From positions 1-64,000 of the forward strand of contig JAUIGR010000001.1 in assembly GCA_030430025.1 (NCBI GenBank): a stretch of DNA of 64,000 nt. Reading direction: 5' to 3'. The DNA is from Gammaproteobacteria bacterium. Lineage in GTDB: Bacteria; Pseudomonadota; Gammaproteobacteria; Xanthomonadales; Marinicellaceae. Of the stretch, positions 1-64,000 are shown one piece after another (within the stretch, counting starts at the first letter, position 1; every line of letters begins with the position of its first letter). Under the pieces are notes generated by a model. The model was not told where the DNA came from, searched no databases, and saw only the letters and a program-made list of their open reading frames with translations. A program made the position numbers and the translations under genes.

Positions 1-2
1 TG

Positions 3-1310
3 CATCAACATATAGCAGACCTTGGTGGTGTGATATATGTTGATGCAGGCAACAACGGAGGTACTGAAGTTTTTATTGGTGGTTCAAGGATGTATCAAAA
101 CAGGGCTAATAACGGTGTTCTGGCGTATGTAAATGGTAGCAATAACAATGTTACCAGTTTAGAACTTGAATCAGTGCAGATTGACAGGAATGGTCTGGAT
201 GGGAATGATGATTACGTTGATTTAATTATGTTTTATATGAATGGTGTTGACCCATTTTATAATGGTCTTTTATTAGAGAGGGTCACCATTGCTGATAATG
301 ACGTACAGGGAGTGGTTTTTAATTTATTCTCACATGTTAGCATTAAATCAAGCATTATTAAGGATGATGGTAGTGTTGTTTATAGCGAATTTGTACAGGG
401 TACAAAGCAATTTGACTGTGTTTTATCACATGAGATTGCTTCTTTGGTTAATGCGACCAGGACTGTAGAAACTAATGATCCTGGGTTTGTTGATGGGTCG
501 AATGCGGATTATCATTTGGTGCCGGGAGCTTTGGCTCAAGATTATTGTGATGGTTCTGTACAGACCAGTTTAATGGACATTGATGGTGAGAATTGGGGCT
601 TTGATGATCCTGATCAAATGGATGTTTATGGTCCTTTTGATGTGGGTGTTGATGAAATCAAGTTAGATACACCTGCACAAGCTTATGCTGATTTATATCA
701 GGTATTAGAAGATTCAGGTTCTACTGTATTTGATGTTCTTGCTAATGACATTGATATTGATGGTGATTTGTTTGTTGTTGAATCGATTGACTTGCTTCCA
801 GAGCATGGTGTAGTCGTATTGGTTGATGGTCTTCCCAGTTACACTCCTGCAGCGGATTTTTGTGGTGTTGATGGTTTTGATTATGTGATTACTGGTGGTG
901 ATGTTGCTACAGTGACTGTTAATGTGACGTGTGTCAATGATCAACCTGCTTTTACTTTAGTTGAGTCTTTAAAAGTTTCATTGGATGAGATTAATGGTTA
1001 TTCGCAGGTTGTTGCTTGTGGTTTTGATATGGGTCCTGATGATGAGGATATTGGTCAATCATTGATGGCTTTTGAAGTTGAGGTGATTGAGGACATTGAC
1101 GGCATATTTAATGATGTTTTTATTGATGCTCAAGGTCATCTGATTCCTGCCTTTTCGGGACAGCCAGGAGTGGCTGTGCTTTCTGTTGTGATGCGTGACG
1201 ATGGAGGTATTGAGAATGATGGTGTTGATACTTCTGCTGCGCATCAATTGCAAGTATCAGTTAGCGATTATTTGTTTGCTAATGGTTTTGATACCATGGG
1301 TTGTCAATAA
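3..1310 (+). CDS. Exported beta-helix / choice-of-anchor Q protein with Ig-like domain (5' partial)
   Basis: The frame is open back to the window edge, so the N-terminus, including any signal peptide, lies outside. The first part is Asn/Gly-rich with short repeating turns typical of right-handed parallel beta-helix proteins. It is followed by a choice-of-anchor Q type segment (DYHLVPG, then DYC, then GPFDVGVDE) like that in the genes at 1871 and 2860. After this comes a cadherin-like/tandem-95 type Ig domain, recognisable by VLANDIDIDGD and a later CGVDGFDYVI. The protein ends in LFANGFDTMGCQ, a variant of a tail shared with other proteins in this window. It is probably a secreted or surface-attached structural or adhesive protein; substrate unknown. 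Two hairpins follow the stop codon. The family call is firm; the function is inference. Confidence 0.8.
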   Translation, partial: HQHIADLGGVIYVDAGNNGGTEVFIGGSRMYQNRANNGVLAYVNGSNNNVTSLELESVQIDRNGLDGNDDYVDLIMFYMNGVDPFYNGLLLERVTIADNDVQGVVFNLFSHVSIKSSIIKDDGSVVYSEFVQGTKQFDCVLSHEIASLVNATRTVETNDPGFVDGSNADYHLVPGALAQDYCDGSVQTSLMDIDGENWGFDDPDQMDVYGPFDVGVDEIKLDTPAQAYADLYQVLEDSGSTVFDVLANDIDIDGDLFVVESIDLLPEHGVVVLVDGLPSYTPAADFCGVDGFDYVITGGDVATVTVNVTCVNDQPAFTLVESLKVSLDEINGYSQVVACGFDMGPDDEDIGQSLMAFEVEVIEDIDGIFNDVFIDAQGHLIPAFSGQPGVAVLSVVMRDDGGIENDGVDTSAAHQLQVSVSDYLFANGFDTMGCQ

Positions 1311-1331
1311 GTTTAGGCTGGTTTTGTGTAT

Positions 1332-1380
1332 AATGATTTGAGTACTATTCCCCCTTTTTCACCTCAATACTCAAATCATT
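1332..1380 (+). repeat. Perfect 13-bp inverted repeat downstream of beta-helix gene
   Basis: Bases 1332-1344 (AATGATTTGAGTA) are the exact reverse complement of 1368-1380, separated by a 23-base loop containing pyrimidine tracts. It directly precedes a second, more terminator-like hairpin. It may stabilise the 3' end of the mRNA or be a leftover repeat. No T-run follows. Confidence 0.6.
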
Positions 1381-1381
1381 T

Positions 1382-1418
1382 GGCCGGCTTACTTTAAGAT
1401 AAGTAGGCCGGTTTTTTG
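1382..1418 (+). terminator. Rho-independent terminator of the first beta-helix gene
   Basis: GGCCGGCTTACTT pairs with AAGTAGGCCGG with one G-T pair across a short loop. It is followed immediately by TTTTTTGTT. It is correctly placed about 70 bases after the stop codon of the upstream gene. Confidence 0.8.
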
Positions 1419-1870
1419 TTAGTGGTTGACAACCATAATATTGGACTATAGTTTTGCCAATCAGGATTCAGTGGTTATGATTCATTTGTCTGTTATCACT
1501 TTGTTGATATTGAGCTAGTTTTTTAAATGGATGTTTATTTGCGTATGTAGTAGATAAGTTGGGATGGAATCATTTTATTTTTGTTATCAATCCTGAATTT
1601 GGAGATAGTCATATTTTGATTAACTCATTTTTAGTGAACTATTGTGAGTTGCTTTATTTTGTCAGGTCTCAGACTTTGACAATGATAAGGGAGGAGTAAA
1701 TCATCTTGAGATGAAGTAGATATTTGATCTCTTATGGTTTGCACTGTTTTGCAATATGGTGTCCGTGAAATGCGGACTATTTTTTTAAATGATGTTTTTG
1801 CTGATTAACTTGATCACAACAAATGACGGTGAATTTATGGTTATTCAGTAAGGAAATATGGAGAAGGTGT
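1419..1870. other. 450-bp gene-free stretch with an orphan terminator-like hairpin
   Basis: No convincing coding frame is seen on either strand. The only structure noted is GTCCG (1761-1765) pairing with CGGAC (1773-1777) followed by TA and seven T residues, which resembles a small intrinsic terminator with no gene just upstream. The rest is AT-rich and presumably holds the promoter of the following exported protein. Confidence 0.5.
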
Positions 1871-2626
1871 GTGAAATTATTGAATATGATGTTTTGTTTT
1901 CTTTTGTTGTTTTTTGGAACCACGCTGATGGGTCAGGAGGTATCAGACGCTCCTCACACAGAGTGGTTAAGTTTATTAAATGATGTCACTGTCATGAAAC
2001 AGATCGATGGTGCCGTTGTCGGACAGGGGGTGTTATGTGATTATAACTCTATTCAAGCTGCCATTGATTCAGGAGCTACAAAAGTATTAGTCACTAATAC
2101 TGGGTCACCTTATCTTGAGAATATTGAGTTTGAATCTCGTGATATCGCGATAGAAGGCGGATATGATAATTGCTTGACTGCGAAAGAGGGAAAATTAGGC
2201 ACTGAAAAGTCAGTCATAGATGGCAGCGCGTTGAGCGCTGTGATTTCTGTGGTAGGACAGGATCCGGCTGAAGATGTGGTCATGAGTTTCAACAATTTGG
2301 TCTTGAGAAATGGTAATGCCGTAAATGGTGGAGGGTTATCATTCGGTGCTGATGTTTATGGCATGGCGCAACTAGACAATATGATTATCGAAAATAACCT
2401 CGCCAATATCAGTGGTGGTGGTGTTTTGGTTGGAGACCCAGGTTTTGTTAAACCAGAGAATTTTGATTTTCATCTGACTTCTGGTTCCCCAGCTATTGAT
2501 TATTGTGACAATTGGCTTGTCACTCCTCAATATTTGGATTTTGATGGCAGTATCAGGGGAGTCGATTATATTCCTAAAGCCAATCTATATGGCCCTTATG
2601 ATCTTGGGTTTGATGAGTTTTTCTAA
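1871..2626 (+). CDS. Short exported choice-of-anchor Q family protein
   Basis: I chose the GTG at 1871 because GGAGAAGG lies 8 bases upstream and it gives a proper signal peptide (KLLNMMFCFLLLFFGTTLMG); an ATG at 1823 has no ribosome binding site. The mature part has the N-terminal module of the family (CDYNSIQAAIDSG, later GGYDNC). A single beta-helix-like stretch (NGGGLSFG, SGGGVLV) runs straight into the C-terminal module (GDPGF, SGSPAIDYC, GPYDLGFDEFF). At about 250 residues it is less than half the length of its neighbour at 2860. It also lacks the short acidic/aromatic tail seen in the paralogs. It could be an internally deleted paralog or a compact functional version. Function unknown, presumably cell surface. 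Confidence 0.75.
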   Translation: MKLLNMMFCFLLLFFGTTLMGQEVSDAPHTEWLSLLNDVTVMKQIDGAVVGQGVLCDYNSIQAAIDSGATKVLVTNTGSPYLENIEFESRDIAIEGGYDNCLTAKEGKLGTEKSVIDGSALSAVISVVGQDPAEDVVMSFNNLVLRNGNAVNGGGLSFGADVYGMAQLDNMIIENNLANISGGGVLVGDPGFVKPENFDFHLTSGSPAIDYCDNWLVTPQYLDFDGSIRGVDYIPKANLYGPYDLGFDEFF

Positions 2627-2735
2627 TCAACAGGGATGAAAAGGTGTATCAATGCTATTTAAAAGAATCATCTGGTTCAGTAGCCACTCGGATAGGTGTT
2701 GATGTGAACTATATTTGACTCATGATTATGAGAAA

Positions 2736-2764
2736 GTCTATGGAAGGACTTTTTCAAGGCTAAC
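2736..2764 (-). repeat. Truncated end of the dispersed intergenic element
   Basis: Read on the minus strand, this piece contains CTTGAAAAAGTCCTTCC preceded by GTTAG. It closely matches the left end of the element copies at 43684 and 50554. Nothing else of the element is recognisable here, so it looks like a solo end or decayed remnant between two beta-helix genes. Confidence 0.45.
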
Positions 2765-2859
2765 ATAATAAATATCGTTTAAACAAAATTATTTGGACCT
2801 TTAAAGGTTCATGTTGCGTATATCTGGAGACAACCAATTAATTTTAAAAAGGTGAAAAT

Positions 2860-4566
2860 ATGAAAATTTATGTTAGTTTAATCTTGTTAGTAGTGTTTCA
2901 AATAGCTGCTGCGGGATCTATTGTGACAGTCGGTGCCGATGCAGATATAGGGTGTGACTATCACAGTATTCAGAGTGCAATTAATGATGTCAATGCCAGT
3001 GAAATTAGAGTAGCAAATAATAAAACTTATACGGAAAATCTCAGCATTGTGGGTGGCAATAAAAAAATTCTTGGTGGTTTTGGTAATTGTACGGAGGCCG
3101 TCCTAGGGATTAGTAATTTATCTCAAGCATTGGTTACAGGGAATGGTGCTGTTCCTGTTGTAAATGTCAACGTGGGTACACCTGGTGTACACAATATAGA
3201 GTTGAAAAGACTGAGAGTTGGCAATGGTACCGATGGTGTAAGTATTGTTGCTCAGAATGGTGCTGAATTGAGTGTGCTGGTTAGTGGTTTACAAATGTTT
3301 AATAATAGCCAAAATGGTCTGAATGTTTTGAGTAATACCAACGGATTAGCAGATGTGATATTGAACGATGTGACTGTTAATTTCAATAATGACAGTGGTG
3401 TTGACTGTTCCGGATCTAATACAAATGTCAGAGTGGCTGGTGAATCAGAGATCAGTGACAATGATGCCCCGTCTGGTGGCGGTATGTTTGTGCATGATGG
3501 CTGTACAATGAATGTGTATTCACCAGTCCAAATAAAGAATAATTCGGCAAATACTTCCGGTGGTGGTGTGAATGTGTCAAATGCAATATTCAATGCCATT
3601 GGCGTCTATGCATATTGTGAAAATGGTATTTGTTTTGGTGATGACTCTGAGCCGGTTGTTATCAGCGGTAATGATGGTGATGCAGATGATAACCTTAATG
3701 GTAGCGGTGGTGCGATTATAGCCAGTGGGCAGAGTACTGAGGTTACAATGAATAATACAAGAATAACAAACAATCATGCTTTTATTGGCGGTGGTATGTA
3801 TGTTGTTGGAGGAGCCAAGTTATCTTTGGCTGGTTACGAGGAACCTGTACAAAGTTGTTGGAATCCTAGTGCTTGTGTAGAGATAAAAAACAATACAGCG
3901 AACACAGGTGGTGGTTTTTATGCTGCTGGTGCAAATTCTGAGATTACTATTCATGCGGCCCATTTTACAAATAATCGCAGTAATAATGGTGCTGCGGGTG
4001 TTGTTTCTGGTGAAGCAACAGCTTTAGTGTCGGCATCTGTTGTGTATGGTAATGGATTGCTTAATGACGCTGTATACAGCAATAATTCGCTTTTCCGCTT
4101 ATCTGGGGGAATTGATTTTTCTCCAGGATTAACGTTGAATGCGGTAAGTATTGCAGATAATCATTTGACAGGTGTGGTGTTCAATAATAATCGTGGTGAT
4201 CTTGATGTCAGCAGTTCAATTGTTTTTGATACGCATAATGTGTATCAGGAGACAGGAAATAATGCTACACAGCAATTTGAATGTGTCATAGCACATGAAA
4301 AAACCAGCTTTTTGGGAGATGGTACGGTTTCCGTTGTTAATCCCTTAAATACTCCTGTATTTATTAATCCTCAGCAAGGAGATTATCATTTGGTATTCAA
4401 TTCTCCTGCTATTGATTATTGTCATAAAACTGAGAATGAAGTACTTACCGATATTGATTATGATCAACGAGGGATTGATGATCCTGATAATGTCGACCTT
4501 TTTGGTTTATATGATATTGGTGCTGATGAGTTTAATGACCTCATTTTTAGAGATGATTTTGAGTAA
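2860..4566 (+). CDS. Exported parallel beta-helix, choice-of-anchor Q protein
   Basis: The 568-residue product starts with a clear signal peptide (MKIYVSLILLVVFQIAAAG), and an AAAAGGTGA sequence precedes the ATG. An N-terminal module (CDYHSIQSAIND, then GGFGNC) is followed by a long Asn/Gly/Ser-rich beta-helix region. Repeated turns such as SGGGMFV, SGGGVNV, IGGGMYV and TGGGFYA mark it. The C-terminal choice-of-anchor Q module carries NSPAIDYC, RGIDDPDNVDLFG and YDIGADE, and the chain ends in LIFRDDFE. Such proteins are secreted or surface-exposed; some beta-helices bind or cut polysaccharide, but no catalytic site is recognisable here. It is a paralog of the genes at 3, 1871 and 30391. Confidence 0.82.
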   Translation: MKIYVSLILLVVFQIAAAGSIVTVGADADIGCDYHSIQSAINDVNASEIRVANNKTYTENLSIVGGNKKILGGFGNCTEAVLGISNLSQALVTGNGAVPVVNVNVGTPGVHNIELKRLRVGNGTDGVSIVAQNGAELSVLVSGLQMFNNSQNGLNVLSNTNGLADVILNDVTVNFNNDSGVDCSGSNTNVRVAGESEISDNDAPSGGGMFVHDGCTMNVYSPVQIKNNSANTSGGGVNVSNAIFNAIGVYAYCENGICFGDDSEPVVISGNDGDADDNLNGSGGAIIASGQSTEVTMNNTRITNNHAFIGGGMYVVGGAKLSLAGYEEPVQSCWNPSACVEIKNNTANTGGGFYAAGANSEITIHAAHFTNNRSNNGAAGVVSGEATALVSASVVYGNGLLNDAVYSNNSLFRLSGGIDFSPGLTLNAVSIADNHLTGVVFNNNRGDLDVSSSIVFDTHNVYQETGNNATQQFECVIAHEKTSFLGDGTVSVVNPLNTPVFINPQQGDYHLVFNSPAIDYCHKTENEVLTDIDYDQRGIDDPDNVDLFGLYDIGADEFNDLIFRDDFE

Positions 4567-4591
4567 CATTAATTTGATCAAAGCGCAATAT

Positions 4592-4616
4592 GAGGGCCGG
4601 CCAAATGCCGGCTCTT
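4592..4616. terminator. Bidirectional terminator between convergent genes
   Basis: GAGGGCCGGC pairs with GCCGGCTCTT around a CAAAT loop, with TTTT on the plus-strand side. It sits between the stop codons of the beta-helix gene and the lysC-lysA fusion, so it can serve the plus-strand gene and possibly both. Confidence 0.75.
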
Positions 4617-4621
4617 TTGCT

Positions 4622-7156
4622 TCAAATGAGGATGTTTTGCGCAGGTTTTCTTAAGTTGTAGTGAGAAGACATGCTGGTGCCGTAAGCGCCAGTGTTGGCT
4701 ATTAACAAGACATCCCCTACTTCGGTTTTAGGCATTTTTCGATCTATACCAAGAATATCGCCAGTTTCACACATAGGACCAACGATGTTGGCGGTGTACT
4801 GTTTCGGCTGTTCTGATCGCGTCAGATTGACGATGTTGTGCCAGGCACCATAAAGGGCTGGTCGGATCAGAGAATTCATTCCAGTTTCGATGCCAATATA
4901 ACCTTGTTGACCTTTCCATTTTGTTTGTGTCACGTGGGCCAAAAGTACCCCTGAGTTGGCAACAATAAAACGTCCCGGTTCTATCCAGATAGTTGTTCCG
5001 GGGTGTGCCGTTTTAAATGCAGTGAGTTGTTGGTCTAGCGCGTCAAAATCCATACCTACATCCCCTGGATTTTCTTTGATTCCGAGGCCACCTCCAATAT
5101 TCAGTATATGAGCCTCTGGAAACCAATGTCGTTGTTGTTGTAGAACTTGAGCAACCTTTTGCCAGTTGTTATGGTCAAGTATGCCACTGCCTGAGTGGGC
5201 ATGAAGTCCAATGACCTTGATTGCTCTATTGCGACAGATTTTTGCTACTTCAGATAATTTTTCAGCGGGAATTCCGAATTTTGACTGTTCTCCAGCAGTA
5301 CGGACATAGCGATGATGTCCACTACCATGGCCCGGATCAATACGTAAAATCACAGCTTTATGCTCAAATACATCAGCCCATTGCTCCAGTACCATCGGGT
5401 TGTCAATAGTGGTTAAAATGTTTTTTTCTGCTGCCCATTGATACTCCGATTTGGGTGCAAAATTGGGTGTAAAAATGATTTTCGATGAGGCGTCTTTACC
5501 CACTACTTTTTCAATACGCTGTATTTCTTCAGGTGAAACCGTTTCGAAGTGGATGTCTTGTTGGTTGATTAAATCTAAGATTGATTGAGTGCTATTGGCT
5601 TTGCAGGCGTAATGAATTTGGTCTATTGAATTCAGTGCTTTGAGCTGGTTGATTTGTTGGATGATGGTTTCACTATCATAGACATAGCAGGGAGCTTTGG
5701 TAGTGGCCAGTTGAAGCAGTTGTGATTTTTTTTTCTGCCACCAGGGTTTGATTGTCTTTTGGTTTGACTGTTTTTGTTGGTGAAGTTGGTGCCAACTGGG
5801 ACCAAAATGGGGTTGACTGTCATCATTAGGTATTAAAATTTCATGTAAAGCACGGGTGAGCTTATCAGCTTGGTCCTCATCAACAACGAATGTTTGGTTT
5901 AAATCATTTGACGATTGTGTGGTGATGTAAATTCGTTGGTCAGCAAATGTTGAGACGACTGAAGCGATTTTGTCCGATAATGCCCTGATACGATAACCTA
6001 CTAGGGTGACGGCAGAACAGTTTTTTATGATGCTCACTTCTCCTAAGTATGATAGTTCTTTTTTGAGTTGTTCTAAGACAGTCTCAGACAGCACATTATC
6101 AGATCTATCAAGTGATAACGTGACATTAGTTTGGGCTGTGGAAATTAAGTCGACACTCAGGCCCAATCGTTTAAATACATTGAACATATCTCCTAAAAAA
6201 CCAGCCTGATGCCACATGTTAATGGATTCTAGTGATATCAGAGTGACTTGATGACGGGTGTTGATAGCATAAACTGAAGGTTTTGTTGGCTGATAATCTT
6301 GTGACAGTACGGTTCCTTGTTCATCAGGTTGATCAATATTTTTGATTGCTAGAGTAATGTTGGCTTGTTCTACGGGTAAAATACAGCGGGGATGAAGTAC
6401 CGCACCACCACTTGCAGCAATTTCTCGGGCTTCTTGATATCCTAGCTGAAGGATCAGTCGAGCATTGGGAATCGCTTTGGGATTGGCACTGAATATCCCG
6501 TGGACATCAGTCCATATTTCCAGGCATTCTGCATGTAGTAGTACTGACATATAGGCGGCAGATGTATCTGAGCCGCCACGGCCTAGTATGACTGTTTTTC
6601 CATGGACATCACGTGCCACAAATCCAGGCATGATGTAGCAGCCATTTGTTAAAACATTGGACAAATCATCATTCTCATTTAACTGGCATTGGGCTGAGAG
6701 AATTTGACTGCGCTGATTTCTTGAGTCATTAGTTTTAGCCGTCAATATGGTTTGAGGATCGAATTTGTGTATTGATATGTGTTTTTGTAAATGTGCGTAA
6801 CAAATGTCATTGGTACACCATTCACCCAATGACAATATATGTGCTTGATCATAATCTGACTTACTAGTTAATGTTGCTAATTGCTTCAGTTCTTGCCAAT
6901 GGCTGGAGCAAACTGAGAAATCGACAGATAAGGTCGTTGCCATTTCTCGGAGCCTGTTTTCAATGAATGTCAGCGCTTCAGGTTGATTGTTAATGACATT
7001 TTCGATGGCGTTGGTGATGCCACTAAAAGCAGAATGTACCAACATTATATTTTTATTTTCTGCAAGTTTTTCTTTGAGCAGTGAGGTTATTTGCCTCCAT
7101 TGTTTTTGACCTGAAACTGATGTGCCGCCAAATTTAATTACCGTCCACGGATTCAT
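4622..7156 (-). CDS. Bifunctional aspartate kinase / diaminopimelate decarboxylase (LysC-LysA fusion)
   Basis: This 844-residue protein joins the first enzyme of the aspartate family pathway (phosphorylation of aspartate) to the last step of lysine synthesis (decarboxylation of meso-diaminopimelate, PLP-dependent). The kinase half opens with KFGGTS (residues 8-13) and carries GRGGSDTSA near 192-200. ACT regulatory segments fill about 305-445. The decarboxylase half starts near 475, with YACKAN giving the PLP lysine (K519), HSGSGI, GGGLG, EPGRF and the MCETGD motif near the end. I start at the ATG at 7156 because AAGGTGA lies about 6 bases upstream; a TTG two codons earlier is less likely. Fusions of this kind are known from Xanthomonas relatives. 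It stands alone, divergent from the Lon-like gene. The ACT region suggests feedback control by lysine or threonine, which the sequence does not settle. Confidence 0.93.
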   Translation of the reverse strand: MNPWTVIKFGGTSVSGQKQWRQITSLLKEKLAENKNIMLVHSAFSGITNAIENVINNQPEALTFIENRLREMATTLSVDFSVCSSHWQELKQLATLTSKSDYDQAHILSLGEWCTNDICYAHLQKHISIHKFDPQTILTAKTNDSRNQRSQILSAQCQLNENDDLSNVLTNGCYIMPGFVARDVHGKTVILGRGGSDTSAAYMSVLLHAECLEIWTDVHGIFSANPKAIPNARLILQLGYQEAREIAASGGAVLHPRCILPVEQANITLAIKNIDQPDEQGTVLSQDYQPTKPSVYAINTRHQVTLISLESINMWHQAGFLGDMFNVFKRLGLSVDLISTAQTNVTLSLDRSDNVLSETVLEQLKKELSYLGEVSIIKNCSAVTLVGYRIRALSDKIASVVSTFADQRIYITTQSSNDLNQTFVVDEDQADKLTRALHEILIPNDDSQPHFGPSWHQLHQQKQSNQKTIKPWWQKKKSQLLQLATTKAPCYVYDSETIIQQINQLKALNSIDQIHYACKANSTQSILDLINQQDIHFETVSPEEIQRIEKVVGKDASSKIIFTPNFAPKSEYQWAAEKNILTTIDNPMVLEQWADVFEHKAVILRIDPGHGSGHHRYVRTAGEQSKFGIPAEKLSEVAKICRNRAIKVIGLHAHSGSGILDHNNWQKVAQVLQQQRHWFPEAHILNIGGGLGIKENPGDVGMDFDALDQQLTAFKTAHPGTTIWIEPGRFIVANSGVLLAHVTQTKWKGQQGYIGIETGMNSLIRPALYGAWHNIVNLTRSEQPKQYTANIVGPMCETGDILGIDRKMPKTEVGDVLLIANTGAYGTSMSSHYNLRKPAQNILI

Positions 7157-7264
7157 GATCAATCACCTTTTCAAAGAAAAATGCAAACTTTAGATAATTT
7201 TTTTTTTGGGCGCAAGCATAATCGTTTAATATGCATCGATGATGCATGACTAGATAGAGAACAA

Positions 7265-9631
7265 ATGAGTAATCAAACAAAGTTAAATTGGCAAAAAGTG
7301 CGATGGCAATGTGATCCTGAGAGCCTTGCATTCAAAACGACAGATGATATTGAGCCTATTAAAAAAGTGGTTGGTCAGGATGATGCGCTTGAGGCCTTAC
7401 AATTCGCCATCGATTGTGATGCTTATGGACAAAATGTTTATGTTCGTGGATTATCGGGTACTGGACGGATGAGTATGGTTTCTAAAATTTTAAAGGATGT
7501 CCGGCCTGCGATAGGTGAAAAAAAAGAGCATTGCTATGTTGCTAATTTCGATCAGCCTGATAGACCTCGATTGATTACAATGCCTTCAGGTGTTGGTGTG
7601 CATTTTCGGAAAGCCATGAATCAACTGGCGGGCTTTGTAAGCGAGGACATCAAAAAGTCACTAGATTCAGACCAAATGGCGGAGGAAAAGGCACAAGCGG
7701 AATCCAGTTTACAGAAAGAAATTAAGGCCTTATCTGAACCGTTTGAGACAGAATTGAAAAAACATGATTTGACTATAGTCAACATCAATACGTCACAGGG
7801 ACAACAAGCCTTGGTGGTGCCAGTTTTAGATGGACAAATAGTTGATCCTACTGTGTGGCAACAGAAAGTAGCTGCTGGTGAAATTGATGAGTTAACTCAA
7901 AAAGATATTCTCGATAAACAACAGCAATACAGTAAAAAATTAGATGATTTGGGGCGAAAAATCAGTCAAGTCAGGGATGCTGGTATGGCAAAAATTCATG
8001 ATTTGATGGAAAACCATGTGCGTCAACTATTGAATAATGAAATTAAACCTTTGTGTAAACAGTTCAAGGTGTCTGAAGCCATTGAATTTATGGAGTCAAT
8101 TGTTGATGATGTCATCGATCAGTTTTTTTATCGTCGTCAAAAGAACTATGATCCATACGAGCGTTATGATGTTAATGTGCTGATGCAACAATATGAAGAT
8201 GGTAAAGCGCCAGTATTAGTGGAGCGTGTGCCTTCTTTACAAAACCTTTTGGGTTCTATAGAAAGTAAATGGTCGGAAAATGGACCAGTTATGGCTGATC
8301 ATATGAGTATTCGTTCAGGTAGTTTACTTGCAGCCAATGGTGGTTTTATTGTGTTAGATGCCAGAGATTTGTTAACTGAACCTGGCGCTTGGAAAACATT
8401 GATTCGGACGTTAAAGAGTCGGTTGTTAGAAATTGTTCCGGTTGAAATCAATTGGCCAGGGCAGCCAGCACTTAAGCCAGATCCTATACCAGTCAAATTT
8501 CGGGTGATTTTACTGGGTGATTCAGGTTTATATTATGCATTAGACTCCCATGATCCGGACTTTCCAGAGTTATTTAAGGTATTGTCAGATTTTGATTCTG
8601 TGATACCTCGCAATGAACTTGGTTTTAAACACTATTCGGGTGTGATTGCGAAAATCATAGAAGAGGATCAGTTACCACCTTTTGATAATACGGCTGTAGC
8701 TAAATTGATTGAGCATGGGGCCCGTATTTGTTCACAGGGAGGGAAGTTAACGGCTAAATTTTCACGCATTGCTGATATAGCTAGAGAAGCTGCATTTGTT
8801 GCAGTACAAGCAGATGAGCTGCTGGTTGTTGGTTCCCATGTCAGCGATGCCATCAGGAGGACGAAAAAAAGAGCAGGCTTATCTTCTAGAAAATTCCAGG
8901 AAAACTTACATGATGGCACCATCAACCTAGATACAGAAGGCTATGTGGTAGGTCAAATCAATGGTTTGGCTGTCATACATGCAGGTCCAATTGTTTATGG
9001 ATTTCCTTCAAGAATCACTACTGCTATTGGTCCTGGTAGGGCAGGTGTTATTGACATTGAAGGTATGGCAGGAAAGTCTGGTTCAATTCATACCAAAGGA
9101 TTTCAAATTTTGGGTGGGCTACTTCGGTATTTATTGCCTGTTGAGCATCCACTGACTTTTTCTGCATCGATTGCTTTTGAGCAAAGTTATGGAGGTATTG
9201 ATGGTGATTCTGCGTCAGGTGCTGAGTTTTGCTGTTTGATATCCGCGCTGACAGGACTGCCAATCAATCAGGGTTATGCGATGACTGGTGCAATCGATCA
9301 ACATGGTCGAGTACAGGCGATAGGAGGTGTCAATGAAAAAATTGAAGGTTTCTTTGATACGTGCTATGCCAGAGGATTAACAGGTCAACAAGGTGTTATT
9401 ATTCCACAATCCAATGCTGCGGAGCTGATGTTAAGACCTGACGTGCAAAAAGCTTGTAAAGAGGGTCATTTTAATATTCACGCAGTCAGTGATATTCAAC
9501 AAGCAATGGAAGTACTTATGAACAAGATTGCAGGTGTATTAAAAGAAGGGGAATATCCAAGTGATAGCATTATGGGTTTAGCGATAAAAAGAGCAAAAGA
9601 ATACTGGTTTTTAACACAAGCAAAAAGCTAA
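7265..9631 (+). CDS. Lon family ATP-dependent protease (AAA_32 / Lon C-terminal domain)
   Basis: This 788-residue protein belongs to the Lon-like group that includes E. coli YcbZ, not to canonical LonA. The N-terminal AAA part has a P-loop-like GLSGTGRMS (62-70) in which the usual Lys is Arg. A helical, charged insert of roughly residues 130-275 follows. The C-terminal Lon protease domain shows the catalytic Ser in GDSASG (S649) and the catalytic Lys in VNEK (K692). Their spacing of 43 equals that of E. coli Lon. The expected role is cytoplasmic quality control or regulatory proteolysis; substrates are unknown. It is transcribed divergently from lysC-lysA with about 108 bp between starts and appears monocistronic. 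The family call is strong. Confidence 0.9.
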   Translation: MSNQTKLNWQKVRWQCDPESLAFKTTDDIEPIKKVVGQDDALEALQFAIDCDAYGQNVYVRGLSGTGRMSMVSKILKDVRPAIGEKKEHCYVANFDQPDRPRLITMPSGVGVHFRKAMNQLAGFVSEDIKKSLDSDQMAEEKAQAESSLQKEIKALSEPFETELKKHDLTIVNINTSQGQQALVVPVLDGQIVDPTVWQQKVAAGEIDELTQKDILDKQQQYSKKLDDLGRKISQVRDAGMAKIHDLMENHVRQLLNNEIKPLCKQFKVSEAIEFMESIVDDVIDQFFYRRQKNYDPYERYDVNVLMQQYEDGKAPVLVERVPSLQNLLGSIESKWSENGPVMADHMSIRSGSLLAANGGFIVLDARDLLTEPGAWKTLIRTLKSRLLEIVPVEINWPGQPALKPDPIPVKFRVILLGDSGLYYALDSHDPDFPELFKVLSDFDSVIPRNELGFKHYSGVIAKIIEEDQLPPFDNTAVAKLIEHGARICSQGGKLTAKFSRIADIAREAAFVAVQADELLVVGSHVSDAIRRTKKRAGLSSRKFQENLHDGTINLDTEGYVVGQINGLAVIHAGPIVYGFPSRITTAIGPGRAGVIDIEGMAGKSGSIHTKGFQILGGLLRYLLPVEHPLTFSASIAFEQSYGGIDGDSASGAEFCCLISALTGLPINQGYAMTGAIDQHGRVQAIGGVNEKIEGFFDTCYARGLTGQQGVIIPQSNAAELMLRPDVQKACKEGHFNIHAVSDIQQAMEVLMNKIAGVLKEGEYPSDSIMGLAIKRAKEYWFLTQAKS

Positions 9632-9826
9632 AATACTCGCATGTTTTAAGGCGTGTGGACACGTGTTAGGTTATGCTAATTCAAGACTGTTTTAAAAAAA
9701 CTTTATATCTAGCTGATTTTGCTTGAAAATATCTGTTAGTTTTGTTATTGTCTTGTGCATGGAACCTTTTTTTTATCAGGTGGTCTGAAGTAAGAGCGTT
9801 ATATAATCTGAGGGAAGTATAGAAAA

Positions 9827-10588
9827 ATGAAAGCGTTGGTTCAGTGTAAATACATGTTGATGGTGGTTTTAGCGCTAACATCCTTTCATGTTTGGGCCCA
9901 GCAACCTCCGAAAGAAATTGTTTCGTTTCAAATGGCTCCTGATAAATCTTTCTCAAGTAATAACAACCTATTTCGTGCGACTCCTGGATCATCTCTTGGT
10001 GGCCAATCTTTTGATTTTCTTGACTCAAAATCTGATGGTAATTATTCTTTTCAACTGAATGAGGACAGTTTGTTTGGTGAAGAGTTTATTGTTGGTATGC
10101 GATTTTCAGATAGACTATCGTTTCGTTTGAATGTTGTTGATGGCGATGACACAAGCCTTTCTTTATTTTCAGTTCCTCAGGTCAGTTACAGTCATGATGG
10201 CAGTGATCTTGCTGGTTACCAGCTAGGAGTCAGTTCAGTCTTTAACTTAGGTCAGAAGTGGAAGTTTGGTATTGATTTGGGTAAGGGTCAGCTAAACGGT
10301 GACTATTTAGGTATGGGACGTGACAATATGAGTCATACCAGTTTAGGGCTTGGTGTGCGTTTTCAACAATTTGGTGCTACTGTAAATTCTGATTTTTTCA
10401 GTAGGGAATCTAATGATTTGCTTGAACAGTCAACTTTGGATTTAAAAGTCGATTGGCATTTTACCAAAGATGGTACCATATCCATTGGAGCAAGGACTAG
10501 TGTTAAGGAAAATACAAGTAACATTGACTCTGTTCTGGATCAGCTTAATGGTACTGTGCCGTACATTAAATTTAAGCACAATCTGTAA
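9827..10588 (+). CDS. Exported protein of unknown function, barrel-like, upstream of lolB
   Basis: The product is 253 residues with a signal peptide (hydrophobic MLMVVLALTSFHVWA, cut before QQPP). The remainder alternates short polar and aromatic beta-strand patterns (SFQLNEDSLF, RLSFRLNVV, YQLGVSSVFNLG, KWKFGIDLGKG, SLGLGVRF), as in outer-membrane beta-barrels or periplasmic beta proteins. It does not end in a C-terminal aromatic residue (KHNL), so barrel insertion is uncertain. AGGGAAG lies about 9 bases before the ATG. Nine bases separate its stop from lolB, so it is likely co-transcribed with lolB-ispE. I do not recognise the family. Confidence 0.75.
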   Translation: MKALVQCKYMLMVVLALTSFHVWAQQPPKEIVSFQMAPDKSFSSNNNLFRATPGSSLGGQSFDFLDSKSDGNYSFQLNEDSLFGEEFIVGMRFSDRLSFRLNVVDGDDTSLSLFSVPQVSYSHDGSDLAGYQLGVSSVFNLGQKWKFGIDLGKGQLNGDYLGMGRDNMSHTSLGLGVRFQQFGATVNSDFFSRESNDLLEQSTLDLKVDWHFTKDGTISIGARTSVKENTSNIDSVLDQLNGTVPYIKFKHNL

Positions 10589-10597
10589 ATCCGTTTC

Positions 10598-11131
10598 ATG
10601 CGTTTTTGTCTTGTTTTCTGGGTATCTCTCGTTTGTGTTGCCTGCCAACCTAAAAAAGTTAATCTGAATGATCATAGTCAGTCGGTCGATTGGCAAATGG
10701 TAGCAAAAATGTATATCAACAATGGTCAGGATGCTGGGTCTGGTAAATTAGTATGGCAAGAGATTGAAGGTGAAGTAGAAGCTCATTTTGTAGCTCCATT
10801 GGGACAAGGTAGTTGGTCCTTATATGAGCGGTCAATTGAGGTACATGATGCAAATGATCATGTTTGGAGAGCGGACAGTATGGATCAACTGCTATTGAAT
10901 CATTTGGGTGTTGCTGTTCCTTGGGAAAAACTTAAAGGGTGGGTGAAAGGCATCTGGCCTGATCGAATTCAGTATAATGAAGATCAGACATCAGCTAGTT
11001 TTGAATATTTACACTGGCAAGTTGAATTAACAAAATTGAAAGTTGTTAATGGGCAAAATCTTCCTCAAAGATTGACTATGAAAAAAGGAAAACAGGTTAT
11101 TAAGATTTCTGTTAAATCGTGGCATATCTAA
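10598..11131 (+). CDS. lolB: Outer-membrane lipoprotein insertase LolB
   Basis: LolB is the outer-membrane receptor that takes lipoproteins from the periplasmic carrier LolA and inserts them. The 177-residue product starts with a lipoprotein signal (MRFCLVFWVSLVCVAC, lipidated Cys at 16). It continues with a LolB-like beta-rich domain: GSGKLVWQEIEG, SWSLYERSIEV, and a C-terminal QNLPQRLTMKKGKQVIKISVKSW strand pair. Sequence similarity is modest, so the call rests strongly on position directly before ispE, overlapping it by 13 bases, which is a conserved gammaproteobacterial arrangement. There is no clear ribosome binding site, and translation may be coupled to the upstream gene. Confidence 0.82.
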   Translation: MRFCLVFWVSLVCVACQPKKVNLNDHSQSVDWQMVAKMYINNGQDAGSGKLVWQEIEGEVEAHFVAPLGQGSWSLYERSIEVHDANDHVWRADSMDQLLLNHLGVAVPWEKLKGWVKGIWPDRIQYNEDQTSASFEYLHWQVELTKLKVVNGQNLPQRLTMKKGKQVIKISVKSWHI

Positions 11132-11940
11132 TTAGCAAACTAAGCCCAGCAAAAATAAACCTAATGCTTCGTGTCACTGGTATGAGAGCCGATGGTTATC
11201 ATCAGATACAAACATGTTTTAAGTTATTACCTTGGGGTGATCAAATGAGATTTGAATTCAGTGATCACTATGAGGCGTGTAATCAGGTTGGTTTGTCACC
11301 CTTATCTGGAGTTAAAAAAGAAAATAATTTGATTTATCGGGCGGCTCAGTTGTTATTGCCCAGAGCAACAATAAGTAGTGATGTCTATATTCATTTAGAG
11401 AAAACGATTCCTATGGGGGGTGGATTGGGTGGCGGTAGTTCAAATGCAGCGACTACGCTTAAAATATTAAACGAATATTGGCAGTGTGGGTTCAGTGATG
11501 AAGAACTGATGACAATGGGATTACGCTTAGGTGCGGATGTGCCAGTTTTTATCAGAGCACAAGACGCGATCGCTACGGGAGTTGGTGAGCAACTCAGCTA
11601 CACAACATTTCCTCTTAAAAGTGTTTTGTTGATTTTTCCTCAGGTTGGGATTTCAACGGCAAAAATTTTTCAGGATCCAAATTTGAATAGAAAACAAAAG
11701 ACTGTGAGTTTGCAAAAGGCACATGATCCTGAATATTGGATTAATGATTGCCTGCCTATCGTACTGAAGCATTACCCTGAGGTAAGGACAGTCTATGAAG
11801 CATTCAATTTACATTTTAGGCTCTGGATGAGTGGAACAGGTTCTACTTTGTTCAGTGTGTTTGATGATCCAAGTGTTGGTGAAAATGCTAAGGAGATGAT
11901 CCAAGCACTTGCACCATGTCATTTGATTCATTTCAAGTAA
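11119..11940 (+). CDS. ispE: 4-diphosphocytidyl-2-C-methyl-D-erythritol kinase
   Basis: IspE phosphorylates the 2-hydroxyl of 4-diphosphocytidyl-methylerythritol in the non-mevalonate isoprenoid pathway. The 273-residue product has the GHMP-kinase signature: SPAKINLML near the N-terminus, the ATP loop PMGGGLGGGSSNAA, GADVPVF, and a C-terminal MSGTGSTLFSVF. It starts at a GTG inside the end of lolB (13-base overlap), since no other start fits before SPAKINL. Normal family length. Confidence 0.93.
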   Translation: MAYLISKLSPAKINLMLRVTGMRADGYHQIQTCFKLLPWGDQMRFEFSDHYEACNQVGLSPLSGVKKENNLIYRAAQLLLPRATISSDVYIHLEKTIPMGGGLGGGSSNAATTLKILNEYWQCGFSDEELMTMGLRLGADVPVFIRAQDAIATGVGEQLSYTTFPLKSVLLIFPQVGISTAKIFQDPNLNRKQKTVSLQKAHDPEYWINDCLPIVLKHYPEVRTVYEAFNLHFRLWMSGTGSTLFSVFDDPSVGENAKEMIQALAPCHLIHFK

Positions 11941-12009
11941 AAATTAGTGCGTTCATCAATCCTAGCCCATATTTTACTGAGTTTAAATCGAATCTCTAGT
12001 GAAACCTGA

Positions 12010-12465
12010 TCAGCGAATCCGTTTAACTTTAACCCCTTTATTGCCATCACCTTTCATGAGCCAAGAGCCCATCATTTTAGGTTCTATGGTGATTTCTTGT
12101 TGATCGCCTTTGATGGTAATTTGTCCGCTTTGGATTTGTTTCCAAACTTGGCCATTTGTTAATCGATAATAGTTATACCCTAAGACATCTGTATATTTTT
12201 TTTCAAGACGAGTGATGATGGTTTGTTCAGATGTTTGCTGTTTTTGTTTAAATCCAGCATTCTTCTCCTGTTCTGTTTGAACCATTTCTTTATGAGTCTT
12301 ATTCAACCAGTTTTGTAGTGCTTTTATTTCATCCTCTGAAAGTTTATATAAACCAGTTTTATTTCTTTCAGATTCATTCATATCTAATAAATCTACAGAT
12401 TTTGCAGCGTGCGAACAGACTGAAAATGTACACAAGAGGGTAGTGATTACCAAATTTTTAATCAT
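12010..12465 (-). CDS. Small exported protein of unknown function
   Basis: The product is 151 residues with a signal peptide (MIKNLVITTLLCTFSVCSHA, cut before AKS). A helical segment follows (ESERNKTGLYKLSEDEIKALQNWL) and a charged region that may form a coiled coil. The C-terminal beta-rich part holds NGQVWKQIQSG. A start-of-helix LS-x-E-E-x-x-ALxxWL segment combined with a later NGQVW segment is, as I recall, common in uncharacterised secreted proteins of Xanthomonadales. No enzyme motif is visible. It is probably periplasmic and is divergent from the exported protein at 12631. Confidence 0.7.
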   Translation of the reverse strand: MIKNLVITTLLCTFSVCSHAAKSVDLLDMNESERNKTGLYKLSEDEIKALQNWLNKTHKEMVQTEQEKNAGFKQKQQTSEQTIITRLEKKYTDVLGYNYYRLTNGQVWKQIQSGQITIKGDQQEITIEPKMMGSWLMKGDGNKGVKVKRIR

Positions 12466-12630
12466 GGTTAAGTCAGTGAAAAAAATGCAATGATACTACA
12501 GACTGACTGATCGAAGCATAGAATTGGACTAAGTTTTTGTAAAACAGCGCTATTTTGTGTAAAAAAATGCAACTATATAACAATGATTTAACACCCAAAT
12601 AAAAAAAAACTGTAAAATTTGGACAGCGAA

Positions 12631-13536
12631 ATGAAAAAACTAAATCCAATGTCTAAAAATATGAAAAAAATAAGTCTACTTGCCATGGGTATCACGTGCT
12701 TTTGTGCTCATGGTCAGTTGACACTTAAAATTGATGAAAATGCATTAGGTAATACTCCTATGCCAGTATTTTCCAATGTTGATTACGACTCATTTGGTCA
12801 CGAGCTGACCATAACAGCAAAATATCCACTGATTTGTAACAAAATTGAAAACTCGAGTATTCTTTCTACCACGACAGCGAATATCCTCTCACCCAATGGG
12901 CCGGACTCGCAAAACTATATTAACACAACCGCTGGTGTCGTGGGTCTTTGGCAGAATATGAGTTATGATTTGAGCAACAAGACACTGAATGTCGTGTCTG
13001 AGAATGTCAATAAGTCATTGTGTTTAACTTCAACTTTCCATGATGTTATCTATGCTAGTGGTCTTCAGGAAGATGATTGGGTAGTAGAATATCCTAACCA
13101 TTTTAAATACTACACTGGTATAGAACAGGAACAACCAGTCAATTCACAGTTTGACACGGGTGTTGAATACGTTAACACTTCTGATGTTTCGGTTGAAGTT
13201 GATTTGATTGAATTTTGGCCCACAAGTAATGTTTTACCTGTTTATGTCGTTCCCAATGGAATTTTTTGTCGTATCTATAAGCCTGATAATAGTTTTTATC
13301 AAAATTGTCCGATGAATTTTAGTGAATTAGGTAGGTACGAAATCAGTGGTTTGCTGCCTGGCTATAAGGTGAAGACAGAAAATACTTTAGTCATTAACGA
13401 GAATTCCGAAATTGGCGAGTATCTTTATTTAATGACCGCAGTTTTTACTAAAGTGCCGACGTTACAAGGACAGGGGCAGAATATGTCGTTTCAAAGTGTC
13501 GAGTTTATAGAATCAAAGGTGTTGGTTGCACCGTAA
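12631..13536 (+). CDS. Exported protein of unknown function
   Basis: The product is about 301 residues. I start at the ATG at 12631, preceded by a weak GGACAGCGA; an upstream TTG at 12619 and an ATG at 12661 are alternatives. The N-terminus is a signal peptide (KKISLLAMGITCFCAHG, cut before QLTL). The mature part is beta-rich, has few Lys/Arg clusters and four scattered Cys. No repeats or known motif were recognised. It is monocistronic, with a strong terminator after it. Confidence 0.7.
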   Translation: MKKLNPMSKNMKKISLLAMGITCFCAHGQLTLKIDENALGNTPMPVFSNVDYDSFGHELTITAKYPLICNKIENSSILSTTTANILSPNGPDSQNYINTTAGVVGLWQNMSYDLSNKTLNVVSENVNKSLCLTSTFHDVIYASGLQEDDWVVEYPNHFKYYTGIEQEQPVNSQFDTGVEYVNTSDVSVEVDLIEFWPTSNVLPVYVVPNGIFCRIYKPDNSFYQNCPMNFSELGRYEISGLLPGYKVKTENTLVINENSEIGEYLYLMTAVFTKVPTLQGQGQNMSFQSVEFIESKVLVAP

Positions 13537-13564
13537 TAAAAAACTTAATTCTTTATTGTGTTAT

Positions 13565-13593
13565 AAAAAGCAGCTCATATGAGCTGCTTTTTA
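13565..13593 (+). terminator. Strong rho-independent terminator
   Basis: A perfect palindrome of 20 bases (AGCAGCTCATATGAGCTGCT) is flanked by AAAA on the left and TTTT on the right. It can work in both directions. It ends the gene at 12631, just before trmH. Confidence 0.85.
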
Positions 13594-13607
13594 TGTAAAC
13601 GTCTGCT

Positions 13608-14258
13608 ATGACACCTGAGCGATTCGTTAAGTTAAAAAAAATCTTATCGCAACGACAAATGGATATGACAGTGGTGATGGATGGTGTGCACAAACCACAT
13701 AATTTCAATGCCATTCTCAGGACTTGTGATGCAATAGGTATTTATCAGGCACATTTTATTCCCGTTGCTGGTGGTTATAAGCCTTTTGCCAACACTGCCA
13801 AAGGATCCCAAAAATATGTGGTGGCGAAAGAGCATCGATGTATTTCTGAAGTTGTCTCGTTATTGAGAGGACAAGGTATGCAAATATTGGCCGCACATTT
13901 ATCTGATGCAGCAGTCGATTATCGTCAAATTGACTATACACAACCAACTGCATTGGTTATGGGAGAGGAGCTCAAAGGAATTTCAAATCAAACTGCTGAT
14001 TTGGTGGACCATCATGTGATAGTGCCGATGAAAGGTATGGTTGAGTCATTGAATGTTTCAGTGGCTTGTGCTGTGATTTTATATGAGGCCCAGCGTCAGA
14101 GATTAGCTGCTGGTATGTATGAGCAGCGAAGTATGGATGATGAACTTTATTGGGCTACCTTGTTTGAATGGTCTTGGCCTAAAGTAGCTCATTTATGCCA
14201 ACAGCAAAAAAGAAATTATCCGGTGCTCAATGAAGACGGTGAATTCAATAAATTTTGA
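13608..14258 (+). CDS. trmH: tRNA (guanosine(18)-2'-O)-methyltransferase
   Basis: TrmH is a SPOUT-class enzyme that 2'-O-methylates G18 in the D-loop of tRNAs using SAM. The 216-residue product shows the three SpoU motifs: NFNAILRTCDA (motif 1), LVMGEELKGIS (motif 2) and IVPMKGMVESLNVSVACAVILYE (motif 3, forming the knot), with a C-terminal tRNA-binding extension. The length matches bacterial TrmH. The stop codon lies inside the 3' end of the convergent ELM1-like gene, giving a 43-base overlap of the two coding regions. Confidence 0.92.
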   Translation: MTPERFVKLKKILSQRQMDMTVVMDGVHKPHNFNAILRTCDAIGIYQAHFIPVAGGYKPFANTAKGSQKYVVAKEHRCISEVVSLLRGQGMQILAAHLSDAAVDYRQIDYTQPTALVMGEELKGISNQTADLVDHHVIVPMKGMVESLNVSVACAVILYEAQRQRLAAGMYEQRSMDDELYWATLFEWSWPKVAHLCQQQKRNYPVLNEDGEFNKF

Positions 14259-15112
14259 ATCTTTTGACACTTTTCGATTTCTTTCATGGGATGTGGCCAG
14301 TTTGTTTGCTCTTGTGAGCGTATGTGTTGTTTCACTGACATTATAAATCGATCGTGTTTTTTAGAGATTGGTGTGTTGTCAGCCAACAATTTGACACTTT
14401 GTCCAGTTGCCAAACACTCATTGACCATGTTGATGCTGTCAATTGTAACGGCAAAATGACTGGCTGTATTCAGTAGTTGCTCATAGGGATTGGTACCATC
14501 AGATTCGTCCAACCATAATGAATAGTTCTTACAATTTACTCGAATGATTTTTTTTGCACTGTTTGATAGTCTTGGTGAGCCACAAACATGAGTAGGCATA
14601 CCTAAACTTAAGCACTGTTTGAAATCAATTGGCCATTGATTTTGCCAGTAAGATGCTTGAGGATTGCCTAGTATGATTGCTAATTTATGTTTTTTGGACT
14701 TTGGACGTAGTTTGACGTTATGAATGCTGCCTGTGAAAGTACAAATATGATTTCCTGTAAGGTCATCATGTTTTGGTAAAAGCAATAAATCGTAGGCTTT
14801 CAAGTTCCCTTTAGGGTTAAGAATTTGAATGTGATGACATTGTTTCTTTTTATTCAACCAATGTGCAGCAGCAGCTGCATGTCTCCCACAACTGATGATC
14901 AGATCAGGTTGTTCTGATGGTATAGCATCATGCCAATTGGTGCTTTGAAAATAGAATGGCCAAGTATGTGGGGCCATAAGTCTTTGTAAAAAGCTGGAAT
15001 CAAAGCGGTAACATTTTACTTGCTGTGCCAGTTTATGTGCTAGGACTATGCTTTGTTTTTCATGGCCTAGCTTGCCTTCAGAAATGACCCAGCACAGATT
15101 TACTTTATTCAC
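14216..15112 (-). CDS. ELM1/GtrOC1-like family protein (COG3660)
   Basis: The product resembles the bacterial relatives of plant ELM1, often found near LPS genes and possibly glycosyltransferase-like. Family features are WVISEGKLGHEKQS at the N-terminus, PDLIISCGRHAAAAAHWL, KLAIILGNPQASYW and TIDSINMVNECLATGQSV, a nucleotide-sugar-site-like segment. I choose the GTG at 15112 because GGTGG lies 6 bases upstream and the family motif then begins at once. An ATG at 15142 or further upstream is possible but would run towards the divergent zinc-finger gene. The biochemical activity is not established. It is divergent from the LPS-type operon. Confidence 0.75.
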   Translation of the reverse strand: MNKVNLCWVISEGKLGHEKQSIVLAHKLAQQVKCYRFDSSFLQRLMAPHTWPFYFQSTNWHDAIPSEQPDLIISCGRHAAAAAHWLNKKKQCHHIQILNPKGNLKAYDLLLLPKHDDLTGNHICTFTGSIHNVKLRPKSKKHKLAIILGNPQASYWQNQWPIDFKQCLSLGMPTHVCGSPRLSNSAKKIIRVNCKNYSLWLDESDGTNPYEQLLNTASHFAVTIDSINMVNECLATGQSVKLLADNTPISKKHDRFIMSVKQHIRSQEQTNWPHPMKEIEKCQKIQNLLNSPSSLSTG

Positions 15113-15192
15113 AGTTAACCACCGTTTATAATGTGTGCCCATTATAGGTGTGCTGTAAGCATTTGCCAAGCAGCTCAATTGGAGTAAGGATA

Positions 15193-15375
15193 ATGACAAA
15201 ACAACAGGCCAATACTGAAAAAACCTACTATGTCGGACGTGATCAACTGCCTCTTTCTTGTCCTGGGCCAGATATGTTGATCTGGAATTCACATCCTAAA
15301 GTGTATTTACCCATAGAAAAAACAGGTGAAGCAGTTTGTGAGTATTGCGGTGCACATTATATTATGAAAGATTGA
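15193..15375 (+). CDS. Small CHCC zinc-finger protein
   Basis: This 60-residue protein has four zinc ligands in the CHCC order (C23, H34, C49, C52: LSCPGP, SHPKVYL, VCEYCGAHY). The family (zf-CHCC) is related to the zinc-binding subunit NDUFS6 of mitochondrial complex I. The bacterial members' role is unclear. The ATG at 15193 is supported by GGAG/AAGGA just upstream; longer in-frame starts are not. It heads the glycosyltransferase operon. Confidence 0.85.
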   Translation: MTKQQANTEKTYYVGRDQLPLSCPGPDMLIWNSHPKVYLPIEKTGEAVCEYCGAHYIMKD

Positions 15376-15392
15376 AAGTGGGCATTAAGCCC

Positions 15393-16481
15393 ATGCGGGT
15401 CTTACAAATAGTGCCAAAATTAGATGTTGGCGGAGTCGAACGTGGCACCATTGATTGGGCTTTGGCGCTGAAAGCAATGGGGCACACACCCATTGTTGTC
15501 TCTGGAGGTGGTCAGGGCGCGGACTACTTAAAAAAAGCAGCTATCAAGCATATCACTTTACCGGTTGGTGTAAAGCGTGTCAGAACCTTGTTATTAGCCA
15601 GAACACTGTCTCAGCTATTTACATCTTTATCAGTAGATATTGTACATGCTCGTTCACGCTTACCCGCGTGGCTTAGCTACTGGGCGATAAAAAAAATGAA
15701 AACCAAACCTGCATTTGTTACCACACTGCATGGTTTGCATTCGGTTTCCTTCTATGCCACTGTCATGGCCAAAGGTGATGCGGTGATTGCGGTTTCTAAG
15801 ACTGCGGCAAAATACCTTGAAAGCCACTATCAAAAACACCTAAGAAAGCCACCTTATGTTATTTATAGAGGAATTGAGCTTAAGGATTTTCCTTATGGTT
15901 ATAAGAGTGAAGCATCATGGATACAGACCATCGAGCATAATCATTCGGAAGTTGTTGGTAAAAAAAAGGTACTTTTGCCTGGTCGATTCAGTGCCATTAA
16001 AGGCGGTATGGGATTGATTCCCTGGTTAAAATCAGAGTCGGCTGGTGGTTGTGTGTTAATGATCAATGCCAAACCTGAGGAAAGTGGTTTTTCTCGTTCA
16101 TTTCATAAGCAACTGAAAATAAACGGCTTGGATCATCGGGTCGCTTGGCTGGGGATAGAACGAGACATGAAACAATTATACGCCTACGTCGATGTTGTCT
16201 TGTCTGTCAATAAAAAACCTGAAAGTTTTGGGCGTACGGTGCTTGAGGCATTATCTATTGGTACTCCAGTTATTGCTTTTAATCACGGTGGTGTCAGTGA
16301 AATCATGAATGAATTATTTCCACAAGGATTGATCGATTTTGATGATTGGTCAGGTTTCGCTGTTAAGGTGACTGGTTTTCTCAATGATAAACCAGTTGTA
16401 TTGCCTCATCATTCTTTCCAGTTAAAAGATCAATTAGCACAAACATTGGATGTCTATCTATCAGTGTTAAGGGACCGCTGA
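15393..16481 (+). CDS. Glycosyltransferase family 4 (LPS type)
   Basis: The product is about 362 residues with a GT-B fold. The N-terminal nucleotide-free domain starts MRVLQIVPKLDVGGVERGTIDW, and the C-terminal donor-binding domain has PGRFSAIKGG and the E-x7-E motif PESFGRTVLEALSIGTPVIAF. Inverting/retaining class cannot be read directly, but GT4 enzymes are retaining. The donor and acceptor sugars are unknown; neighbours (O-antigen ligase, GT2, LpxL-like) point to the LPS core or O-chain. I choose the ATG at 15393 since the family motif follows at once. Its stop overlaps the next start (TGATG). Confidence 0.85.
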   Translation: MRVLQIVPKLDVGGVERGTIDWALALKAMGHTPIVVSGGGQGADYLKKAAIKHITLPVGVKRVRTLLLARTLSQLFTSLSVDIVHARSRLPAWLSYWAIKKMKTKPAFVTTLHGLHSVSFYATVMAKGDAVIAVSKTAAKYLESHYQKHLRKPPYVIYRGIELKDFPYGYKSEASWIQTIEHNHSEVVGKKKVLLPGRFSAIKGGMGLIPWLKSESAGGCVLMINAKPEESGFSRSFHKQLKINGLDHRVAWLGIERDMKQLYAYVDVVLSVNKKPESFGRTVLEALSIGTPVIAFNHGGVSEIMNELFPQGLIDFDDWSGFAVKVTGFLNDKPVVLPHHSFQLKDQLAQTLDVYLSVLRDR

Positions 16482-17659
16482 TGAATTGGTCTGTCGCGTT
16501 ATTTTTTTCGATGTGGGTGTTGTTACCTTTTGGACGTCTGGCAGAGCTACCAGTGCTGGGATTGTCCATTATTGGTGTCTATGTCTTGATTCATTATAGG
16601 GACTTGATGTTCGGCTCAAAAACAGTCAGGACGTTCTCAATTTGTTTCGGCCTTTATTTTTTGATGTTGGTGGTTGCCTCTCTTGACTCTTATTGGGCTA
16701 ATAAATCTTGGTTAATTACCTTATCTTCTTTGCGCTTTTATTTTGCAGGTTTGGCATTGTTGTTTTATTTAAAAGATGAACATGTGCACAAATTACAGAG
16801 GTGGTTGCTTATATTGGTGACTTTTTGGACGCTTGATGCTTTGATTCAATACGTGTTGGGATATGATTTGTTTGGAATCACTTCATATCCTGGTCGTTTA
16901 TCAGGTGTCTTTGGTATGAACGTTAAGTTGGGACCGATTCTTGCTTTGTTGTTACCATTTGTACTGATGGCTTTACGAGAATCAAGGTCGATCATTCGTT
17001 GGTTGATCGTAGCATTGTTGGTTTTAGTGATTGTGCTCAGTGGTACCCGTTCTGCATGGTTGATGATGATTTTTGTGCTGGTTACTTATTGGTGGTTTCA
17101 TGTTAAAGGACGACGTTGGCTATTATTGATCAAAACGATGTTATTATCGTTGGTGGCATGTGGATTTCTGTGGCAATTTTCTGACGATTTTCAAACTCGT
17201 GTGAGCCGATCTATGGCTGTCTTCCAAGGAGATGTCAGTGGGTTAGATTTTGCTTTGGCTGATCGTTTGCCAATCTGGAAAACGGCAATTAATATGTTCA
17301 AAGCACATCCAATTAATGGTGTAGGACCACGTGCTTTTCGAAAAGCTTATACTGAATATGCAACAGAAGAAGATGTTTGGATTATCCAAAACAAACAAGG
17401 TTTACACGCGCACCATTGGTTTTTGGAGTTGTTGGCAGAGACTGGGTTGGTAGGGTTGTTGATTTTTGGGATGCTCAGTTATAAGCTGTTGACTATGATT
17501 TGGTTACATAAGAATAAGGTCAATTGCTGGTCTCCTACAGTGTCATTAATGGCTGCTTTTTTGCCAGTGGTCTCTTTGTATTCACTATTTTCTTCTTTTT
17601 GGTCACTGTCGTTGTGGTGGGTGTTGATGATGTTGTTTCTGGTTGTCAAAGATGAATAA
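16481..17659 (+). CDS. O-antigen ligase family membrane protein (WaaL-like)
   Basis: The 392-residue integral membrane protein has about ten to twelve hydrophobic segments and a large periplasmic loop before the last ones. The loop contains NGVGPRAFRKAYTEYA and HAHHWFLELLAETGLVGLL, the conserved Wzy_C-type region whose His is important in WaaL. WaaL transfers a lipid-linked glycan to the lipid A-core in the periplasm. A Wzy polymerase or other ligase cannot be excluded. It overlaps the preceding GT4 stop by one base and the next gene by 8 bases. Confidence 0.83.
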   Translation: MNWSVALFFSMWVLLPFGRLAELPVLGLSIIGVYVLIHYRDLMFGSKTVRTFSICFGLYFLMLVVASLDSYWANKSWLITLSSLRFYFAGLALLFYLKDEHVHKLQRWLLILVTFWTLDALIQYVLGYDLFGITSYPGRLSGVFGMNVKLGPILALLLPFVLMALRESRSIIRWLIVALLVLVIVLSGTRSAWLMMIFVLVTYWWFHVKGRRWLLLIKTMLLSLVACGFLWQFSDDFQTRVSRSMAVFQGDVSGLDFALADRLPIWKTAINMFKAHPINGVGPRAFRKAYTEYATEEDVWIIQNKQGLHAHHWFLELLAETGLVGLLIFGMLSYKLLTMIWLHKNKVNCWSPTVSLMAAFLPVVSLYSLFSSFWSLSLWWVLMMLFLVVKDE

Positions 17660-18419
17660 AGTGTCGGCTGTTATTACCTGTTTTAATGCCGAGAAAACAA
17701 TCAGCAGTTGTTTGGAGAGTTTATCATGGGCAGATGAAGTGGTGATCTTGGATTCATACAGTGAAGATCATACACCTGGTTTGATAGCAAATTTTCAAAC
17801 TGTTTTGCCAAACAAAATAGTCTTCAAACAGCAAGTCTTTGAAGGTTTTGCAAAACAAAAGCAAGCGGCTATTGATCTGGCAACTAATGACTGGGTATTG
17901 CTGCTCGACGATGATGAACAGTTGACTCCCAAGGCCATTCATTGCATCAAAAAATGGCAGCAGAAAAAGCCTAAAGCACCAGGTTATGCTTTGCCGAGAA
18001 TCGAGTGGGTTTTCTGGCATTGGTCGCATCCTTGGGTGAAACGCAATGAATTCATTCGTTTATTTGATAAAAATAGGGCCCACATGAGCCAAGACTTAGT
18101 GCACGAATCGATCATATTGGATGGTAAGAAAAAACGTTTACATGCGCCATTTAAGCATTATGGGGAACGTTCCATTCAAATGAAACTGGATAAAATTAAT
18201 CGCTATTCAGCATTATCGGCTCAGCAAAAGTACCAAAGAGGTGTGCGTTGTACGGCCTTACGTTTATTACTTTACCCACCGTTTTATTTTTTTCGTCAGT
18301 ATTTCATTAAGCGTCAGATTTTTAATGGTATCTCTGGCGTGATCAATGCCAGTTTGAATAGTTATTATGCTTATTTGAAGTACGCTAAGTTGTACGAAAT
18401 ACAAAAAAGTAATGACTGA
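17652..18419 (+). CDS. Glycosyltransferase family 2 (WaaE/LgtF-like)
   Basis: This 255-residue GT-A enzyme begins VSAVITCFNAEKTI, continues ADEVVILDSYSEDHT and LLLDDDEQLT (the metal/nucleotide-binding Asp cluster). Its C-terminal half, rich in aromatic and basic residues (RLFDKNRAHMSQDLVHES, HYGERSIQMKLDKINRYS), resembles the WaaE/KdtX/LgtF group. That group adds a beta-glucose or similar hexose to the inner LPS core. The start is the ATG at 17652, overlapping the ligase gene by 8 bases, so translation is probably coupled. Confidence 0.85.
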   Translation: MNKVSAVITCFNAEKTISSCLESLSWADEVVILDSYSEDHTPGLIANFQTVLPNKIVFKQQVFEGFAKQKQAAIDLATNDWVLLLDDDEQLTPKAIHCIKKWQQKKPKAPGYALPRIEWVFWHWSHPWVKRNEFIRLFDKNRAHMSQDLVHESIILDGKKKRLHAPFKHYGERSIQMKLDKINRYSALSAQQKYQRGVRCTALRLLLYPPFYFFRQYFIKRQIFNGISGVINASLNSYYAYLKYAKLYEIQKSND

Positions 18420-19290
18420 TGTTTGGGTGAGTTTAGCGAGATGGTTTTGTCGTTTGCCTTTGTCTTGGCAGATGGTGGCAGGTCGTGTGTTAGGACGCTT
18501 ATTTATATGGTTCCCTAATCAGCGTAAAGAGATTGCACGGCGAAATATAGCTCATTGTTTTCCACAACTCACTGTCAAACAAAAAAAACAGCTACTTAAG
18601 AATAATCTGATTGCTACTGGACAAGGTGTCTCAGAAATGATGGCTGCATTATGGTGTGATGACAAAAAAGTGAGAGGCTCTTTCGAAATTGTTGGCTTGG
18701 ATGTTCTTCAATCATATATTAACCAGGGTCAAGGGGTGTTGCTTTTATCTTGCCATACGACCTCAATTGAATGGGGAATCAGAGGGTTAAACTATTTATT
18801 GAAACAACAAGGTTTGCCTGTAGGACATATGCTTGCTAGAGAACACAATAATAAAAAGCTCGAAGCATACTATCAGGAGGCTCGATTGGCATTTGTTGAG
18901 AAAGTGATCGACAAAAAAGACATCAGGTCAATGCTTAAATCTTTAAAGTCAGGTAACAGTGTTTATTATGCACCAGACCAAAACTTTTCATACCAGTGCG
19001 AATTTGTTGATTTTTTCGATCAGCCAGCAGCCACTACAACAGGTCCAGCTAAACTGACACACACTGCAGGTTTGATTGCTGTGCCTTGGTTTTGTTTTCG
19101 AACTGGGTTGAGTCAATGGCGAATAGAAATTTGTCATCCGTTATCTTCTATGGGTAAGAGTGATTATCTTGTTGCACTTAAAGAAATGAATCAACTATTT
19201 GAAAATAAGATATCAGAGTATCCTGATCAATATCTATGGGTACATCGGAGATTCAAAAACCAACCTGATGGTGCTGACATCTATCGCTAA
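18412..19290 (+). CDS. Lipid A acyltransferase, LpxL/HtrB family
   Basis: The enzyme adds a secondary acyl chain to Kdo2-lipid IVA at the inner membrane. The 292-residue protein has the family HX4(D/E) catalytic motif in SCHTTSIEW (H115, E120), VYYAPDQNFS near 184 and the C-terminal YLWVHRRFK. A hydrophobic N-terminus could act as membrane anchor. It overlaps the GT2 gene by 8 bases, the last of the LPS-type operon. LpxL and LpxM cannot be separated from sequence alone. Confidence 0.88.
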   Translation: MTDVWVSLARWFCRLPLSWQMVAGRVLGRLFIWFPNQRKEIARRNIAHCFPQLTVKQKKQLLKNNLIATGQGVSEMMAALWCDDKKVRGSFEIVGLDVLQSYINQGQGVLLLSCHTTSIEWGIRGLNYLLKQQGLPVGHMLAREHNNKKLEAYYQEARLAFVEKVIDKKDIRSMLKSLKSGNSVYYAPDQNFSYQCEFVDFFDQPAATTTGPAKLTHTAGLIAVPWFCFRTGLSQWRIEICHPLSSMGKSDYLVALKEMNQLFENKISEYPDQYLWVHRRFKNQPDGADIYR

Positions 19291-19340
19291 TAATTTAAGT
19301 GATTGACTTGTATTTGAAAAATTTTATCTTAGAAGTTTGT

Positions 19341-19503
19341 TTCAATGCTTTTTTTCGGTAGACGGTGTGGCACAAGGACGTGCCACCTTGAGCCGTTTAG
19401 GCTCAAGTAAGGTCAAAAAACATCAGCAAAATCACACTTTTGCGCTTAAGTGTTTTTTGACCGATGCTGGAAAAGGCCAGGAAGGACTTTTCCAGGACTG
19501 ACT
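19341..19503 (-). repeat. Dispersed structured intergenic element, copy A (short form)
   Basis: On the minus strand this begins with AGTCAGTCCTGGAAAAGTCC and runs for about 160 bases with very high identity to the element at 43684. It contains the same nested hairpins: GGTCAAAAAAC pairing with GTTTTTTGACC, CTTGAGCC with GGCTCAAG, and GTGGCAC with GTGCCAC. The right-hand part and right terminal repeat of the long copies are missing. It fills the gap between the convergent lpxL-like and zapE genes and ends 6 bases from the zapE stop. Confidence 0.8.
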
Positions 19504-19508
19504 ACTTA

Positions 19509-20546
19509 TCAAATCAGTAATTCTGACAGGCGTGAGGCACAGCGCTTGAATTCAAAGGCGAGTTTTTCACCCTGATAAAGCATTTTATAGTGGGTATCTG
19601 CTTGGGCTATGATTTTGATTTCATTTTCGTATAGCACATCAATGAGGGTGATGAATCGTCTTGATGAGTCATTTTCATAGATGCTCAGTTTGGGAATGCC
19701 TTCGATGTAGAGGGTGTCGATTTGTTCGGCAATAGCGATGTAATCACTGGCACTTCTGGCGTCTTTACACAGTGCATCGAAATGGCACCAGAGGTTTTTG
19801 CCAGCAGCTTTGGTGATGGGTAAGACGCGGTCATTGATGCACCAGGGTTGATTGTTCATTTCATTAGAGTCATTATGATGGATAAAGTGATCATGTAGGC
19901 GGAGGTAGGAACTTTCATTGATCGGGTAATACCAGTGTTCATGAGTACCATTAGCCTGGATACGATAATCTTGTTCACCATCCAGATGTAGAACTTGCAG
20001 ATGCTGTTTGATCCAGTCGATAGCGGGTAAAAATTTAGCCCGTTGTAAACCATCATGGTACAAATCATCGGGTTTAACATTCGATGTGGTGACCAGTGTT
20101 ATGCCATGTTTTAAGAAGGCAACCAACAGACCAGAAAGTAACATGGCATCAGCGATGTCATTGACCAAAAACTCGTCCAGGCAAACCACATCGACTGATT
20201 CAGCGAGTTGTTGACAGATGAGGTTGATAGGGTTTTGGTGTTGTTTATTAGACTGCAACTGATGATGTAACCAAAGCATGAATTCATGGAAGTGCTGTCG
20301 TTTTTTACCGACATTTTCAGGTAGGGTGTCGTAAAATAAATCCATTAAATGAGTTTTTCCTCGTCCGACTGAGCCGTATATATAGATACCCTGTAATGTC
20401 GTTCTTTTTTGCCAGAACCATTGTCGGGGAGGTGATTCTAATTCATCATGTAATCTCTGAAACTCATTTACTACAAGCCCCTGTAACGCATCGTGCCATA
20501 TCAAGCCCCCATTTAATTCAGATTGGTATTTGGCTTTTGGCCCCAT
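19509..20546 (-). CDS. zapE: Cell division protein ZapE (AFG1-like ATPase)
   Basis: ZapE is an AAA-type ATPase that associates with the FtsZ ring. The 345-residue product shows the Walker A GSVGRGKTHLMDLF, Walker B VVCLDEFLV, sensor region VTTSNVKPDDLYHDGLQRAKFLPAI and a C-terminal sensor with YENDSSRRFITLIDVLYEN. The order and spacing fit the AFG1/ZapE family. The ATG overlaps the stop of the upstream hydrolase gene by one base (TAATG), so the two are co-translated. Confidence 0.92.
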   Translation of the reverse strand: MGPKAKYQSELNGGLIWHDALQGLVVNEFQRLHDELESPPRQWFWQKRTTLQGIYIYGSVGRGKTHLMDLFYDTLPENVGKKRQHFHEFMLWLHHQLQSNKQHQNPINLICQQLAESVDVVCLDEFLVNDIADAMLLSGLLVAFLKHGITLVTTSNVKPDDLYHDGLQRAKFLPAIDWIKQHLQVLHLDGEQDYRIQANGTHEHWYYPINESSYLRLHDHFIHHNDSNEMNNQPWCINDRVLPITKAAGKNLWCHFDALCKDARSASDYIAIAEQIDTLYIEGIPKLSIYENDSSRRFITLIDVLYENEIKIIAQADTHYKMLYQGEKLAFEFKRCASRLSELLI

Positions 20547-21202
20547 TATTCGTTGGTGTGAAGTTGTCTTAAAATACCATTTTTTATAGCGCCTTTGAGA
20601 TCTAATAAGCGGCGATGGAAGAAGTGACCGGCTTTCATGGTGATCAGTTGTGGTTTGGGATTTTGTTGTTCTACGTATTCATACACAGCTCTTGGACTGA
20701 CTACATCATCCTCATCACCCATAATGACCAGCCAAGGGCACTCTGGTGGAGGTAGTTCAGCAAAATCGTAACGTTCTACTGGTGGAGCAACAGTCAGCAT
20801 TTGTTTCGGGTTAATTTCATGCGCTTGGCGTAAGGCTACATAAGAACCGAAAGAGAAACCTGATAACCAAACGTCACAATGAGGTAGTTGTTCAATTGCC
20901 CATGCATAGACTGCCATCAGATCCTCAGATTCGCCAACACCATCATCAAAAACGCCATCAGAGGCGCCAACGCCACGAAAGTTAAAGCGTACTGTGTGTA
21001 AACCCATGTCGCGATAGGCTTTTTCTATCATATGAACAACTTTATTGTGCATAGTACCACCGTATAACGGGTGTGGATGGCAAATGAGACCAATAATGCT
21101 TTTATCTACAGCTTCAGCATCAGGAGGTGAGGCGATGATTTCGATTTGACCTGCTGGGCCAGTTATCATCATTTTAGTCGCTTCTTTCGGAAATTTGCTC
21201 AT
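20546..21202 (-). CDS. Alpha/beta hydrolase (COG2945-like)
   Basis: The 218-residue protein has an alpha/beta hydrolase fold: oxyanion region CHPHPLYGGTMHN, nucleophile elbow SGFSFGSYVAL, acidic residue in VIMGDEDDVVSP and the catalytic His in KAGHFFHRRL. The short length and HPHPLYGG segment match the COG2945 group of small cytoplasmic hydrolases of unknown substrate. It is translationally coupled with zapE downstream. Enzyme class is firm; substrate unknown. Confidence 0.85.
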   Translation of the reverse strand: MSKFPKEATKMMITGPAGQIEIIASPPDAEAVDKSIIGLICHPHPLYGGTMHNKVVHMIEKAYRDMGLHTVRFNFRGVGASDGVFDDGVGESEDLMAVYAWAIEQLPHCDVWLSGFSFGSYVALRQAHEINPKQMLTVAPPVERYDFAELPPPECPWLVIMGDEDDVVSPRAVYEYVEQQNPKPQLITMKAGHFFHRRLLDLKGAIKNGILRQLHTNE

Positions 21203-21241
21203 TGTGACAGACCCAAAGAGAAAGTCGGCATTATATCACTC

Positions 21242-22168
21242 TCAGAAAATAGACTTGCCTGTTTTGGTGGTGAACGCTTCCAAAAATTGTAGTCCACGTT
21301 GTGAGTTACCCTTTTTATTCAGTCCGGGACTCCAGGTAGTGACCACAAACTCATTTGGAAGTAAGGCAACGATGGCGCCACTGACACCACTTTTTCCTGG
21401 TAAACCAACTTTGTAAGCAAACTCGCCTGCTTCATCGTAAAATCCGCAGGTAAGCATAATGGCATTGATTCTTTTGGCTTGACTGCTATTTAATATTTGA
21501 TCACCACTTTGTGGGCAACGACCATGATGTGACAAAAAAGCAAATAATTTAGCCAAGTCTTGACAGTTCAGGGTAATAGAGCAGCAATCAAAATAAAAAT
21601 CGAGTAATGCATCAATATCTTGTTTTATGTTGCCCAGTGACTTAATTAAGTTAGCTAAGGCAACGTTTCGATACCCTTTGGATTTTTCAGATGCTGCAAT
21701 AAGCGGGTTGGTACCGATTTTGGGATTATCTGAACAACGCCTGATGAGCTTCAGTAACTCGGCTAAAGGATCACTGAACAGATCCATTAGCACATCACAA
21801 ATAACCAAGGCGCCAGCATTGGAAAAAGGATTTCGTGGTACACCTTGTTCAAACTCTAGATTACCCAGACTATTAAATGGTGTACCAGAGGGTTCCACTC
21901 CAACGCGTTGCCACAACTGTCCATCGAGTTTTTGATAAGCCAAACATAGAGTCAAGACTTTAACAATTGACTGAATTGAAAACGGTTTCTGCCAATCGCC
22001 AGTTTGGTAAGTCTGACCATGTTGATCCAAAACAAATACACCCATTTGATCAGCATTGATTTTTGCTAGTTCTGGGATGTAATTGGCGGCCTCTCCCAGA
22101 GAGGCTGAGGACAGCAGTGATTGGTGAATTTGCTCTATGATTTGTTGATAATTAGTTTCTTTATTCAT
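21242..22168 (-). CDS. glsA: Glutaminase A
   Basis: GlsA hydrolyses L-glutamine to glutamate and ammonia and belongs to the serine-dependent beta-lactamase fold. The 308-residue product has the catalytic S-x-x-K in FSIQSIVKV (S67, K70), the family stretch VEPSGTPFNSLGNLE, GVPRNPFSNAGA, and a conserved KVGLPGKSGVSGAI near the C-terminus. Length is normal. It overlaps the ampG-like gene by 8 bases, so both are probably on one transcript. Confidence 0.93.
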   Translation of the reverse strand: MNKETNYQQIIEQIHQSLLSSASLGEAANYIPELAKINADQMGVFVLDQHGQTYQTGDWQKPFSIQSIVKVLTLCLAYQKLDGQLWQRVGVEPSGTPFNSLGNLEFEQGVPRNPFSNAGALVICDVLMDLFSDPLAELLKLIRRCSDNPKIGTNPLIAASEKSKGYRNVALANLIKSLGNIKQDIDALLDFYFDCCSITLNCQDLAKLFAFLSHHGRCPQSGDQILNSSQAKRINAIMLTCGFYDEAGEFAYKVGLPGKSGVSGAIVALLPNEFVVTTWSPGLNKKGNSQRGLQFLEAFTTKTGKSIF

Positions 22169-23699
22169 ATTTTTTTATACCGTTGTTTGGAAACAGTTGA
22201 ACCCGGTTAGCATAAATTAACATGACCACGACTGGCAATCCCATTAAAAAAGTGGCAAAGAAAAATTGAGCATACCCTAAAGTATCGACCATAGCGCCAG
22301 AATAGCCACCCAAAATTTTAGGAAACAAGGTCATAACACTTGAAAACATGGCGTACTGTACAGCAGTAAACTGTTTGTTGACCAACAGTGATAAAAAAGC
22401 GACAAAAGCCGCCATTGCTAATCCTGCAGATAAATTATCCGCTGATATCATCACTAATAATACAATGAAGTTTTTTTCCATACCTGTCATCCACATGAAT
22501 AATAGGTTGGTTAAAGCAGATAAACTGGCGCCGATGATCATGACTTTGATGACTCCCCAGCGCATGGCCAAAAAACCACCCAGTAAACCCCCAGATAAAG
22601 TCATAATCAATCCAAAGTTTTTTGAAGCAGTAGCAATGTCCGATAGGTTATAGCCTAAACCCTGATAAAATAAATTGGCTGCGGCACCCATCACCAGATC
22701 GGCGATACGATAGGTGGCAATAATACCAATGAGCAGCCACATGTGTTTTTTATGTTGCTTGAACAAATCCATCACCGGTAAGACATACACCTGTTTGATC
22801 ATCGATCTGTTGACCCACGTTACGTGACTGGCTAACGAACCAGCGATCACAGCTAAAAATAAAGCACTCAGCATTTGAGTTGTATTGGCCAGAACACTTG
22901 CGAAAATTTGATTCTTTGATGCTATTGTTAACAATTCTCTGAACCATTGTGTAATCTCTCCGGTGGTTAACATGAATGCAATAATGATCGTTACTGCCAC
23001 CATAAAAACCCATATCACACCGAGGTAGTCGTTTGTTGTGTGGTGAGCCTCATTGCGTTTAATCGGCTCTTTGATGAACCAAGTGGTAGTGATCCCTACC
23101 AGCATCGTTGAGGCCATGATTAAATAGCTGAGACGCCAAGCAGGATAATGATATGCTGTCATAGATGTACCGAAATAATCAGCAAGATATAATGCACCAG
23201 CGCCGGAAGTGATCATACCAATGCGATAACCAACAATATAGACAGATGATAGCATGGCCATCTGAGATTCATCTGCCGCTTCAATTCGCCAAGCATCGAT
23301 TAATATATCTTGTGTCGCAGCAGCAAAACCCAATAATACAGCGGCAATGGCCATTTGTGTCAGTGCACCTTCCCCTAGAGCGGGGTCAGTCATTCCCATA
23401 GTTATTAAGGCAATGATAACCATCATTTGTGCGAATATTAGCCAGCCTCGGCGTTGCCCTAGCCAAGCGGTTAAAAAAGGTAAAGGTAAACGATCGACCA
23501 ATGGTGACCAAAGGAATTTGAATGAGTAACCTAAGGCAGCCCAGGAGAATAGCGTAATGGCAGATCGTTCAATGCCTACTTGCTGGAGCCAAAGTGATAA
23601 CGATGAGAAAATTAAGTAATAAGGAATCCCCGCAGAAAACCCCAAAAATGTCATGTGGGCGAATTTAGGATGTAGTAAGTTCTTAAGGGTGTGGGACAT
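22161..23699 (-). CDS. AmpG-like MFS permease
   Basis: This 512-residue polytopic protein has 12-14 hydrophobic segments. AmpG imports GlcNAc-anhydro-muropeptides for cell-wall recycling. Family marks are LGFSAGIPYYLIFSSLSLWL at the N-terminus, KFLWSPLVDR, GFAAATQDILIDAWRIE and the second-half repeat region ending in FLATFLMGLP-like sequence. Substrate is inferred from the family; other MFS roles are possible. It is the first gene of a two-gene unit with glsA. Confidence 0.85.
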   Translation of the reverse strand: MSHTLKNLLHPKFAHMTFLGFSAGIPYYLIFSSLSLWLQQVGIERSAITLFSWAALGYSFKFLWSPLVDRLPLPFLTAWLGQRRGWLIFAQMMVIIALITMGMTDPALGEGALTQMAIAAVLLGFAAATQDILIDAWRIEAADESQMAMLSSVYIVGYRIGMITSGAGALYLADYFGTSMTAYHYPAWRLSYLIMASTMLVGITTTWFIKEPIKRNEAHHTTNDYLGVIWVFMVAVTIIIAFMLTTGEITQWFRELLTIASKNQIFASVLANTTQMLSALFLAVIAGSLASHVTWVNRSMIKQVYVLPVMDLFKQHKKHMWLLIGIIATYRIADLVMGAAANLFYQGLGYNLSDIATASKNFGLIMTLSGGLLGGFLAMRWGVIKVMIIGASLSALTNLLFMWMTGMEKNFIVLLVMISADNLSAGLAMAAFVAFLSLLVNKQFTAVQYAMFSSVMTLFPKILGGYSGAMVDTLGYAQFFFATFLMGLPVVVMLIYANRVQLFPNNGIKKYE

Positions 23700-23804
23700 T
23701 GTTATTAAAATAAAATAAAATCAATAGTATAGCCAATGTCTTTTGTGTTTTTTAAACAATTTAGGTATCATTAAAGTTAAAAGGCTTTTATTAAGGGGTT
23801 GTGG

Positions 23805-24854
23805 ATGATCACAGTTGAAGCATTGCAGCAATATTATCCGTTTAACAAAATTCAGTTCAAATTTCTTCCTATTTTACTGAGAGAGTTAGAGTTTTTTAGT
23901 TTACAAAAAGGTGAAAAGTTATATTCAATAAACAGACGTGCTGAAAACACCAAATATCTGACCCAGGGCATCATACATGTCATGACAGACAAGGGCAGAG
24001 AAAAAGTGATTAAGTCTACTTCCTTACAGTCCAAGTATCCGATTGGTGATGCCAATAAAAGCAATACCATGGACGCAGTAGTGTCATCAACACAAGCATC
24101 AGGTTTTCAAATTAATTCAACTCTGCTAGATCATTTTCTGGTTTGGAATGATAGTTACAGTAAAGTGACATTGGATAGTCCAATCAGAGGTCATAAAGAT
24201 TACCATTGGGTGATTGGCTTATTAAAAAGCCAATCAGTTCAAATGCTGCCACAGGGTAACGTAGGTGAAATGTTTGAGGTGCTCGGTTCATCTGCTTTTG
24301 ACGTGGGTGCTGAAGTGGTTTCTGAAGGTGATGCGGGTGATTACTGTTATATCATTGCCCGTGGTGAAGCAGAAGTTTATAAATGTGGCTCCAATGGCGA
24401 ATATAAAGTCGCTGATTTGGGGCCTGGTGATTTATTTGGTGAGAGTGCGTTAGTCAGTAATGAACCGAGAAATGCTTCTGTTCGAATGAAGTCGAATGGT
24501 TTATTAATGACACTGTCTGGAGAACAATTTGGTAAATTGTTGAAGGCACATGTTGTGCGCTGGATAACAGCGGAAGAAACCTTAGAAAAAATTACCCAAG
24601 GGGCCACTTTACTAGATGTTAGGGAGCGAGAAGAGTATCAACAGCTAGGCGTTCAGGGTTGTCTCAATATTCCTGTTAATGAGGTACATAGTAAGCTCTC
24701 TACATTAGACAAAAGTCGTGTCATTATTACTTGTTCTAATATGGGGTCGCGTTGTGCTTCGGCGGCTTTTACTTTGGCTACAAAAGGATTTGATGTTTAT
24801 GCGCTACAAGGTGGAATCAGCGGTCTACTTCGTACACTGGATCGTCTGGCCTAA
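23805..24854 (+). CDS. Cyclic-nucleotide-binding domain / rhodanese fusion protein
   Basis: The ATG at 23805 is preceded by AAGGGG at good spacing. The 349-residue product has three parts. A degenerate cNMP-like module occupies about 25-85. A better cNMP-binding domain occupies about 145-250 with the phosphate-binding cassette FGESALVSNEPRNASVRM. A C-terminal rhodanese domain (about 255-349) carries LLDVREREEY and the active-site loop TCSNMGSR with the catalytic Cys (C310). It has no DNA-binding helix-turn-helix and no membrane segment. A cytoplasmic sensor that links a nucleotide signal to sulfur transfer or thiol chemistry is an inference. It is monocistronic. Confidence 0.85.
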   Translation: MITVEALQQYYPFNKIQFKFLPILLRELEFFSLQKGEKLYSINRRAENTKYLTQGIIHVMTDKGREKVIKSTSLQSKYPIGDANKSNTMDAVVSSTQASGFQINSTLLDHFLVWNDSYSKVTLDSPIRGHKDYHWVIGLLKSQSVQMLPQGNVGEMFEVLGSSAFDVGAEVVSEGDAGDYCYIIARGEAEVYKCGSNGEYKVADLGPGDLFGESALVSNEPRNASVRMKSNGLLMTLSGEQFGKLLKAHVVRWITAEETLEKITQGATLLDVREREEYQQLGVQGCLNIPVNEVHSKLSTLDKSRVIITCSNMGSRCASAAFTLATKGFDVYALQGGISGLLRTLDRLA

Positions 24855-24860
24855 TAAAGC

Positions 24861-24889
24861 TGCCTTCATTCGGTTGTTTTTGATATAAT
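24861..24889 (+). promoter_or_regulatory. Candidate sigma-70 promoter of prpBC
   Basis: TGCCTT and TATAAT are separated by 17 bases, about 110 bases upstream of the prpB start. The -10 is perfect, while the -35 is poor, which would fit a regulated promoter. No binding site for a PrpR-type regulator was recognised. Confidence 0.4.
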
Positions 24890-24999
24890 TCCGCAGCATT
24901 TGTTACTGCCACACGGAGTTGTGGGGTGATAACCTCACTGGCAATGTTGAATGAGTTGAGGAGCAGGTTCATTTAAATTGCCATCAAAATAGGAAAGCT

Positions 25000-25881
25000 A
25001 TGTCGATGATCAGTCCGGGTTTAAAATTTCGAGATGCTGTAAAACAAAATCAGCCATTAAAAGTAGTAGGTACCATTAATGCCTATACTGCTCGCATGGC
25101 TAAAAATGTTGGTCACCAAGCCATTTATTTATCAGGTGGTGGTGTTGCTGCTAATTCATTAGGCATGCCTGACTTAGGTATTTCTTCTTTGGAAGATGTG
25201 CTAATTGATGTACGTCGCATCACTGATGTTTGTGATTTGCCTTTATTGATTGATGTTGATACGGGTTGGGGTGGTGCATTTAATATTGCTCGAACCACTC
25301 GTTCTGTCATTAAGGCCGGTGCTGCCGCTATGCATATTGAAGACCAAGTGTCACAAAAGCGTTGTGGCCATCGACCCAATAAGGAAGTTGTCTCAAAAGA
25401 TGAAATGGTTGATCGCATTAAAGCAGCTGTTGATGCCAGAACTGATGATCATTTTGTTATCATGGCGCGTACAGATGCACTGGCTACTGAAGGTGAAGAA
25501 GCGGCCATTGAGCGTGCTGTGGCATGTGTTGAGGCAGGTGCTGACATGATATTTCCTGAAGCAATGAAAACATTGGAGCAGTATCAACGCTTTAAAGAGG
25601 CGGTTAAGGTGCCTATCCTGGCTAACATCACTGAATTTGGTCATACACCATTGTTTACATCAGAGGAGCTGGGTCATTATGGTGTCGATATTGTTTTGTA
25701 TTGCTGTAGTGCTTACCGTGCGATGAATAAGGCGGCAGAAACTGTATATCAATCGATTTTAGTTAAGGGTCATCAAAAAGACGTACTGGGCATGATGCAA
25801 ACACGTGAAGAGCTATATGAACATTTGGATTATCATAGTTTTGAACACAAATTAGACGAATTATTCTCGGAGGATAAATAA
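25000..25881 (+). CDS. prpB: Methylisocitrate lyase
   Basis: PrpB cleaves 2-methylisocitrate to pyruvate and succinate, the last step of the methylcitrate cycle for propionate use. The 293-residue product has the isocitrate-lyase-superfamily loop KRCGHRPNK with the catalytic Cys (C122), [11 protein letters not shown] for metal binding, and MHIEDQ. Size and motifs favour PrpB over isocitrate lyase, which is longer. An AGGAAAG precedes the ATG. It overlaps prpC by one base (TAATG). Confidence 0.94.
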
Positions 25882-27011
25882 TGGGTAATGTTAAGAAAGC
25901 TGGTGGTGCTGGTTTACGTGGCCAAAGCGCTGGTGAAACAGCACTCTGTACAGTAGGGAAAATCGGTACTGGTCTAACCTATCGTGGTTATGATGTTGAT
26001 GATCTGGCCAGTAATGCCAGTTTTTACGAGACCGCGCATCTGATTTTACACGGACATTTGCCTAACCAGACTGAGTTGGATGCTTATAAAAAGAAGATCA
26101 ACAGTTTGCGCGAATTGCCGGAAGCTTTAAAAAAAACGTTGGAACTGATTCCTGCTACTGCTCATCCGATGGATGTGATGCGTACCGGGTGTTCGATGTT
26201 AGGCAATTTGGAAACCGAGACCGACTTCGAACAACAGTTGGACAAAGCTGATCGTTTGGTCGCCATTTTCCCGTCGATTATCTGTTACTGGTATAAATTC
26301 GTTAACGAAGGTGTGCGTATCGAAACCGCATCAGACATCGATGGTGTGGGTGCACATTTCTTGGAAATGTTACATGGTAAACCCCCAAGTAAGTTACATG
26401 CTCGTGTCATGGACGTGTCATTGATTCTGTACGCTGAGCATGAATTCAATGCATCAACTTTCACTGGCCGTGTAGTGGCATCAACTTTGTCAGACATTCA
26501 CTCTTGTGTCACCGCTTCAGTCGGTGCCTTGCGTGGTCATTTGCATGGTGGTGCCAACGAAGCGGCCATGGCGATGTTGAAACAGTGGTCAACACCAGAA
26601 GAAGCGGTGACCGCCATCGATCAAATGTTGGCCAGCAAAACCCTGATCATGGGTTTTGGTCACGCCGTTTATACCGAAAGTGACCCGCGTAACGGCATCA
26701 TCAAAAAATGGTCAGAAAAATTAGCGGAGGAGGTCGGTGATACTGTGCTGTATCCAGTCAGTTGTGCTGTAGAGAAGAAAATGTGGGATGAGAAAAGACT
26801 GTTCCCAAATGCAGATTTCTTTCATGCCTCAGCCTACCACTTCATGGGCATACCTACCGAATTGTTCACTCCGATCTTTGTGATGTCTCGAGTGACTGGT
26901 TGGACCGCCCACGTCATGGAACAACGCGCCAACAACCGCATCATCAGACCGAATGCCGATTACATCGGTCCCGATACCCGTAAAGTTGAACCCATCGATC
27001 AACGTCGATGA
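25881..27011 (+). CDS. prpC: 2-methylcitrate synthase
   Basis: PrpC condenses propionyl-CoA with oxaloacetate. The 376-residue citrate-synthase-fold protein has RGYDVDDLA, AHPMDVMRTGCSMLG, LHGGANEAAM, MGFGHAVYTESDPRN and a C-terminal AHVMEQRANNRIIRPNADYIGP. The short length without the N-terminal domain of type II citrate synthases and the close link to prpB support methylcitrate synthase. A terminator follows. The codon usage looks somewhat more GC-rich than the neighbours. Confidence 0.93.
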   Translation: MGNVKKAGGAGLRGQSAGETALCTVGKIGTGLTYRGYDVDDLASNASFYETAHLILHGHLPNQTELDAYKKKINSLRELPEALKKTLELIPATAHPMDVMRTGCSMLGNLETETDFEQQLDKADRLVAIFPSIICYWYKFVNEGVRIETASDIDGVGAHFLEMLHGKPPSKLHARVMDVSLILYAEHEFNASTFTGRVVASTLSDIHSCVTASVGALRGHLHGGANEAAMAMLKQWSTPEEAVTAIDQMLASKTLIMGFGHAVYTESDPRNGIIKKWSEKLAEEVGDTVLYPVSCAVEKKMWDEKRLFPNADFFHASAYHFMGIPTELFTPIFVMSRVTGWTAHVMEQRANNRIIRPNADYIGPDTRKVEPIDQRR

Positions 27012-27023
27012 ACGGGTTGGAAC

Positions 27024-27054
27024 CAAAAAAGCGGCTCATGTAGCCGCTTTTTTT
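27024..27054 (+). terminator. Rho-independent terminator of prpBC
   Basis: AAAAAAGCGGCT pairs with AGCCGCTTTTTTT around a CATGT loop, 13 bases after the prpC stop. The A and T runs on both sides allow function on either strand. Confidence 0.88.
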
Positions 27055-27177
27055 GTGACTTTTAATTTTTCAAATAGAAAATTAGATTCTGAATTCCATT
27101 TATAAGTGCAACGATTGAGAAGTTGCATAAAAAAAGTAAGGTGCGTAACGTGCACTTTACCTTATGTGGAAAAATTA

Positions 27178-27366
27178 ATGGAAACAAATCCATTATCTTA
27201 TCCAACCAGAAAATGTGAAGTTCATGGGGAAACTGGCATAGAAAGATGTATTGCTCCGTGTTGTGTAATGTTGGAGGTTATATTCTTGTTTGTGAAAGGT
27301 TTTGTTGGAACGATTCTTATAATAATGACAGTGGTTGCTCTGTTCACCTCCCTTAAATATGTATAG
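27178..27366 (+). CDS. Putative small membrane protein with Cys/His cluster
   Basis: The 62-residue frame has an N-terminal soluble part with C13, H16, C24, C28 and C29 (RKCEVHGETGIERCIAPCC), a possible metal site, and one hydrophobic segment at about 31-57. I use the internal ATG at 27178 because it directly precedes the ordered part; only a weak GGA is upstream. It is isolated between the prpC terminator and the convergent kinase gene. The non-random pattern suggests a real gene, but no family is recognised. Confidence 0.45.
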   Translation: METNPLSYPTRKCEVHGETGIERCIAPCCVMLEVIFLFVKGFVGTILIIMTVVALFTSLKYV

Positions 27367-27481
27367 TTGATTCGGCTTCTTTAGGTTGAGGAATAAACAT
27401 TTTTGATGGGTTCGTTTTGATCAAATTCCATGGACTGGTTTGTCTAAAGCTAATTAATTCAAATATTGGAAATAAAAATCA

Positions 27482-30100
27482 TTATTCGAAGTAACCTAAG
27501 CGGCGCATTGTTTCATCGATCATGGCAGTTAATCCAAGGTGTGGTGTGAGAGCAGTTTCCGCATAATTTTTTGCTTGTCGTAGCCAATCCCGAGCAGCAT
27601 CGTGCTCATTATTTTGTGAAGCGATCAAGCCTCGAATGTAGGCAACGTAAGAAGACATGTCATTAAAGCTGTCTTGATCGCATGAAATCAGTTCTGTGGT
27701 TAGTTCGTGGTCTGGTTTTTGTTGAGTATGCAGTATGATCAGCATTTGATAAAATAGATAGTGACATTTTTGGTAGCGATTAATTAATATATTTCCTGCT
27801 TGATCAAGTGTTTGCAACTTCTCCCAAACCATTTGTGCCGATTGAGAGTTAAACAGTTGCAGTTGAATCAGGCCTTTGCGGACATATAACCAAGCCCAAT
27901 ATTCAGGGACTTGATTATTATACGCGTTGATGATGTCTAAGGTTTCATCGTATACTGCTAATGCCTGATCTGTATAGCCAAGGGTGTTCAATGCTGCTGC
28001 GTAGTTTTTCATGATATTGTACAAGGTTTCTGTCCTATGCTCGGGGGCTTTTTTGAGGATTTCAATGGCCTTTTTCCTGTAAGGAAGTGATTTGATTTCT
28101 TCACCTCGATAGTGGTAGTAAAGGCTGTATAACACTTGGTTCATGGCATAGTCTTTGGGTGTGGCTTCTTTATTTTCTTCTAAAAGTTTTTGAATAGCGT
28201 CAATTTTCGGTTTAGCATTATCCAACTGTTTATTTTTTAACATCAGATAGGTTAGGTTGTGAAACCAGTTCAATAGCACTCTGAAGTCAATTTCATCTTC
28301 ATTCTGTCGGTAAATTTCTATACCTTCTTGGTATTTTGCTATTGCCTGATCGAACCGTTTTAAGCGATTGAGTGGTGTAAATTGATTTCTGAGTACTAAG
28401 CCTAATTCTTCTTTTAGTTGGGGTAATTCTGTTCGCAGTCTTTTTTCCAGTGTTTGTAAATATTTGAGGCTTTCTTCATCTTGGCCAATATCGAAAAGGA
28501 CAACACCATAATTAATTTCCATATTAATACAATGTTTGTGGGCATCATTTAACAGTAGCTTGCATTTTTCGAGAAAATTTGGCATCTTCTCCTGAAGCAG
28601 GTTGTACTCATTTAAGCCAATATAGCTAGCAATGATTGCGTTCAGCATGGCAAACTTTTGTTCAGGATGATTTGCGATATCTGCTTGTAGTTTTTCCATG
28701 CCTTGGTCGAGTACATCCCTGACCAATAATTTTTCGCCATCTTCTCTTGGTGTTGCTTGTTGTAGCAAGTTGACCATAAAATCCTTTATTTCTGTAGCCT
28801 TTAAAGTTTCTGCTTCGGCCAAAAGTTGTTGTTGTTCGGCTAGTGATTGTTGTTTTTTTGCAATGTTCGCTTGAAAAACAGCGATCATTGTTGTCAATAT
28901 AAGTAAAGTTAAGGAAGTCGCAGATATTGTTGTCACTGCCTTATGTCTAATCATCCATTTCTTTATTTTGTCCCAGTTGCTGGCTTTTCTAGCCATCACT
29001 GGTCTATATTCCATATAGTTCCGGATGTCAGATGCAAAGGCGTTAATACTTTGGTAACGGTCTTCTGGGTTAACCGCCAGGGATTTGTTCAGTATATTTT
29101 CAATATCTCCTTGTAATTGGCGAACAGCAATATCAGATAGTTGGGGAAATACTGCTTTACTTTGATTTTCTCTAGATATTTTTCTGATGGTTCCAGAAAT
29201 GACGTTTTGATCCCGCTCTAATTGATTGTTATGAGCAAAAGGGTGAAAACCAGTCAGTAGTTCGTATGTTAAAACACCTAAACTGAATAGGTCACTTCGT
29301 GTAGATAACGGATCACCCTTTAATTGTTCTGGACTGGCATATTGTCGAGTCATGATTTGGGTAGCTGTCGGGTTTACAGACTGATCGTCATTTTCTAACA
29401 GTTTGGCAATTCCAAAGTCAACCAGCTTAACTTGGCCTGAATGATCGACAAGGATATTACTCGGTTTCAAGTCTCTGTGCATAACCAATTGTTGGTGAGC
29501 ATAGGATACAGCGCTGCAAATTTGTAGAACCAAATTTAAGCGACCATTCAAGCCTAATTTTTCTTTTATACAATATTGATCGATGTCGACACCGTTGATA
29601 TATTCCATAACAATATATGGTCTACCATCATCCGCAGTTCCGCCATCTAATAATTTAGCTATATTGGGATGGGTCAACTTAGCTAAAATTTGTCGTTCAT
29701 TCTCGAATTTTTTGAGCAGTGTTTCTTTAAGATATAGCTGGGATATTTTAATGGCCACATGTTGTTCAAATAAGCCGTCATTTCGTTCAGCCAGGTAAAC
29801 ATGTCCCATACCACCCGTTCCCAATGGCTTTATTAATTGATAATTACCGATATGAGGCATTTGTTGCAACTGAATTGTTTCATCAGTTTTTGCCCAATTG
29901 GTCTTAAAGTTATTAAGGTTCTCAGGAAAATCCGGTCTCTGATCAGCTGCCAGCATGTTAATCAGTAGAGTAAATTGTTCGTTCGATAAAATATTTTTTG
30001 CTAAGAGATGTTTGGCTTGGTCTTTTTGTTTGGTTTTCTCCAAATCAACCAATTTTTTGAACCATTTTTCTACAGCGCTAAAATCAGATTTGTCCATCAT
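27482..30100 (-). CDS. Membrane-anchored Ser/Thr protein kinase with C-terminal TPR-like region
   Basis: The 872-residue protein has a Hanks-type kinase domain after an 85-residue helical N-terminus. Visible motifs are GTGGMGHVYLAER (glycine loop, about 94-106), the lysine of VAIK (K118), HRDLKPSN (208-215), DFG (228-230) and YASPEQ. A single transmembrane segment lies near 390-412 (TTISATSLTLLILTTMIAVF), followed by a coiled-coil-like Gln/Glu stretch. A long helical C-terminus of TPR-like pairs would be periplasmic. All catalytic residues are present, so it should be active. Similar kinases are often paired with an ECF sigma factor, but none is visible here. Targets unknown. Confidence 0.87.
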   Translation of the reverse strand: MMDKSDFSAVEKWFKKLVDLEKTKQKDQAKHLLAKNILSNEQFTLLINMLAADQRPDFPENLNNFKTNWAKTDETIQLQQMPHIGNYQLIKPLGTGGMGHVYLAERNDGLFEQHVAIKISQLYLKETLLKKFENERQILAKLTHPNIAKLLDGGTADDGRPYIVMEYINGVDIDQYCIKEKLGLNGRLNLVLQICSAVSYAHQQLVMHRDLKPSNILVDHSGQVKLVDFGIAKLLENDDQSVNPTATQIMTRQYASPEQLKGDPLSTRSDLFSLGVLTYELLTGFHPFAHNNQLERDQNVISGTIRKISRENQSKAVFPQLSDIAVRQLQGDIENILNKSLAVNPEDRYQSINAFASDIRNYMEYRPVMARKASNWDKIKKWMIRHKAVTTISATSLTLLILTTMIAVFQANIAKKQQSLAEQQQLLAEAETLKATEIKDFMVNLLQQATPREDGEKLLVRDVLDQGMEKLQADIANHPEQKFAMLNAIIASYIGLNEYNLLQEKMPNFLEKCKLLLNDAHKHCINMEINYGVVLFDIGQDEESLKYLQTLEKRLRTELPQLKEELGLVLRNQFTPLNRLKRFDQAIAKYQEGIEIYRQNEDEIDFRVLLNWFHNLTYLMLKNKQLDNAKPKIDAIQKLLEENKEATPKDYAMNQVLYSLYYHYRGEEIKSLPYRKKAIEILKKAPEHRTETLYNIMKNYAAALNTLGYTDQALAVYDETLDIINAYNNQVPEYWAWLYVRKGLIQLQLFNSQSAQMVWEKLQTLDQAGNILINRYQKCHYLFYQMLIILHTQQKPDHELTTELISCDQDSFNDMSSYVAYIRGLIASQNNEHDAARDWLRQAKNYAETALTPHLGLTAMIDETMRRLGYFE

Positions 30101-30300
30101 ACCAAGATAGAGTATCTTGCAGAAAATTATGATAACTGATATTTAGACTATTTTTCGACACCTGCTTTTCCAATTCACACATGCAAAAAGTATAGCATTA
30201 TTATATAGAGATCTTGAATAGATTTGTCATCAGCGACTCATTTCTGAATATAGTTTCGCTATAACCTATCTGGTTGAGTTGGGTGGGAGTATAAACTGAT

Positions 30301-30339
30301 CAGACTTGGAAAAAACAGTGGAGGGTTTTTCCAGGTCTG
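30301..30339. repeat. Short inverted repeat related to the ends of the dispersed element
   Basis: CAGACTTGGAAAAAAC (30301-30316) and GTTTTTCCAGGTCTG (30325-30339) are near-perfect inverted repeats. They resemble the terminal CCTGGAAAAGTCC of element copy A. It lies 3' of the beta-helix gene and could be a collapsed element or a plain transcript-end hairpin. Confidence 0.4.
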
Positions 30340-30355
30340 ATTCGTTGAATTTGGC

Positions 30356-30388
30356 TTAAGGGTACCTCATTAATAGAAGTGCCCTTAA
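30356..30388 (-). repeat. Inverted repeat at the 3' end of the beta-helix gene
   Basis: TTAAGGG and CCCTTAA bracket a 19-base loop containing TACCTCATTAATAGAAG. It starts 3 bases after the stop codon on the minus strand. A near copy of the loop and right arm is found 3' of the M28 peptidase gene at 46065-46090. There is no T-run, so it is not a standard terminator. Confidence 0.5.
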
Positions 30389-30390
30389 AA

Positions 30391-32073
30391 TCAATTGTTG
30401 TTAAAACCATCCATAAAGATTAAATCATTGTCCCATCGATATTCATCTGCACCTGCGTCATTATGAGTATTTAATCCATTATCGACAACATTAGGGTCGT
30501 CATATCCGCGATTTTCGAGGTCGATATCGTAACCAGTATTGATGAGTGCTATACCTTCACAGAAATCGACAGCGGGTGATGTAGGCTTGATATGGTAGTT
30601 ATTATCGTCTGGATTAATAAAATCAGCATCATCAATGATAACACCAGAAGGGAGGCTGCCAAATGATTGAGCCTCGCTAATTATTGAACACTCGATATTG
30701 AATGATAAAGAGTTACCACCATTGCTGGCAGTCAAGCCGCCTTTGGGGTTTTGTATGATACTTGATTGCACAAAAATCAGTCCATCGCCACCTGTGTTTA
30801 ATTGAGTCAGTATAGATTCATTATCTGCAATGGTGACGTCTCGTAAGTCTAATATTCCGCCGGTACCAGTTTCTAAAACATAAGTGGCCTGATTGTTACC
30901 ATTCTTTATCATGATACTGCCTTCGATATTGGCATAAGCATCATTTTGTACAACACCTAAAGCGCCAAATCTGGCATTATTACCTTGCATATAGGCATGG
31001 GCCAAATAAATAGAGGCTTGATCATCTACAAAGAATCCTGCGCCGTTGCCGACCAAACTAGGGTCTGGTGAGGTATTGCCAATGATTTGGACACAGCGAC
31101 CTATAGTCAAGCAGAGGTTAGCAGGTATATTGACAGCATTGGCTGTTAACACGGCTTGATCAGTGACTGCCATAGCGGCGCCTCTAGGAGCTTCGTTATT
31201 CAAAAGCTTGACATTAGGTGCATTGACTATTGTTCCCCCATTTGTTGCATAGATTCCCCCTCCTGAGTTGTTTTGGTTGTTATCATCAGTTGTATTAGAC
31301 TGGATTAAAGTGCCATTTAAATTCACATGAGCTGCACTTGCGGCATAAACGCCCCCACCGTTCAACATGGCATCGTTAAATTCAATGGTAACCGAAGAAT
31401 CGGCATTGACCTCGCAACTGTTAAGAACAGAAATCCCACCACCAGAACTGAGTGAATCGTTGTAGGCGAATCTGCTGTTGTTATTGATGTTTACTATGTT
31501 CTGACTGCCTGTACACAACAATCCCGACCTTTGGTTTAAAACCACGTTAACGTTTTGCAAATTAACCAGTTGGTTGCCGCCTGACAGTGATAGGCCCCTT
31601 TCTTTGTGATTGCCGATGTAAACATTGTTCAATGTTAAATCAACCCAACTGGCTGACAAAATCCCCGAAGCCTGGCCATTTCTGATGATCAGGTGCCTCA
31701 GTTCCACGGTTTTTTGTTGACTATTACCAGCAATAGAGATCATGGGTTGAAGCTGTTGGCTGTTGACTCCTTCTATGATTGCTCTCGAACCATTACCAAT
31801 GCCAAGACCGGCTGCCGTGCAGTTTTCATAGCCACCCCTGATGATGAGGTTTTGGGTATTGCCATCATTGATGACAATATGTTCTTCATAGATTTTATCA
31901 CTGGCGACACGGATCTCATCACTGTTACTTAAATTAATGGCATCAGTAAGGCTGGTATAAGAGCAAGCATTGGCATTATTACCGACCGTAACGACCGAGC
32001 CGAGGATTTGATCTGAGTTTGCATGTGCCAGCACCACTACGAGTAGCGTTAAAATTGTGACATAACTTTTCAT
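30391..32073 (-). CDS. Exported parallel beta-helix, choice-of-anchor Q protein
   Basis: The 560-residue protein has a signal peptide (MKSYVTILTLLVVVLAHANS). It shares the family N-module CSYTSLTDAIN and GGYENCTAAGLGIG with the paralog at 2860. The Asn/Gly-rich helix region has turns such as SGGGISV, NGGGVYA and SGGGIYA. The C-module includes TSPAVDFC, RGYDDPNVVD and DAGADEY. It ends DLIFMDGFNNN, the shared tail with three extra Asn. It is likely a secreted or surface protein of unknown ligand. A short element-end hairpin lies in the divergent promoter region it shares with the propeller gene. Confidence 0.82.
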   Translation of the reverse strand: MKSYVTILTLLVVVLAHANSDQILGSVVTVGNNANACSYTSLTDAINLSNSDEIRVASDKIYEEHIVINDGNTQNLIIRGGYENCTAAGLGIGNGSRAIIEGVNSQQLQPMISIAGNSQQKTVELRHLIIRNGQASGILSASWVDLTLNNVYIGNHKERGLSLSGGNQLVNLQNVNVVLNQRSGLLCTGSQNIVNINNNSRFAYNDSLSSGGGISVLNSCEVNADSSVTIEFNDAMLNGGGVYAASAAHVNLNGTLIQSNTTDDNNQNNSGGGIYATNGGTIVNAPNVKLLNNEAPRGAAMAVTDQAVLTANAVNIPANLCLTIGRCVQIIGNTSPDPSLVGNGAGFFVDDQASIYLAHAYMQGNNARFGALGVVQNDAYANIEGSIMIKNGNNQATYVLETGTGGILDLRDVTIADNESILTQLNTGGDGLIFVQSSIIQNPKGGLTASNGGNSLSFNIECSIISEAQSFGSLPSGVIIDDADFINPDDNNYHIKPTSPAVDFCEGIALINTGYDIDLENRGYDDPNVVDNGLNTHNDAGADEYRWDNDLIFMDGFNNN

Positions 32074-32171
32074 TTTTACACTTTTTTCAATATGGTATTG
32101 AAACTACCGTAAAATTTTATTATTCGGGTCAAATGTTTGATTTTTTCAATAACCCAGGTTTATCTATAAAT

Positions 32172-32216
32172 AGTTGAACCTGAAAAATGCCAGGATGGAC
32201 TTTTTCAGGGTTGACT
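32172..32216. repeat. Minimal form of the dispersed element (terminal repeats only)
   Basis: The left arm AGTTGAACCTGAAAAATGCC matches the right terminus of copies B and C. The right arm, read on the minus strand as AGTCAACCCTGAAAAAGTCC, matches their left terminus. Only 4-5 bases separate the arms. It sits in the intergenic region between divergently transcribed exported-protein genes. Confidence 0.6.
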
Positions 32217-32306
32217 AAATAATCCTTAGGCAATAACTTTTGATTTTCTGTGTTATTACCAAGCTTTACCTTATAATAATGAATGATTGAGAGGGTGAGG
32301 TGGATC

Positions 32307-33545
32307 ATGAAAATATTTTCGGTGTTATTGTTTTTTGCATTAAATACGGCTATTGCTCAAGTGGACCAAGTGGCTCAGGTGATTGATTCTAGCGGTGACT
32401 TGACTCATACTTTAGATGGTGCTGGTGTTGGTAGTGATGGCGCTGGGAATATTTATGTTACCGGGACTAACACTGATAATCTATTCAAAATCAGTTCATC
32501 CACAACCTGTTCTGTAAGTGCAGGAAATTGCCAAGTAGTGGAAATTCTTGATGCTACAGGTGATGGTATGCGTATTCATGATAGATCATCAGCAGTCACA
32601 ACGGACAGCAGTGGCCATGTCTATGTCTCGGGTCAATTTAGTGATAATGTCTGGCGTATTAACGCACCTAATAACTGTAGTACGGATGGCCCTTTATGTG
32701 ATATTTTTGAGATTATCGACACTTCCGGTGATGGTATTCATCTATTAGATACACCTGTTGCTGTGGCGGTTGATCATGATGACAATGTCTATGTGGCAGG
32801 TGCTGGTTCTGATAATGTTTTTCGAATTGGGTCTTCAACCACGTGTAGTACAGGAGGTATACCAGGTTGTATCATTACGGAAATTATTGATGCGACCGGT
32901 GATGGAAGTCATGCACTTGATCAGCCAGTGGGATTAGCTGTTGACAGTGAGGGCAGTGTTTATGTCACAACTCAGAATTCTGATAATGTGTTCAAAATTT
33001 CCACTCCTGGTGATTGTAATACAACCAACAATGATTGTGTGGTCAACCAAATCATTGATGAAAGCACATTAACTGATCAAGCATTTGGTCGTGGTATCGC
33101 AGTGGACAGCGACGATAATGTTTATATGACATCACTCGGTTTTTTTCAGCCAGCCAGTATTTATAAAATCGCTACACCAGGTAACTGTAGTACTGACGGT
33201 GTACCTTGTATTATCACCAAAATATTTGAACAGGACACTCCTCAACAAGCAGGGAATATGGCTGTTGACGATGCAGATAATATTTATTTTGTTGGAGGCA
33301 ATGGTGAGAATGCTTTTCGTATTGATAAGCCCATTAACTGCAGTACCACAACTACTCCTTGTATTATCACGGAGATTATTGGTGCTGACGGTGATGGTAA
33401 TGGTGCCGTTTTAGATGGTCCAGGAACAATTGTGGTTGCCAATGATGTTGATGTCTATGTTGGCGGTGGTGGCAGTGATAATGTTTTTCGCATTTCGGGG
33501 GCAGCTGAATCGTTGGATCTGATATTCAGAAATGGGTTAGAGTAA
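32307..33545 (+). CDS. Exported seven-bladed beta-propeller (NHL/SBBP-like) protein
   Basis: The ATG at 32307 follows GGTGAGGTGG and opens a signal peptide (MKIFSVLLFFALNTAIA). The 412-residue product consists of seven repeats of about 55 residues centred on (V/I)AVDxxDNVYV-x-G and SDNVFRI. Blade lines begin near GSDGAGNIYVTG, TDSSGHVYVSG, VDHDDNVYVAG, VDSEGSVYVTT, VDSDDNVYMTS, VDDADNIYFVG and VANDVDVYVGG. Between blades there are six CST-x-x-x-PC-like Cys pairs, probably disulfide loops. The C-terminus LIFRNGLE matches the tail of the beta-helix proteins. The function is likely binding at the cell surface; no active site is visible. A TATAAT lies at 32272 without a clear -35. Confidence 0.82.
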   Translation: MKIFSVLLFFALNTAIAQVDQVAQVIDSSGDLTHTLDGAGVGSDGAGNIYVTGTNTDNLFKISSSTTCSVSAGNCQVVEILDATGDGMRIHDRSSAVTTDSSGHVYVSGQFSDNVWRINAPNNCSTDGPLCDIFEIIDTSGDGIHLLDTPVAVAVDHDDNVYVAGAGSDNVFRIGSSTTCSTGGIPGCIITEIIDATGDGSHALDQPVGLAVDSEGSVYVTTQNSDNVFKISTPGDCNTTNNDCVVNQIIDESTLTDQAFGRGIAVDSDDNVYMTSLGFFQPASIYKIATPGNCSTDGVPCIITKIFEQDTPQQAGNMAVDDADNIYFVGGNGENAFRIDKPINCSTTTTPCIITEIIGADGDGNGAVLDGPGTIVVANDVDVYVGGGGSDNVFRISGAAESLDLIFRNGLE

Positions 33546-33567
33546 AGGAAATATGTTTTTACTCTAA
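33537..33567 (+). terminator. Hairpin overlapping the propeller stop codon
   Basis: TTAGAGTAAA (33537-33546, containing the TAA stop) is the exact complement of TTTACTCTAA (33558-33567). The T tract lies in the loop and right arm and not after the stem, so this may protect or attenuate the transcript more than terminate it. Confidence 0.4.
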
Positions 33568-33693
33568 ATCGTTCAATTTTAGGGTAAAGATTTTTTAATC
33601 TTACAAATTCTTTACAAAATGCTTGCATCGTACTGACAAGCCGGTCGTTATTATTCATTAAATTTGCATCACTGTTATAATTTAGGAAGTGAT

Positions 33694-35049
33694 ATGAAAA
33701 TTAAACAAATACTCTCTGTTTTGGCTATACATCTGACTTTCACCTCAGGTGCGTGTGATATAAATGACTCCTGTAATCAGGCTTCTGCATTGGATTTTAA
33801 TGTCGGTATGTCCAGTGGCCAATTATTGGCGGGACAATCACAAAAAGCTTATTTAAATATAGACATTACCGGCAGACCCAGTTTGATCAAGGCTAAACGG
33901 CCACAGGCTAATATTGCTTTTGTGCTTGATAAGTCAGGTTCGATGTCAGGTCATAAGATGATTCAGGCGAAACAAGCGCTTGAAATGGCGGTTTCCCGCT
34001 TAAATAGCCAAGATATTGTATCATTGGTTGTTTATGATGATACCGCCAAGGTATTGTGGCCTGCGGCAACCTTGCAAAGCCCTAGCCAATTTCTTAAAAC
34101 AGTCAATACCATCTATGCAGATGGATCAACCGCATTATTCGCTGGTGTGACTCAGGGTGGTTACGAAGTAAGGAAATATTTGGCTGATAATAAAGTCAAT
34201 CGGGTGGTTCTGTTATCAGATGGGATTGCTAATGTAGGACCCAGTGAGCCTCATGAGTTGGCTGAATTGGGTCGTGCTTTTGGTAAACAACACATCAGTA
34301 TTTCAACGATTGGTTTGGGTTTGGGCTATAACGAGGATTTGATGACCCAGTTGGCTGGTTACAGCGATGGCAATCACTACTTTGTGGAAAATGCCGATAA
34401 GTTGGCTAAAGTGTTTGATTCTGAGTTAGGTGATGTCTTTTCTGTGGTGGCTCAGGATATTGAAATTAACATCAATTTCAAGAATGGAGTGAAACCTATC
34501 CGGATTTTGGGTAAAGATGATACTTTGTCAGGACAGCAGGTGGTTTCAAAGTTCAATCAGATTTACGGTGAACAAAAGAGACATTTGACTCTTGAAATCA
34601 TGGTGCCGCCAAATGCTAAAGATTTTCAGTTAGCGGTTGCTGATGTGGCTGTAAAATACCATGATGTGGTTAATGGGATACAGTCTTCTCATCGTGATTC
34701 GGTGACTGTTGCTTTTACCGATGAAGCAGAAAAGGTAGAAGAGAGTCAGGATAGCGAAGTGTTCGCAAATGTTATTTCTACTCAGGTTAATGAAGTATCA
34801 AAAGAAGTGGTGAGATTAAGGGATCAAGGTGATTTAGAAGGTGCGACAACACTAGGAAGAAGAAATCTTGAGTTATTGGAGCAAGAGGCTGAGCGTACTG
34901 ATTCCCCTAAGTTAAAAGCCCAAATTAAGAAAGAGCAGTATTTGTTTGATAACATCGGTAGCAGCAATTGGAATAAAGCCAGGAAGCAAGTACGTGAAGA
35001 TCAGTATGCCACTGAGAATCAACAAACAGACAGCGACGGAGATCAGTAA
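33694..35049 (+). CDS. Exported von Willebrand factor A domain protein
   Basis: The ATG at 33694 has AGGAAG upstream and starts a signal peptide (MKIKQILSVLAIHLTFTSG, cut near ACD). The 451-residue protein has an N-terminal beta region and a VWA domain at about 72-240. A complete metal site is present: DKSGS (D79, S81, S83), T146 in STALFAG and D176 in LSDG. A beta-sandwich-like region follows, then a charged helical C-terminus (330-451) ending in an acidic tail. It resembles the secreted VWA proteins of the inter-alpha-trypsin-inhibitor type. The histidine kinase gene starts 5 bases after its stop, so it may supply or sense the signal for that kinase; this is inference. Confidence 0.85.
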   Translation: MKIKQILSVLAIHLTFTSGACDINDSCNQASALDFNVGMSSGQLLAGQSQKAYLNIDITGRPSLIKAKRPQANIAFVLDKSGSMSGHKMIQAKQALEMAVSRLNSQDIVSLVVYDDTAKVLWPAATLQSPSQFLKTVNTIYADGSTALFAGVTQGGYEVRKYLADNKVNRVVLLSDGIANVGPSEPHELAELGRAFGKQHISISTIGLGLGYNEDLMTQLAGYSDGNHYFVENADKLAKVFDSELGDVFSVVAQDIEININFKNGVKPIRILGKDDTLSGQQVVSKFNQIYGEQKRHLTLEIMVPPNAKDFQLAVADVAVKYHDVVNGIQSSHRDSVTVAFTDEAEKVEESQDSEVFANVISTQVNEVSKEVVRLRDQGDLEGATTLGRRNLELLEQEAERTDSPKLKAQIKKEQYLFDNIGSSNWNKARKQVREDQYATENQQTDSDGDQ

Positions 35050-35054
35050 ACATC

Positions 35055-36539
35055 ATGCATGTGAAGAGTGAATGGTTACTATTGATATTATTTACCTTCA
35101 CACTGTTTATCGTTGGATGGTTGGGTTATAAGCTTGCAGATCAACAGGAGCAACAGGTAAAAATGGAACAGATTCATGGTTCTGAACAAACCCTCGCCTT
35201 GTTGCAGCAAAATTTGCAAGCTTATATCAATAGTTACCATCAGCAATTAAATAAGTTGATTGTTATTGATGAAGTAAAAATGATGATGGATAGCAATCCA
35301 TTGATTGACCAGGTTTTGGTTATGGACAGCGATCAGAACTTGGTGTTTCCTGAAACTTCGTTTGCCAGAACACATGCATTAGGCGCCCAGTGGCTAAAAT
35401 ATTTACCTGTTGGTAGTAGTGACCAAAAAAGTGGCCGGCTTAATTCAGGGTGGTTTACTTGGCATAACAATCAAAACAGTAAATACATTTATTGGATGAG
35501 GGCAGATCGTATATTATTTGTGGAACTGAACACATCGATGTTATTGGCAGAATTCATTCGTTGGCTTTCAGTTCAACCGGACATCACCACTGAAAGATCT
35601 TATTTGGCGATCAAGGATAATGTGGGTCGCACCTTTTATCAATGGGGTAATAGCGAATTAACCCGAGCCAACATAGACATCCAAAAGAATTTGGAGCCAC
35701 CATTTGCTGGTTGGAGTTTGCGTTACCAATCTGATGCAACAATATTGGCGGCATCATCGAAGAATTTGTTTATACTGTCTTGGTTGGGTATTTTGCTATT
35801 GATTTCTGTCATTACTTGGTTGTTGTATAAAGCGAGAAAGAAAGAACAACAAGAAACCAAACATAAACTCAGTTTCATTAATAAGGTCTCTCATGAGCTA
35901 AAAACACCATTAACTAATATTCGCTTATATGGTGAATTATTGGAACGGACTCTCGATATACAAGATGATTCTTCGATGAAGTCATTACAAGTCATCAATC
36001 AAGAAAGTCAACGATTATCTCGTTTGATTAATAATGTTTTGAATTTCAACCAATTGGAAAAAAATAATTTGGCTTTGAATCGCGTTGAAAAAAAATTCGG
36101 GTCACTTTGGCGAGAAGCCATTGAACCATTTTTATTGACTTTCGAAAAATTAGGGATAGTGATTGATATACAAAATGAAGTTGATCACAAGGTATCTATT
36201 GATGTTGATGTATTTAAACAGATTATGGCAAACCTATTATCCAATATCGAAAAGTATGCTAACAGTAGTCAACAAGTTCAGGTGCTCGTTAAACAAAAGA
36301 GTGAACAACAAATGAGTATTATCGTTCAGGATCAGGGGCCAGGTATTCCTGAGAAACAAGCAGATAAAATTTTCGACCCATTTTATCGATTGGTTGATTC
36401 ATTAATCCAATCATCGGGAACAGGGATGGGTTTAGGAATCGCTCGTGATTTAGCGCGTTTGCATGGCGGTGATTTAGTATTGATAGACAGTACAGATGGT
36501 GCTTGTTTTGAATTAACGCTGGAGGTCTTTGATGGCTAG
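35055..36539 (+). CDS. Membrane sensor histidine kinase
   Basis: This 494-residue protein has two membrane segments (about 7-25 and 238-258) enclosing a periplasmic sensor region of roughly 210 residues with no recognised fold. The H-box is SHELKTP with phosphoacceptor H280. The N-box is NLLSNIEKYA, and the ATP lid region contains DQGPGIPEKQ and GTGMGLGIA. No HAMP domain is obvious, since the kinase part follows the second membrane segment almost directly. It overlaps the response regulator gene by 8 bases, which makes a clear cognate pair. Confidence 0.9.
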   Translation: MHVKSEWLLLILFTFTLFIVGWLGYKLADQQEQQVKMEQIHGSEQTLALLQQNLQAYINSYHQQLNKLIVIDEVKMMMDSNPLIDQVLVMDSDQNLVFPETSFARTHALGAQWLKYLPVGSSDQKSGRLNSGWFTWHNNQNSKYIYWMRADRILFVELNTSMLLAEFIRWLSVQPDITTERSYLAIKDNVGRTFYQWGNSELTRANIDIQKNLEPPFAGWSLRYQSDATILAASSKNLFILSWLGILLLISVITWLLYKARKKEQQETKHKLSFINKVSHELKTPLTNIRLYGELLERTLDIQDDSSMKSLQVINQESQRLSRLINNVLNFNQLEKNNLALNRVEKKFGSLWREAIEPFLLTFEKLGIVIDIQNEVDHKVSIDVDVFKQIMANLLSNIEKYANSSQQVQVLVKQKSEQQMSIIVQDQGPGIPEKQADKIFDPFYRLVDSLIQSSGTGMGLGIARDLARLHGGDLVLIDSTDGACFELTLEVFDG

Positions 36540-37212
36540 AATTTTGATTGTTGATGATGACAGAAACATAGCTGATGGACTTGCTCAGTTAGTTACTTTA
36601 GAGGGTTATGAAGCCATAGTGGCTTATGATGGGCAAACAGGGTTTGATCAATTTCAAAGTAATGATGTTGATTTACTGATTTTGGATATCATGATGCCTC
36701 ATGTCGATGGTTATGAGCTATGCAAACGTATACGAACCCTTGATACGCTGGTTCCTGTTATTATGCTCAGTGCCAAAAGCGAGGAGATAGACAAAGTGGT
36801 TGGGTTAGAAATTGGGGCAGATGATTTCGTTTCAAAACCATTTGGCAGTCGGGAGATCATAGCGAGAATCCGTGCTCGATTGCGTAAATCGACACCATCT
36901 TCAAAAGATCAATCATTCAGCTTATCAGATCTAATGGTTGATTCTACTTCGTATCGTGCCTGTCGTACAGATCAAGTAATAGAGCTGACTTCTCGTGATG
37001 TCAAAGTATTGCGACTGTTTTATGAAAAACAAGGTCAAGTGCTCAGCCGGGATGATATATATGACTGTGGTTGGGGTAGGCATTTGGTGTTTAATTCACG
37101 TGTGGTTGATCAGTATATATCCCAATTACGCAAACGCATCGAAATTAATTCACAACAGCCCCAGATCATCAAAACTGTTCATGCCATTGGTTATCGCTAT
37201 GAGGCCTTTTAG
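36532..37212 (+). CDS. OmpR/PhoB-family response regulator
   Basis: The ATG at 36532 has GGAGG 6 bases upstream. The 226-residue protein has a receiver domain with the acidic pair VDDD near 8-10, phosphoacceptor D52 (LILDIMMP) and K102 (SKPFG). The C-terminal winged helix (about 130-226) contains ELTSRDVKVLRLF, VVDQYISQLRKRIE and TVHAIGYRYE. It should bind DNA and control genes in response to the upstream kinase. Targets unknown, possibly including its own operon or the surface proteins nearby. Confidence 0.92.
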   Translation: MARILIVDDDRNIADGLAQLVTLEGYEAIVAYDGQTGFDQFQSNDVDLLILDIMMPHVDGYELCKRIRTLDTLVPVIMLSAKSEEIDKVVGLEIGADDFVSKPFGSREIIARIRARLRKSTPSSKDQSFSLSDLMVDSTSYRACRTDQVIELTSRDVKVLRLFYEKQGQVLSRDDIYDCGWGRHLVFNSRVVDQYISQLRKRIEINSQQPQIIKTVHAIGYRYEAF

Positions 37213-37270
37213 GGTTGACTCATTATTGAAGTCAGGAGATATTCCTTAAATTGATAACTCAAGCTCGACA

Positions 37271-38437
37271 CTAAAGTAGATCCGGTATATAGACACAGCC
37301 TTTCATTAGCGTCCTTGCGCTTCGGCTCATTGATACTTTTTGTGCTTTCCATTGGCCATCTGGCTGAACGACATTTGCACCTACCTTCAGTGTCCCCGAT
37401 GGATGACCAAAGCGGATGTTCTGATGTTGACCACCACCGGCAGCCAGATTTACCAGGGTGCCAGGAATGGCTGCAGCCGTTGCGATAGCGACTGCCGCAG
37501 TACCCATCATTGCATGATGTAATAGTCCCATCGACAAGGCACGAACATTCAGGTCAATATCTGATGCTTGTATTCTTTTTCCACTGGATGCAGTATATGC
37601 TAAGGGTGGGGCAACAAAAGCCACTTTTGGGGTATGTTGCCTAGTCACTGCTTCGGTGATGTCTTTGATCAGTCCCATTTTTACTGCACCATACGCGCGA
37701 ATGGTTTCGAACATAGCCAACGCCTTATCATTACTGTTGATGTCAGTTTGTAATTCAGTGCCCTGATAGTTAAGCTCTGAGGCATTCAAAAAGATGGTTG
37801 GAATACCGGCATTAATCATGGTGGCTTGATATGTACCAATATTAGGCACATCCAGAGTATCAATTACATTCCCTGTCGGAAACATTGCTGAATCACCCAC
37901 TGGATTGACAAAGTCAATTTTGACTTCAGCAGCCGGAAAAGTCACACCATCGAGTTCGAAGTCTCCCGCTTCCTGAACTTCACCATGAGTGATTGGTACA
38001 TGGGCGATGATTGTTTTGTTGATGTTGGCTTGCCAAATGCGCACCTCACAGATACCGTTATCAGGAATGCGTTGGCTGTCCACTAATCCCGAACTGATCG
38101 CAAAGGAACCAACAGCAGCGGTCAAGTTACCACAATTACCGCTCCAGTCAATAAAAGGGCGATCAATAGCTACCTGTCCAAATAAATAATCGACATCATG
38201 ATTCGGTTCATTGCTTTTCGAGAGGATTACCGTTTTGCTGGTGCTGGAGGTTGCGCCACCCATGCCATCGGTTTGTTTTCCATAGGGGTCTGGGCTACCG
38301 ATGATCCGCAGTAAGATCCGGTCTCTTATTTCACCAGGCTTTTGTGCTGCTTTTGGTAAATCACTGAGTTTAAAAAACACACCTTTTGATGTGCCGCCTC
38401 GCATGTAAGTCGCTGGAATTTTGATTTGTGGTTTCAT
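37271..38437 (-). CDS. prpF: 2-methyl-cis-aconitate isomerase PrpF
   Basis: PrpF works with the dehydratase AcnD in the methylcitrate cycle, isomerising 2-methylaconitate. The 388-residue product has MRGGTSKGVFF at the N-terminus, GSPDPYGKQTDGMGGATSSTSK and SGNCGNLTAAVG with the conserved C102. The C-terminus has GHPSGTLKVGA. These are diagnostic of the PrpF family of diaminopimelate-epimerase-fold proteins. It lies 10 kb from prpBC on the opposite strand, and no acnD is in the window. It is convergent with the response regulator without a clear terminator between them. Confidence 0.92.
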   Translation of the reverse strand: MKPQIKIPATYMRGGTSKGVFFKLSDLPKAAQKPGEIRDRILLRIIGSPDPYGKQTDGMGGATSSTSKTVILSKSNEPNHDVDYLFGQVAIDRPFIDWSGNCGNLTAAVGSFAISSGLVDSQRIPDNGICEVRIWQANINKTIIAHVPITHGEVQEAGDFELDGVTFPAAEVKIDFVNPVGDSAMFPTGNVIDTLDVPNIGTYQATMINAGIPTIFLNASELNYQGTELQTDINSNDKALAMFETIRAYGAVKMGLIKDITEAVTRQHTPKVAFVAPPLAYTASSGKRIQASDIDLNVRALSMGLLHHAMMGTAAVAIATAAAIPGTLVNLAAGGGQHQNIRFGHPSGTLKVGANVVQPDGQWKAQKVSMSRSARTLMKGCVYIPDLL

Positions 38438-38615
38438 TGTAAGTTGACAGTTTCATTCCTTGGTATTGTAATGAGTTCATGGAAAAAAACATACCTAGAT
38501 GTTTCAGTCATTGGATATTGTCTACATATTGCTACAGTTGATTTCAGATTTATGGGTGGTTCGTTGTTGCTCAAGGTTTTTAGAGTGTTGTTATTGAAAA
38601 TATTTAATGTTTATT

Positions 38616-38801
38616 ATGTCTAAAAACTATTATCAATTGATGGAAGAAATAGAATGCATTTTAATGATGCTGGCGGAAAATCAAAACAGTAGGAGGCGGT
38701 TGGAATATGAGAGTAAATACCTCCACATTTTATTCAAAGAAAAAGTCAAAATAGCGGCATCTGTCAAAGCAGAGATGAATGATGAACATAGTGAAAATTA
38801 A
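38616..38801 (+). CDS. Putative small hydrophilic protein
   Basis: This 61-residue frame is helical and charged (SKNYYQLMEEIECILMMLAE, later SRRRLEYESKYLHILFKEK) and lies between the prpF start and the convergent SLC13 permease. There is no good ribosome binding site and no known family. The composition is protein-like, so it is listed as possible only. The remaining sequence from 38438 to 38615 shows nothing definite and would hold the prpF promoter. Confidence 0.3.
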   Translation: MSKNYYQLMEEIECILMMLAENQNSRRRLEYESKYLHILFKEKVKIAASVKAEMNDEHSEN

Positions 38802-38812
38802 ATTTCATCCAT

Positions 38813-40651
38813 TCAGAATAGCCAGTTCAGTGTTGTGATTACGACGCTCAGAAATAACACTGTCATCAGTGAGCCAACTTTCAGAAAATCTTTAACACTG
38901 TAGCCTCCGGGTCCCATGATTAATGCGGATACTTGATGTGTCGGCAAGATGAATGCATTGGATGTGGCAAGAGCCACTAATAAAGCGTAAAGTGCCGGGT
39001 TACCACCAGTTTCTATAGCGATGTTAATGGCCAAAGGAACCAATAGTACGGTAGCACCAACATTAGACATCACTAAAGAGAATAATGTGGCGAGTATGGC
39101 AATTGTGATTTGAAAAATAATTTCAGGTACTTCACCCAAGGCAATGATAGTGGTTTGTGCAATCCAGCCTGCCGTTCCAGTATGTTCCATAGCAAAACCC
39201 AGAGGAATTAAACAAGCCAATAAGAATACAGTTTTCCAGCTGACCGCACGATAGGCTTCATCGATATTGATGACGCCAAAAATGATCATGCCAATGGCCC
39301 CGGTAAGCAGAGAGAGTGATAGTTTAAGGTCTGTTAAAATAACCAATGATATACTGAGAGCGAAAAAAAACAATGCGTAAGGAATTTTATGTGGCCTTTG
39401 AGGTTCATTCGGCACGTCACTGACCACAGCAACATTGCGTGAACGTCCCATACCTACCTGGTCCGTCCAGCGACCATGAATGATAAAAGTATCACCAAGT
39501 TGTAATTCCAACTCATACATTTCCTGTCCTTTATAAATTTTGTTACCTCGGGAGACAGCGAGGATGGTAATAGCGAATTCTTTGCGAAAATGAAAATTAG
39601 CTAGTTTGACACCAAGGTAGCGTGACCCTGGGATAATTACCGCTTCGGAAGTACCTGAGATACTCGGATTAAAATCGAGTTTAAATTGTTTAAGTTTAGG
39701 TTGTATGGTGCAGTTAAATTGTTTGGCAAATTCTTCTACTTCTGTTTTAGAGCCCATGACAGCTAATATCGCGCCATTCCAGATGAATTTGTTTCTGGGT
39801 GGCGAAATCATAGACTTTCCTTCTGTAAACAAGGCGACAATATGCGGTACTTTAGGATCGAATTCTAGCTCTTCAATCATTTTACCAACCAGAGGACTGT
39901 CTTTATTGACTATTAATTCAGTGATACTTTTATCTATACCATAATTATCACGAAAATAATCATCTGAACGAAAATTATGAGTATGGGACGCTGGTTTATC
40001 TTTAGGCAATAGGAAACGGCCAAGCAATAGAAAGTAAATCACGCCAACTAGTAATAGCGCCAGTCCAATTGGAGTGGTTGAAAACAATTCAAAAGCCTTT
40101 ATGGTGTCTACACCAGGCGGTAGCGATTCATTAGATGTGGCCAGTAAATCATTAAGTAAGATTAAAGGAGATGATCCCACCATGGTGACTGTGCCGCCTA
40201 GGATGGCACAAAATCCCATAGGCATCAGTAATCGAGACAATGGCAGTTGAGCACTTGATGAAATTTTGCTCACCACAGGTAAAAACAAGGCAGTTGCTCC
40301 TACATTTTGCATGAAACCTGAAATGGTGCCAACGGTTAAAGATACCACTGGTATGACTGTTTTTTCAGTTTTTCCACCAATTTTCATTATACCTTTGGCT
40401 ACGATATTCATGACACCAGTTCGATCAAGCCCTGCGCCAATAATCATTACTGCGATGATTGATACCACTGCGTTTGAAGCAAACCCTTCAAATAATTGTG
40501 TGTCGGGTACCAATCCAGTTAAACCTAAGACCACTAGAATCAATATGGCAGCTACATCAATACGGATCACTTCAGTGATAAACATCATAACAGTGTAAGC
40601 CAAAATGGCTAACACCATTAACATATCATTGGTGATGCCAATTGATTCCAT
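38813..40651 (-). CDS. SLC13-family permease with two TrkA-C (RCK_C) domains
   Basis: The 612-residue protein has two membrane halves, about 1-210 and 415-612. They carry the SLC13/DASS signature elements FMQNVGATALFLPVV and MSNVGATVLLVPLA, a pair of related hairpin motifs. The cytoplasmic middle has two RCK_C-like domains (VGKMIEELEFDPKVPHIVALF and YLGVKLANFHF). Relatives transport dicarboxylates, sulfate or other anions with sodium; the substrate here is not determined. The trmB stop lies 3 bases upstream of its start, so the two are probably co-transcribed. Confidence 0.87.
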   Translation of the reverse strand: MESIGITNDMLMVLAILAYTVMMFITEVIRIDVAAILILVVLGLTGLVPDTQLFEGFASNAVVSIIAVMIIGAGLDRTGVMNIVAKGIMKIGGKTEKTVIPVVSLTVGTISGFMQNVGATALFLPVVSKISSSAQLPLSRLLMPMGFCAILGGTVTMVGSSPLILLNDLLATSNESLPPGVDTIKAFELFSTTPIGLALLLVGVIYFLLLGRFLLPKDKPASHTHNFRSDDYFRDNYGIDKSITELIVNKDSPLVGKMIEELEFDPKVPHIVALFTEGKSMISPPRNKFIWNGAILAVMGSKTEVEEFAKQFNCTIQPKLKQFKLDFNPSISGTSEAVIIPGSRYLGVKLANFHFRKEFAITILAVSRGNKIYKGQEMYELELQLGDTFIIHGRWTDQVGMGRSRNVAVVSDVPNEPQRPHKIPYALFFFALSISLVILTDLKLSLSLLTGAIGMIIFGVINIDEAYRAVSWKTVFLLACLIPLGFAMEHTGTAGWIAQTTIIALGEVPEIIFQITIAILATLFSLVMSNVGATVLLVPLAINIAIETGGNPALYALLVALATSNAFILPTHQVSALIMGPGGYSVKDFLKVGSLMTVLFLSVVITTLNWLF

Positions 40652-40653
40652 GG

Positions 40654-41340
40654 TCAGTTCCGAATCATGATCAGGTCGTAGCTATTGTGTGCTAACTTTT
40701 GACCCCGGCGTTCAAATTTGGTGATTGGACGCCAATCTGGCCGAGGTGCAAAAGCATGGTTTGGTTCTATGTTACTGAAACAGAGTGAATCTTTAAATAA
40801 GGCTCGTACTTCTTCTGCATAAGGTTGCCAGTCAGAGGCATAGTGTAAGCGTCCATTTTTTTTGAGTTTTTTTGCTGTAAGAGAAACAAAGTCAGCATTG
40901 ATGATTCGTCTTTTGTGATGTCTTTTTTTATGCCAAGGATCTGGAAAGTAAACATGAACTGCTGCTAAGCTTTCGTCGGTGATATGCTTTTTGAGTATGT
41001 CCACTGCATCGTTACGAATGATTTTAATGTTTGTTAAATTCAGTCTTTTGGCTTCTATCAACAAATGACCAATGCCTGGTAGATGTACTTCTATACCTAA
41101 AAAATTAACATCAGGGTATCGTTGTGCTGCATGAATGATAGATTCGCCATTACCAAAACCAATATCCATCCAAACAGGGTTTTTGTTACCAAATATTAAA
41201 TCGAGTGGTAAGGTATCGGGCAGTGGATCTATCTCATATTGTGGCATCAATTGTTCGACCGCTTTACGCTGGCCTGTCGTCATTTTTCCTTTCCTCAGGA
41301 CGAAGCTGCGAATTTGTCGTTCTTTAGAATTAAACTGCAT
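40654..41340 (-). CDS. trmB: tRNA (guanine(46)-N7)-methyltransferase
   Basis: TrmB methylates N7 of G46 in the variable loop of tRNAs using SAM. The product has RQIRSFVLRKGKMTTGQ at the N-terminus, the SAM-binding DIGFGNGES, GIEVHLPGIG, and the family motif VYFPDPWHKKRHHKRR, with RPITKFERRG near the end. I use the ATG at 41340, which places RSFV near residue 9. An in-frame ATG at 41424 would add 28 residues with no family resemblance. Neither has a strong ribosome binding site. Confidence 0.88.
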   Translation of the reverse strand: MQFNSKERQIRSFVLRKGKMTTGQRKAVEQLMPQYEIDPLPDTLPLDLIFGNKNPVWMDIGFGNGESIIHAAQRYPDVNFLGIEVHLPGIGHLLIEAKRLNLTNIKIIRNDAVDILKKHITDESLAAVHVYFPDPWHKKRHHKRRIINADFVSLTAKKLKKNGRLHYASDWQPYAEEVRALFKDSLCFSNIEPNHAFAPRPDWRPITKFERRGQKLAHNSYDLIMIRN

Positions 41341-41659
41341 GATGAAGTTATTGTCTAGTTGGAAGCTTACTATAAAGATCCCCTTCCGTTCAGGTGACTC
41401 AAATAGTGTTTTAGACGATTGCATCTTGCATTATTGACAAAACAGATCGAGGCTAAGTGACGGTTGATTCTATTTTAACCTCAGAGATTGAAAAAGCCAG
41501 TACAAATAATGATGGATTTTAGTCTGCTCAAAGAGAAAACAGGACATGGCGATTGTCTAAAATTACCGCAGCTATAAGCTATGGTGGTGTTTGAACAGCT
41601 TGCCAGGTTATTTTTTTTCAAAAAAATTATTGATTGATGAAATATCCGAGTTACAAGAG

Positions 41660-43162
41660 TTACCAAACAAAAGTACTTTGACTGACTTGATGAGTCAGTT
41701 GGTTGTGTAGTTTGAGTAATTGATCTTTTTCTAAGTAGGGTATGCTAATATGATGTAACGCAATGTTAGAGCCAGCTGTATCGACTACTAGGCTGCCATG
41801 ATGGTTTCTTCGGTCAAATGGAGATTCTAATAGTCTAATAGTTTGAATTTTATTGATTTTAACAATACTGGTGTTGCGGAATAGCACACCACTGCGATAG
41901 GCAATCATATGATCATCAAAAGCATAGGCAGCATGGCGTGCCCATGTCCTGGCATATCCGTACCATAAAGGGACAGTCAGTAATAACCAAGCTGCTTGAG
42001 TCGTCCAACTGAGGCATAAGATGGCAATAATACACAGGTTCAAGGCACTGGTTTTTTTGAATAAACGTCGCCATGCTTTGACTGATAAGTTTTGCCAATT
42101 CATATCTGCCAGATTTATTTTGGCCTCTATTTTATTGATCAATGGCGATATGTCTTCAGGTTTAGCTAATGGAACCAGCCATCGCATGACGATACCAGTT
42201 TGTTGTGTCACGCCTCCTGCTGTTTCCATGGTCAGAGTTTGTCTTTTGAAAAGACGATGCATAAAAGATTCACGGATACGGATTAATTGAATACGCTTGA
42301 TTGGAATGTCGGCTGTGATGCGTGTTAGCAATCCCATTTCTGCATGTAATTTGTGTTCATTTTTTGTCAATGTGAAGCCGTGTAGTTTCAAGTGGGCAAT
42401 GACCATTGATACAAGCCAGGCAGCGATGAGTAGGAGGATCACTAAAATAATGCCGTTGAGTAGTTTACCCTCCAGGGCAGTGTAGTTGCGAATATAAAAA
42501 ACCATGGAGAGTATGAAATTGGTCATTCTTTCTCTCATACTGTCGGTTTGCATCGCAAAACCAAAGACCGCAGCCAATGGTACCAACGCTTGCCAGTGGA
42601 TACAGCCATAGCGTGTGATATCGGCTTTGGTGATTTGGTACAGTGGAAGAGAAGCATGCTGGTTACTGTCTAAATGATCTGAAGTCACATCTTTAGTTAC
42701 ACTGATATCTTTTGTTTTTTGTTTTATGGCATTTTGTAGTTCCTTAACTTGAGTGAGACTGATTACCCGGATGACCGCTTCAGGTTTACTGCCTGATGCT
42801 GATTCGATTTGTACGGTAGCGACTTTGAATAATTGGTGAAGTATGGTGTTTTTGATGTTAATGTTCTGAATGCGCTCGTATGGTACTTGACGTAATGACT
42901 TGAAGATGATGCCACTTTTTATTACTATGCGGTCAGGCTCTAACCAGTAATGATAAAACCAGTATTGCGCGACTGTGCCGATTGATGCCAGAAATGCAAT
43001 AATGCCGATCACCCACCCTTCCTTAAGATAGCTTGTACCACCCAAGAAATAGGTGATTACTAACGGAAAAATAATCTTGATGATGGCATCAACTAAAATA
43101 AACAGCGGTGAGGAGGGGTGAAGCTTCTTGTATTCAGTTTGTGGTTCAAATGTTTGACTCAT
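41660..43162 (-). CDS. PH-domain (bPH2) membrane protein, YdbT-like
   Basis: The 500-residue protein has several paired hydrophobic segments, each followed by a bacterial PH-like domain (DRIVIKSGIIFKSLRQVPYERIQNINIK, then a second set with MGLLTRITADIPIKRIQLIRI, then a third with SGVLFRNTSIVKINKIQTIRL). The three-copy layout fits YdbT-type proteins. Such pairs are linked to envelope resistance in Bacillus; the role here is unknown. Its start overlaps the YdbS-like gene by 4 bases. The following 41425-41659 gap shows no clear gene. Confidence 0.82.
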   Translation of the reverse strand: MSQTFEPQTEYKKLHPSSPLFILVDAIIKIIFPLVITYFLGGTSYLKEGWVIGIIAFLASIGTVAQYWFYHYWLEPDRIVIKSGIIFKSLRQVPYERIQNINIKNTILHQLFKVATVQIESASGSKPEAVIRVISLTQVKELQNAIKQKTKDISVTKDVTSDHLDSNQHASLPLYQITKADITRYGCIHWQALVPLAAVFGFAMQTDSMRERMTNFILSMVFYIRNYTALEGKLLNGIILVILLLIAAWLVSMVIAHLKLHGFTLTKNEHKLHAEMGLLTRITADIPIKRIQLIRIRESFMHRLFKRQTLTMETAGGVTQQTGIVMRWLVPLAKPEDISPLINKIEAKINLADMNWQNLSVKAWRRLFKKTSALNLCIIAILCLSWTTQAAWLLLTVPLWYGYARTWARHAAYAFDDHMIAYRSGVLFRNTSIVKINKIQTIRLLESPFDRRNHHGSLVVDTAGSNIALHHISIPYLEKDQLLKLHNQLTHQVSQSTFVW

Positions 43163-43635
43163 ACTGAATCGTCCTGAATGGAAATAATTAGCTCTTTTCT
43201 CAGGTCTGCTGCGGTCTTTTCAGGTAAGCCATTCAATGTCACAGAGGCATCTCGGGTGCCAGCGGTGTGGACAACTAACTTGGCTAAGTTATAACGACGT
43301 TCTAATGGTCCAGTGGTGATGTCTGTATGTTGAACTCTATTTCTTGGGATGATAATCAGCTGTTGCCAAAATACACCCTTATTAATGATTAATCCTTCTT
43401 TTGATAACGCATATTGATACTTTTTGTACCACGCCATTACGTAGGCTTTAAGTAGCAATGCCAGTAATAACCAAGTACAAAATGTAATTACTAGGGCACT
43501 ATACCAAACCAAATCAATAGCAAAGTATGTCAGAATGAAGACAGGAATTGTGATTAATCCGGTCCACAACCAAGTCAGTAATCTCAGTAGTTGGCGGTAT
43601 TCAGGTGCTAAAGCACGGCGTTCAAATATTTTCAT
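43159..43635 (-). CDS. PH-domain membrane protein, YdbS-like
   Basis: The 158-residue protein has two adjacent membrane segments (TWLWTGLITIPVFILTYFAIDL and a second near 50-70) and one bPH2 domain (LSKEGLIINKGVFWQQLIIIPRNRVQHTDI, then VHTAGTRDASVTLNGLP). It is the short partner that regularly precedes YdbT. Co-translated with the next gene by a 4-base overlap. Function unknown. Confidence 0.82.
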   Translation of the reverse strand: MKIFERRALAPEYRQLLRLLTWLWTGLITIPVFILTYFAIDLVWYSALVITFCTWLLLALLLKAYVMAWYKKYQYALSKEGLIINKGVFWQQLIIIPRNRVQHTDITTGPLERRYNLAKLVVHTAGTRDASVTLNGLPEKTAADLRKELIISIQDDSV

Positions 43636-43683
43636 TCCAGTCAGTTTTTAGAAAAAGTAATGGCTGTACATCAGCTCTTAGTT

Positions 43684-43932
43684 AGTCAGTCCTGAAAAAG
43701 TCCTTCCTGGCCTTTTCCAACATCGGTCAAAAAAACACTTAAGCGCAAAAGTGTGATTTTGCTGATGTTTTTTGACCTTACTTGAGCCTGATGGCTCAAG
43801 GTGGCACGTCCTTGTGGCACACCGTCGACCGGAAAAAAGCATTGAACCACTTGTTTTCTGGTCGAAAAAATATGGAGATTTTAATAAATTTATCTTATTC
43901 AACAATAACTTATGCATTTTTCAGGTTCGACT
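43684..43932 (+). repeat. Dispersed structured intergenic element, copy B (full length, MITE-like)
   Basis: This 249-bp element starts AGTCAGTCCTGAAAAAG and ends with the inverted GCATTTTTCAGGTTCGACT. The ends form imperfect terminal repeats: AGTC, three differing bases, then CCTGAAAAA. Inside are hairpins GGTCAAAAAA with TTTTTTGACC, CTTGAGCC with GGCTCAAG, and GTGGCAC with a partly decayed partner. TAGTCAGT occurs at both ends (43683-43690 and 43932-43939), which could be a duplicated target. It fills most of the gap between the YdbS-like and SPFH genes and has no coding capacity. Confidence 0.8.
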
Positions 43933-43941
43933 AGTCAGTTG

Positions 43942-44832
43942 TCAATTTTTATCCGATAAATGCATTAATGGCAGTGGTTGTGGTGAATTACTATCAATAA
44001 AGTATATTTTTGAAGCAGGGTCTTTCGATATGCTTTTCAAAGCTTCCAAAGATTGTAATTTGACGTAGTTAGGATTGCTTCCAATGGCATCATTGATTTT
44101 TTCGATTTCATAAGCTTGTGCGTCTGCCAGAACGCGTCTTTTTTGTGCTTCTTCTTCGGCTGCTTTGCGTTGGGCTTCTGCAGCAGCAATTAGTTGCTGT
44201 TGTTCTGTTTTATATCGTTCCAATTCAGCTTTTTGTTTTTCGACCTCTTGTTCTCTTTCTTTTTTCGCTTCAATAGCTTTGGTAATGAAAGGAGGTAAGG
44301 ATATGTCCCGAATCAGTACGGCTGAAATATTGATCCCTTTCGGTGCTAAGTATTCAGCCAAACCTGTTGTTAAATCCGTTTGTAGTTGTTCTTGCGTTTC
44401 TTCCAAGAAAAAGTCTTCAGCGCGCTTAATAGACTTACCTTGTTCTCTCAGTAGTGAACGCAGCTTAGGAACTAACTGTACTTGCAACATGTTTTCTATG
44501 GTTCCCGTTTCCTGGAGCATTTTGGATGCCATTTCTCCATTCAGGCGATATTGCACTGAGACATCGATTTTTGTCTGTAATTGGTCCTGGGATGGTACTT
44601 GTGCTTGCTCAAAGTGTGTTTTTTCTCGGACATCAAATGTATGAAATTTAAGCAGAGGATTGACTGGAATATTCAGTCCTTCTTTGTAGGCATTTGGTTG
44701 TACTGCACCAAAAAGTGTACCAACAGCGACATGACCGGCTGGCACTGATACCCAAAAACGAGATCCAATGGCAAATAAAATGATGAGGATGATAATAGGA
44801 ATAAATTTAGTAAAAGTTATTTTTTGATTCAT
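43942..44832 (-). CDS. SPFH/prohibitin-family membrane protein
   Basis: The ATG at 44832 follows GGAGGAATT, a very good ribosome binding site. The 296-residue protein has one N-terminal membrane segment (FIPIIILIILFAIGSRFWV). The SPFH domain follows (VPAGHVAVGTLFGAVQPNAYKEGLN, VSVQYRLNGE, KGINISAVLIRDI), then a long Glu/Gln/Lys/Ala coiled coil (about 190-245). It resembles prohibitin and HflC proteins, which form rings that organise membrane proteases or microdomains. No FtsH or HflK neighbour is present. Confidence 0.87.
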   Translation of the reverse strand: MNQKITFTKFIPIIILIILFAIGSRFWVSVPAGHVAVGTLFGAVQPNAYKEGLNIPVNPLLKFHTFDVREKTHFEQAQVPSQDQLQTKIDVSVQYRLNGEMASKMLQETGTIENMLQVQLVPKLRSLLREQGKSIKRAEDFFLEETQEQLQTDLTTGLAEYLAPKGINISAVLIRDISLPPFITKAIEAKKEREQEVEKQKAELERYKTEQQQLIAAAEAQRKAAEEEAQKRRVLADAQAYEIEKINDAIGSNPNYVKLQSLEALKSISKDPASKIYFIDSNSPQPLPLMHLSDKN

Positions 44833-44897
44833 AATTCCTCCAAAATAGGTGCTTTTTGATTGTAGCAAAATTTGATTTTAAAAACTTAAGTCAAGGG

Positions 44898-45884
44898 TCA
44901 TGAGGGTAACAAAAAATCAAGTCCGTATGGATCATCGTCATTACTCAAATAAGCTCCCAGTTCATCAATTTCGCACAGGTAAACAAATCCCCTGTCATTG
45001 ACTTTGTTTTGGTTAGCATAATGAATTATTTTTTCCGTAGAGCTGTTATTGTCGCATACTGCAAAAACGGTTGGTCCAGATCCTGATATACCAGTTGCCA
45101 GTGCGCCACAAGATCTTGCATAATCACGAAACCCAGTGAAATGTGGTAATAGAGATTCTCGGTAGGGTGCTGCCAATAGGTCGTACAAGTGTTCTGCAGC
45201 CAATGCTTCTGAACCTAGGTTCAAAGCTTGGATGAAAACTGCCAGGTTTTTGGCGTGGTTGATGGCGGTTTCCATATTCACTTGTGTTGGCAATATTGAA
45301 CGAGCTTTTGCAGTCAGTACTTCATCGCCATTATAAAATAACATAATTCGCCAGTGACGTGGAAAAGGGACTGGAATAACGGGTAAATCTTTTGACTGAG
45401 TTATTAATTGAAACCCTCCGATCAGGCATGGTGCGACATTATCCATACATGGTTTTCCACCTGTATAAATTGCCTCCATTTCCGCAGCGATGTTTAATAA
45501 TTCTATCAAGCTGAGAAAGTCGTCATAATAGTGATTTAAGGCCACCAAAGCAGCGACAATAGAAGCAGCACTCGATCCTAGCCCTGACCCTATAGGCAAG
45601 TTTTTAATTAATGTGATATCAATGGGTGATTTTCTGGCATGGGACTGTATGAACAGATCATACATTTTTTGGCTAACCATTGAAACCAGATTTTGTTTGC
45701 CTGAAGGTACTTCGGTTGCAAATTCTCCCTTGACATTGAATGTAAAAATATCTGACTCAGTGATTTCTACCACATCACCTAGAGGAGGGCCATTGAGTGG
45801 TCGAATACACAACCCCAAAACATCAAAACCAACTGAAAAATTACCAATGGTAATGGGGGCGAATGCTGAGATGGTAGTTGTCAT
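44898..45884 (-). CDS. thrB: Homoserine kinase
   Basis: ThrB phosphorylates homoserine for threonine synthesis. The 328-residue GHMP kinase has APITIGNFSVGFDVLG at the N-terminus, the ATP loop PIGSGLGSSAAS, and the C-terminal GISGSGPTVFAVCD. The NFSVGFDVLG segment and length distinguish it from other GHMP enzymes such as IspE. thrA and thrC are absent nearby, so the gene is isolated from its usual operon. No strong ribosome binding site is seen before the ATG. Confidence 0.92.
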   Translation of the reverse strand: MTTTISAFAPITIGNFSVGFDVLGLCIRPLNGPPLGDVVEITESDIFTFNVKGEFATEVPSGKQNLVSMVSQKMYDLFIQSHARKSPIDITLIKNLPIGSGLGSSAASIVAALVALNHYYDDFLSLIELLNIAAEMEAIYTGGKPCMDNVAPCLIGGFQLITQSKDLPVIPVPFPRHWRIMLFYNGDEVLTAKARSILPTQVNMETAINHAKNLAVFIQALNLGSEALAAEHLYDLLAAPYRESLLPHFTGFRDYARSCGALATGISGSGPTVFAVCDNNSSTEKIIHYANQNKVNDRGFVYLCEIDELGAYLSNDDDPYGLDFLLPS

Positions 45885-46064
45885 CAGTGAGCATGGTTTA
45901 GAATGTTTGAATTTTAATACAGTTTAACGTTGTTAATCAAAAAGATCCCTATTTGCATCGGGCATAGCCAAAAAATCAGATGCTGCGTTATGCTCACTTG
46001 AAAGGCAATGAGCATTCCGCGTGAGCATGTCTTGCCTGTTATTTTTTTGCGTTGCCAGAAAAAT

Positions 46065-46090
46065 TACCTCATTAATTAGAGATGCCCTAA
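46065..46090 (-). repeat. Copy of the 3'-end motif seen after the 30391 gene
   Basis: TACCTCATTAATTAGAGATGCCCTAA matches the motif at 30363-30387 with a few changes. It also lies close to the 3' end of a minus-strand gene (M28 peptidase). Further upstream, GCTCAC (45992) and GTGAGC (46021) form another inverted pair. Otherwise the gap 45885-46064 has no gene. Confidence 0.45.
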
Positions 46091-46099
46091 ATATGCTCG

Positions 46100-47506
46100 T
46101 TATTCTGAGTCTTGTAAATTAAAGCCAAAGTTTTCAGTGGTATTGGCAACTAAAGCCGTCACCACCACCCAAGCAGCGACATTTTGAGCTAATTTTTGTG
46201 GATCAATTTTGTCTAAGGTATCATTGGCTGTATGATGGTAGTCAAAATATTCGGTTCCATCCTGTGCTAAGCTAAATACCGCCATTCCTGCTTCTCTTAA
46301 GGGTGTCAGGTCAGCACCAGAGAAAGATTGGTTGCCTGCGTAATCAATGCCCAATGGTTTGAGTAAATTTAGGATATCATTAATCAGCGGTAGTGCTTTG
46401 TTATCAATACGTGTCCCGAATGCGTAAATGTTACCTGCGCCAAAATCTGATTCACCACCCAGAATATGTTGTTTCATCTCACCTTGGTGAGCTTCATAAT
46501 AGGCTTTAGCTCCTGACAACCCATATTCTTCATTGGCCCATAAGATGACACGAATAGTGCGTTTAGGTTGGCCAATATGTTCTTTGATCAATTTTGCCGT
46601 GGCCATGGTGATGGCACAACCAGAGGCATCATCAATCGCACCCGTTCCAAGATCCCAAGAGTCCAGGTGACCTCCAATAATGATGTATTCATCTGGTTGT
46701 TCAGAACCAAGCATATCCCCAATAACGTTGTATGAAGTGTATTCTCCATCAAAATCAGATCCGAGAGTAAATCTCAATATCACAGCTTGGTCTCGCTTAA
46801 GTATATTAACTAAGAGATCTGCATCTGGGTTGGATAAAGCGCCTGCTGGTACTGTGGAAATGTTGTCGTCATGATTCATTACACCAGTATGTGGTGTTCG
46901 GTTGTTATCTGTACCAATTGATCGGATGAGTGTACCAATACCTCCTTTGGCAGCAGTGACTTGTGCTGCTGAAGATCGAGCAGCTACAGCTGTACCATAG
47001 CCTGAACCGTCTTTATGTCGTTCCATTCGATTGCTGATGAAGGTAATTTTGCCTTTGATCTCTTCAGGATTTGCTGTTTTCAGTTCCTCCAATGTAGAAA
47101 AATGAATCACTTGACCTGTAATACCTTCTTTCGGTGTGGGTGTAGATTGCCCTAGTGCAGTGATGGTCAATGGCTGTTGATATGGGCTTATAATTTCAGC
47201 GGTTTCTTCTCCGCGAACCCAGCGCCTAAAGGTCACAGGCTCTAGTGTCACACGATCAAAACCTAGCAAATTAAATTTAGCTTTAGCCCAAGCGACCGCT
47301 TTAGCATCACCTTCACTGCCTGCTAATCTTGCTCCCACTTCGGTGGTCAAAGATTCAGTAAGTTCGTAAGCCAGCATGTCATTGAGCGCATAGTCTCGTA
47401 ATTGTTTAACTTGAGATAATAACTTCGGAGAATAATGCGATTGTTGATGGTCGCTGGCCATGGCTGTTCCATAGATCAAAATTGCAATAAGTAGTAATTT
47501 TTTCAT
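46100..47506 (-). CDS. Exported M28-family zinc aminopeptidase
   Basis: The 468-residue protein starts with a signal peptide (MKKLLLIAILIYGTAMAS). The M28 zinc site appears in order: H and D of GGHLDSWDLGTGAIDDASG, the catalytic EE of LWANEEYGLSGA, D of GGESDFGAG, and H of DYHHTANDTLDKID. A PA-like insert lies between about 120 and 250. It probably trims peptides in the periplasm or outside. The ATG has a weak GAGAATGAA ahead. It is transcribed separately from the M16 gene. Confidence 0.9.
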   Translation of the reverse strand: MKKLLLIAILIYGTAMASDHQQSHYSPKLLSQVKQLRDYALNDMLAYELTESLTTEVGARLAGSEGDAKAVAWAKAKFNLLGFDRVTLEPVTFRRWVRGEETAEIISPYQQPLTITALGQSTPTPKEGITGQVIHFSTLEELKTANPEEIKGKITFISNRMERHKDGSGYGTAVAARSSAAQVTAAKGGIGTLIRSIGTDNNRTPHTGVMNHDDNISTVPAGALSNPDADLLVNILKRDQAVILRFTLGSDFDGEYTSYNVIGDMLGSEQPDEYIIIGGHLDSWDLGTGAIDDASGCAITMATAKLIKEHIGQPKRTIRVILWANEEYGLSGAKAYYEAHQGEMKQHILGGESDFGAGNIYAFGTRIDNKALPLINDILNLLKPLGIDYAGNQSFSGADLTPLREAGMAVFSLAQDGTEYFDYHHTANDTLDKIDPQKLAQNVAAWVVVTALVANTTENFGFNLQDSE

Positions 47507-47578
47507 TTCATTCTCAATTTTTGTATTCGATATGTTTCAGATTGTAGCCGAAGAAGGTGAATGATTAAAAAGTAGAGA

Positions 47579-47610
47579 TAAAAAAGCCGAAGTTAACCTC
47601 GGCTTTTTTA
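47579..47610 (-). terminator. Rho-independent terminator of the M16 peptidase gene
   Basis: AAAAAAGCCGA pairs with TCGGCTTTTTT over an 8-base loop. Read on the minus strand it follows the M16 stop codon and is followed by a T run. Confidence 0.83.
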
Positions 47611-47633
47611 TTGGCGAGCACCAAGTGGTCACA

Positions 47634-50381
47634 TCAGTCGGTATTAACCTTTTGACCATCGCCACCTTTGATGATGGAAAAATTTTCTAGTTTGACATAT
47701 TTTTGGAAGGCCATGTTGACATCCAAAATAGTTAGGTCCTTAATGGCCTGTTCATATTTTTTATTCCATTCTTGGTTGCGATCCAAATCTATGTAGTTAC
47801 GCAAGGTATTAGCTAATCGGTTATCTTTGGCTCGATCAATGCGGTTATTTTGTAGCACACCTTTTTTGGCACCTTCTAGTTCTTCCTCAGTGAAACCGTC
47901 AGTGAGTACTTTTTCCATTTCTTCTTGAAATGCTACTTCGACTTTATTCAGGTTTTCAGGAGCACAAATAGCATAAGCTCCAAGAACAGCGCGATCATCA
48001 TAGCTGCTGGCTTGGAAATATGATCCAGCACTGTAACTCATGCCATCCTTTTGACGTAAGCGGTTAGATAATCGGCTGGATAGAAAACCACCACCTAACA
48101 TTTGGTTAGCCATATATAGTGCAGGATAGTCCTCGTGATCATCGTTAATAGGAAGTAACATTGCGGCTGCAAAAGCGGCATTGGATTTATCAGGTGTATT
48201 GATGAATTTATTGATGGCATCTACTTGATTGAATTCAGCGGGTACTCTTTGATAAGGGACATTGCTTTTCCATTTGCCAAATGAATCTTCCAAAACTTTC
48301 AAGGTGGCAGTTTCATCAAAGTCACCGACAATGGCGATATCTGCATCTTGAGTGCCATAAAAATCTGTATGAAAATCTATAAGGTCTTTAACAGTAACAG
48401 CTTTAATGGCATTGATTTCTTCATCAATAGTCATCTGGTATAGAGGATGTCCTGGTTCATATACATTCATGTGCTTATTGAGCTGACGAAATACTTGTGA
48501 GTTTGGTTGTTGCTTTTGCTGCTCCAGAGCAACAATGTGTTCTTGTTTCAGTACCTCCAACTCCTTGGGATCAAAGGCAGGTTGTTTAAATACCTCGCCA
48601 ATTAAATTGATCACCTTGGGTAGGTTTTCTTTGGTGGTGGTGACGCTGGCTATAGCTCCAAGAGCTGAGCCAGAAACTGCTACATTGGCTTTGAGATTAT
48701 CAAACGCCGCTTGTAGTGCTTTTCGATCAAGTCGTTCTGTACCTCGTTGTAACATGCCTGCTGTTAAATCACCGATAATGGATAAGTTTTGTAAAGCTTC
48801 AACATTGCCTAAGTCCAAACCAATACGAAGAACCACAGATTCGCCTCGGGTTTTCTTATTGACATAGGCTAGTTTAGCTCCACCTGTCAGTGTTTTATGT
48901 ACAGTACGCGCATCTATGTTCTCAAATGAGGGGTCAAAATCTTCGCCCTGCGCTATGGCTTTGCGTCCTTTATAATCTTTCACCATATTTTGAACTTGGG
49001 CTAAAGAGTAGCGAGTGATACTGTCAGCACGGTCTGGTTTTTCTTCAGGTATAAATAATCCTAATGTTCTGTTGTCATTAACCAAAAATTCTTCTGCTGC
49101 AGCCTGAACCTGGGCAACTGTTACTTGTTCAAGGCGGTCACGGTCTAAAAACATCATTCGCCAGTCACCCATTCCCAGCCAATTACTGATTTTTAAAGCA
49201 ATGCCTTGAGATGAATTAAACGACAGTTCGAATTGTTTGAGTAAATTTGTTTTGGCTTGTTGTACTTCTTCCTCAGCAATCCGATTATCCTTGATATTCT
49301 CGAGAACATTTAACATCGCTTCTTTGGCTTCATTTAAGCTCTTATCTTTAGCCAGTTGGCTCATAAATACTACGACACTGGGCTCAGCCCATTGAATTGA
49401 TGAGCCATATGAACTGGCTGCTAATTCTTTTTTAACGACTTCATTGTGAAGCCGACCAAATCTAGGGTCTGCAAGTATCTGTGTTAATACTTTTACTGCG
49501 GGAAATCTAGCATCAACGCCAGCAGGAACATGGTACATGGCCGCAGCAATTTGAACATCACCAGGACGACGAATAGTCACTTGGCGCTCACCGTCTTTTA
49601 TATTTTCTTCGGTATATAATGGTGTTAGTTTACGTTTGGGTTTAGGGATCGGGCCAAAGTATTGTTTGATTAATTTTAAGGTTTCTGTCTCATCGATCTT
49701 ACCCGCTACAACCAATGTAGCATTGTCTGGCTGGTAATATTTTTTGTAGAAGTTTTTGAGATTGCTGATATCAACATTTTCTAAATCTGATCGCGCTCCA
49801 ATGGTGGTTTTGCCATAATTATGCCAATCATAAGAGATGGCTAATAAACGTTGAGTTAACACTCTGCCAGGATTATTTTCACCTCTTTCTAGCTCGTTTC
49901 GAACCACAGTCATCTCAGAATCTAAATCTTTTTTTGCTATAAAGGAGTTAACCATGCGATCGGCTTCTAAATCCAGTGCCCAATCGAGGTTTTCTTTGGT
50001 GGCAGTGAATGTTTCATAGTAGTTGGTGCGATCTGTCCAGGTGGTGCCATTCGGCTCAGCACCACGGTCTGTTAATTCTTTGTAAATGTTCTTGTGACGT
50101 GGTGTGCCTTTAAAAACCAGATGTTCTAGCAAATGAGCCATTCCGGTTTCACCATAGTTCTCGTGTTTTGACCCAACGCGGTATGTGACATTAACAGTGA
50201 TGGTTTCTTGACTTGGGTCAGGGAACATTAACACTTGTAGACCATTTTCCAACTTATATTCAGTGATACCTTCAACAGATGTAACCTTGGTTATGCCTTT
50301 CGGTAGTTTAGCCCAAGCAGAACTGCTCAGTATTACGACGCATAACACGCTGGTTAACAATGGACGTGACATGATCTTCAT
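47634..50381 (-). CDS. Exported M16-family (pitrilysin-like) metallopeptidase
   Basis: The ATG at 50381 has GAGGG a few bases upstream and gives a signal peptide (PLLTSVLCVVILSSSAWA). The 915-residue protein has the inverted zinc motif HLLEH (83-87) in GMAHLLEHLVFKGT and the downstream zinc Glu in the ELERGENNPG region. A second, non-catalytic M16 half from about 480 onward lacks the HxxEH. Length and layout fit two-domain M16 peptidases in the periplasm that break down small proteins or peptides. It has its own terminator and is likely monocistronic. Confidence 0.9.
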   Translation of the reverse strand: MKIMSRPLLTSVLCVVILSSSAWAKLPKGITKVTSVEGITEYKLENGLQVLMFPDPSQETITVNVTYRVGSKHENYGETGMAHLLEHLVFKGTPRHKNIYKELTDRGAEPNGTTWTDRTNYYETFTATKENLDWALDLEADRMVNSFIAKKDLDSEMTVVRNELERGENNPGRVLTQRLLAISYDWHNYGKTTIGARSDLENVDISNLKNFYKKYYQPDNATLVVAGKIDETETLKLIKQYFGPIPKPKRKLTPLYTEENIKDGERQVTIRRPGDVQIAAAMYHVPAGVDARFPAVKVLTQILADPRFGRLHNEVVKKELAASSYGSSIQWAEPSVVVFMSQLAKDKSLNEAKEAMLNVLENIKDNRIAEEEVQQAKTNLLKQFELSFNSSQGIALKISNWLGMGDWRMMFLDRDRLEQVTVAQVQAAAEEFLVNDNRTLGLFIPEEKPDRADSITRYSLAQVQNMVKDYKGRKAIAQGEDFDPSFENIDARTVHKTLTGGAKLAYVNKKTRGESVVLRIGLDLGNVEALQNLSIIGDLTAGMLQRGTERLDRKALQAAFDNLKANVAVSGSALGAIASVTTTKENLPKVINLIGEVFKQPAFDPKELEVLKQEHIVALEQQKQQPNSQVFRQLNKHMNVYEPGHPLYQMTIDEEINAIKAVTVKDLIDFHTDFYGTQDADIAIVGDFDETATLKVLEDSFGKWKSNVPYQRVPAEFNQVDAINKFINTPDKSNAAFAAAMLLPINDDHEDYPALYMANQMLGGGFLSSRLSNRLRQKDGMSYSAGSYFQASSYDDRAVLGAYAICAPENLNKVEVAFQEEMEKVLTDGFTEEELEGAKKGVLQNNRIDRAKDNRLANTLRNYIDLDRNQEWNKKYEQAIKDLTILDVNMAFQKYVKLENFSIIKGGDGQKVNTD

Positions 50382-50553
50382 AAATCCCTCGTACATAAAA
50401 AAAGCAACATTCTATAAGAAGAGCTATGGAATGAATAGGGTGTAAAGTCATGGGCATAATATTCTTTTGTTGTTGGAAAACTAAAATATTAAAACCAGTT
50501 CATTAGTTTTGATGTTGATTACTTCTGTTTAGAGCTGATGAATAGCTGTAAGT
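50382..50553. other. Gap upstream of the M16 gene
   Basis: This AT-rich stretch would carry the promoter of the M16 gene; no reliable -35/-10 pair was picked. No small gene is supported. Confidence 0.4.
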
Positions 50554-50816
50554 AGTCAGTCCTGAAAAAGTCCTTCCTGGCCTTTTCCCGCATCGGTCAA
50601 AAAAACACTTAAGCGCAAAAGTGTGATTTTGCTGATGTTTTTTTGACCATCGACCATAAAAAAGTTTCTGGAAAACTTTTTAACGTTAGCCTGAGAGCCG
50701 CATGGAAGCGGCGAATAAAAATGCATCGTGACACCTGTTTCCTGGTCGAAAAAATGTGCAAAATTGAAATAACTCTTTATATTTAACAATACGTTATGCA
50801 TTTTTCAGGTTCGATT
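50554..50816 (+). repeat. Dispersed structured intergenic element, copy C (full length, variant middle)
   Basis: The first 105 bases nearly match copy B (AGTCAGTCCTGAAAAAG, then the GGTCAAAAAA hairpin). The last 80 bases match copy B again (TGGTCGAAAAAAT, ACAATACGTTATGCATTTTT, end CAGGTTCGATT). The middle 85 bases are different and carry their own hairpins (AAAAAGTTT with AAACTTTTT, GCCGC with GCGGC). The shared ends with a different centre suggest modular exchange. Confidence 0.78.
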
Positions 50817-50878
50817 ATTTAGGAGATCGTTATGAAATGAAAAACATTAACTATCACCTATAGATCTTAAAAGTTCAA

Positions 50879-50901
50879 GAAAGGCTCGTATAGAGCCTTT
50901 C
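50879..50901 (-). terminator. Hairpin terminator of the patatin gene
   Basis: GAAAGGCTC and GAGCCTTTC form a perfect 9-bp stem with a 5-base loop, 23 bases after the stop codon. On the minus strand it is followed by TTGAACTTTT, a modest T-rich tail. Confidence 0.6.
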
Positions 50902-50923
50902 AAATCAGTAATTGATTATCTTC

Positions 50924-53080
50924 TTAGAAGCCCGTTCCGAGACGCAAATAGAATCGTGTTTCTCCATCTCTGGAGTGGCCACTGCCTAAAAATAAAATGG
51001 TATCTTGTACGTCAAATGATATACCAGCAGAGACACCGTAAATCATGTCATCCAGCGAAATGTGGTTTTGCCAGACATTACCCCAATGTGACTTAATCAT
51101 TAAGTCTGGATTGCCTATGATTGGCAATTTGATTTGAGTCAATTTGGTTGACCAACCTACTTCTGCTACAAATGCGTTTAAACCTAATAAAGAGTGGGTT
51201 GGATAACCTGCAAAATCACCGATCCCTCCATATGCTAATAAATATTCATCATCTCGAGTTAAATGAGAAAATGCCCCTTTCATACCGATATGAAAAGCTG
51301 AATAGTTAGCTATGGGTAAGTGACGAAAACCCTTGAATTTTAGCCACTGAACGCGATCAAAAATGCCAATTTCAGTTGATATGTCATAACCAAATCGAGG
51401 TGCGATAGCTTTTTCTAAGGTGTCATGACCAAATTTAACCCTTAGCCCCACTGTTCGATCAATTGCTGTTTCAAAGTTTACATCATTAATAGTAGATGCA
51501 ACACTTTCATCCATATACCATAGTCCAGCACGCCATTCAGTATTTTCTGATGGGTTATAGCCCATACCGATGCCAACGCCATATTCCTTAAAGTCATACT
51601 CGCCAACAGCATTGATGTTATCAAAATATCGTCTGTTGTCTTTGGAAAGGTTGAGATTAGCAACGGCGAAAAATCGTTCATCGAAATCCAGTGGTTGATA
51701 AAGCTCAGAATGCCAAGCCAAAGTTGTCCCAATACTGAGGTCATTAGTCCAGTGAGCGCCCTTACTATTGATATTTTGGCGTTGATGACGAACCAGCAAA
51801 GCGAGTCGAGTGTCAGAGTCAAAATCATCAGCTAGCTGAATGCCAAATTTTAGGTAATCAGGTCCCCAGAATTTTTCTTTTACTTTGAATCTCACTCCTT
51901 TGCCCTGTTTACCTGCAGTGATATGATAAGTCATCACTTGTATGTCTTGTTCTCCTGCTACAATTTCATCAACTCTTTGTTGCAAGGTTTCGCCATCAAA
52001 GGGTTGTCCAATCAGATTTTTGGTTTTGTTATAAAGTCGGGCCGTGGAGGTGCGATTGTTTCCTTCAAAATCTATGAACTGTATAGTACTAGGAATCTCA
52101 CGAGGTAAGAAATTTCTTGTTTCTAAATGAGCCAAAAACTCATCCTCTTCCATTCGATATTGTTCTAATTGAGCAGAGCTTTCATAAACACTGAGATAGC
52201 CGAGGTTAGCTAATGTGTCGGCTGATTTAAAGTCACCAGCTGTTAAATTTTTTAGTCCAGGTGTCAGTAGTACATCAGCCAATTTAGCCGACTTCTTTGT
52301 GTTTTGCACTAAACTCACATCAATGCTTTGGTAGGTCACAGCAATCAAAGATGAACTTTCATCGACTTGGGAAAGTGGTGAAGAAATATTAACAGCGATA
52401 ACAATATCAGCGCCCATTGCTTTTACTACATCAACGGGTAAATTGTTCACTATACCACCATCAACCAACATTTTATCTTGATGTTTGATGGGGCCAAATA
52501 GCAGTGGAACGGCCATTGATGCCCGCATTGCCAGAGCCAAGTCTCCATGATCGATGATATAAGGTTCTCCGGCATTTAAATCTGTTGCTACAGCTCTGAA
52601 TGGAATCGGAAAGTCATCAAATGATTGAGTATTGAAAGAGCCTACAATTCGCTGCAACTCAAGCATTACTTTATGGTCGCTAACTATACCAGTACCTGTT
52701 TTGACCGACTTATCGACAATCCCTACTTCCAAATCAGCAATGTACTTTTTCTCTTCCTGACGCTGTCTATAATTTTTTAGCTGGCGTTTAGGCGAGGGGT
52801 TCATTGCCTCACTCCAGTCGATAGAATTGATAGCCCACTCTAAATCATCAGGACTCATCCCAGTGGCATATAAACCGCCAATGACACTACCCATTGATGT
52901 GCCAGCAATGTAATCGATAGGTATGCGTTTTTCTTCCAATGCTTTTAACACCCCCACATGCGCTAAACCTCTGGCCCCTCCACCTGAGAGAGCTAAGCCA
53001 ATTTTAGGGCGTTGTGCAGCTTCAACTGTAATGGAGAATAAGATAAAAGAGAGTAAGATTGATAGAAATTTAAGATGCAT
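50924..53080 (-). CDS. Patatin-like phospholipase with outer-membrane barrel (PlpD-like)
   Basis: The 718-residue protein has a signal peptide (LKFLSILLSFILFSITVEA) and an N-terminal patatin domain. Visible motifs are the oxyanion loop GGGARG (33-38), GTSMGS with catalytic S62, and DGG with catalytic D207. A POTRA-like region follows (about 330-400), then a C-terminal beta-barrel of the BamA/TamA type ending in a Phe (YLRLGTGF). This is the layout of type Vd secreted lipases such as PlpD. It likely carries phospholipase A-type activity at the surface. The ATG at 53080 is chosen since it starts the signal peptide; a TTG upstream is less likely. Confidence 0.87.
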   Translation of the reverse strand: MHLKFLSILLSFILFSITVEAAQRPKIGLALSGGGARGLAHVGVLKALEEKRIPIDYIAGTSMGSVIGGLYATGMSPDDLEWAINSIDWSEAMNPSPKRQLKNYRQRQEEKKYIADLEVGIVDKSVKTGTGIVSDHKVMLELQRIVGSFNTQSFDDFPIPFRAVATDLNAGEPYIIDHGDLALAMRASMAVPLLFGPIKHQDKMLVDGGIVNNLPVDVVKAMGADIVIAVNISSPLSQVDESSSLIAVTYQSIDVSLVQNTKKSAKLADVLLTPGLKNLTAGDFKSADTLANLGYLSVYESSAQLEQYRMEEDEFLAHLETRNFLPREIPSTIQFIDFEGNNRTSTARLYNKTKNLIGQPFDGETLQQRVDEIVAGEQDIQVMTYHITAGKQGKGVRFKVKEKFWGPDYLKFGIQLADDFDSDTRLALLVRHQRQNINSKGAHWTNDLSIGTTLAWHSELYQPLDFDERFFAVANLNLSKDNRRYFDNINAVGEYDFKEYGVGIGMGYNPSENTEWRAGLWYMDESVASTINDVNFETAIDRTVGLRVKFGHDTLEKAIAPRFGYDISTEIGIFDRVQWLKFKGFRHLPIANYSAFHIGMKGAFSHLTRDDEYLLAYGGIGDFAGYPTHSLLGLNAFVAEVGWSTKLTQIKLPIIGNPDLMIKSHWGNVWQNHISLDDMIYGVSAGISFDVQDTILFLGSGHSRDGETRFYLRLGTGF

Positions 53081-53127
53081 AACAGTGATTGTAAAAATCG
53101 AGAACTCATTTTTCAATGTTTAATATT

Positions 53128-54456
53128 TCATTTAACTAAATCTTCGATGGGTTTGTTAAGCCACATCATTGACAAACCCCTGGCCACAAAAAAAGCCAAA
53201 AAGCTAAGCCATAGCATGTGGTTTATCATTTGAGGAAACTGCGTTTTTAGGCCCAACCACAAAGGAATGAGAACTAATAAAACAGCAATCAGCATGGCAT
53301 TCCTCATAACTTTAGTTTGAGTGGTTCCAATACAAAATCCATCATAAATAAAAGACGGCATTGCTACTATAGGTAGCAGCACTAACCACCACATGTATTG
53401 ATGTGCTAAATCTCTTACACTCTCCAAGTCAGTCAACAAGTTAATGATACCATGCCCCCAAAACAAGAAAATGGTGCTAAAGACAAGTGCAAGGAACATC
53501 GCGTAAACCATGCTTGAAGCGAAGCCACTACGCACACCTTCTGCGTCACGCTGTCCCATTCGTCTCCCACAGATTGATTCAATAGCGTGTGCATAGCCGT
53601 CTAAACCATAAGTTGTTAGGTAAAAAAAGTTCATCAAAACAGCGTTGGCAGCTAAAATCAAATCGCCCTGGTAGGCACTTTGTCGTGTCATCAGGACAAA
53701 AACCATAATCAGACACAGAGTTCTAATAAAAATATCGCTGTTCATTTTGAAAAATTGAATCCAACTGGAACGATGAACTTTGCTAAGCGAATGCCAATGG
53801 TTTTTTCTCAATTTCGAAGTCTTCAGTAGCCAAAATATACCCAATATCAGCGCCATCATTTCACTAAAAAACGAACCCCATGCTACGCCACGAATATCCA
53901 TGTCAAAATGTATGACTAAAATATAATCCAACACTATATTGTTGAGCTGGGACAGCCACATCAGTGCCAATACTTTTCTGGCCTGGTTAATGGCCAAAAA
54001 ATACCCGTTAATGACGAAAAGCAATAAGCTGAAGGGTAGGGCAAAATACCTAATTTCCATATATTCAGCTGCATGGACAGCCACTAATCCGCCGTCAGAT
54101 AACATTAACAGCTGTAAAGGGATCAATACATGATGTAGGGCTAGCAAGGCACTGCCTAGCATCATAGCAATCATCAAGGCTCGCAACAGTTCTTCAGCAC
54201 TTTTTTGATGAAGTTGAGCCCCATGAGACTGAGCTACTAAACCAGTTGTACTCATGCGCAAAAACCCCAATGCCCATAGCAGCATATTCAAAGCGGTACT
54301 GCCTATGTTCACGGCTCCTAAATATAATTCGGATTCCAAATGACCCATGATGGCTGTATCGACTATACCCAACATGGGTACACTGATAGCAGATAAAACC
54401 ATCGGTATGGCTACTTGGTGAACAGGCCAAAACTCAAGTTTTAACTGTTGTATCAT
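53128..54456 (-). CDS. MATE-family efflux transporter
   Basis: The 442-residue polytopic protein has about twelve hydrophobic segments in two halves. MATE marks are QVAIPMVLSAISVPMLGIVDTAIMGHL at the N-terminus, LRMSTTGLVAQSHGAQ and, in the second half, YGLDGYAHAIESICGRRMGQRD. These proteins export drugs or organic cations in exchange for protons or sodium; the DinF branch seems the nearest. It overlaps the DegS-like protease gene by 4 bases, so it is co-translated with it. Confidence 0.88.
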   Translation of the reverse strand: MIQQLKLEFWPVHQVAIPMVLSAISVPMLGIVDTAIMGHLESELYLGAVNIGSTALNMLLWALGFLRMSTTGLVAQSHGAQLHQKSAEELLRALMIAMMLGSALLALHHVLIPLQLLMLSDGGLVAVHAAEYMEIRYFALPFSLLLFVINGYFLAINQARKVLALMWLSQLNNIVLDYILVIHFDMDIRGVAWGSFFSEMMALILGIFWLLKTSKLRKNHWHSLSKVHRSSWIQFFKMNSDIFIRTLCLIMVFVLMTRQSAYQGDLILAANAVLMNFFYLTTYGLDGYAHAIESICGRRMGQRDAEGVRSGFASSMVYAMFLALVFSTIFLFWGHGIINLLTDLESVRDLAHQYMWWLVLLPIVAMPSFIYDGFCIGTTQTKVMRNAMLIAVLLVLIPLWLGLKTQFPQMINHMLWLSFLAFFVARGLSMMWLNKPIEDLVK

Positions 54457-55523
54457 TCATTTTGTGGCGGCGATTCAACCACCAAAGTGACTTCAATCAC
54501 TTGATCGTTTCTTAATAATTGTAGCTGTACCTCATCGCCCACTGTAAATTCTCTCAGTCTTTGTCTATAAGCCTCAAATGAATTCACTTCTTTCCCATTC
54601 ATGTGAGTGACTATGTCGTTGGCTTTTAGGCCAGCACGCGCCGCAGCTGATTCTCTATAAACACGAGAAACACGAACTCCTTGATCGGGTTTTTTAAGGC
54701 CATAAAGAAAATAAATCTGGGGGTTATAAAAAGATAAGCCGAACCATCCACGCCTGACTTCTCCATGTGCAATGATCGATTCTACTATTTGTTGTATTGT
54801 ATTGGCAGGAATAGCAAAGCTGATGCCTTCCGCTCCTGGTTGGTTATAAGTGGCTGTACCCAAACCAACCAGCTCACCTTGTGTATTGACCAAAGCGCCG
54901 CCTGAACTCCCTTGATTGATGGCAGCATCGGTTTGTATAAAATTTTCATAAGGACTGATATCCAGACCCTTGCGACCAGTGGCACTGACAATGCCCAGTG
55001 AAACACTCTGGTTTAAACCAAAAGGATTGCCAATGGCGAAGACAACATCACCTGTATTGAGCAACTCACTATCCGCAAATTTGGCTACATCCAAATCAGC
55101 AGCTTCTATTTTAATGATGGCTAAATCAGTTAAGTCATCACGGCCAATCACATGAGCTTCATAAATTTCATTATTCCACAAAGAAACATATATTCTTATG
55201 GCATCTTTGATGATGTGTTTATTAGTTACTATATGTCCATCTGAACTGACTACTACCCCAGAGCCCATATAATTTTTTCTTCTGAAGGCGGCAGCAGGTG
55301 AAACTCCGGGATTTATATTAGGTACCAGTTGATTACTTTGGATGTAAATACTGACTACAGCTGGTGCAATTCGTTGTACTGCTGAGGCATAAGAAGAAAC
55401 CATGGTTGGTTGAGTGGCTTGTGCAGGCTGATCATGAAAGTTTCCTGAGGCCAGTAAGTAGATGAACGCCAATGCCAAACCCATGACTACTGACTGTAAG
55501 ATAAAAATAATGTGGTTTTTCAC
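54453..55523 (-). CDS. degS: Membrane-anchored DegS/HtrA-type serine protease
   Basis: The 356-residue protein has one N-terminal membrane anchor (FILQSVVMGLALAFIYLLASG), a trypsin-like domain and one PDZ domain (about 265-350). The triad is H103 in VTNKHII, D133 in DLTDLAI and S207 in NQGSSGGAL. A single PDZ plus an uncleaved anchor fits DegS, which starts the sigma-E envelope stress cascade. The usual rseA neighbours are not here. Position next to petABC, divergent, is common in gammaproteobacteria. Confidence 0.87.
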   Translation of the reverse strand: MKNHIIFILQSVVMGLALAFIYLLASGNFHDQPAQATQPTMVSSYASAVQRIAPAVVSIYIQSNQLVPNINPGVSPAAAFRRKNYMGSGVVVSSDGHIVTNKHIIKDAIRIYVSLWNNEIYEAHVIGRDDLTDLAIIKIEAADLDVAKFADSELLNTGDVVFAIGNPFGLNQSVSLGIVSATGRKGLDISPYENFIQTDAAINQGSSGGALVNTQGELVGLGTATYNQPGAEGISFAIPANTIQQIVESIIAHGEVRRGWFGLSFYNPQIYFLYGLKKPDQGVRVSRVYRESAAARAGLKANDIVTHMNGKEVNSFEAYRQRLREFTVGDEVQLQLLRNDQVIEVTLVVESPPQNE

Positions 55524-55693
55524 GGTTCTTCTGTATAAGGAAAATAGTTAAATTGCTGATATTAAAACATGGACTAGCCAGTGATGGAAAAGTTTTGAAA
55601 AAAATGATCATATGGACATGGCCTGCTATGAAAAAGTCTTAAATTCTTGTAAAATTGCGCCGTTTGTGAAGAGTGTCTTGCTTTGTCAAGTGG

Positions 55694-55723
55694 TTGACGT
55701 AAGCATTCACACCGTCTGATAGT
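55694..55723 (+). promoter_or_regulatory. Candidate promoter of petABC
   Basis: TTGACG (55694-55699) and GATAGT (55718-55723) are 18 bases apart. The -35 is near consensus; the -10 matches 4 of 6 positions. It lies about 45 bases upstream of the petA start. Confidence 0.4.
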
Positions 55724-55747
55724 ACCTGTAAATAGCAGGTTTTTTTG
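55724..55747 (+). terminator. Terminator-like hairpin in the petA leader
   Basis: ACCTG (55724-55728) pairs with CAGGT (55736-55740) around a 7-base loop and is followed by TTTTTT. It lies only about 20 bases before the petA ATG. It may reduce read-through from upstream or attenuate the operon. Confidence 0.45.
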
Positions 55748-55766
55748 ATGATTAGGGGTTATTCTA

Positions 55767-56354
55767 ATGACTGAGAGCGTCAATAAAAGTCGCCGCAATT
55801 TATTACTTAGTACTTCGGCAGTAGGTGTTGTTGGTGCAGGATTTGCTGCGGTACCATTCTTAAAGTCATGGTTGCCATCTGAAAGAGCTAAAGCAGCTGG
55901 TGGCCCGGTTAAGGCTGATATTTCTAAAATAGAACCTGGCCAAATGATAAATATTTTATGGCGAGGACAGCCTGTTTTCATAGTTAATCGAACTGATGAA
56001 CAGATTGGCGTACTTGAATCCTTAAATGACCGTTTGAAAGATCCTCAGTCAGAATCAGCTATTGAGCCGGAATACGTTGGTAACATCTATCGTTCAAGAA
56101 AAGAAAATCTTTTTGTAGTGATTGGTATCTGTACTCATTTAGGTTGTTCTCCTAAGTTTTATCCTGATTTGGTTCCTCAGCAATTTGATAGCGAATGGAA
56201 AGGTGGTTTTTTCTGTCCTTGCCACAGTTCTCGTTTTGACATTTCTGGTCGGGTTTTTTCTGGTTCACCCGCCAGTCGTAATTTGGACGTCCCACCTTAT
56301 ATGTTCCTTGATGATAATACCATTGTCATCGGTTTGGATCAGGAGAAAGCCTGA
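55767..56354 (+). CDS. petA: Ubiquinol-cytochrome c reductase Rieske iron-sulfur subunit
   Basis: The Rieske subunit passes electrons from ubiquinol to cytochrome c1 in the bc1 complex. The 195-residue protein has a Tat-type N-terminus (SRRNLLLS at 8-15) followed by a hydrophobic segment. The 2Fe-2S ligands are in CTHLGC (C122, H124, C127) and CPCHSS (C150, C152, H153). A GSPA and LDVPPY close the cluster fold. Its stop overlaps petB by one base (TGATG). Confidence 0.95.
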   Translation: MTESVNKSRRNLLLSTSAVGVVGAGFAAVPFLKSWLPSERAKAAGGPVKADISKIEPGQMINILWRGQPVFIVNRTDEQIGVLESLNDRLKDPQSESAIEPEYVGNIYRSRKENLFVVIGICTHLGCSPKFYPDLVPQQFDSEWKGGFFCPCHSSRFDISGRVFSGSPASRNLDVPPYMFLDDNTIVIGLDQEKA

Positions 56355-57586
56355 TGAATTCAATAACAAATAACGAAAAAGGGTTGATGGCTTGGATTAA
56401 TAAAAGGCTTCCTGTTACTCAGTTTGTTAAGGATCACTTAACTGAATATTATGCGCCAAAAAACTTTAATTTTTGGTACTTTTTCGGATCGTTGGCCTTA
56501 TTAGTTTTGGTTAATCAAATCCTTACTGGTATTTGGTTAACTATGCATTATAAACCAGATGGAGCACAAGCCTTTGGCATGGTTGAGTATATCATGCGAG
56601 ATGTGCCATGGGGTTGGTTGATTCGTTATTTACATAGCACAGGTGCTTCGGCATTTTTTGTCGTGATTTACTTACACATGTTCCGTGGTTTGTTATACGG
56701 GTCATATAAGAATCCACGAGAAATGGTGTGGATTTTTGGTATGATTATTTATCTTGCTTTGATGGCTGAAGCCTTTATGGGGTATGTATTGCCTTGGGGC
56801 AATATGTCATACTGGGGTGCAAAAGTCATTACCCAGTTGTTTGGTGCTGTGCCTTTTGTTGGAGATGCTTTGGTTGAGTGGGTTCGCGGTGATTACTTGA
56901 TATCAGATGCGACATTGAATCGCTTCTTCGCTCTGCATGTAGTTGCCTTGCCTTTGGCGATTGTTGCCTTAGTGGTATTGCATATCGCCGCATTACATAC
57001 CGTGGGCTCAAATAATCCAGAAGGTGTGGATATTAAGAAACACAAAGATGAAAGTGGTAAACCGCTGGATGGTATTCCTTTTCACCCGTATTACACGGTG
57101 AAAGACATATTTGGTGTAGGATGTTTCCTGTTGATTTTCTTATTTATTGTGTTTGTAAAACCCGACTTTGGGGGATTGTTCCTAGAACATGATAATTATG
57201 TACCTGCTGATCCATCAGTGACGCCTGCCTTGATTAAACCCGTTTGGTATTTCACTCCATTTTATGCCATGTTGCGTGCTGTTCCTGATTTACAAATGGG
57301 TGCGTTGGTGATGTTACTGGCTATTGTGGTTTTGTTCTTCCTGCCATGGTTAGATCGTTCACCAGTTAAGTCAATTCGTTATAGAAGGTGGCCATTCAAA
57401 GTCGCTTTAGGATTATTTGCTGTGTCTTTTTGCTTCTTAGGTTGGCTTGGTATGCAAGCAGCTACTGAAACTTATAAAATGATGGCACAACTGTTTACTG
57501 TTTATTATTTTGGTTTCTTTATCTGGTTGTTTTTATACAGCCGCAATGAAAAATACCATCAAGTACCTGAGAGGATTGAACACTGA
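56354..57586 (+). CDS. petB: Cytochrome b subunit of the bc1 complex
   Basis: The 410-residue integral membrane protein carries both b hemes and the quinone sites. Family features are QILTGIWLTMHYKP, GWLIRYLHSTGASAFFVVIYLHMFRGL, GYVLPWGNMSYWGAKVIT, RFFALHVVALPLA with the second set of heme His, and the PVW-YF form (KPVWYFTPFYAMLRAVPD) near the Qo site. Single-chain length fits proteobacterial cytochrome b. The stop overlaps the petC ATG by one base. Confidence 0.95.
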   Translation: MNSITNNEKGLMAWINKRLPVTQFVKDHLTEYYAPKNFNFWYFFGSLALLVLVNQILTGIWLTMHYKPDGAQAFGMVEYIMRDVPWGWLIRYLHSTGASAFFVVIYLHMFRGLLYGSYKNPREMVWIFGMIIYLALMAEAFMGYVLPWGNMSYWGAKVITQLFGAVPFVGDALVEWVRGDYLISDATLNRFFALHVVALPLAIVALVVLHIAALHTVGSNNPEGVDIKKHKDESGKPLDGIPFHPYYTVKDIFGVGCFLLIFLFIVFVKPDFGGLFLEHDNYVPADPSVTPALIKPVWYFTPFYAMLRAVPDLQMGALVMLLAIVVLFFLPWLDRSPVKSIRYRRWPFKVALGLFAVSFCFLGWLGMQAATETYKMMAQLFTVYYFGFFIWLFLYSRNEKYHQVPERIEH

Positions 57587-58323
57587 TGAAAAAGATTGTT
57601 TTGATGCTATTGAGTTTGGTTGCTACTGCTGCGTGGTCAGCGGGTGACAGCTTTGTCAATGAAAAAGCCCACAACAACATCCGCTCAATGGATTCTTTAA
57701 GACGAGGTGCTCAAACATTTGTTAATTATTGTATGGGCTGCCACTCGATGAATTTTCAGCGTTATAATCGCGTTGCTAAAGATCTGGGTATTACAGAGGA
57801 AGAGATGATGGATTCGCTGGTTTTAACTGATGCTAGATTTACAGATAAGATGGAAATTGTCATGACCAAAGAGCAAGGTGATCAGTGGTTTGGAAAAGCA
57901 GGCCCTGATTTATCTGTGATTGCTAAAGCACGTGGTGTGGATTGGTTGTTCAGTTATTTAATGAACTTTTATCAAGACGACAAACAGGCGAATGGTTGGA
58001 ATAACCTGACATTACCTAATGCTGCAATGCCTCATGTATTATGGGAAATGCAGGGTGTCAGGAAAGCTCATTTTGAAGAAGTGACTGATGAAAAAGGTGC
58101 TAAGCATAAAGAGTTTAAGTCTTTTGATCAAGTGACTGAAGGTACCATGACGGACACAGAGTATCGTGATTTAGTTCGCGATCTTGTCAACTTTCTGGAT
58201 TATTCTTCAGAACCAGCGCGATTAATTCGACTTTCATATGCACCATGGGTACTATTGTTTGTTTCTGTATTCACTTTTTTGGCTTATTTATTAAAGGCGA
58301 ATTATTTTAGAGACGTGCACTGA
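57586..58323 (+). CDS. petC: Cytochrome c1 subunit of the bc1 complex
   Basis: The 245-residue protein has a signal peptide (MKKIVLMLLSLVATAAWSAG). The c-type heme site is CMGCH (C49, C52, H53), and an axial Met is likely in LPNAAMPHVLWEMQ. A C-terminal membrane anchor (WVLLFVSVFTFLAYLLKANYF) follows. It hands electrons to a soluble or membrane cytochrome c. Last gene of petABC. Confidence 0.94.
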   Translation: MKKIVLMLLSLVATAAWSAGDSFVNEKAHNNIRSMDSLRRGAQTFVNYCMGCHSMNFQRYNRVAKDLGITEEEMMDSLVLTDARFTDKMEIVMTKEQGDQWFGKAGPDLSVIAKARGVDWLFSYLMNFYQDDKQANGWNNLTLPNAAMPHVLWEMQGVRKAHFEEVTDEKGAKHKEFKSFDQVTEGTMTDTEYRDLVRDLVNFLDYSSEPARLIRLSYAPWVLLFVSVFTFLAYLLKANYFRDVH

Positions 58324-58384
58324 GAGAGGTTTATTGCAACAGGTGTATGACGCCAAAGGAAAAACAGAGTGGCAAATCACGTGT

Positions 58385-58413
58385 TTAACAAATTACTTCT
58401 GATTTGCTATACT
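58385..58413 (+). promoter_or_regulatory. Sigma-70 promoter of sspAB
   Basis: TTAACA (58385-58390) and TATACT (58408-58413) are exactly 17 bases apart, each matching 5 of 6 consensus positions. It lies about 90 bases before the sspA start, between petC and sspA, so sspAB can be expressed independently of petABC. Confidence 0.6.
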
Positions 58414-58500
58414 TCGGAGCTTTTGGTATTTTTTATTCCAGAAGCTTTTTTTCGTACTGATAAAAAGCCCACTATTGTCTTAACATTGGAGGACTAACTG

Positions 58501-59133
58501 GTGTCAATAATTGAACGTGGACGTTCCCTGATAACGATCTATTCAGAAAAGGAAGCTTTTAACTCACATCGCATTCGATACTTACTAGCTACAAAAAACA
58601 TCAATTGTAAAATCATTGACGTTGACCGTAATAATCAGCCAGATGATCTTTTGGCCAGGGGGGATGATGTTGAAATTCCAACATTAGTTGACAGAGATAT
58701 GCATTTATATGGGATCAGTGTCATCACTGAATACCTTGATGAGCGATATCCTCATCCACCGTTGATGCCACCTGACCCAATGACTCGAGCCAGACTACGT
58801 TTTACTACTCATCGTTTGGAGAAGGGTTGGTTTTCTTTTGTTGATTGCATTGAACAAAGTGTAGGAAAAGCTAAAAATGACGCTGTTAAAGAATTGACTG
58901 AACAGCTGATAGGTTCAGCAGCGTTGTTTGCAGAGTATCCTTATTTTATGAGTCCAGACATGACTTTGGTCGATACCCACTTGGTTCCATTTTTGTGGCG
59001 TCTTGAACATTTTGGTATAGATTGGGAATCTTTACCTAAGTCACTAAGAAATTATGCTCACAGGATGTTTCAGAGTGCAGCATTTAAGAAATCCATTACT
59101 GAAACTGAGCGAGAGTATCGATTTGATTTTTGA
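58501..59133 (+). CDS. sspA: Stringent starvation protein A
   Basis: SspA is a glutathione-transferase-fold protein that binds RNA polymerase and changes transcription under starvation and acid stress. The 210-residue product has a thioredoxin-like N-domain (SLITIYSEKEAFNSHRIRYLLATK, VEIPTLVDRDMHLY, ISVITEYLDERYPHPPLMP) and a helical C-domain. The GTG start is supported by GGAGGA 7 bases upstream. No active-site Cys is at the usual glutathione position, as in other SspA. sspB follows. Confidence 0.92.
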   Translation: MSIIERGRSLITIYSEKEAFNSHRIRYLLATKNINCKIIDVDRNNQPDDLLARGDDVEIPTLVDRDMHLYGISVITEYLDERYPHPPLMPPDPMTRARLRFTTHRLEKGWFSFVDCIEQSVGKAKNDAVKELTEQLIGSAALFAEYPYFMSPDMTLVDTHLVPFLWRLEHFGIDWESLPKSLRNYAHRMFQSAAFKKSITETEREYRFDF

Positions 59134-59140
59134 TCCTGAT

Positions 59141-59533
59141 ATGACCTCTGCAAAGCCTTATTTTATTGAGGCTTTGCATCATTGGATTTCAGATAATGGT
59201 TTGACGCCACTGATTGTTGTTGATGTTAGTTATGAGGGTTTACGCATCCCTCAAGGGATTGATGAAGAGGGTCGAGTGACATTGAATGTATCATATGATG
59301 CTACTGAACATTTGCAAATGGATACTGATTTGATGACTTTTAATGCACGATTTAATGGCCGATCACAGGCTTTAATTGTGCCAATGGAATCAATTTCTGC
59401 CATTTTCGCCAGAGAAAATGGTAAGGGCATGGTTTTTGAAGTTAATCAACAGACCCAAGAAACGGGTGATGCAGCGAAGAAAAAAAATAAAAAGCCTAAT
59501 AACAAACGACCAAATCTAACCATTGTTGAATAA
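59141..59533 (+). CDS. sspB: ClpXP protease specificity-enhancing factor SspB
   Basis: SspB delivers ssrA-tagged proteins to ClpXP. The 130-residue product starts TSAKPYFIEALHHWISDNGLTPLIVVD and has the SspB core (GRVTLNVSYDATEHL, MTFNARFNGRSQALIVPMESISAIFARENGKGM). A flexible Lys/Asn linker leads to RPNLTIVE, resembling the ClpX-binding tail. I use the ATG at 59141, 7 bases after the sspA stop; longer frames overlap sspA. Confidence 0.92.
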   Translation: MTSAKPYFIEALHHWISDNGLTPLIVVDVSYEGLRIPQGIDEEGRVTLNVSYDATEHLQMDTDLMTFNARFNGRSQALIVPMESISAIFARENGKGMVFEVNQQTQETGDAAKKKNKKPNNKRPNLTIVE

Positions 59534-60681
59534 TGACAGAAGATGCAGCCAAAGAAACTGAATCACAAATAGGTATTGAAACGGCGCTACAAGGGATTGA
59601 GACTTACTTGCCGGATTCGTGGCTGCCGTATTGGCAACAAATACAGGATGTCCCTTTTGTTGGTTTTTTTGTCGTTGTGTCTTTGGGTTATGTGTTGGCT
59701 AAACTAGCTCACTTGATCTTTCGTTCTAGTTTTTCAAGATTAACATCCAGAACAGAAAATAATCTGGACGACCAATTAATAGAAGCCATTCAAAGGCCAC
59801 TATTCTTAACAGTTTTTTTATTTTTTGTTGGCATTGCTGTTAAAACATTGTCTCTGACAGTATCTTTCGAAGCCAACTTAATTCGCTTTTTAGCCTCTGT
59901 GGTTGTACTTAGTTGGATGTTCCGTGGGTTTCGTATTCTCCAGTTGTTTTTAGAGTCATTGTCATTGATCAAACATCGGTTTCAACTGATCCAACCTAAA
60001 ACACGACCTCTGTTTGAACTGGTGGCCAAGGTCTTATTGATAGGGCTAGGCTCATATGTGCTGTTATTAGTTTGGGGAATCGATCCCACTGCTTGGTTGG
60101 CATCAGCCGGTGTCGTTGGTATCGCTGTGGGTTTTGCTGCGAAAGATACTTTAGCTAATTTATTTTCAGGCTTTTTTATCATTGCAGATTCACCTTACAA
60201 GGTCGGCGATTTTGTGATTTTAGCGACTGGAGAACGTGGCGAGGTCACTCATGTAGGTATGCGATCTACCCGATTGCTAACCCGTGATGATATTGAAATT
60301 ACGGTACCTAATAATGTCATTGGTAATGCCAAGATTATCAATGAAAACGGTGGGCGATGGGAAAGCAGTCGCATCAGAATTAAAGTAGGTGCAGCCTATG
60401 GTTCCGATGTTTCACAAGTTTGTGATGTTTTGGAACAAGTCGCCAAAGACCACAATGAAGTATTAAAAAATCCAGCTCCTCGAGTTCGTATGAGAGCTTT
60501 TGGTTCATCTAGCCTCGATTTTGAGTTGTTAGCCTGGATCCCCCAGCCCGTACTGAAGGGTAGAATAAGCCATGAATTACACATGGATGTTTACAATGCG
60601 TTCAATCAAGCAGGTATCGAAATACCTTATGCTAAACAAGACCTGTATATTAAAGAGTTTCCAGGCGAAAATTCAGTATAA
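59533..60681 (+). CDS. Small-conductance mechanosensitive channel (MscS family)
   Basis: The 382-residue protein has about four to five membrane segments. The pore helix region WLASAGVVGIAVGFAAKDTLANLFSGFFII is the MscS TM3 signature with Gly/Ala packing. The cytoplasmic beta domain (KVGDFVILATGERGEVTHVGMRSTRL, VPNNVIGNAKIINEN) and the alpha-beta end (EIPYAKQDLYIKEF) follow. It releases solutes on osmotic down-shock. It overlaps sspB by one base (TAATG), so it is probably in the same operon. Confidence 0.92.
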   Translation: MTEDAAKETESQIGIETALQGIETYLPDSWLPYWQQIQDVPFVGFFVVVSLGYVLAKLAHLIFRSSFSRLTSRTENNLDDQLIEAIQRPLFLTVFLFFVGIAVKTLSLTVSFEANLIRFLASVVVLSWMFRGFRILQLFLESLSLIKHRFQLIQPKTRPLFELVAKVLLIGLGSYVLLLVWGIDPTAWLASAGVVGIAVGFAAKDTLANLFSGFFIIADSPYKVGDFVILATGERGEVTHVGMRSTRLLTRDDIEITVPNNVIGNAKIINENGGRWESSRIRIKVGAAYGSDVSQVCDVLEQVAKDHNEVLKNPAPRVRMRAFGSSSLDFELLAWIPQPVLKGRISHELHMDVYNAFNQAGIEIPYAKQDLYIKEFPGENSV

Positions 60682-60719
60682 TACATAAGTCCAGGCGCAG
60701 CCGCTTAACGTGACTAAAG

Positions 60720-63700
60720 ATGCAGCAGCCATTCAAAAAATTAATCGGTCAAATGTCCAGCTACCTGATGCGCAGTGATTTTCATCGATTGCGCAGACTC
60801 TTGTATCAACATAAAAATAATTCAAAAAAGCTCGATTTATTACTCAAAGAAATAGAAAACAAGCGACTGTGTCAGGAACAAAGGCTTAAGGATTTACCTG
60901 AAATTACATTAGTTAAGGAATTACCCATCAGTAGCCAAGCTGAAATTATCATTGAGCACATAAAACACCATCAAGTTACTGTTATTGCTGGTGAAACCGG
61001 TTCTGGCAAAACCACCCAAATACCTAAATTATGTGTGTTGGCTGGATTAGGAAAAACAGGGCAAATTGCTTGTACCCAGCCTAGACGAATTGCTGCAAAG
61101 TCCGTTGCACAACGTGTTGCCGAAGAGTTGAACACCTCTTTAGGTAATGCCATTGGATATCAGGTTCGATTTGATGAGCAATTTGATTCTATGGGTTGGA
61201 TCCGGTTCATGACTGATGGCATTTTGCTGCAACAAACATTGAATGATCGATGGCTCAATGACTATGATGCCATCATCATTGATGAAGCACATGAGCGGAG
61301 TTTAAATATTGATTTCTTGCTCGGTTTTTTGAAACAACTTGCCAGAAAAAGACCTGATTTAAAAATCATTATCACTTCAGCCACCATAGATACGGAAAAA
61401 TTCAGTCAACACTTCAATAAAGCACCGATTATCAACGTGTCAGGACGCTCCTATCCGGTAGATATTCATTACCGAGATCTTGAAGAGAAGAACTTAGAAG
61501 TTAATCAAGGCATTATTCGTGCTTTGGATGAAATATATGGGATGAGCAAAGGTGGCGATGTTTTGGTTTTCTTACCAGGAGAACGTGAAATTAACGATGC
61601 CTTGGATCAGATCAAACGTAAACACTTTCCCAACACCGAAGTATTACCACTTTATGCCCGATTAACGGCGCAAGAGCAAATGCGCATCTTCAAACCGGAG
61701 AACAAGAGGCGTGTGATTTTGAGTACCAATGTGGCAGAAACTTCACTGACGGTACCGAGAATTCATTATGTTATTGATACTGGGTTGGCAAGAATCAGCC
61801 GTTATTCAGCTCGCAGTAAAATCCAGGGTTTGCAAATCGAACCTGTCGCCCAGGACAGTGCTAACCAACGTGCTGGTCGTTGTGGCCGTATTGCTCATGG
61901 CCATTGTTTCAGGCTTTATAGCCAACAAGACTTTGAAGCTCGGCCAGAACACACTGACGCGGAAATCTTGCGTACATCGTTGGCCTCGGTGATTCTCCAG
62001 ACACATGTACTGAAACTGGGTCATTTAGCAGACTTTCCATTCATTGATACACCGGACTTAAAAATGATCAATGATGGCTATCAGCTATTGATTGAATTAC
62101 AGGCTTTGGATGAGGGTCAAGAGCTAACACCAATAGGGCGTTTAATGGCTTACATGCCCATTGATGTACAGTTAGGTCGTATTCTCATTAAAGCCAATGA
62201 AGTCGGAGCGTTAAAAGAGGCTTTAGTGATTGTTGCTGCTTTATCTGTACAGGACCCAAGAGAACGACCTTTGGACTGGGCCCAGGCTGCTGATAAAGCA
62301 CATCAGCAATTTATACACGATGAGTCAGATTTTATGTCACTCTTGTCGATGTGGAGACAACTGAGTCAGTTGCGTAAAGATTTGAAAAATAAGGCTTTTA
62401 AGGACTGGTGTAGAAAACATTTCATTTCCATTAAACGCTACATGGAGTGGCGTGACGTACATCGTCAATTAGGCCAGTTAGTGAAACAACAAAAGATGGT
62501 CATTAGTAGTCAAAAGGCTGATTATGAACAAATTCACAAGGCATTGCTGGTGGGATTCATCTCACATGTGGGTGTTAACCAAAGTAGTAAGGAATACCTT
62601 GGTACCCGTAATAAAAAATTTATGATTTTTCCAGGTTCTGGTTTATTCAACACTCAGCCACACTGGTTGATGGCAGCACAAATCGTCCACACATCTCAGG
62701 TATTTGCCAGGATGGTAGCTAAAATCGAACCTCAGTGGGTGAGTGAGGTTGGTGCTCATTTAGTTCAAGAACGAGTATATGATCCCTATTGGTCAAAAAA
62801 ACAGGGCAGTGTTATGGGTTTTCAGCGGGTAGTGATGTTGGGTTTGACACTGGCAGATAAAGAGCCTATTCATTATGGTCCCCATGACCCCGAAACAGCA
62901 CGCCGACTATTCATTGAAAAAGCTTTAGTAGAACAAAATATGCATACCCGCATGGCGTTCTATCATCAGAATGCCAAACAAATAGCAGCCATTCATGCTG
63001 AAGAAGATCGTCACCGTAAAAAAGATCTTCTGATTGACCCAGGAAAAATATTTGACCTTTATGATGCGGTGGTACCAGATGGTATTTATTCAGAGCCACA
63101 GCTTAGTCGTTGGATCAATAAACACGGCGATGCCGCCTTGGTATTTGGTCTGGATCAACTATACCGGTCACAGGCCAGTATGCCGAGAGCGGATCAATTT
63201 CCTAAAGTCATAACAATCAGGGCTTTAAATATTCCTGCGAGCTATCATTTTGAACCAGGTTCAGAAAACGATGGTATCACGGTTCATATCCCATTGTCTT
63301 GGTTGAATGCGCTTAATGCAAATGATTTTGAGTTTTTGGTACCGGGTTTATTGACGGAAAAAATCGAAACCCTGATCAAGGGATTACCTAAAAGCCTGCG
63401 TCGAGGCCTGATTCCAACTGCTCACTATGCTGAAGTCCTCGCCAATCAGCTCAACAAGGAACAGGATTTTTATCAGCAGTTGGTACAATTGGTTAAACAA
63501 ATCAATGGTTTGGATACTTCGGTTAAAGATTGGAAGGGAGCTAATCTGCCACACCACTTGCGGATACGTTTTGAAATCTTAAATGATAAAAAACAGGTGC
63601 TTAAGACCACCCGGGATTTTACTGTTTTACATGATAATTTTAAAAAGCAGGCCAATCTTTCATTTCAGCAAACAGCCAGTGTTGATCGTGAAATCAAAGG

Positions 63701-64000
63701 TGCCATGGACTGGGTATTTGGAGATATTGAGGTAGAGGTTATGTTGTCCAATGGTTTACTGGCTTATCCAGCGGTGATTGCTGAAAAAGACAGTGTTGGT
63801 TTACGTTTGTTTGAAACCGAATATCAGGCCCGTAATAAACACACACAGGGTCTATTGAAATTGTTACAAATTAAGTACCCTAAAATATTCAAACAAGCAT
63901 TCAGTGCCAATACCGACTTGAAAGCCAATTTAGCCTGGCAAACTTTAGAAACTGGTGATGGTTTGAATCATAACTTGGTTATGGCATTGGTCACGAAATA
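60720..64000 (+). CDS. hrpA: ATP-dependent RNA helicase HrpA (3' partial)
   Basis: The frame is open from the ATG at 60720 to the window edge (1093 full codons), so the C-terminus is missing. HrpA is a DEAH-box helicase that rescues stalled ribosomes and processes mRNA. Motifs are GETGSGKT (91-98), DEAH (188-191) in IIIDEAHERSLN, SATIDTEKF, and STNVAETSLTVPRIHYVIDTGL, with QRAGRCGR. The HA2/OB-fold and the start of DUF3418 follow. E. coli HrpA has about 1300 residues, so roughly 200 are outside. The start has a weak ribosome binding site; an ATG at 60753 is an alternative. Confidence 0.93.
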   Translation, partial: MQQPFKKLIGQMSSYLMRSDFHRLRRLLYQHKNNSKKLDLLLKEIENKRLCQEQRLKDLPEITLVKELPISSQAEIIIEHIKHHQVTVIAGETGSGKTTQIPKLCVLAGLGKTGQIACTQPRRIAAKSVAQRVAEELNTSLGNAIGYQVRFDEQFDSMGWIRFMTDGILLQQTLNDRWLNDYDAIIIDEAHERSLNIDFLLGFLKQLARKRPDLKIIITSATIDTEKFSQHFNKAPIINVSGRSYPVDIHYRDLEEKNLEVNQGIIRALDEIYGMSKGGDVLVFLPGEREINDALDQIKRKHFPNTEVLPLYARLTAQEQMRIFKPENKRRVILSTNVAETSLTVPRIHYVIDTGLARISRYSARSKIQGLQIEPVAQDSANQRAGRCGRIAHGHCFRLYSQQDFEARPEHTDAEILRTSLASVILQTHVLKLGHLADFPFIDTPDLKMINDGYQLLIELQALDEGQELTPIGRLMAYMPIDVQLGRILIKANEVGALKEALVIVAALSVQDPRERPLDWAQAADKAHQQFIHDESDFMSLLSMWRQLSQLRKDLKNKAFKDWCRKHFISIKRYMEWRDVHRQLGQLVKQQKMVISSQKADYEQIHKALLVGFISHVGVNQSSKEYLGTRNKKFMIFPGSGLFNTQPHWLMAAQIVHTSQVFARMVAKIEPQWVSEVGAHLVQERVYDPYWSKKQGSVMGFQRVVMLGLTLADKEPIHYGPHDPETARRLFIEKALVEQNMHTRMAFYHQNAKQIAAIHAEEDRHRKKDLLIDPGKIFDLYDAVVPDGIYSEPQLSRWINKHGDAALVFGLDQLYRSQASMPRADQFPKVITIRALNIPASYHFEPGSENDGITVHIPLSWLNALNANDFEFLVPGLLTEKIETLIKGLPKSLRRGLIPTAHYAEVLANQLNKEQDFYQQLVQLVKQINGLDTSVKDWKGANLPHHLRIRFEILNDKKQVLKTTRDFTVLHDNFKKQANLSFQQTASVDREIKGAMDWVFGDIEVEVMLSNGLLAYPAVIAEKDSVGLRLFETEYQARNKHTQGLLKLLQIKYPKIFKQAFSANTDLKANLAWQTLETGDGLNHNLVMALVTK

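Follow-up and report, generated by a model that had tools for sequence, protein, structure and literature searches.

A short C-terminal peptide on unrelated exported proteins of a Marinicella genome: a probable sorting tag that co-occurs with one type of type II secretion system

Related peptides at the ends of four proteins

The window, as we call the whole stretch of DNA analysed, spans 64,000 nucleotides and belongs to contig C107 in an assembly of 3.08 Mb from the genus Marinicella. The genes of interest and their tails, the latter read from the sequence, are the following.

3 to 1310, plus strand: tagged Big_9/cadherin-domain protein (Pfam Big_9, E 1.3e-13), its 5' end lost at the contig start
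1266 to 1310, plus strand: variant tail DYLFANGFDTMGCQ-stop
1823 to 2626, plus strand: untagged exported paralogue that stops at the domain boundary, a natural tail-less comparison
2860 to 4566, plus strand: tagged beta-helix-like exported protein, 568 aa (fold name from the earlier note, and repeat pattern)
4537 to 4566, plus strand: tail DLIFRDDFE-stop
30391 to 32073, minus strand: beta-helix-like exported protein with a variant tag, 560 aa (Pfam Beta_helix, E 0.0076, below cut-off)
30391 to 30426, minus strand: variant tail DLIFMDGFNNN-stop
32283 to 33545, plus strand: exported SBBP beta-propeller protein, 420 aa (Pfam SBBP, E 2e-15; signal-peptide-like start)
33516 to 33545, plus strand: tail DLIFRNGLE-stop of the propeller

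An earlier note on this DNA had described related ends on four exported proteins. All four are present, although the end at 1310 had been quoted without its last five residues, with which it reads LFANGFDTMGCQ. The propeller ends ...LDLIFRNGLE-stop and the 568-aa protein, for which a Pfam search returned no match, ends ...NDLIFRDDFE-stop; the minus-strand gene with its stop at 30391 ends ...NDLIFMDGFNNN-stop and the gene stopping at 1310 ends ...SDYLFANGFDTMGCQ-stop. The same note had remarked that the short paralogue lacks the tail, which is the case: this protein ends ...YDLGFDEFF-stop and its tagged paralogue reads ...YDIGADEF followed by NDLIFRDDFE, so that the tail is an addition beyond the end of the domain. 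Equally, neither the protein ends inspected by eye nor a position table of 65 short tails contained the hydrophobic helix or basic cluster whose absence had been pointed out. Adjacent to these genes, the minus-strand frame at 4622-7162 has, by sequence, the look of an aspartokinase fused to a diaminopimelate decarboxylase.

The tail is enriched and C-terminal

The pattern [IL]F-x-[DN]-x-[FL]-E-stop gave 28 matches in the window's genome and its reversed version gave none; one of the 28 (C49) lies in no gene and another (C38) in a frameshifted gene that had not been called. We then used an own-genome sample of 744 kb, made of the window and 40 stretches, most of them picked to hold matches, with 642 called open reading frames (ORFs). 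The strict tail ended 26 of the 642, a figure that, given this selection of stretches, is not a density, and a mean of 0.003 remained after shuffling the last 30 residues. With a relaxed pattern the corresponding figures were 39 ORFs and a shuffle mean of 1.2. The enrichment against shuffled C-termini that the earlier note had suggested looking for is thus found, and it is not due to chance.

The position of the motif is equally constrained. Only three copies occurred inside proteins in the 219,576 residues of the sampled ORFs, and in 1,657 kb selected without regard to tails the core motif lay 0-5 residues from the C-terminus in 17 of 18 instances (ORFs of at least 120 aa), three of the 17 coming from the window itself. 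Within the own-genome sample, the 341 kb not picked for tails, the window included, held 320 ORFs, 108 signal-like starts and seven tails, two of these on ORFs that are 5'-truncated or frameshifted; scaling the seven tails would give about 60 per genome. Among 65 short tails of the order, most of them at loci picked by the FE-stop pattern, an aspartate stands two residues before IF in 54, and the linker ahead of it is variable.

Four tagged genes appeared to be frameshifted (L033:4408-4908, L036 at C38:2640-2663, L046:9773-10504 and L067:3711-5447), their upstream part being readable in another frame. These frameshifts may reflect assembly error, decay or on/off switching.

Carriers are exported and belong to unrelated domain families

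A signal-peptide-like start was detected by script in 20 of the 26 called strict-tail ORFs, and one more (L053) was added by eye. The five others comprise two ORFs cut at contig ends, two frameshifted ones and one partial copy. All 21 intact strict carriers therefore have the Sec or Tat signal peptide that substrates of a type II secretion system (T2SS) need, as judged by our own heuristic and, for one, by eye. The same script found a signal-like start in 202 of the 616 other sampled ORFs; it admits alternative starts and counts membrane helices as signal peptides too. A motif equally common on cytoplasmic proteins, which had been named beforehand as an outcome that would speak against a tag, is not what the sampled ORFs display.

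The minus-strand protein at L038:1967-3736 is tagged and has, by eye, a lipoprotein-type signal (LSGC). Judging from its sequence, this protein seems to combine the tail with a lipid anchor, and with such a start it does not depend on the tail for attachment to the membrane.

Carriers were then examined for known domains, the window proteins giving the SBBP propeller and Big_9. Two further Pfam scans covered 20 tagged proteins with strict or variant tails, six of which had no match. The domains found were Cadherin with M10, GSDH, Peptidase_S8, Big_5 with endonuclease/exonuclease, nidogen-like, Cleaved_Adhesin, Golvesin_C with Amidase_3, Peptidase_S8 with a P-domain, Beta_helix and P_proprotein. 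L059 is the sole carrier in which Beta_helix passed its cut-off; in L032 it fell short, and BNR likewise stayed below its own. The tails thus follow domains of nine or more unrelated types and are independent of the domain that precedes them, which argues against their simple descent with one shared C-terminal domain, the other outcome that had been set against a tag.

For the propeller, a search of 41 relatives recovered full-length orthologues in six other genomes, all of the genus Marinicella and 43-64% identical, and three more genomes gave weak partial matches only. DLIF was kept in all six orthologues and was followed by degenerate ends, namely RNGFDF, YDGF, YNGFD, EDGFE, EDGFE and EDDFE. 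AlphaFold2, run on the propeller alignment, folded the propeller (pTM 0.82, mean pLDDT 78.7) and gave residues 410-420 a pLDDT below 50; the tail is accordingly predicted by the model to be disordered and to lie outside the fold.

A sorting, secretion or anchoring tag, as the earlier note had proposed, is supported by the enrichment of the tail, by the export of its carriers and by their unrelated domains. The size of the tag, its spread in the order, a long form in Acidobacteriota and the link to a T2SS, all described below, go beyond what the window alone shows.

Within its class, the short form is confined to one order

The FE-stop form was found in 36 of 41 genomes, made up of the window's own genome and relatives (2 matches for the reversed control). 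The single match in G018, counted among the 36, is not tail-like, and the pattern without the stop gave no tail match in this genome. In a sample of 199 Lysobacterales genomes the form was present in 57 (control, 4 matches), with 7-39 copies in those of the genus Marinicella, and matches without the stop requirement extended to 77 genomes. Elsewhere in the class a slightly narrower pattern gave one match each in 10 of 277 genomes and the control gave 8 matches in 7 genomes; outside the order, the short tail is at background level within the class. In the scan of a named genome collection described below, the Lysobacterales records among the matches listed, Dokdonella and Aquimonas included, had the short or a slightly extended form.

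The stop does not always follow the motif directly. In several genomes most matches were not followed by a stop, for instance in G091, which had 30 matches when no stop was required and 5, under a slightly different pattern, when one was. A free C-terminal carboxylate, the classic ligand of PDZ domains, is disfavoured as the recognised feature: tails in stretches not picked for them end 0-5 residues after the glutamate, and since many extend a few residues past FE, strict recognition of the carboxylate is unlikely.

Exposed hydrophobic C-terminal peptides are, in general, typical ligands of periplasmic PDZ proteases, and the tail could in principle mark its carriers for degradation or quality control by such a protease. 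The carriers, however, include kinds of enzyme that are usually extracellular (subtilases, an amidase), and periplasmic PDZ proteases are nearly universal whereas the tail is restricted to a clade. We regard a degradation tag as very improbable.

A longer form in Acidobacteriota and internal copies of the motif

A scan of a named genome collection yielded at least 106 stretches; its pattern was biased to GC-rich codons and its listing is a lower bound, so that it is no census. Among the matches listed, a long form, IFxDGFESGDTSAWSxTVP-stop, was seen in many records of Acidobacteriota, Acidobacteria or Thermoanaerobaculia and in one Deltaproteobacteria genome. Of 95 C-terminal copies among these matches, 49 stop exactly 12 residues after the glutamate, and all of these 49 ends have W14; 45 have the final P, 44 have G9 and 41 have S15, and the search pattern had fixed no residue of this set. 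Nine of the 95 listed tails stop seven residues after the glutamate, usually at the conserved tryptophan (...DGFESGDTTAW-stop), and are five residues shorter than the long form (e.g. L161, L170, L189, L197, L203, L209 and L213).

In genomes found by way of these loci, copies of the motif at any position reach 129 per genome (G488, 10.2 Mb; control 1). Internal copies were found at the start of a CBM_4_9 domain in L231 and of a Polysacc_lyase domain in L228. A DGFE motif also stands shortly past the signal peptide, near the mature N-terminus, in L163, L182, L228 and L231. On account of the copies at the starts of jelly-roll domains, the tail resembles a first jelly-roll strand.

This resemblance raises the question of whether the tail is a structural or evolutionary residue, that is, the first strand of a jelly roll (F-x-D-G-F-E-S-G-x-x-x-W) left over or serving as a cap, with no role in sorting. 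The internal copies at the two domain starts, and the motif right after the signal peptide in L163 and L182, would fit such an origin. The propeller tail nevertheless lies outside the fold in the model, the tails stand on many unrelated domain types, the long form has a fixed end among the matches listed, the copy numbers are high, and debris is not expected to track a T2SS as described below. A mere residue is, in our judgement, improbable.

GspD passed the family cut-off in one of seven long-form genomes tested, and the link to the T2SS is for this reason confined to the short form so far.

Tail-bearing genomes largely share one type of T2SS

The partner families compared were GspD of the T2SS and rhombosortase; the co-distribution described below emerged once the T2SS had been taken up as a candidate, and genes of other families may co-distribute with the tail as well. 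Rhombosortase was rejected as the partner, since it exceeded its cut-off in no more than 5 of 80 genomes, the window's own not among them; there the best match to TIGR03902 reached 47.6 bits against a cut-off of 84. The GspD profile (TIGR02517) matched in 79 of 80 genomes, in 71 of them over the cut-off, irrespective of tails, and the presence of a T2SS as such, whatever its type, was rejected as the partner on this ground.

Tail-bearing genomes nevertheless seemed to hold a second GspD of another kind, and several types of GspD could be told apart. BLAST against 20 fetched regions gave 41-77% identity for type A, 22-30% for type B and 32% for a third type, from a genome (g16) which we take to be Xanthomonas-like; the GspC of type A was matched only in type-A regions. 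Another GspD type occurs in genomes of the order both with and without the tail peptide, and only type A separates tail-bearing from tail-free genomes. The window's own genome has the canonical T2SS that T2SS substrates require: a type-A operon at L034 encodes GspC, D, E and F and lies about 6 kb or less from two tagged genes.

Type A was found in 66 of the 199 Lysobacterales genomes, no full-length score falling between 387 and 277 bits; four fragmentary hits (G005, G010, G101 and G116, 52-81% identical), all in tail-positive genomes, were counted as present. A genome was called tail-positive with at least three tail matches, this threshold and the split between types A and B having been set after the data were seen; 49 of the 66 genomes with type A were positive versus 4 of the 133 without. 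The resulting table (type A and tail / type A only / tail only / neither) is 49 / 17 / 4 / 129, with a Fisher p of 4e-27 that is uncorrected for kinship. Counted by genus it becomes 22 / 5 / 1 / 40 (4e-12), and permuting genera within families gave p = 1e-5, the lowest value that 100,000 permutations allow. For the FE-stop form by itself the table was 44 / 22 / 1 / 132, and with the fragmentary hits counted as absent 45 / 17 / 8 / 129. Within family f2, at least three tail matches were present only in the two type-A genomes (30 and 21), two others having one each. A secretion gene that co-occurs with the tail across genomes, another check proposed in the earlier note, is hence provided by the type-A T2SS, which co-distributes with it over the 199 genomes.

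G018, a member of the window's own family with a 4.7 Mb assembly in 2 contigs rated 100% complete, had no GspD match at all, in line with its lack of tail-like matches.

Clustering of tagged genes with the type-A operon was considered and is weak: 46 type-A regions contained 13 tagged ORFs, of which 12 were from Marinicella and one from another family. In 27 type-B regions there was a single motif match, not tail-like. The tagged gene next to the own-genome operon, L034:10882-12504, has a partial copy of its C-terminal part elsewhere in the genome, at L039:5779-6303, with nearly the same end.

The GspC of type A passed the Pfam cut-off for T2SSC in five of five proteins and for PDZ in four of five. 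Compared with solved structures, it matched OutC, PulC and other GspC chains among others, the best single match being the PDZ domain of a zinc metalloprotease. Its AlphaFold model was of low confidence (pTM 0.31) and was set aside.

Exceptions to the co-distribution

Of the 17 genomes with type A and few tails, 12 belong to one genus (f9 g12). When the G position of the motif was left free, 11 of these 12 had 8-50 matches (controls, 0-3), and the twelfth, G089 (1.8 Mb), had one; the same pattern gave 0-5 matches in 24 type-A-negative, tail-poor genomes. Of seven g12 loci that were read, five have IFxDRFE at the protein end, prolonged by a few residues (M, AP, LLNSQF, QD or P); at the other two (L291, L293) the match is far from any C-terminus. 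Among the remaining type-A genomes, G020 has a tail IFEDSFE at L266; of the four matches in G040, one was read (L276) and is internal to a longer frame; and G080, G165 and G192 are without convincing tails.

The four type-A-negative genomes with 3-5 tail matches (G064, G068, G072 and G092) all belong to family f8. Locus L280 of G092 has the appearance of a genuine tail, which the loci read in G064 and G068 lack. Rhombosortase was over its cut-off in two of them, G064 and G092. Tail genomes of f8 without type A, and type-A genomes without tails, are real counter-evidence to a strict rule.

Discussion

The best reading of these data is that the tail is a sorting tag, and it is one without an earlier description in the literature searched: motif strings of the tail retrieved no description from the open-access papers searched, one string alone giving matches, in papers that by their titles are unrelated to bacterial proteins. 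An NCBIfam scan of five whole proteins and ten 45-aa tail ends likewise returned no sorting-signal model, with the proviso that HMMER filters may miss very short signals. We consider it fairly likely that [D]-[LIV]-I-F-x-[DN]-[G/D/R]-F-E, standing no more than five residues from the C-terminus, acts as a sorting tag and that the type-A T2SS reads it. As tail-bearing genomes are largely those with one T2SS type, the peptide may be an address label for that system.

A carrier would cross the inner membrane by Sec, in keeping with the signal peptide seen in its sequence, and would fold in the periplasm, the tail presumably remaining outside the fold as a flexible, aromatic and acidic peptide, as predicted for the propeller. 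The canonical T2SS, whose GspC has T2SSC (HR) and PDZ domains, would then recognise the tail and carry the tagged protein through the secretin in the outer membrane, so that it reaches the cell surface or the medium. The data show the tag, its restriction to exported proteins, its independence of the domain and its co-distribution with the type-A T2SS; that this T2SS reads the tail, and through which subunit, is inferred, co-distribution being no proof of contact. The PDZ domain of GspC is a candidate reader, those of EpsC and OutC being involved in the selection of some T2SS substrates (PMC12369372); the N-domains of GspD are another candidate.

Alternatively, the tail could serve for anchoring or retention by docking on a partner at the surface or in the matrix. 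The T2SS would then only supply the proteins, and the co-distribution would reflect life style or a co-inherited module. Adhesin-like domains on several carriers fit this idea, a Choice_anch_Q-like sequence stands shortly ahead of one tail (E 0.03, below cut-off), and the spread of the tail within one order suits an order-specific receptor. GlyGly-CTERM in Vibrio offers a precedent, being linked to membrane association with export by another signal (PMC13393428). Yet L038, with its lipoprotein-type start, would need no anchor and rhombosortase has the sparse distribution given above; that no receptor or processing enzyme was found in the families searched (GspD and rhombosortase) counts slightly against it. 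Anchoring or retention is, in our estimate, an unlikely role, though the most serious of those weighed against sorting.

If the sorting tag is compared with known systems, GlyGly-CTERM/rhombosortase (presumably model TIGR03501) is similar in placing a C-terminal tag on several unrelated exported proteins. Unlike it, the tails have no Gly-Gly motif, transmembrane helix or basic cluster, as judged by eye and from the table of 65 tails. GlyGly-CTERM has been tied to T2SS substrates in Vibrio (PMC13393428). PEP-CTERM/exosortase resembles the tail as a short C-terminal homology domain, reportedly of sporadic spread (PMC1569441), and differs from it by a PEP motif, a transmembrane helix and a basic cluster, none of which was seen by eye in the tails; the LPXTG motif, helix and basic tail of sortase substrates are likewise lacking by eye. 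In Bacteroidota, the C-terminal domains (CTDs) of type IX secretion are non-membrane signals on folded, Sec-exported proteins and are folded domains of some 70-100 residues. The present tail is, in contrast, a peptide of 9-19 residues, a length that speaks against a domain of this type, and the NCBIfam hits of the ends included no such model.

Also close are the composite signals of T2SS substrates. Flexible loops or small beta domains direct Pel3/PelI and VesB, the latter with its Ig fold, to T2SSs with a GspC-PDZ, as set out in PMC7949064 and PMC12369372, and the C-terminal tail too may direct substrates to such a system. Those signals are nevertheless structural and substrate-specific, whereas the tail is one linear peptide on dozens of unrelated proteins. 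PMC12369372 describes the T2SS as lacking a linear universal signal, PMC7949064 calls substrate recruitment elusive, and both hold to the prevailing view that the signal is structural rather than linear and universal. A linear T2SS signal would therefore be new in kind, C-terminal sorting tags as such being already known.

Canonical T2SSs are widespread in Gammaproteobacteria and the tail is confined to one order, so that the tail is no general T2SS signal. It is conceivable, if somewhat doubtful, that it is a linear and transplantable C-terminal signal, one peptide sending dozens of proteins to one of the cell's two T2SSs and the longer Acidobacteriota version acting likewise. Such a signal may have its origin in the first jelly-roll strand, or may imitate it, and the T2SS would then be reading an exposed beta strand.

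The selection of substrates by T2SSs is an unsolved problem, and here a linear peptide co-occurs with one T2SS type. If the tail is the signal, recognition by the T2SS would be testable by simple grafts, cargo could be predicted across many genomes from their sequence, and numerous hypothetical proteins in Lysobacterales and Acidobacteriota would gain a predicted location.
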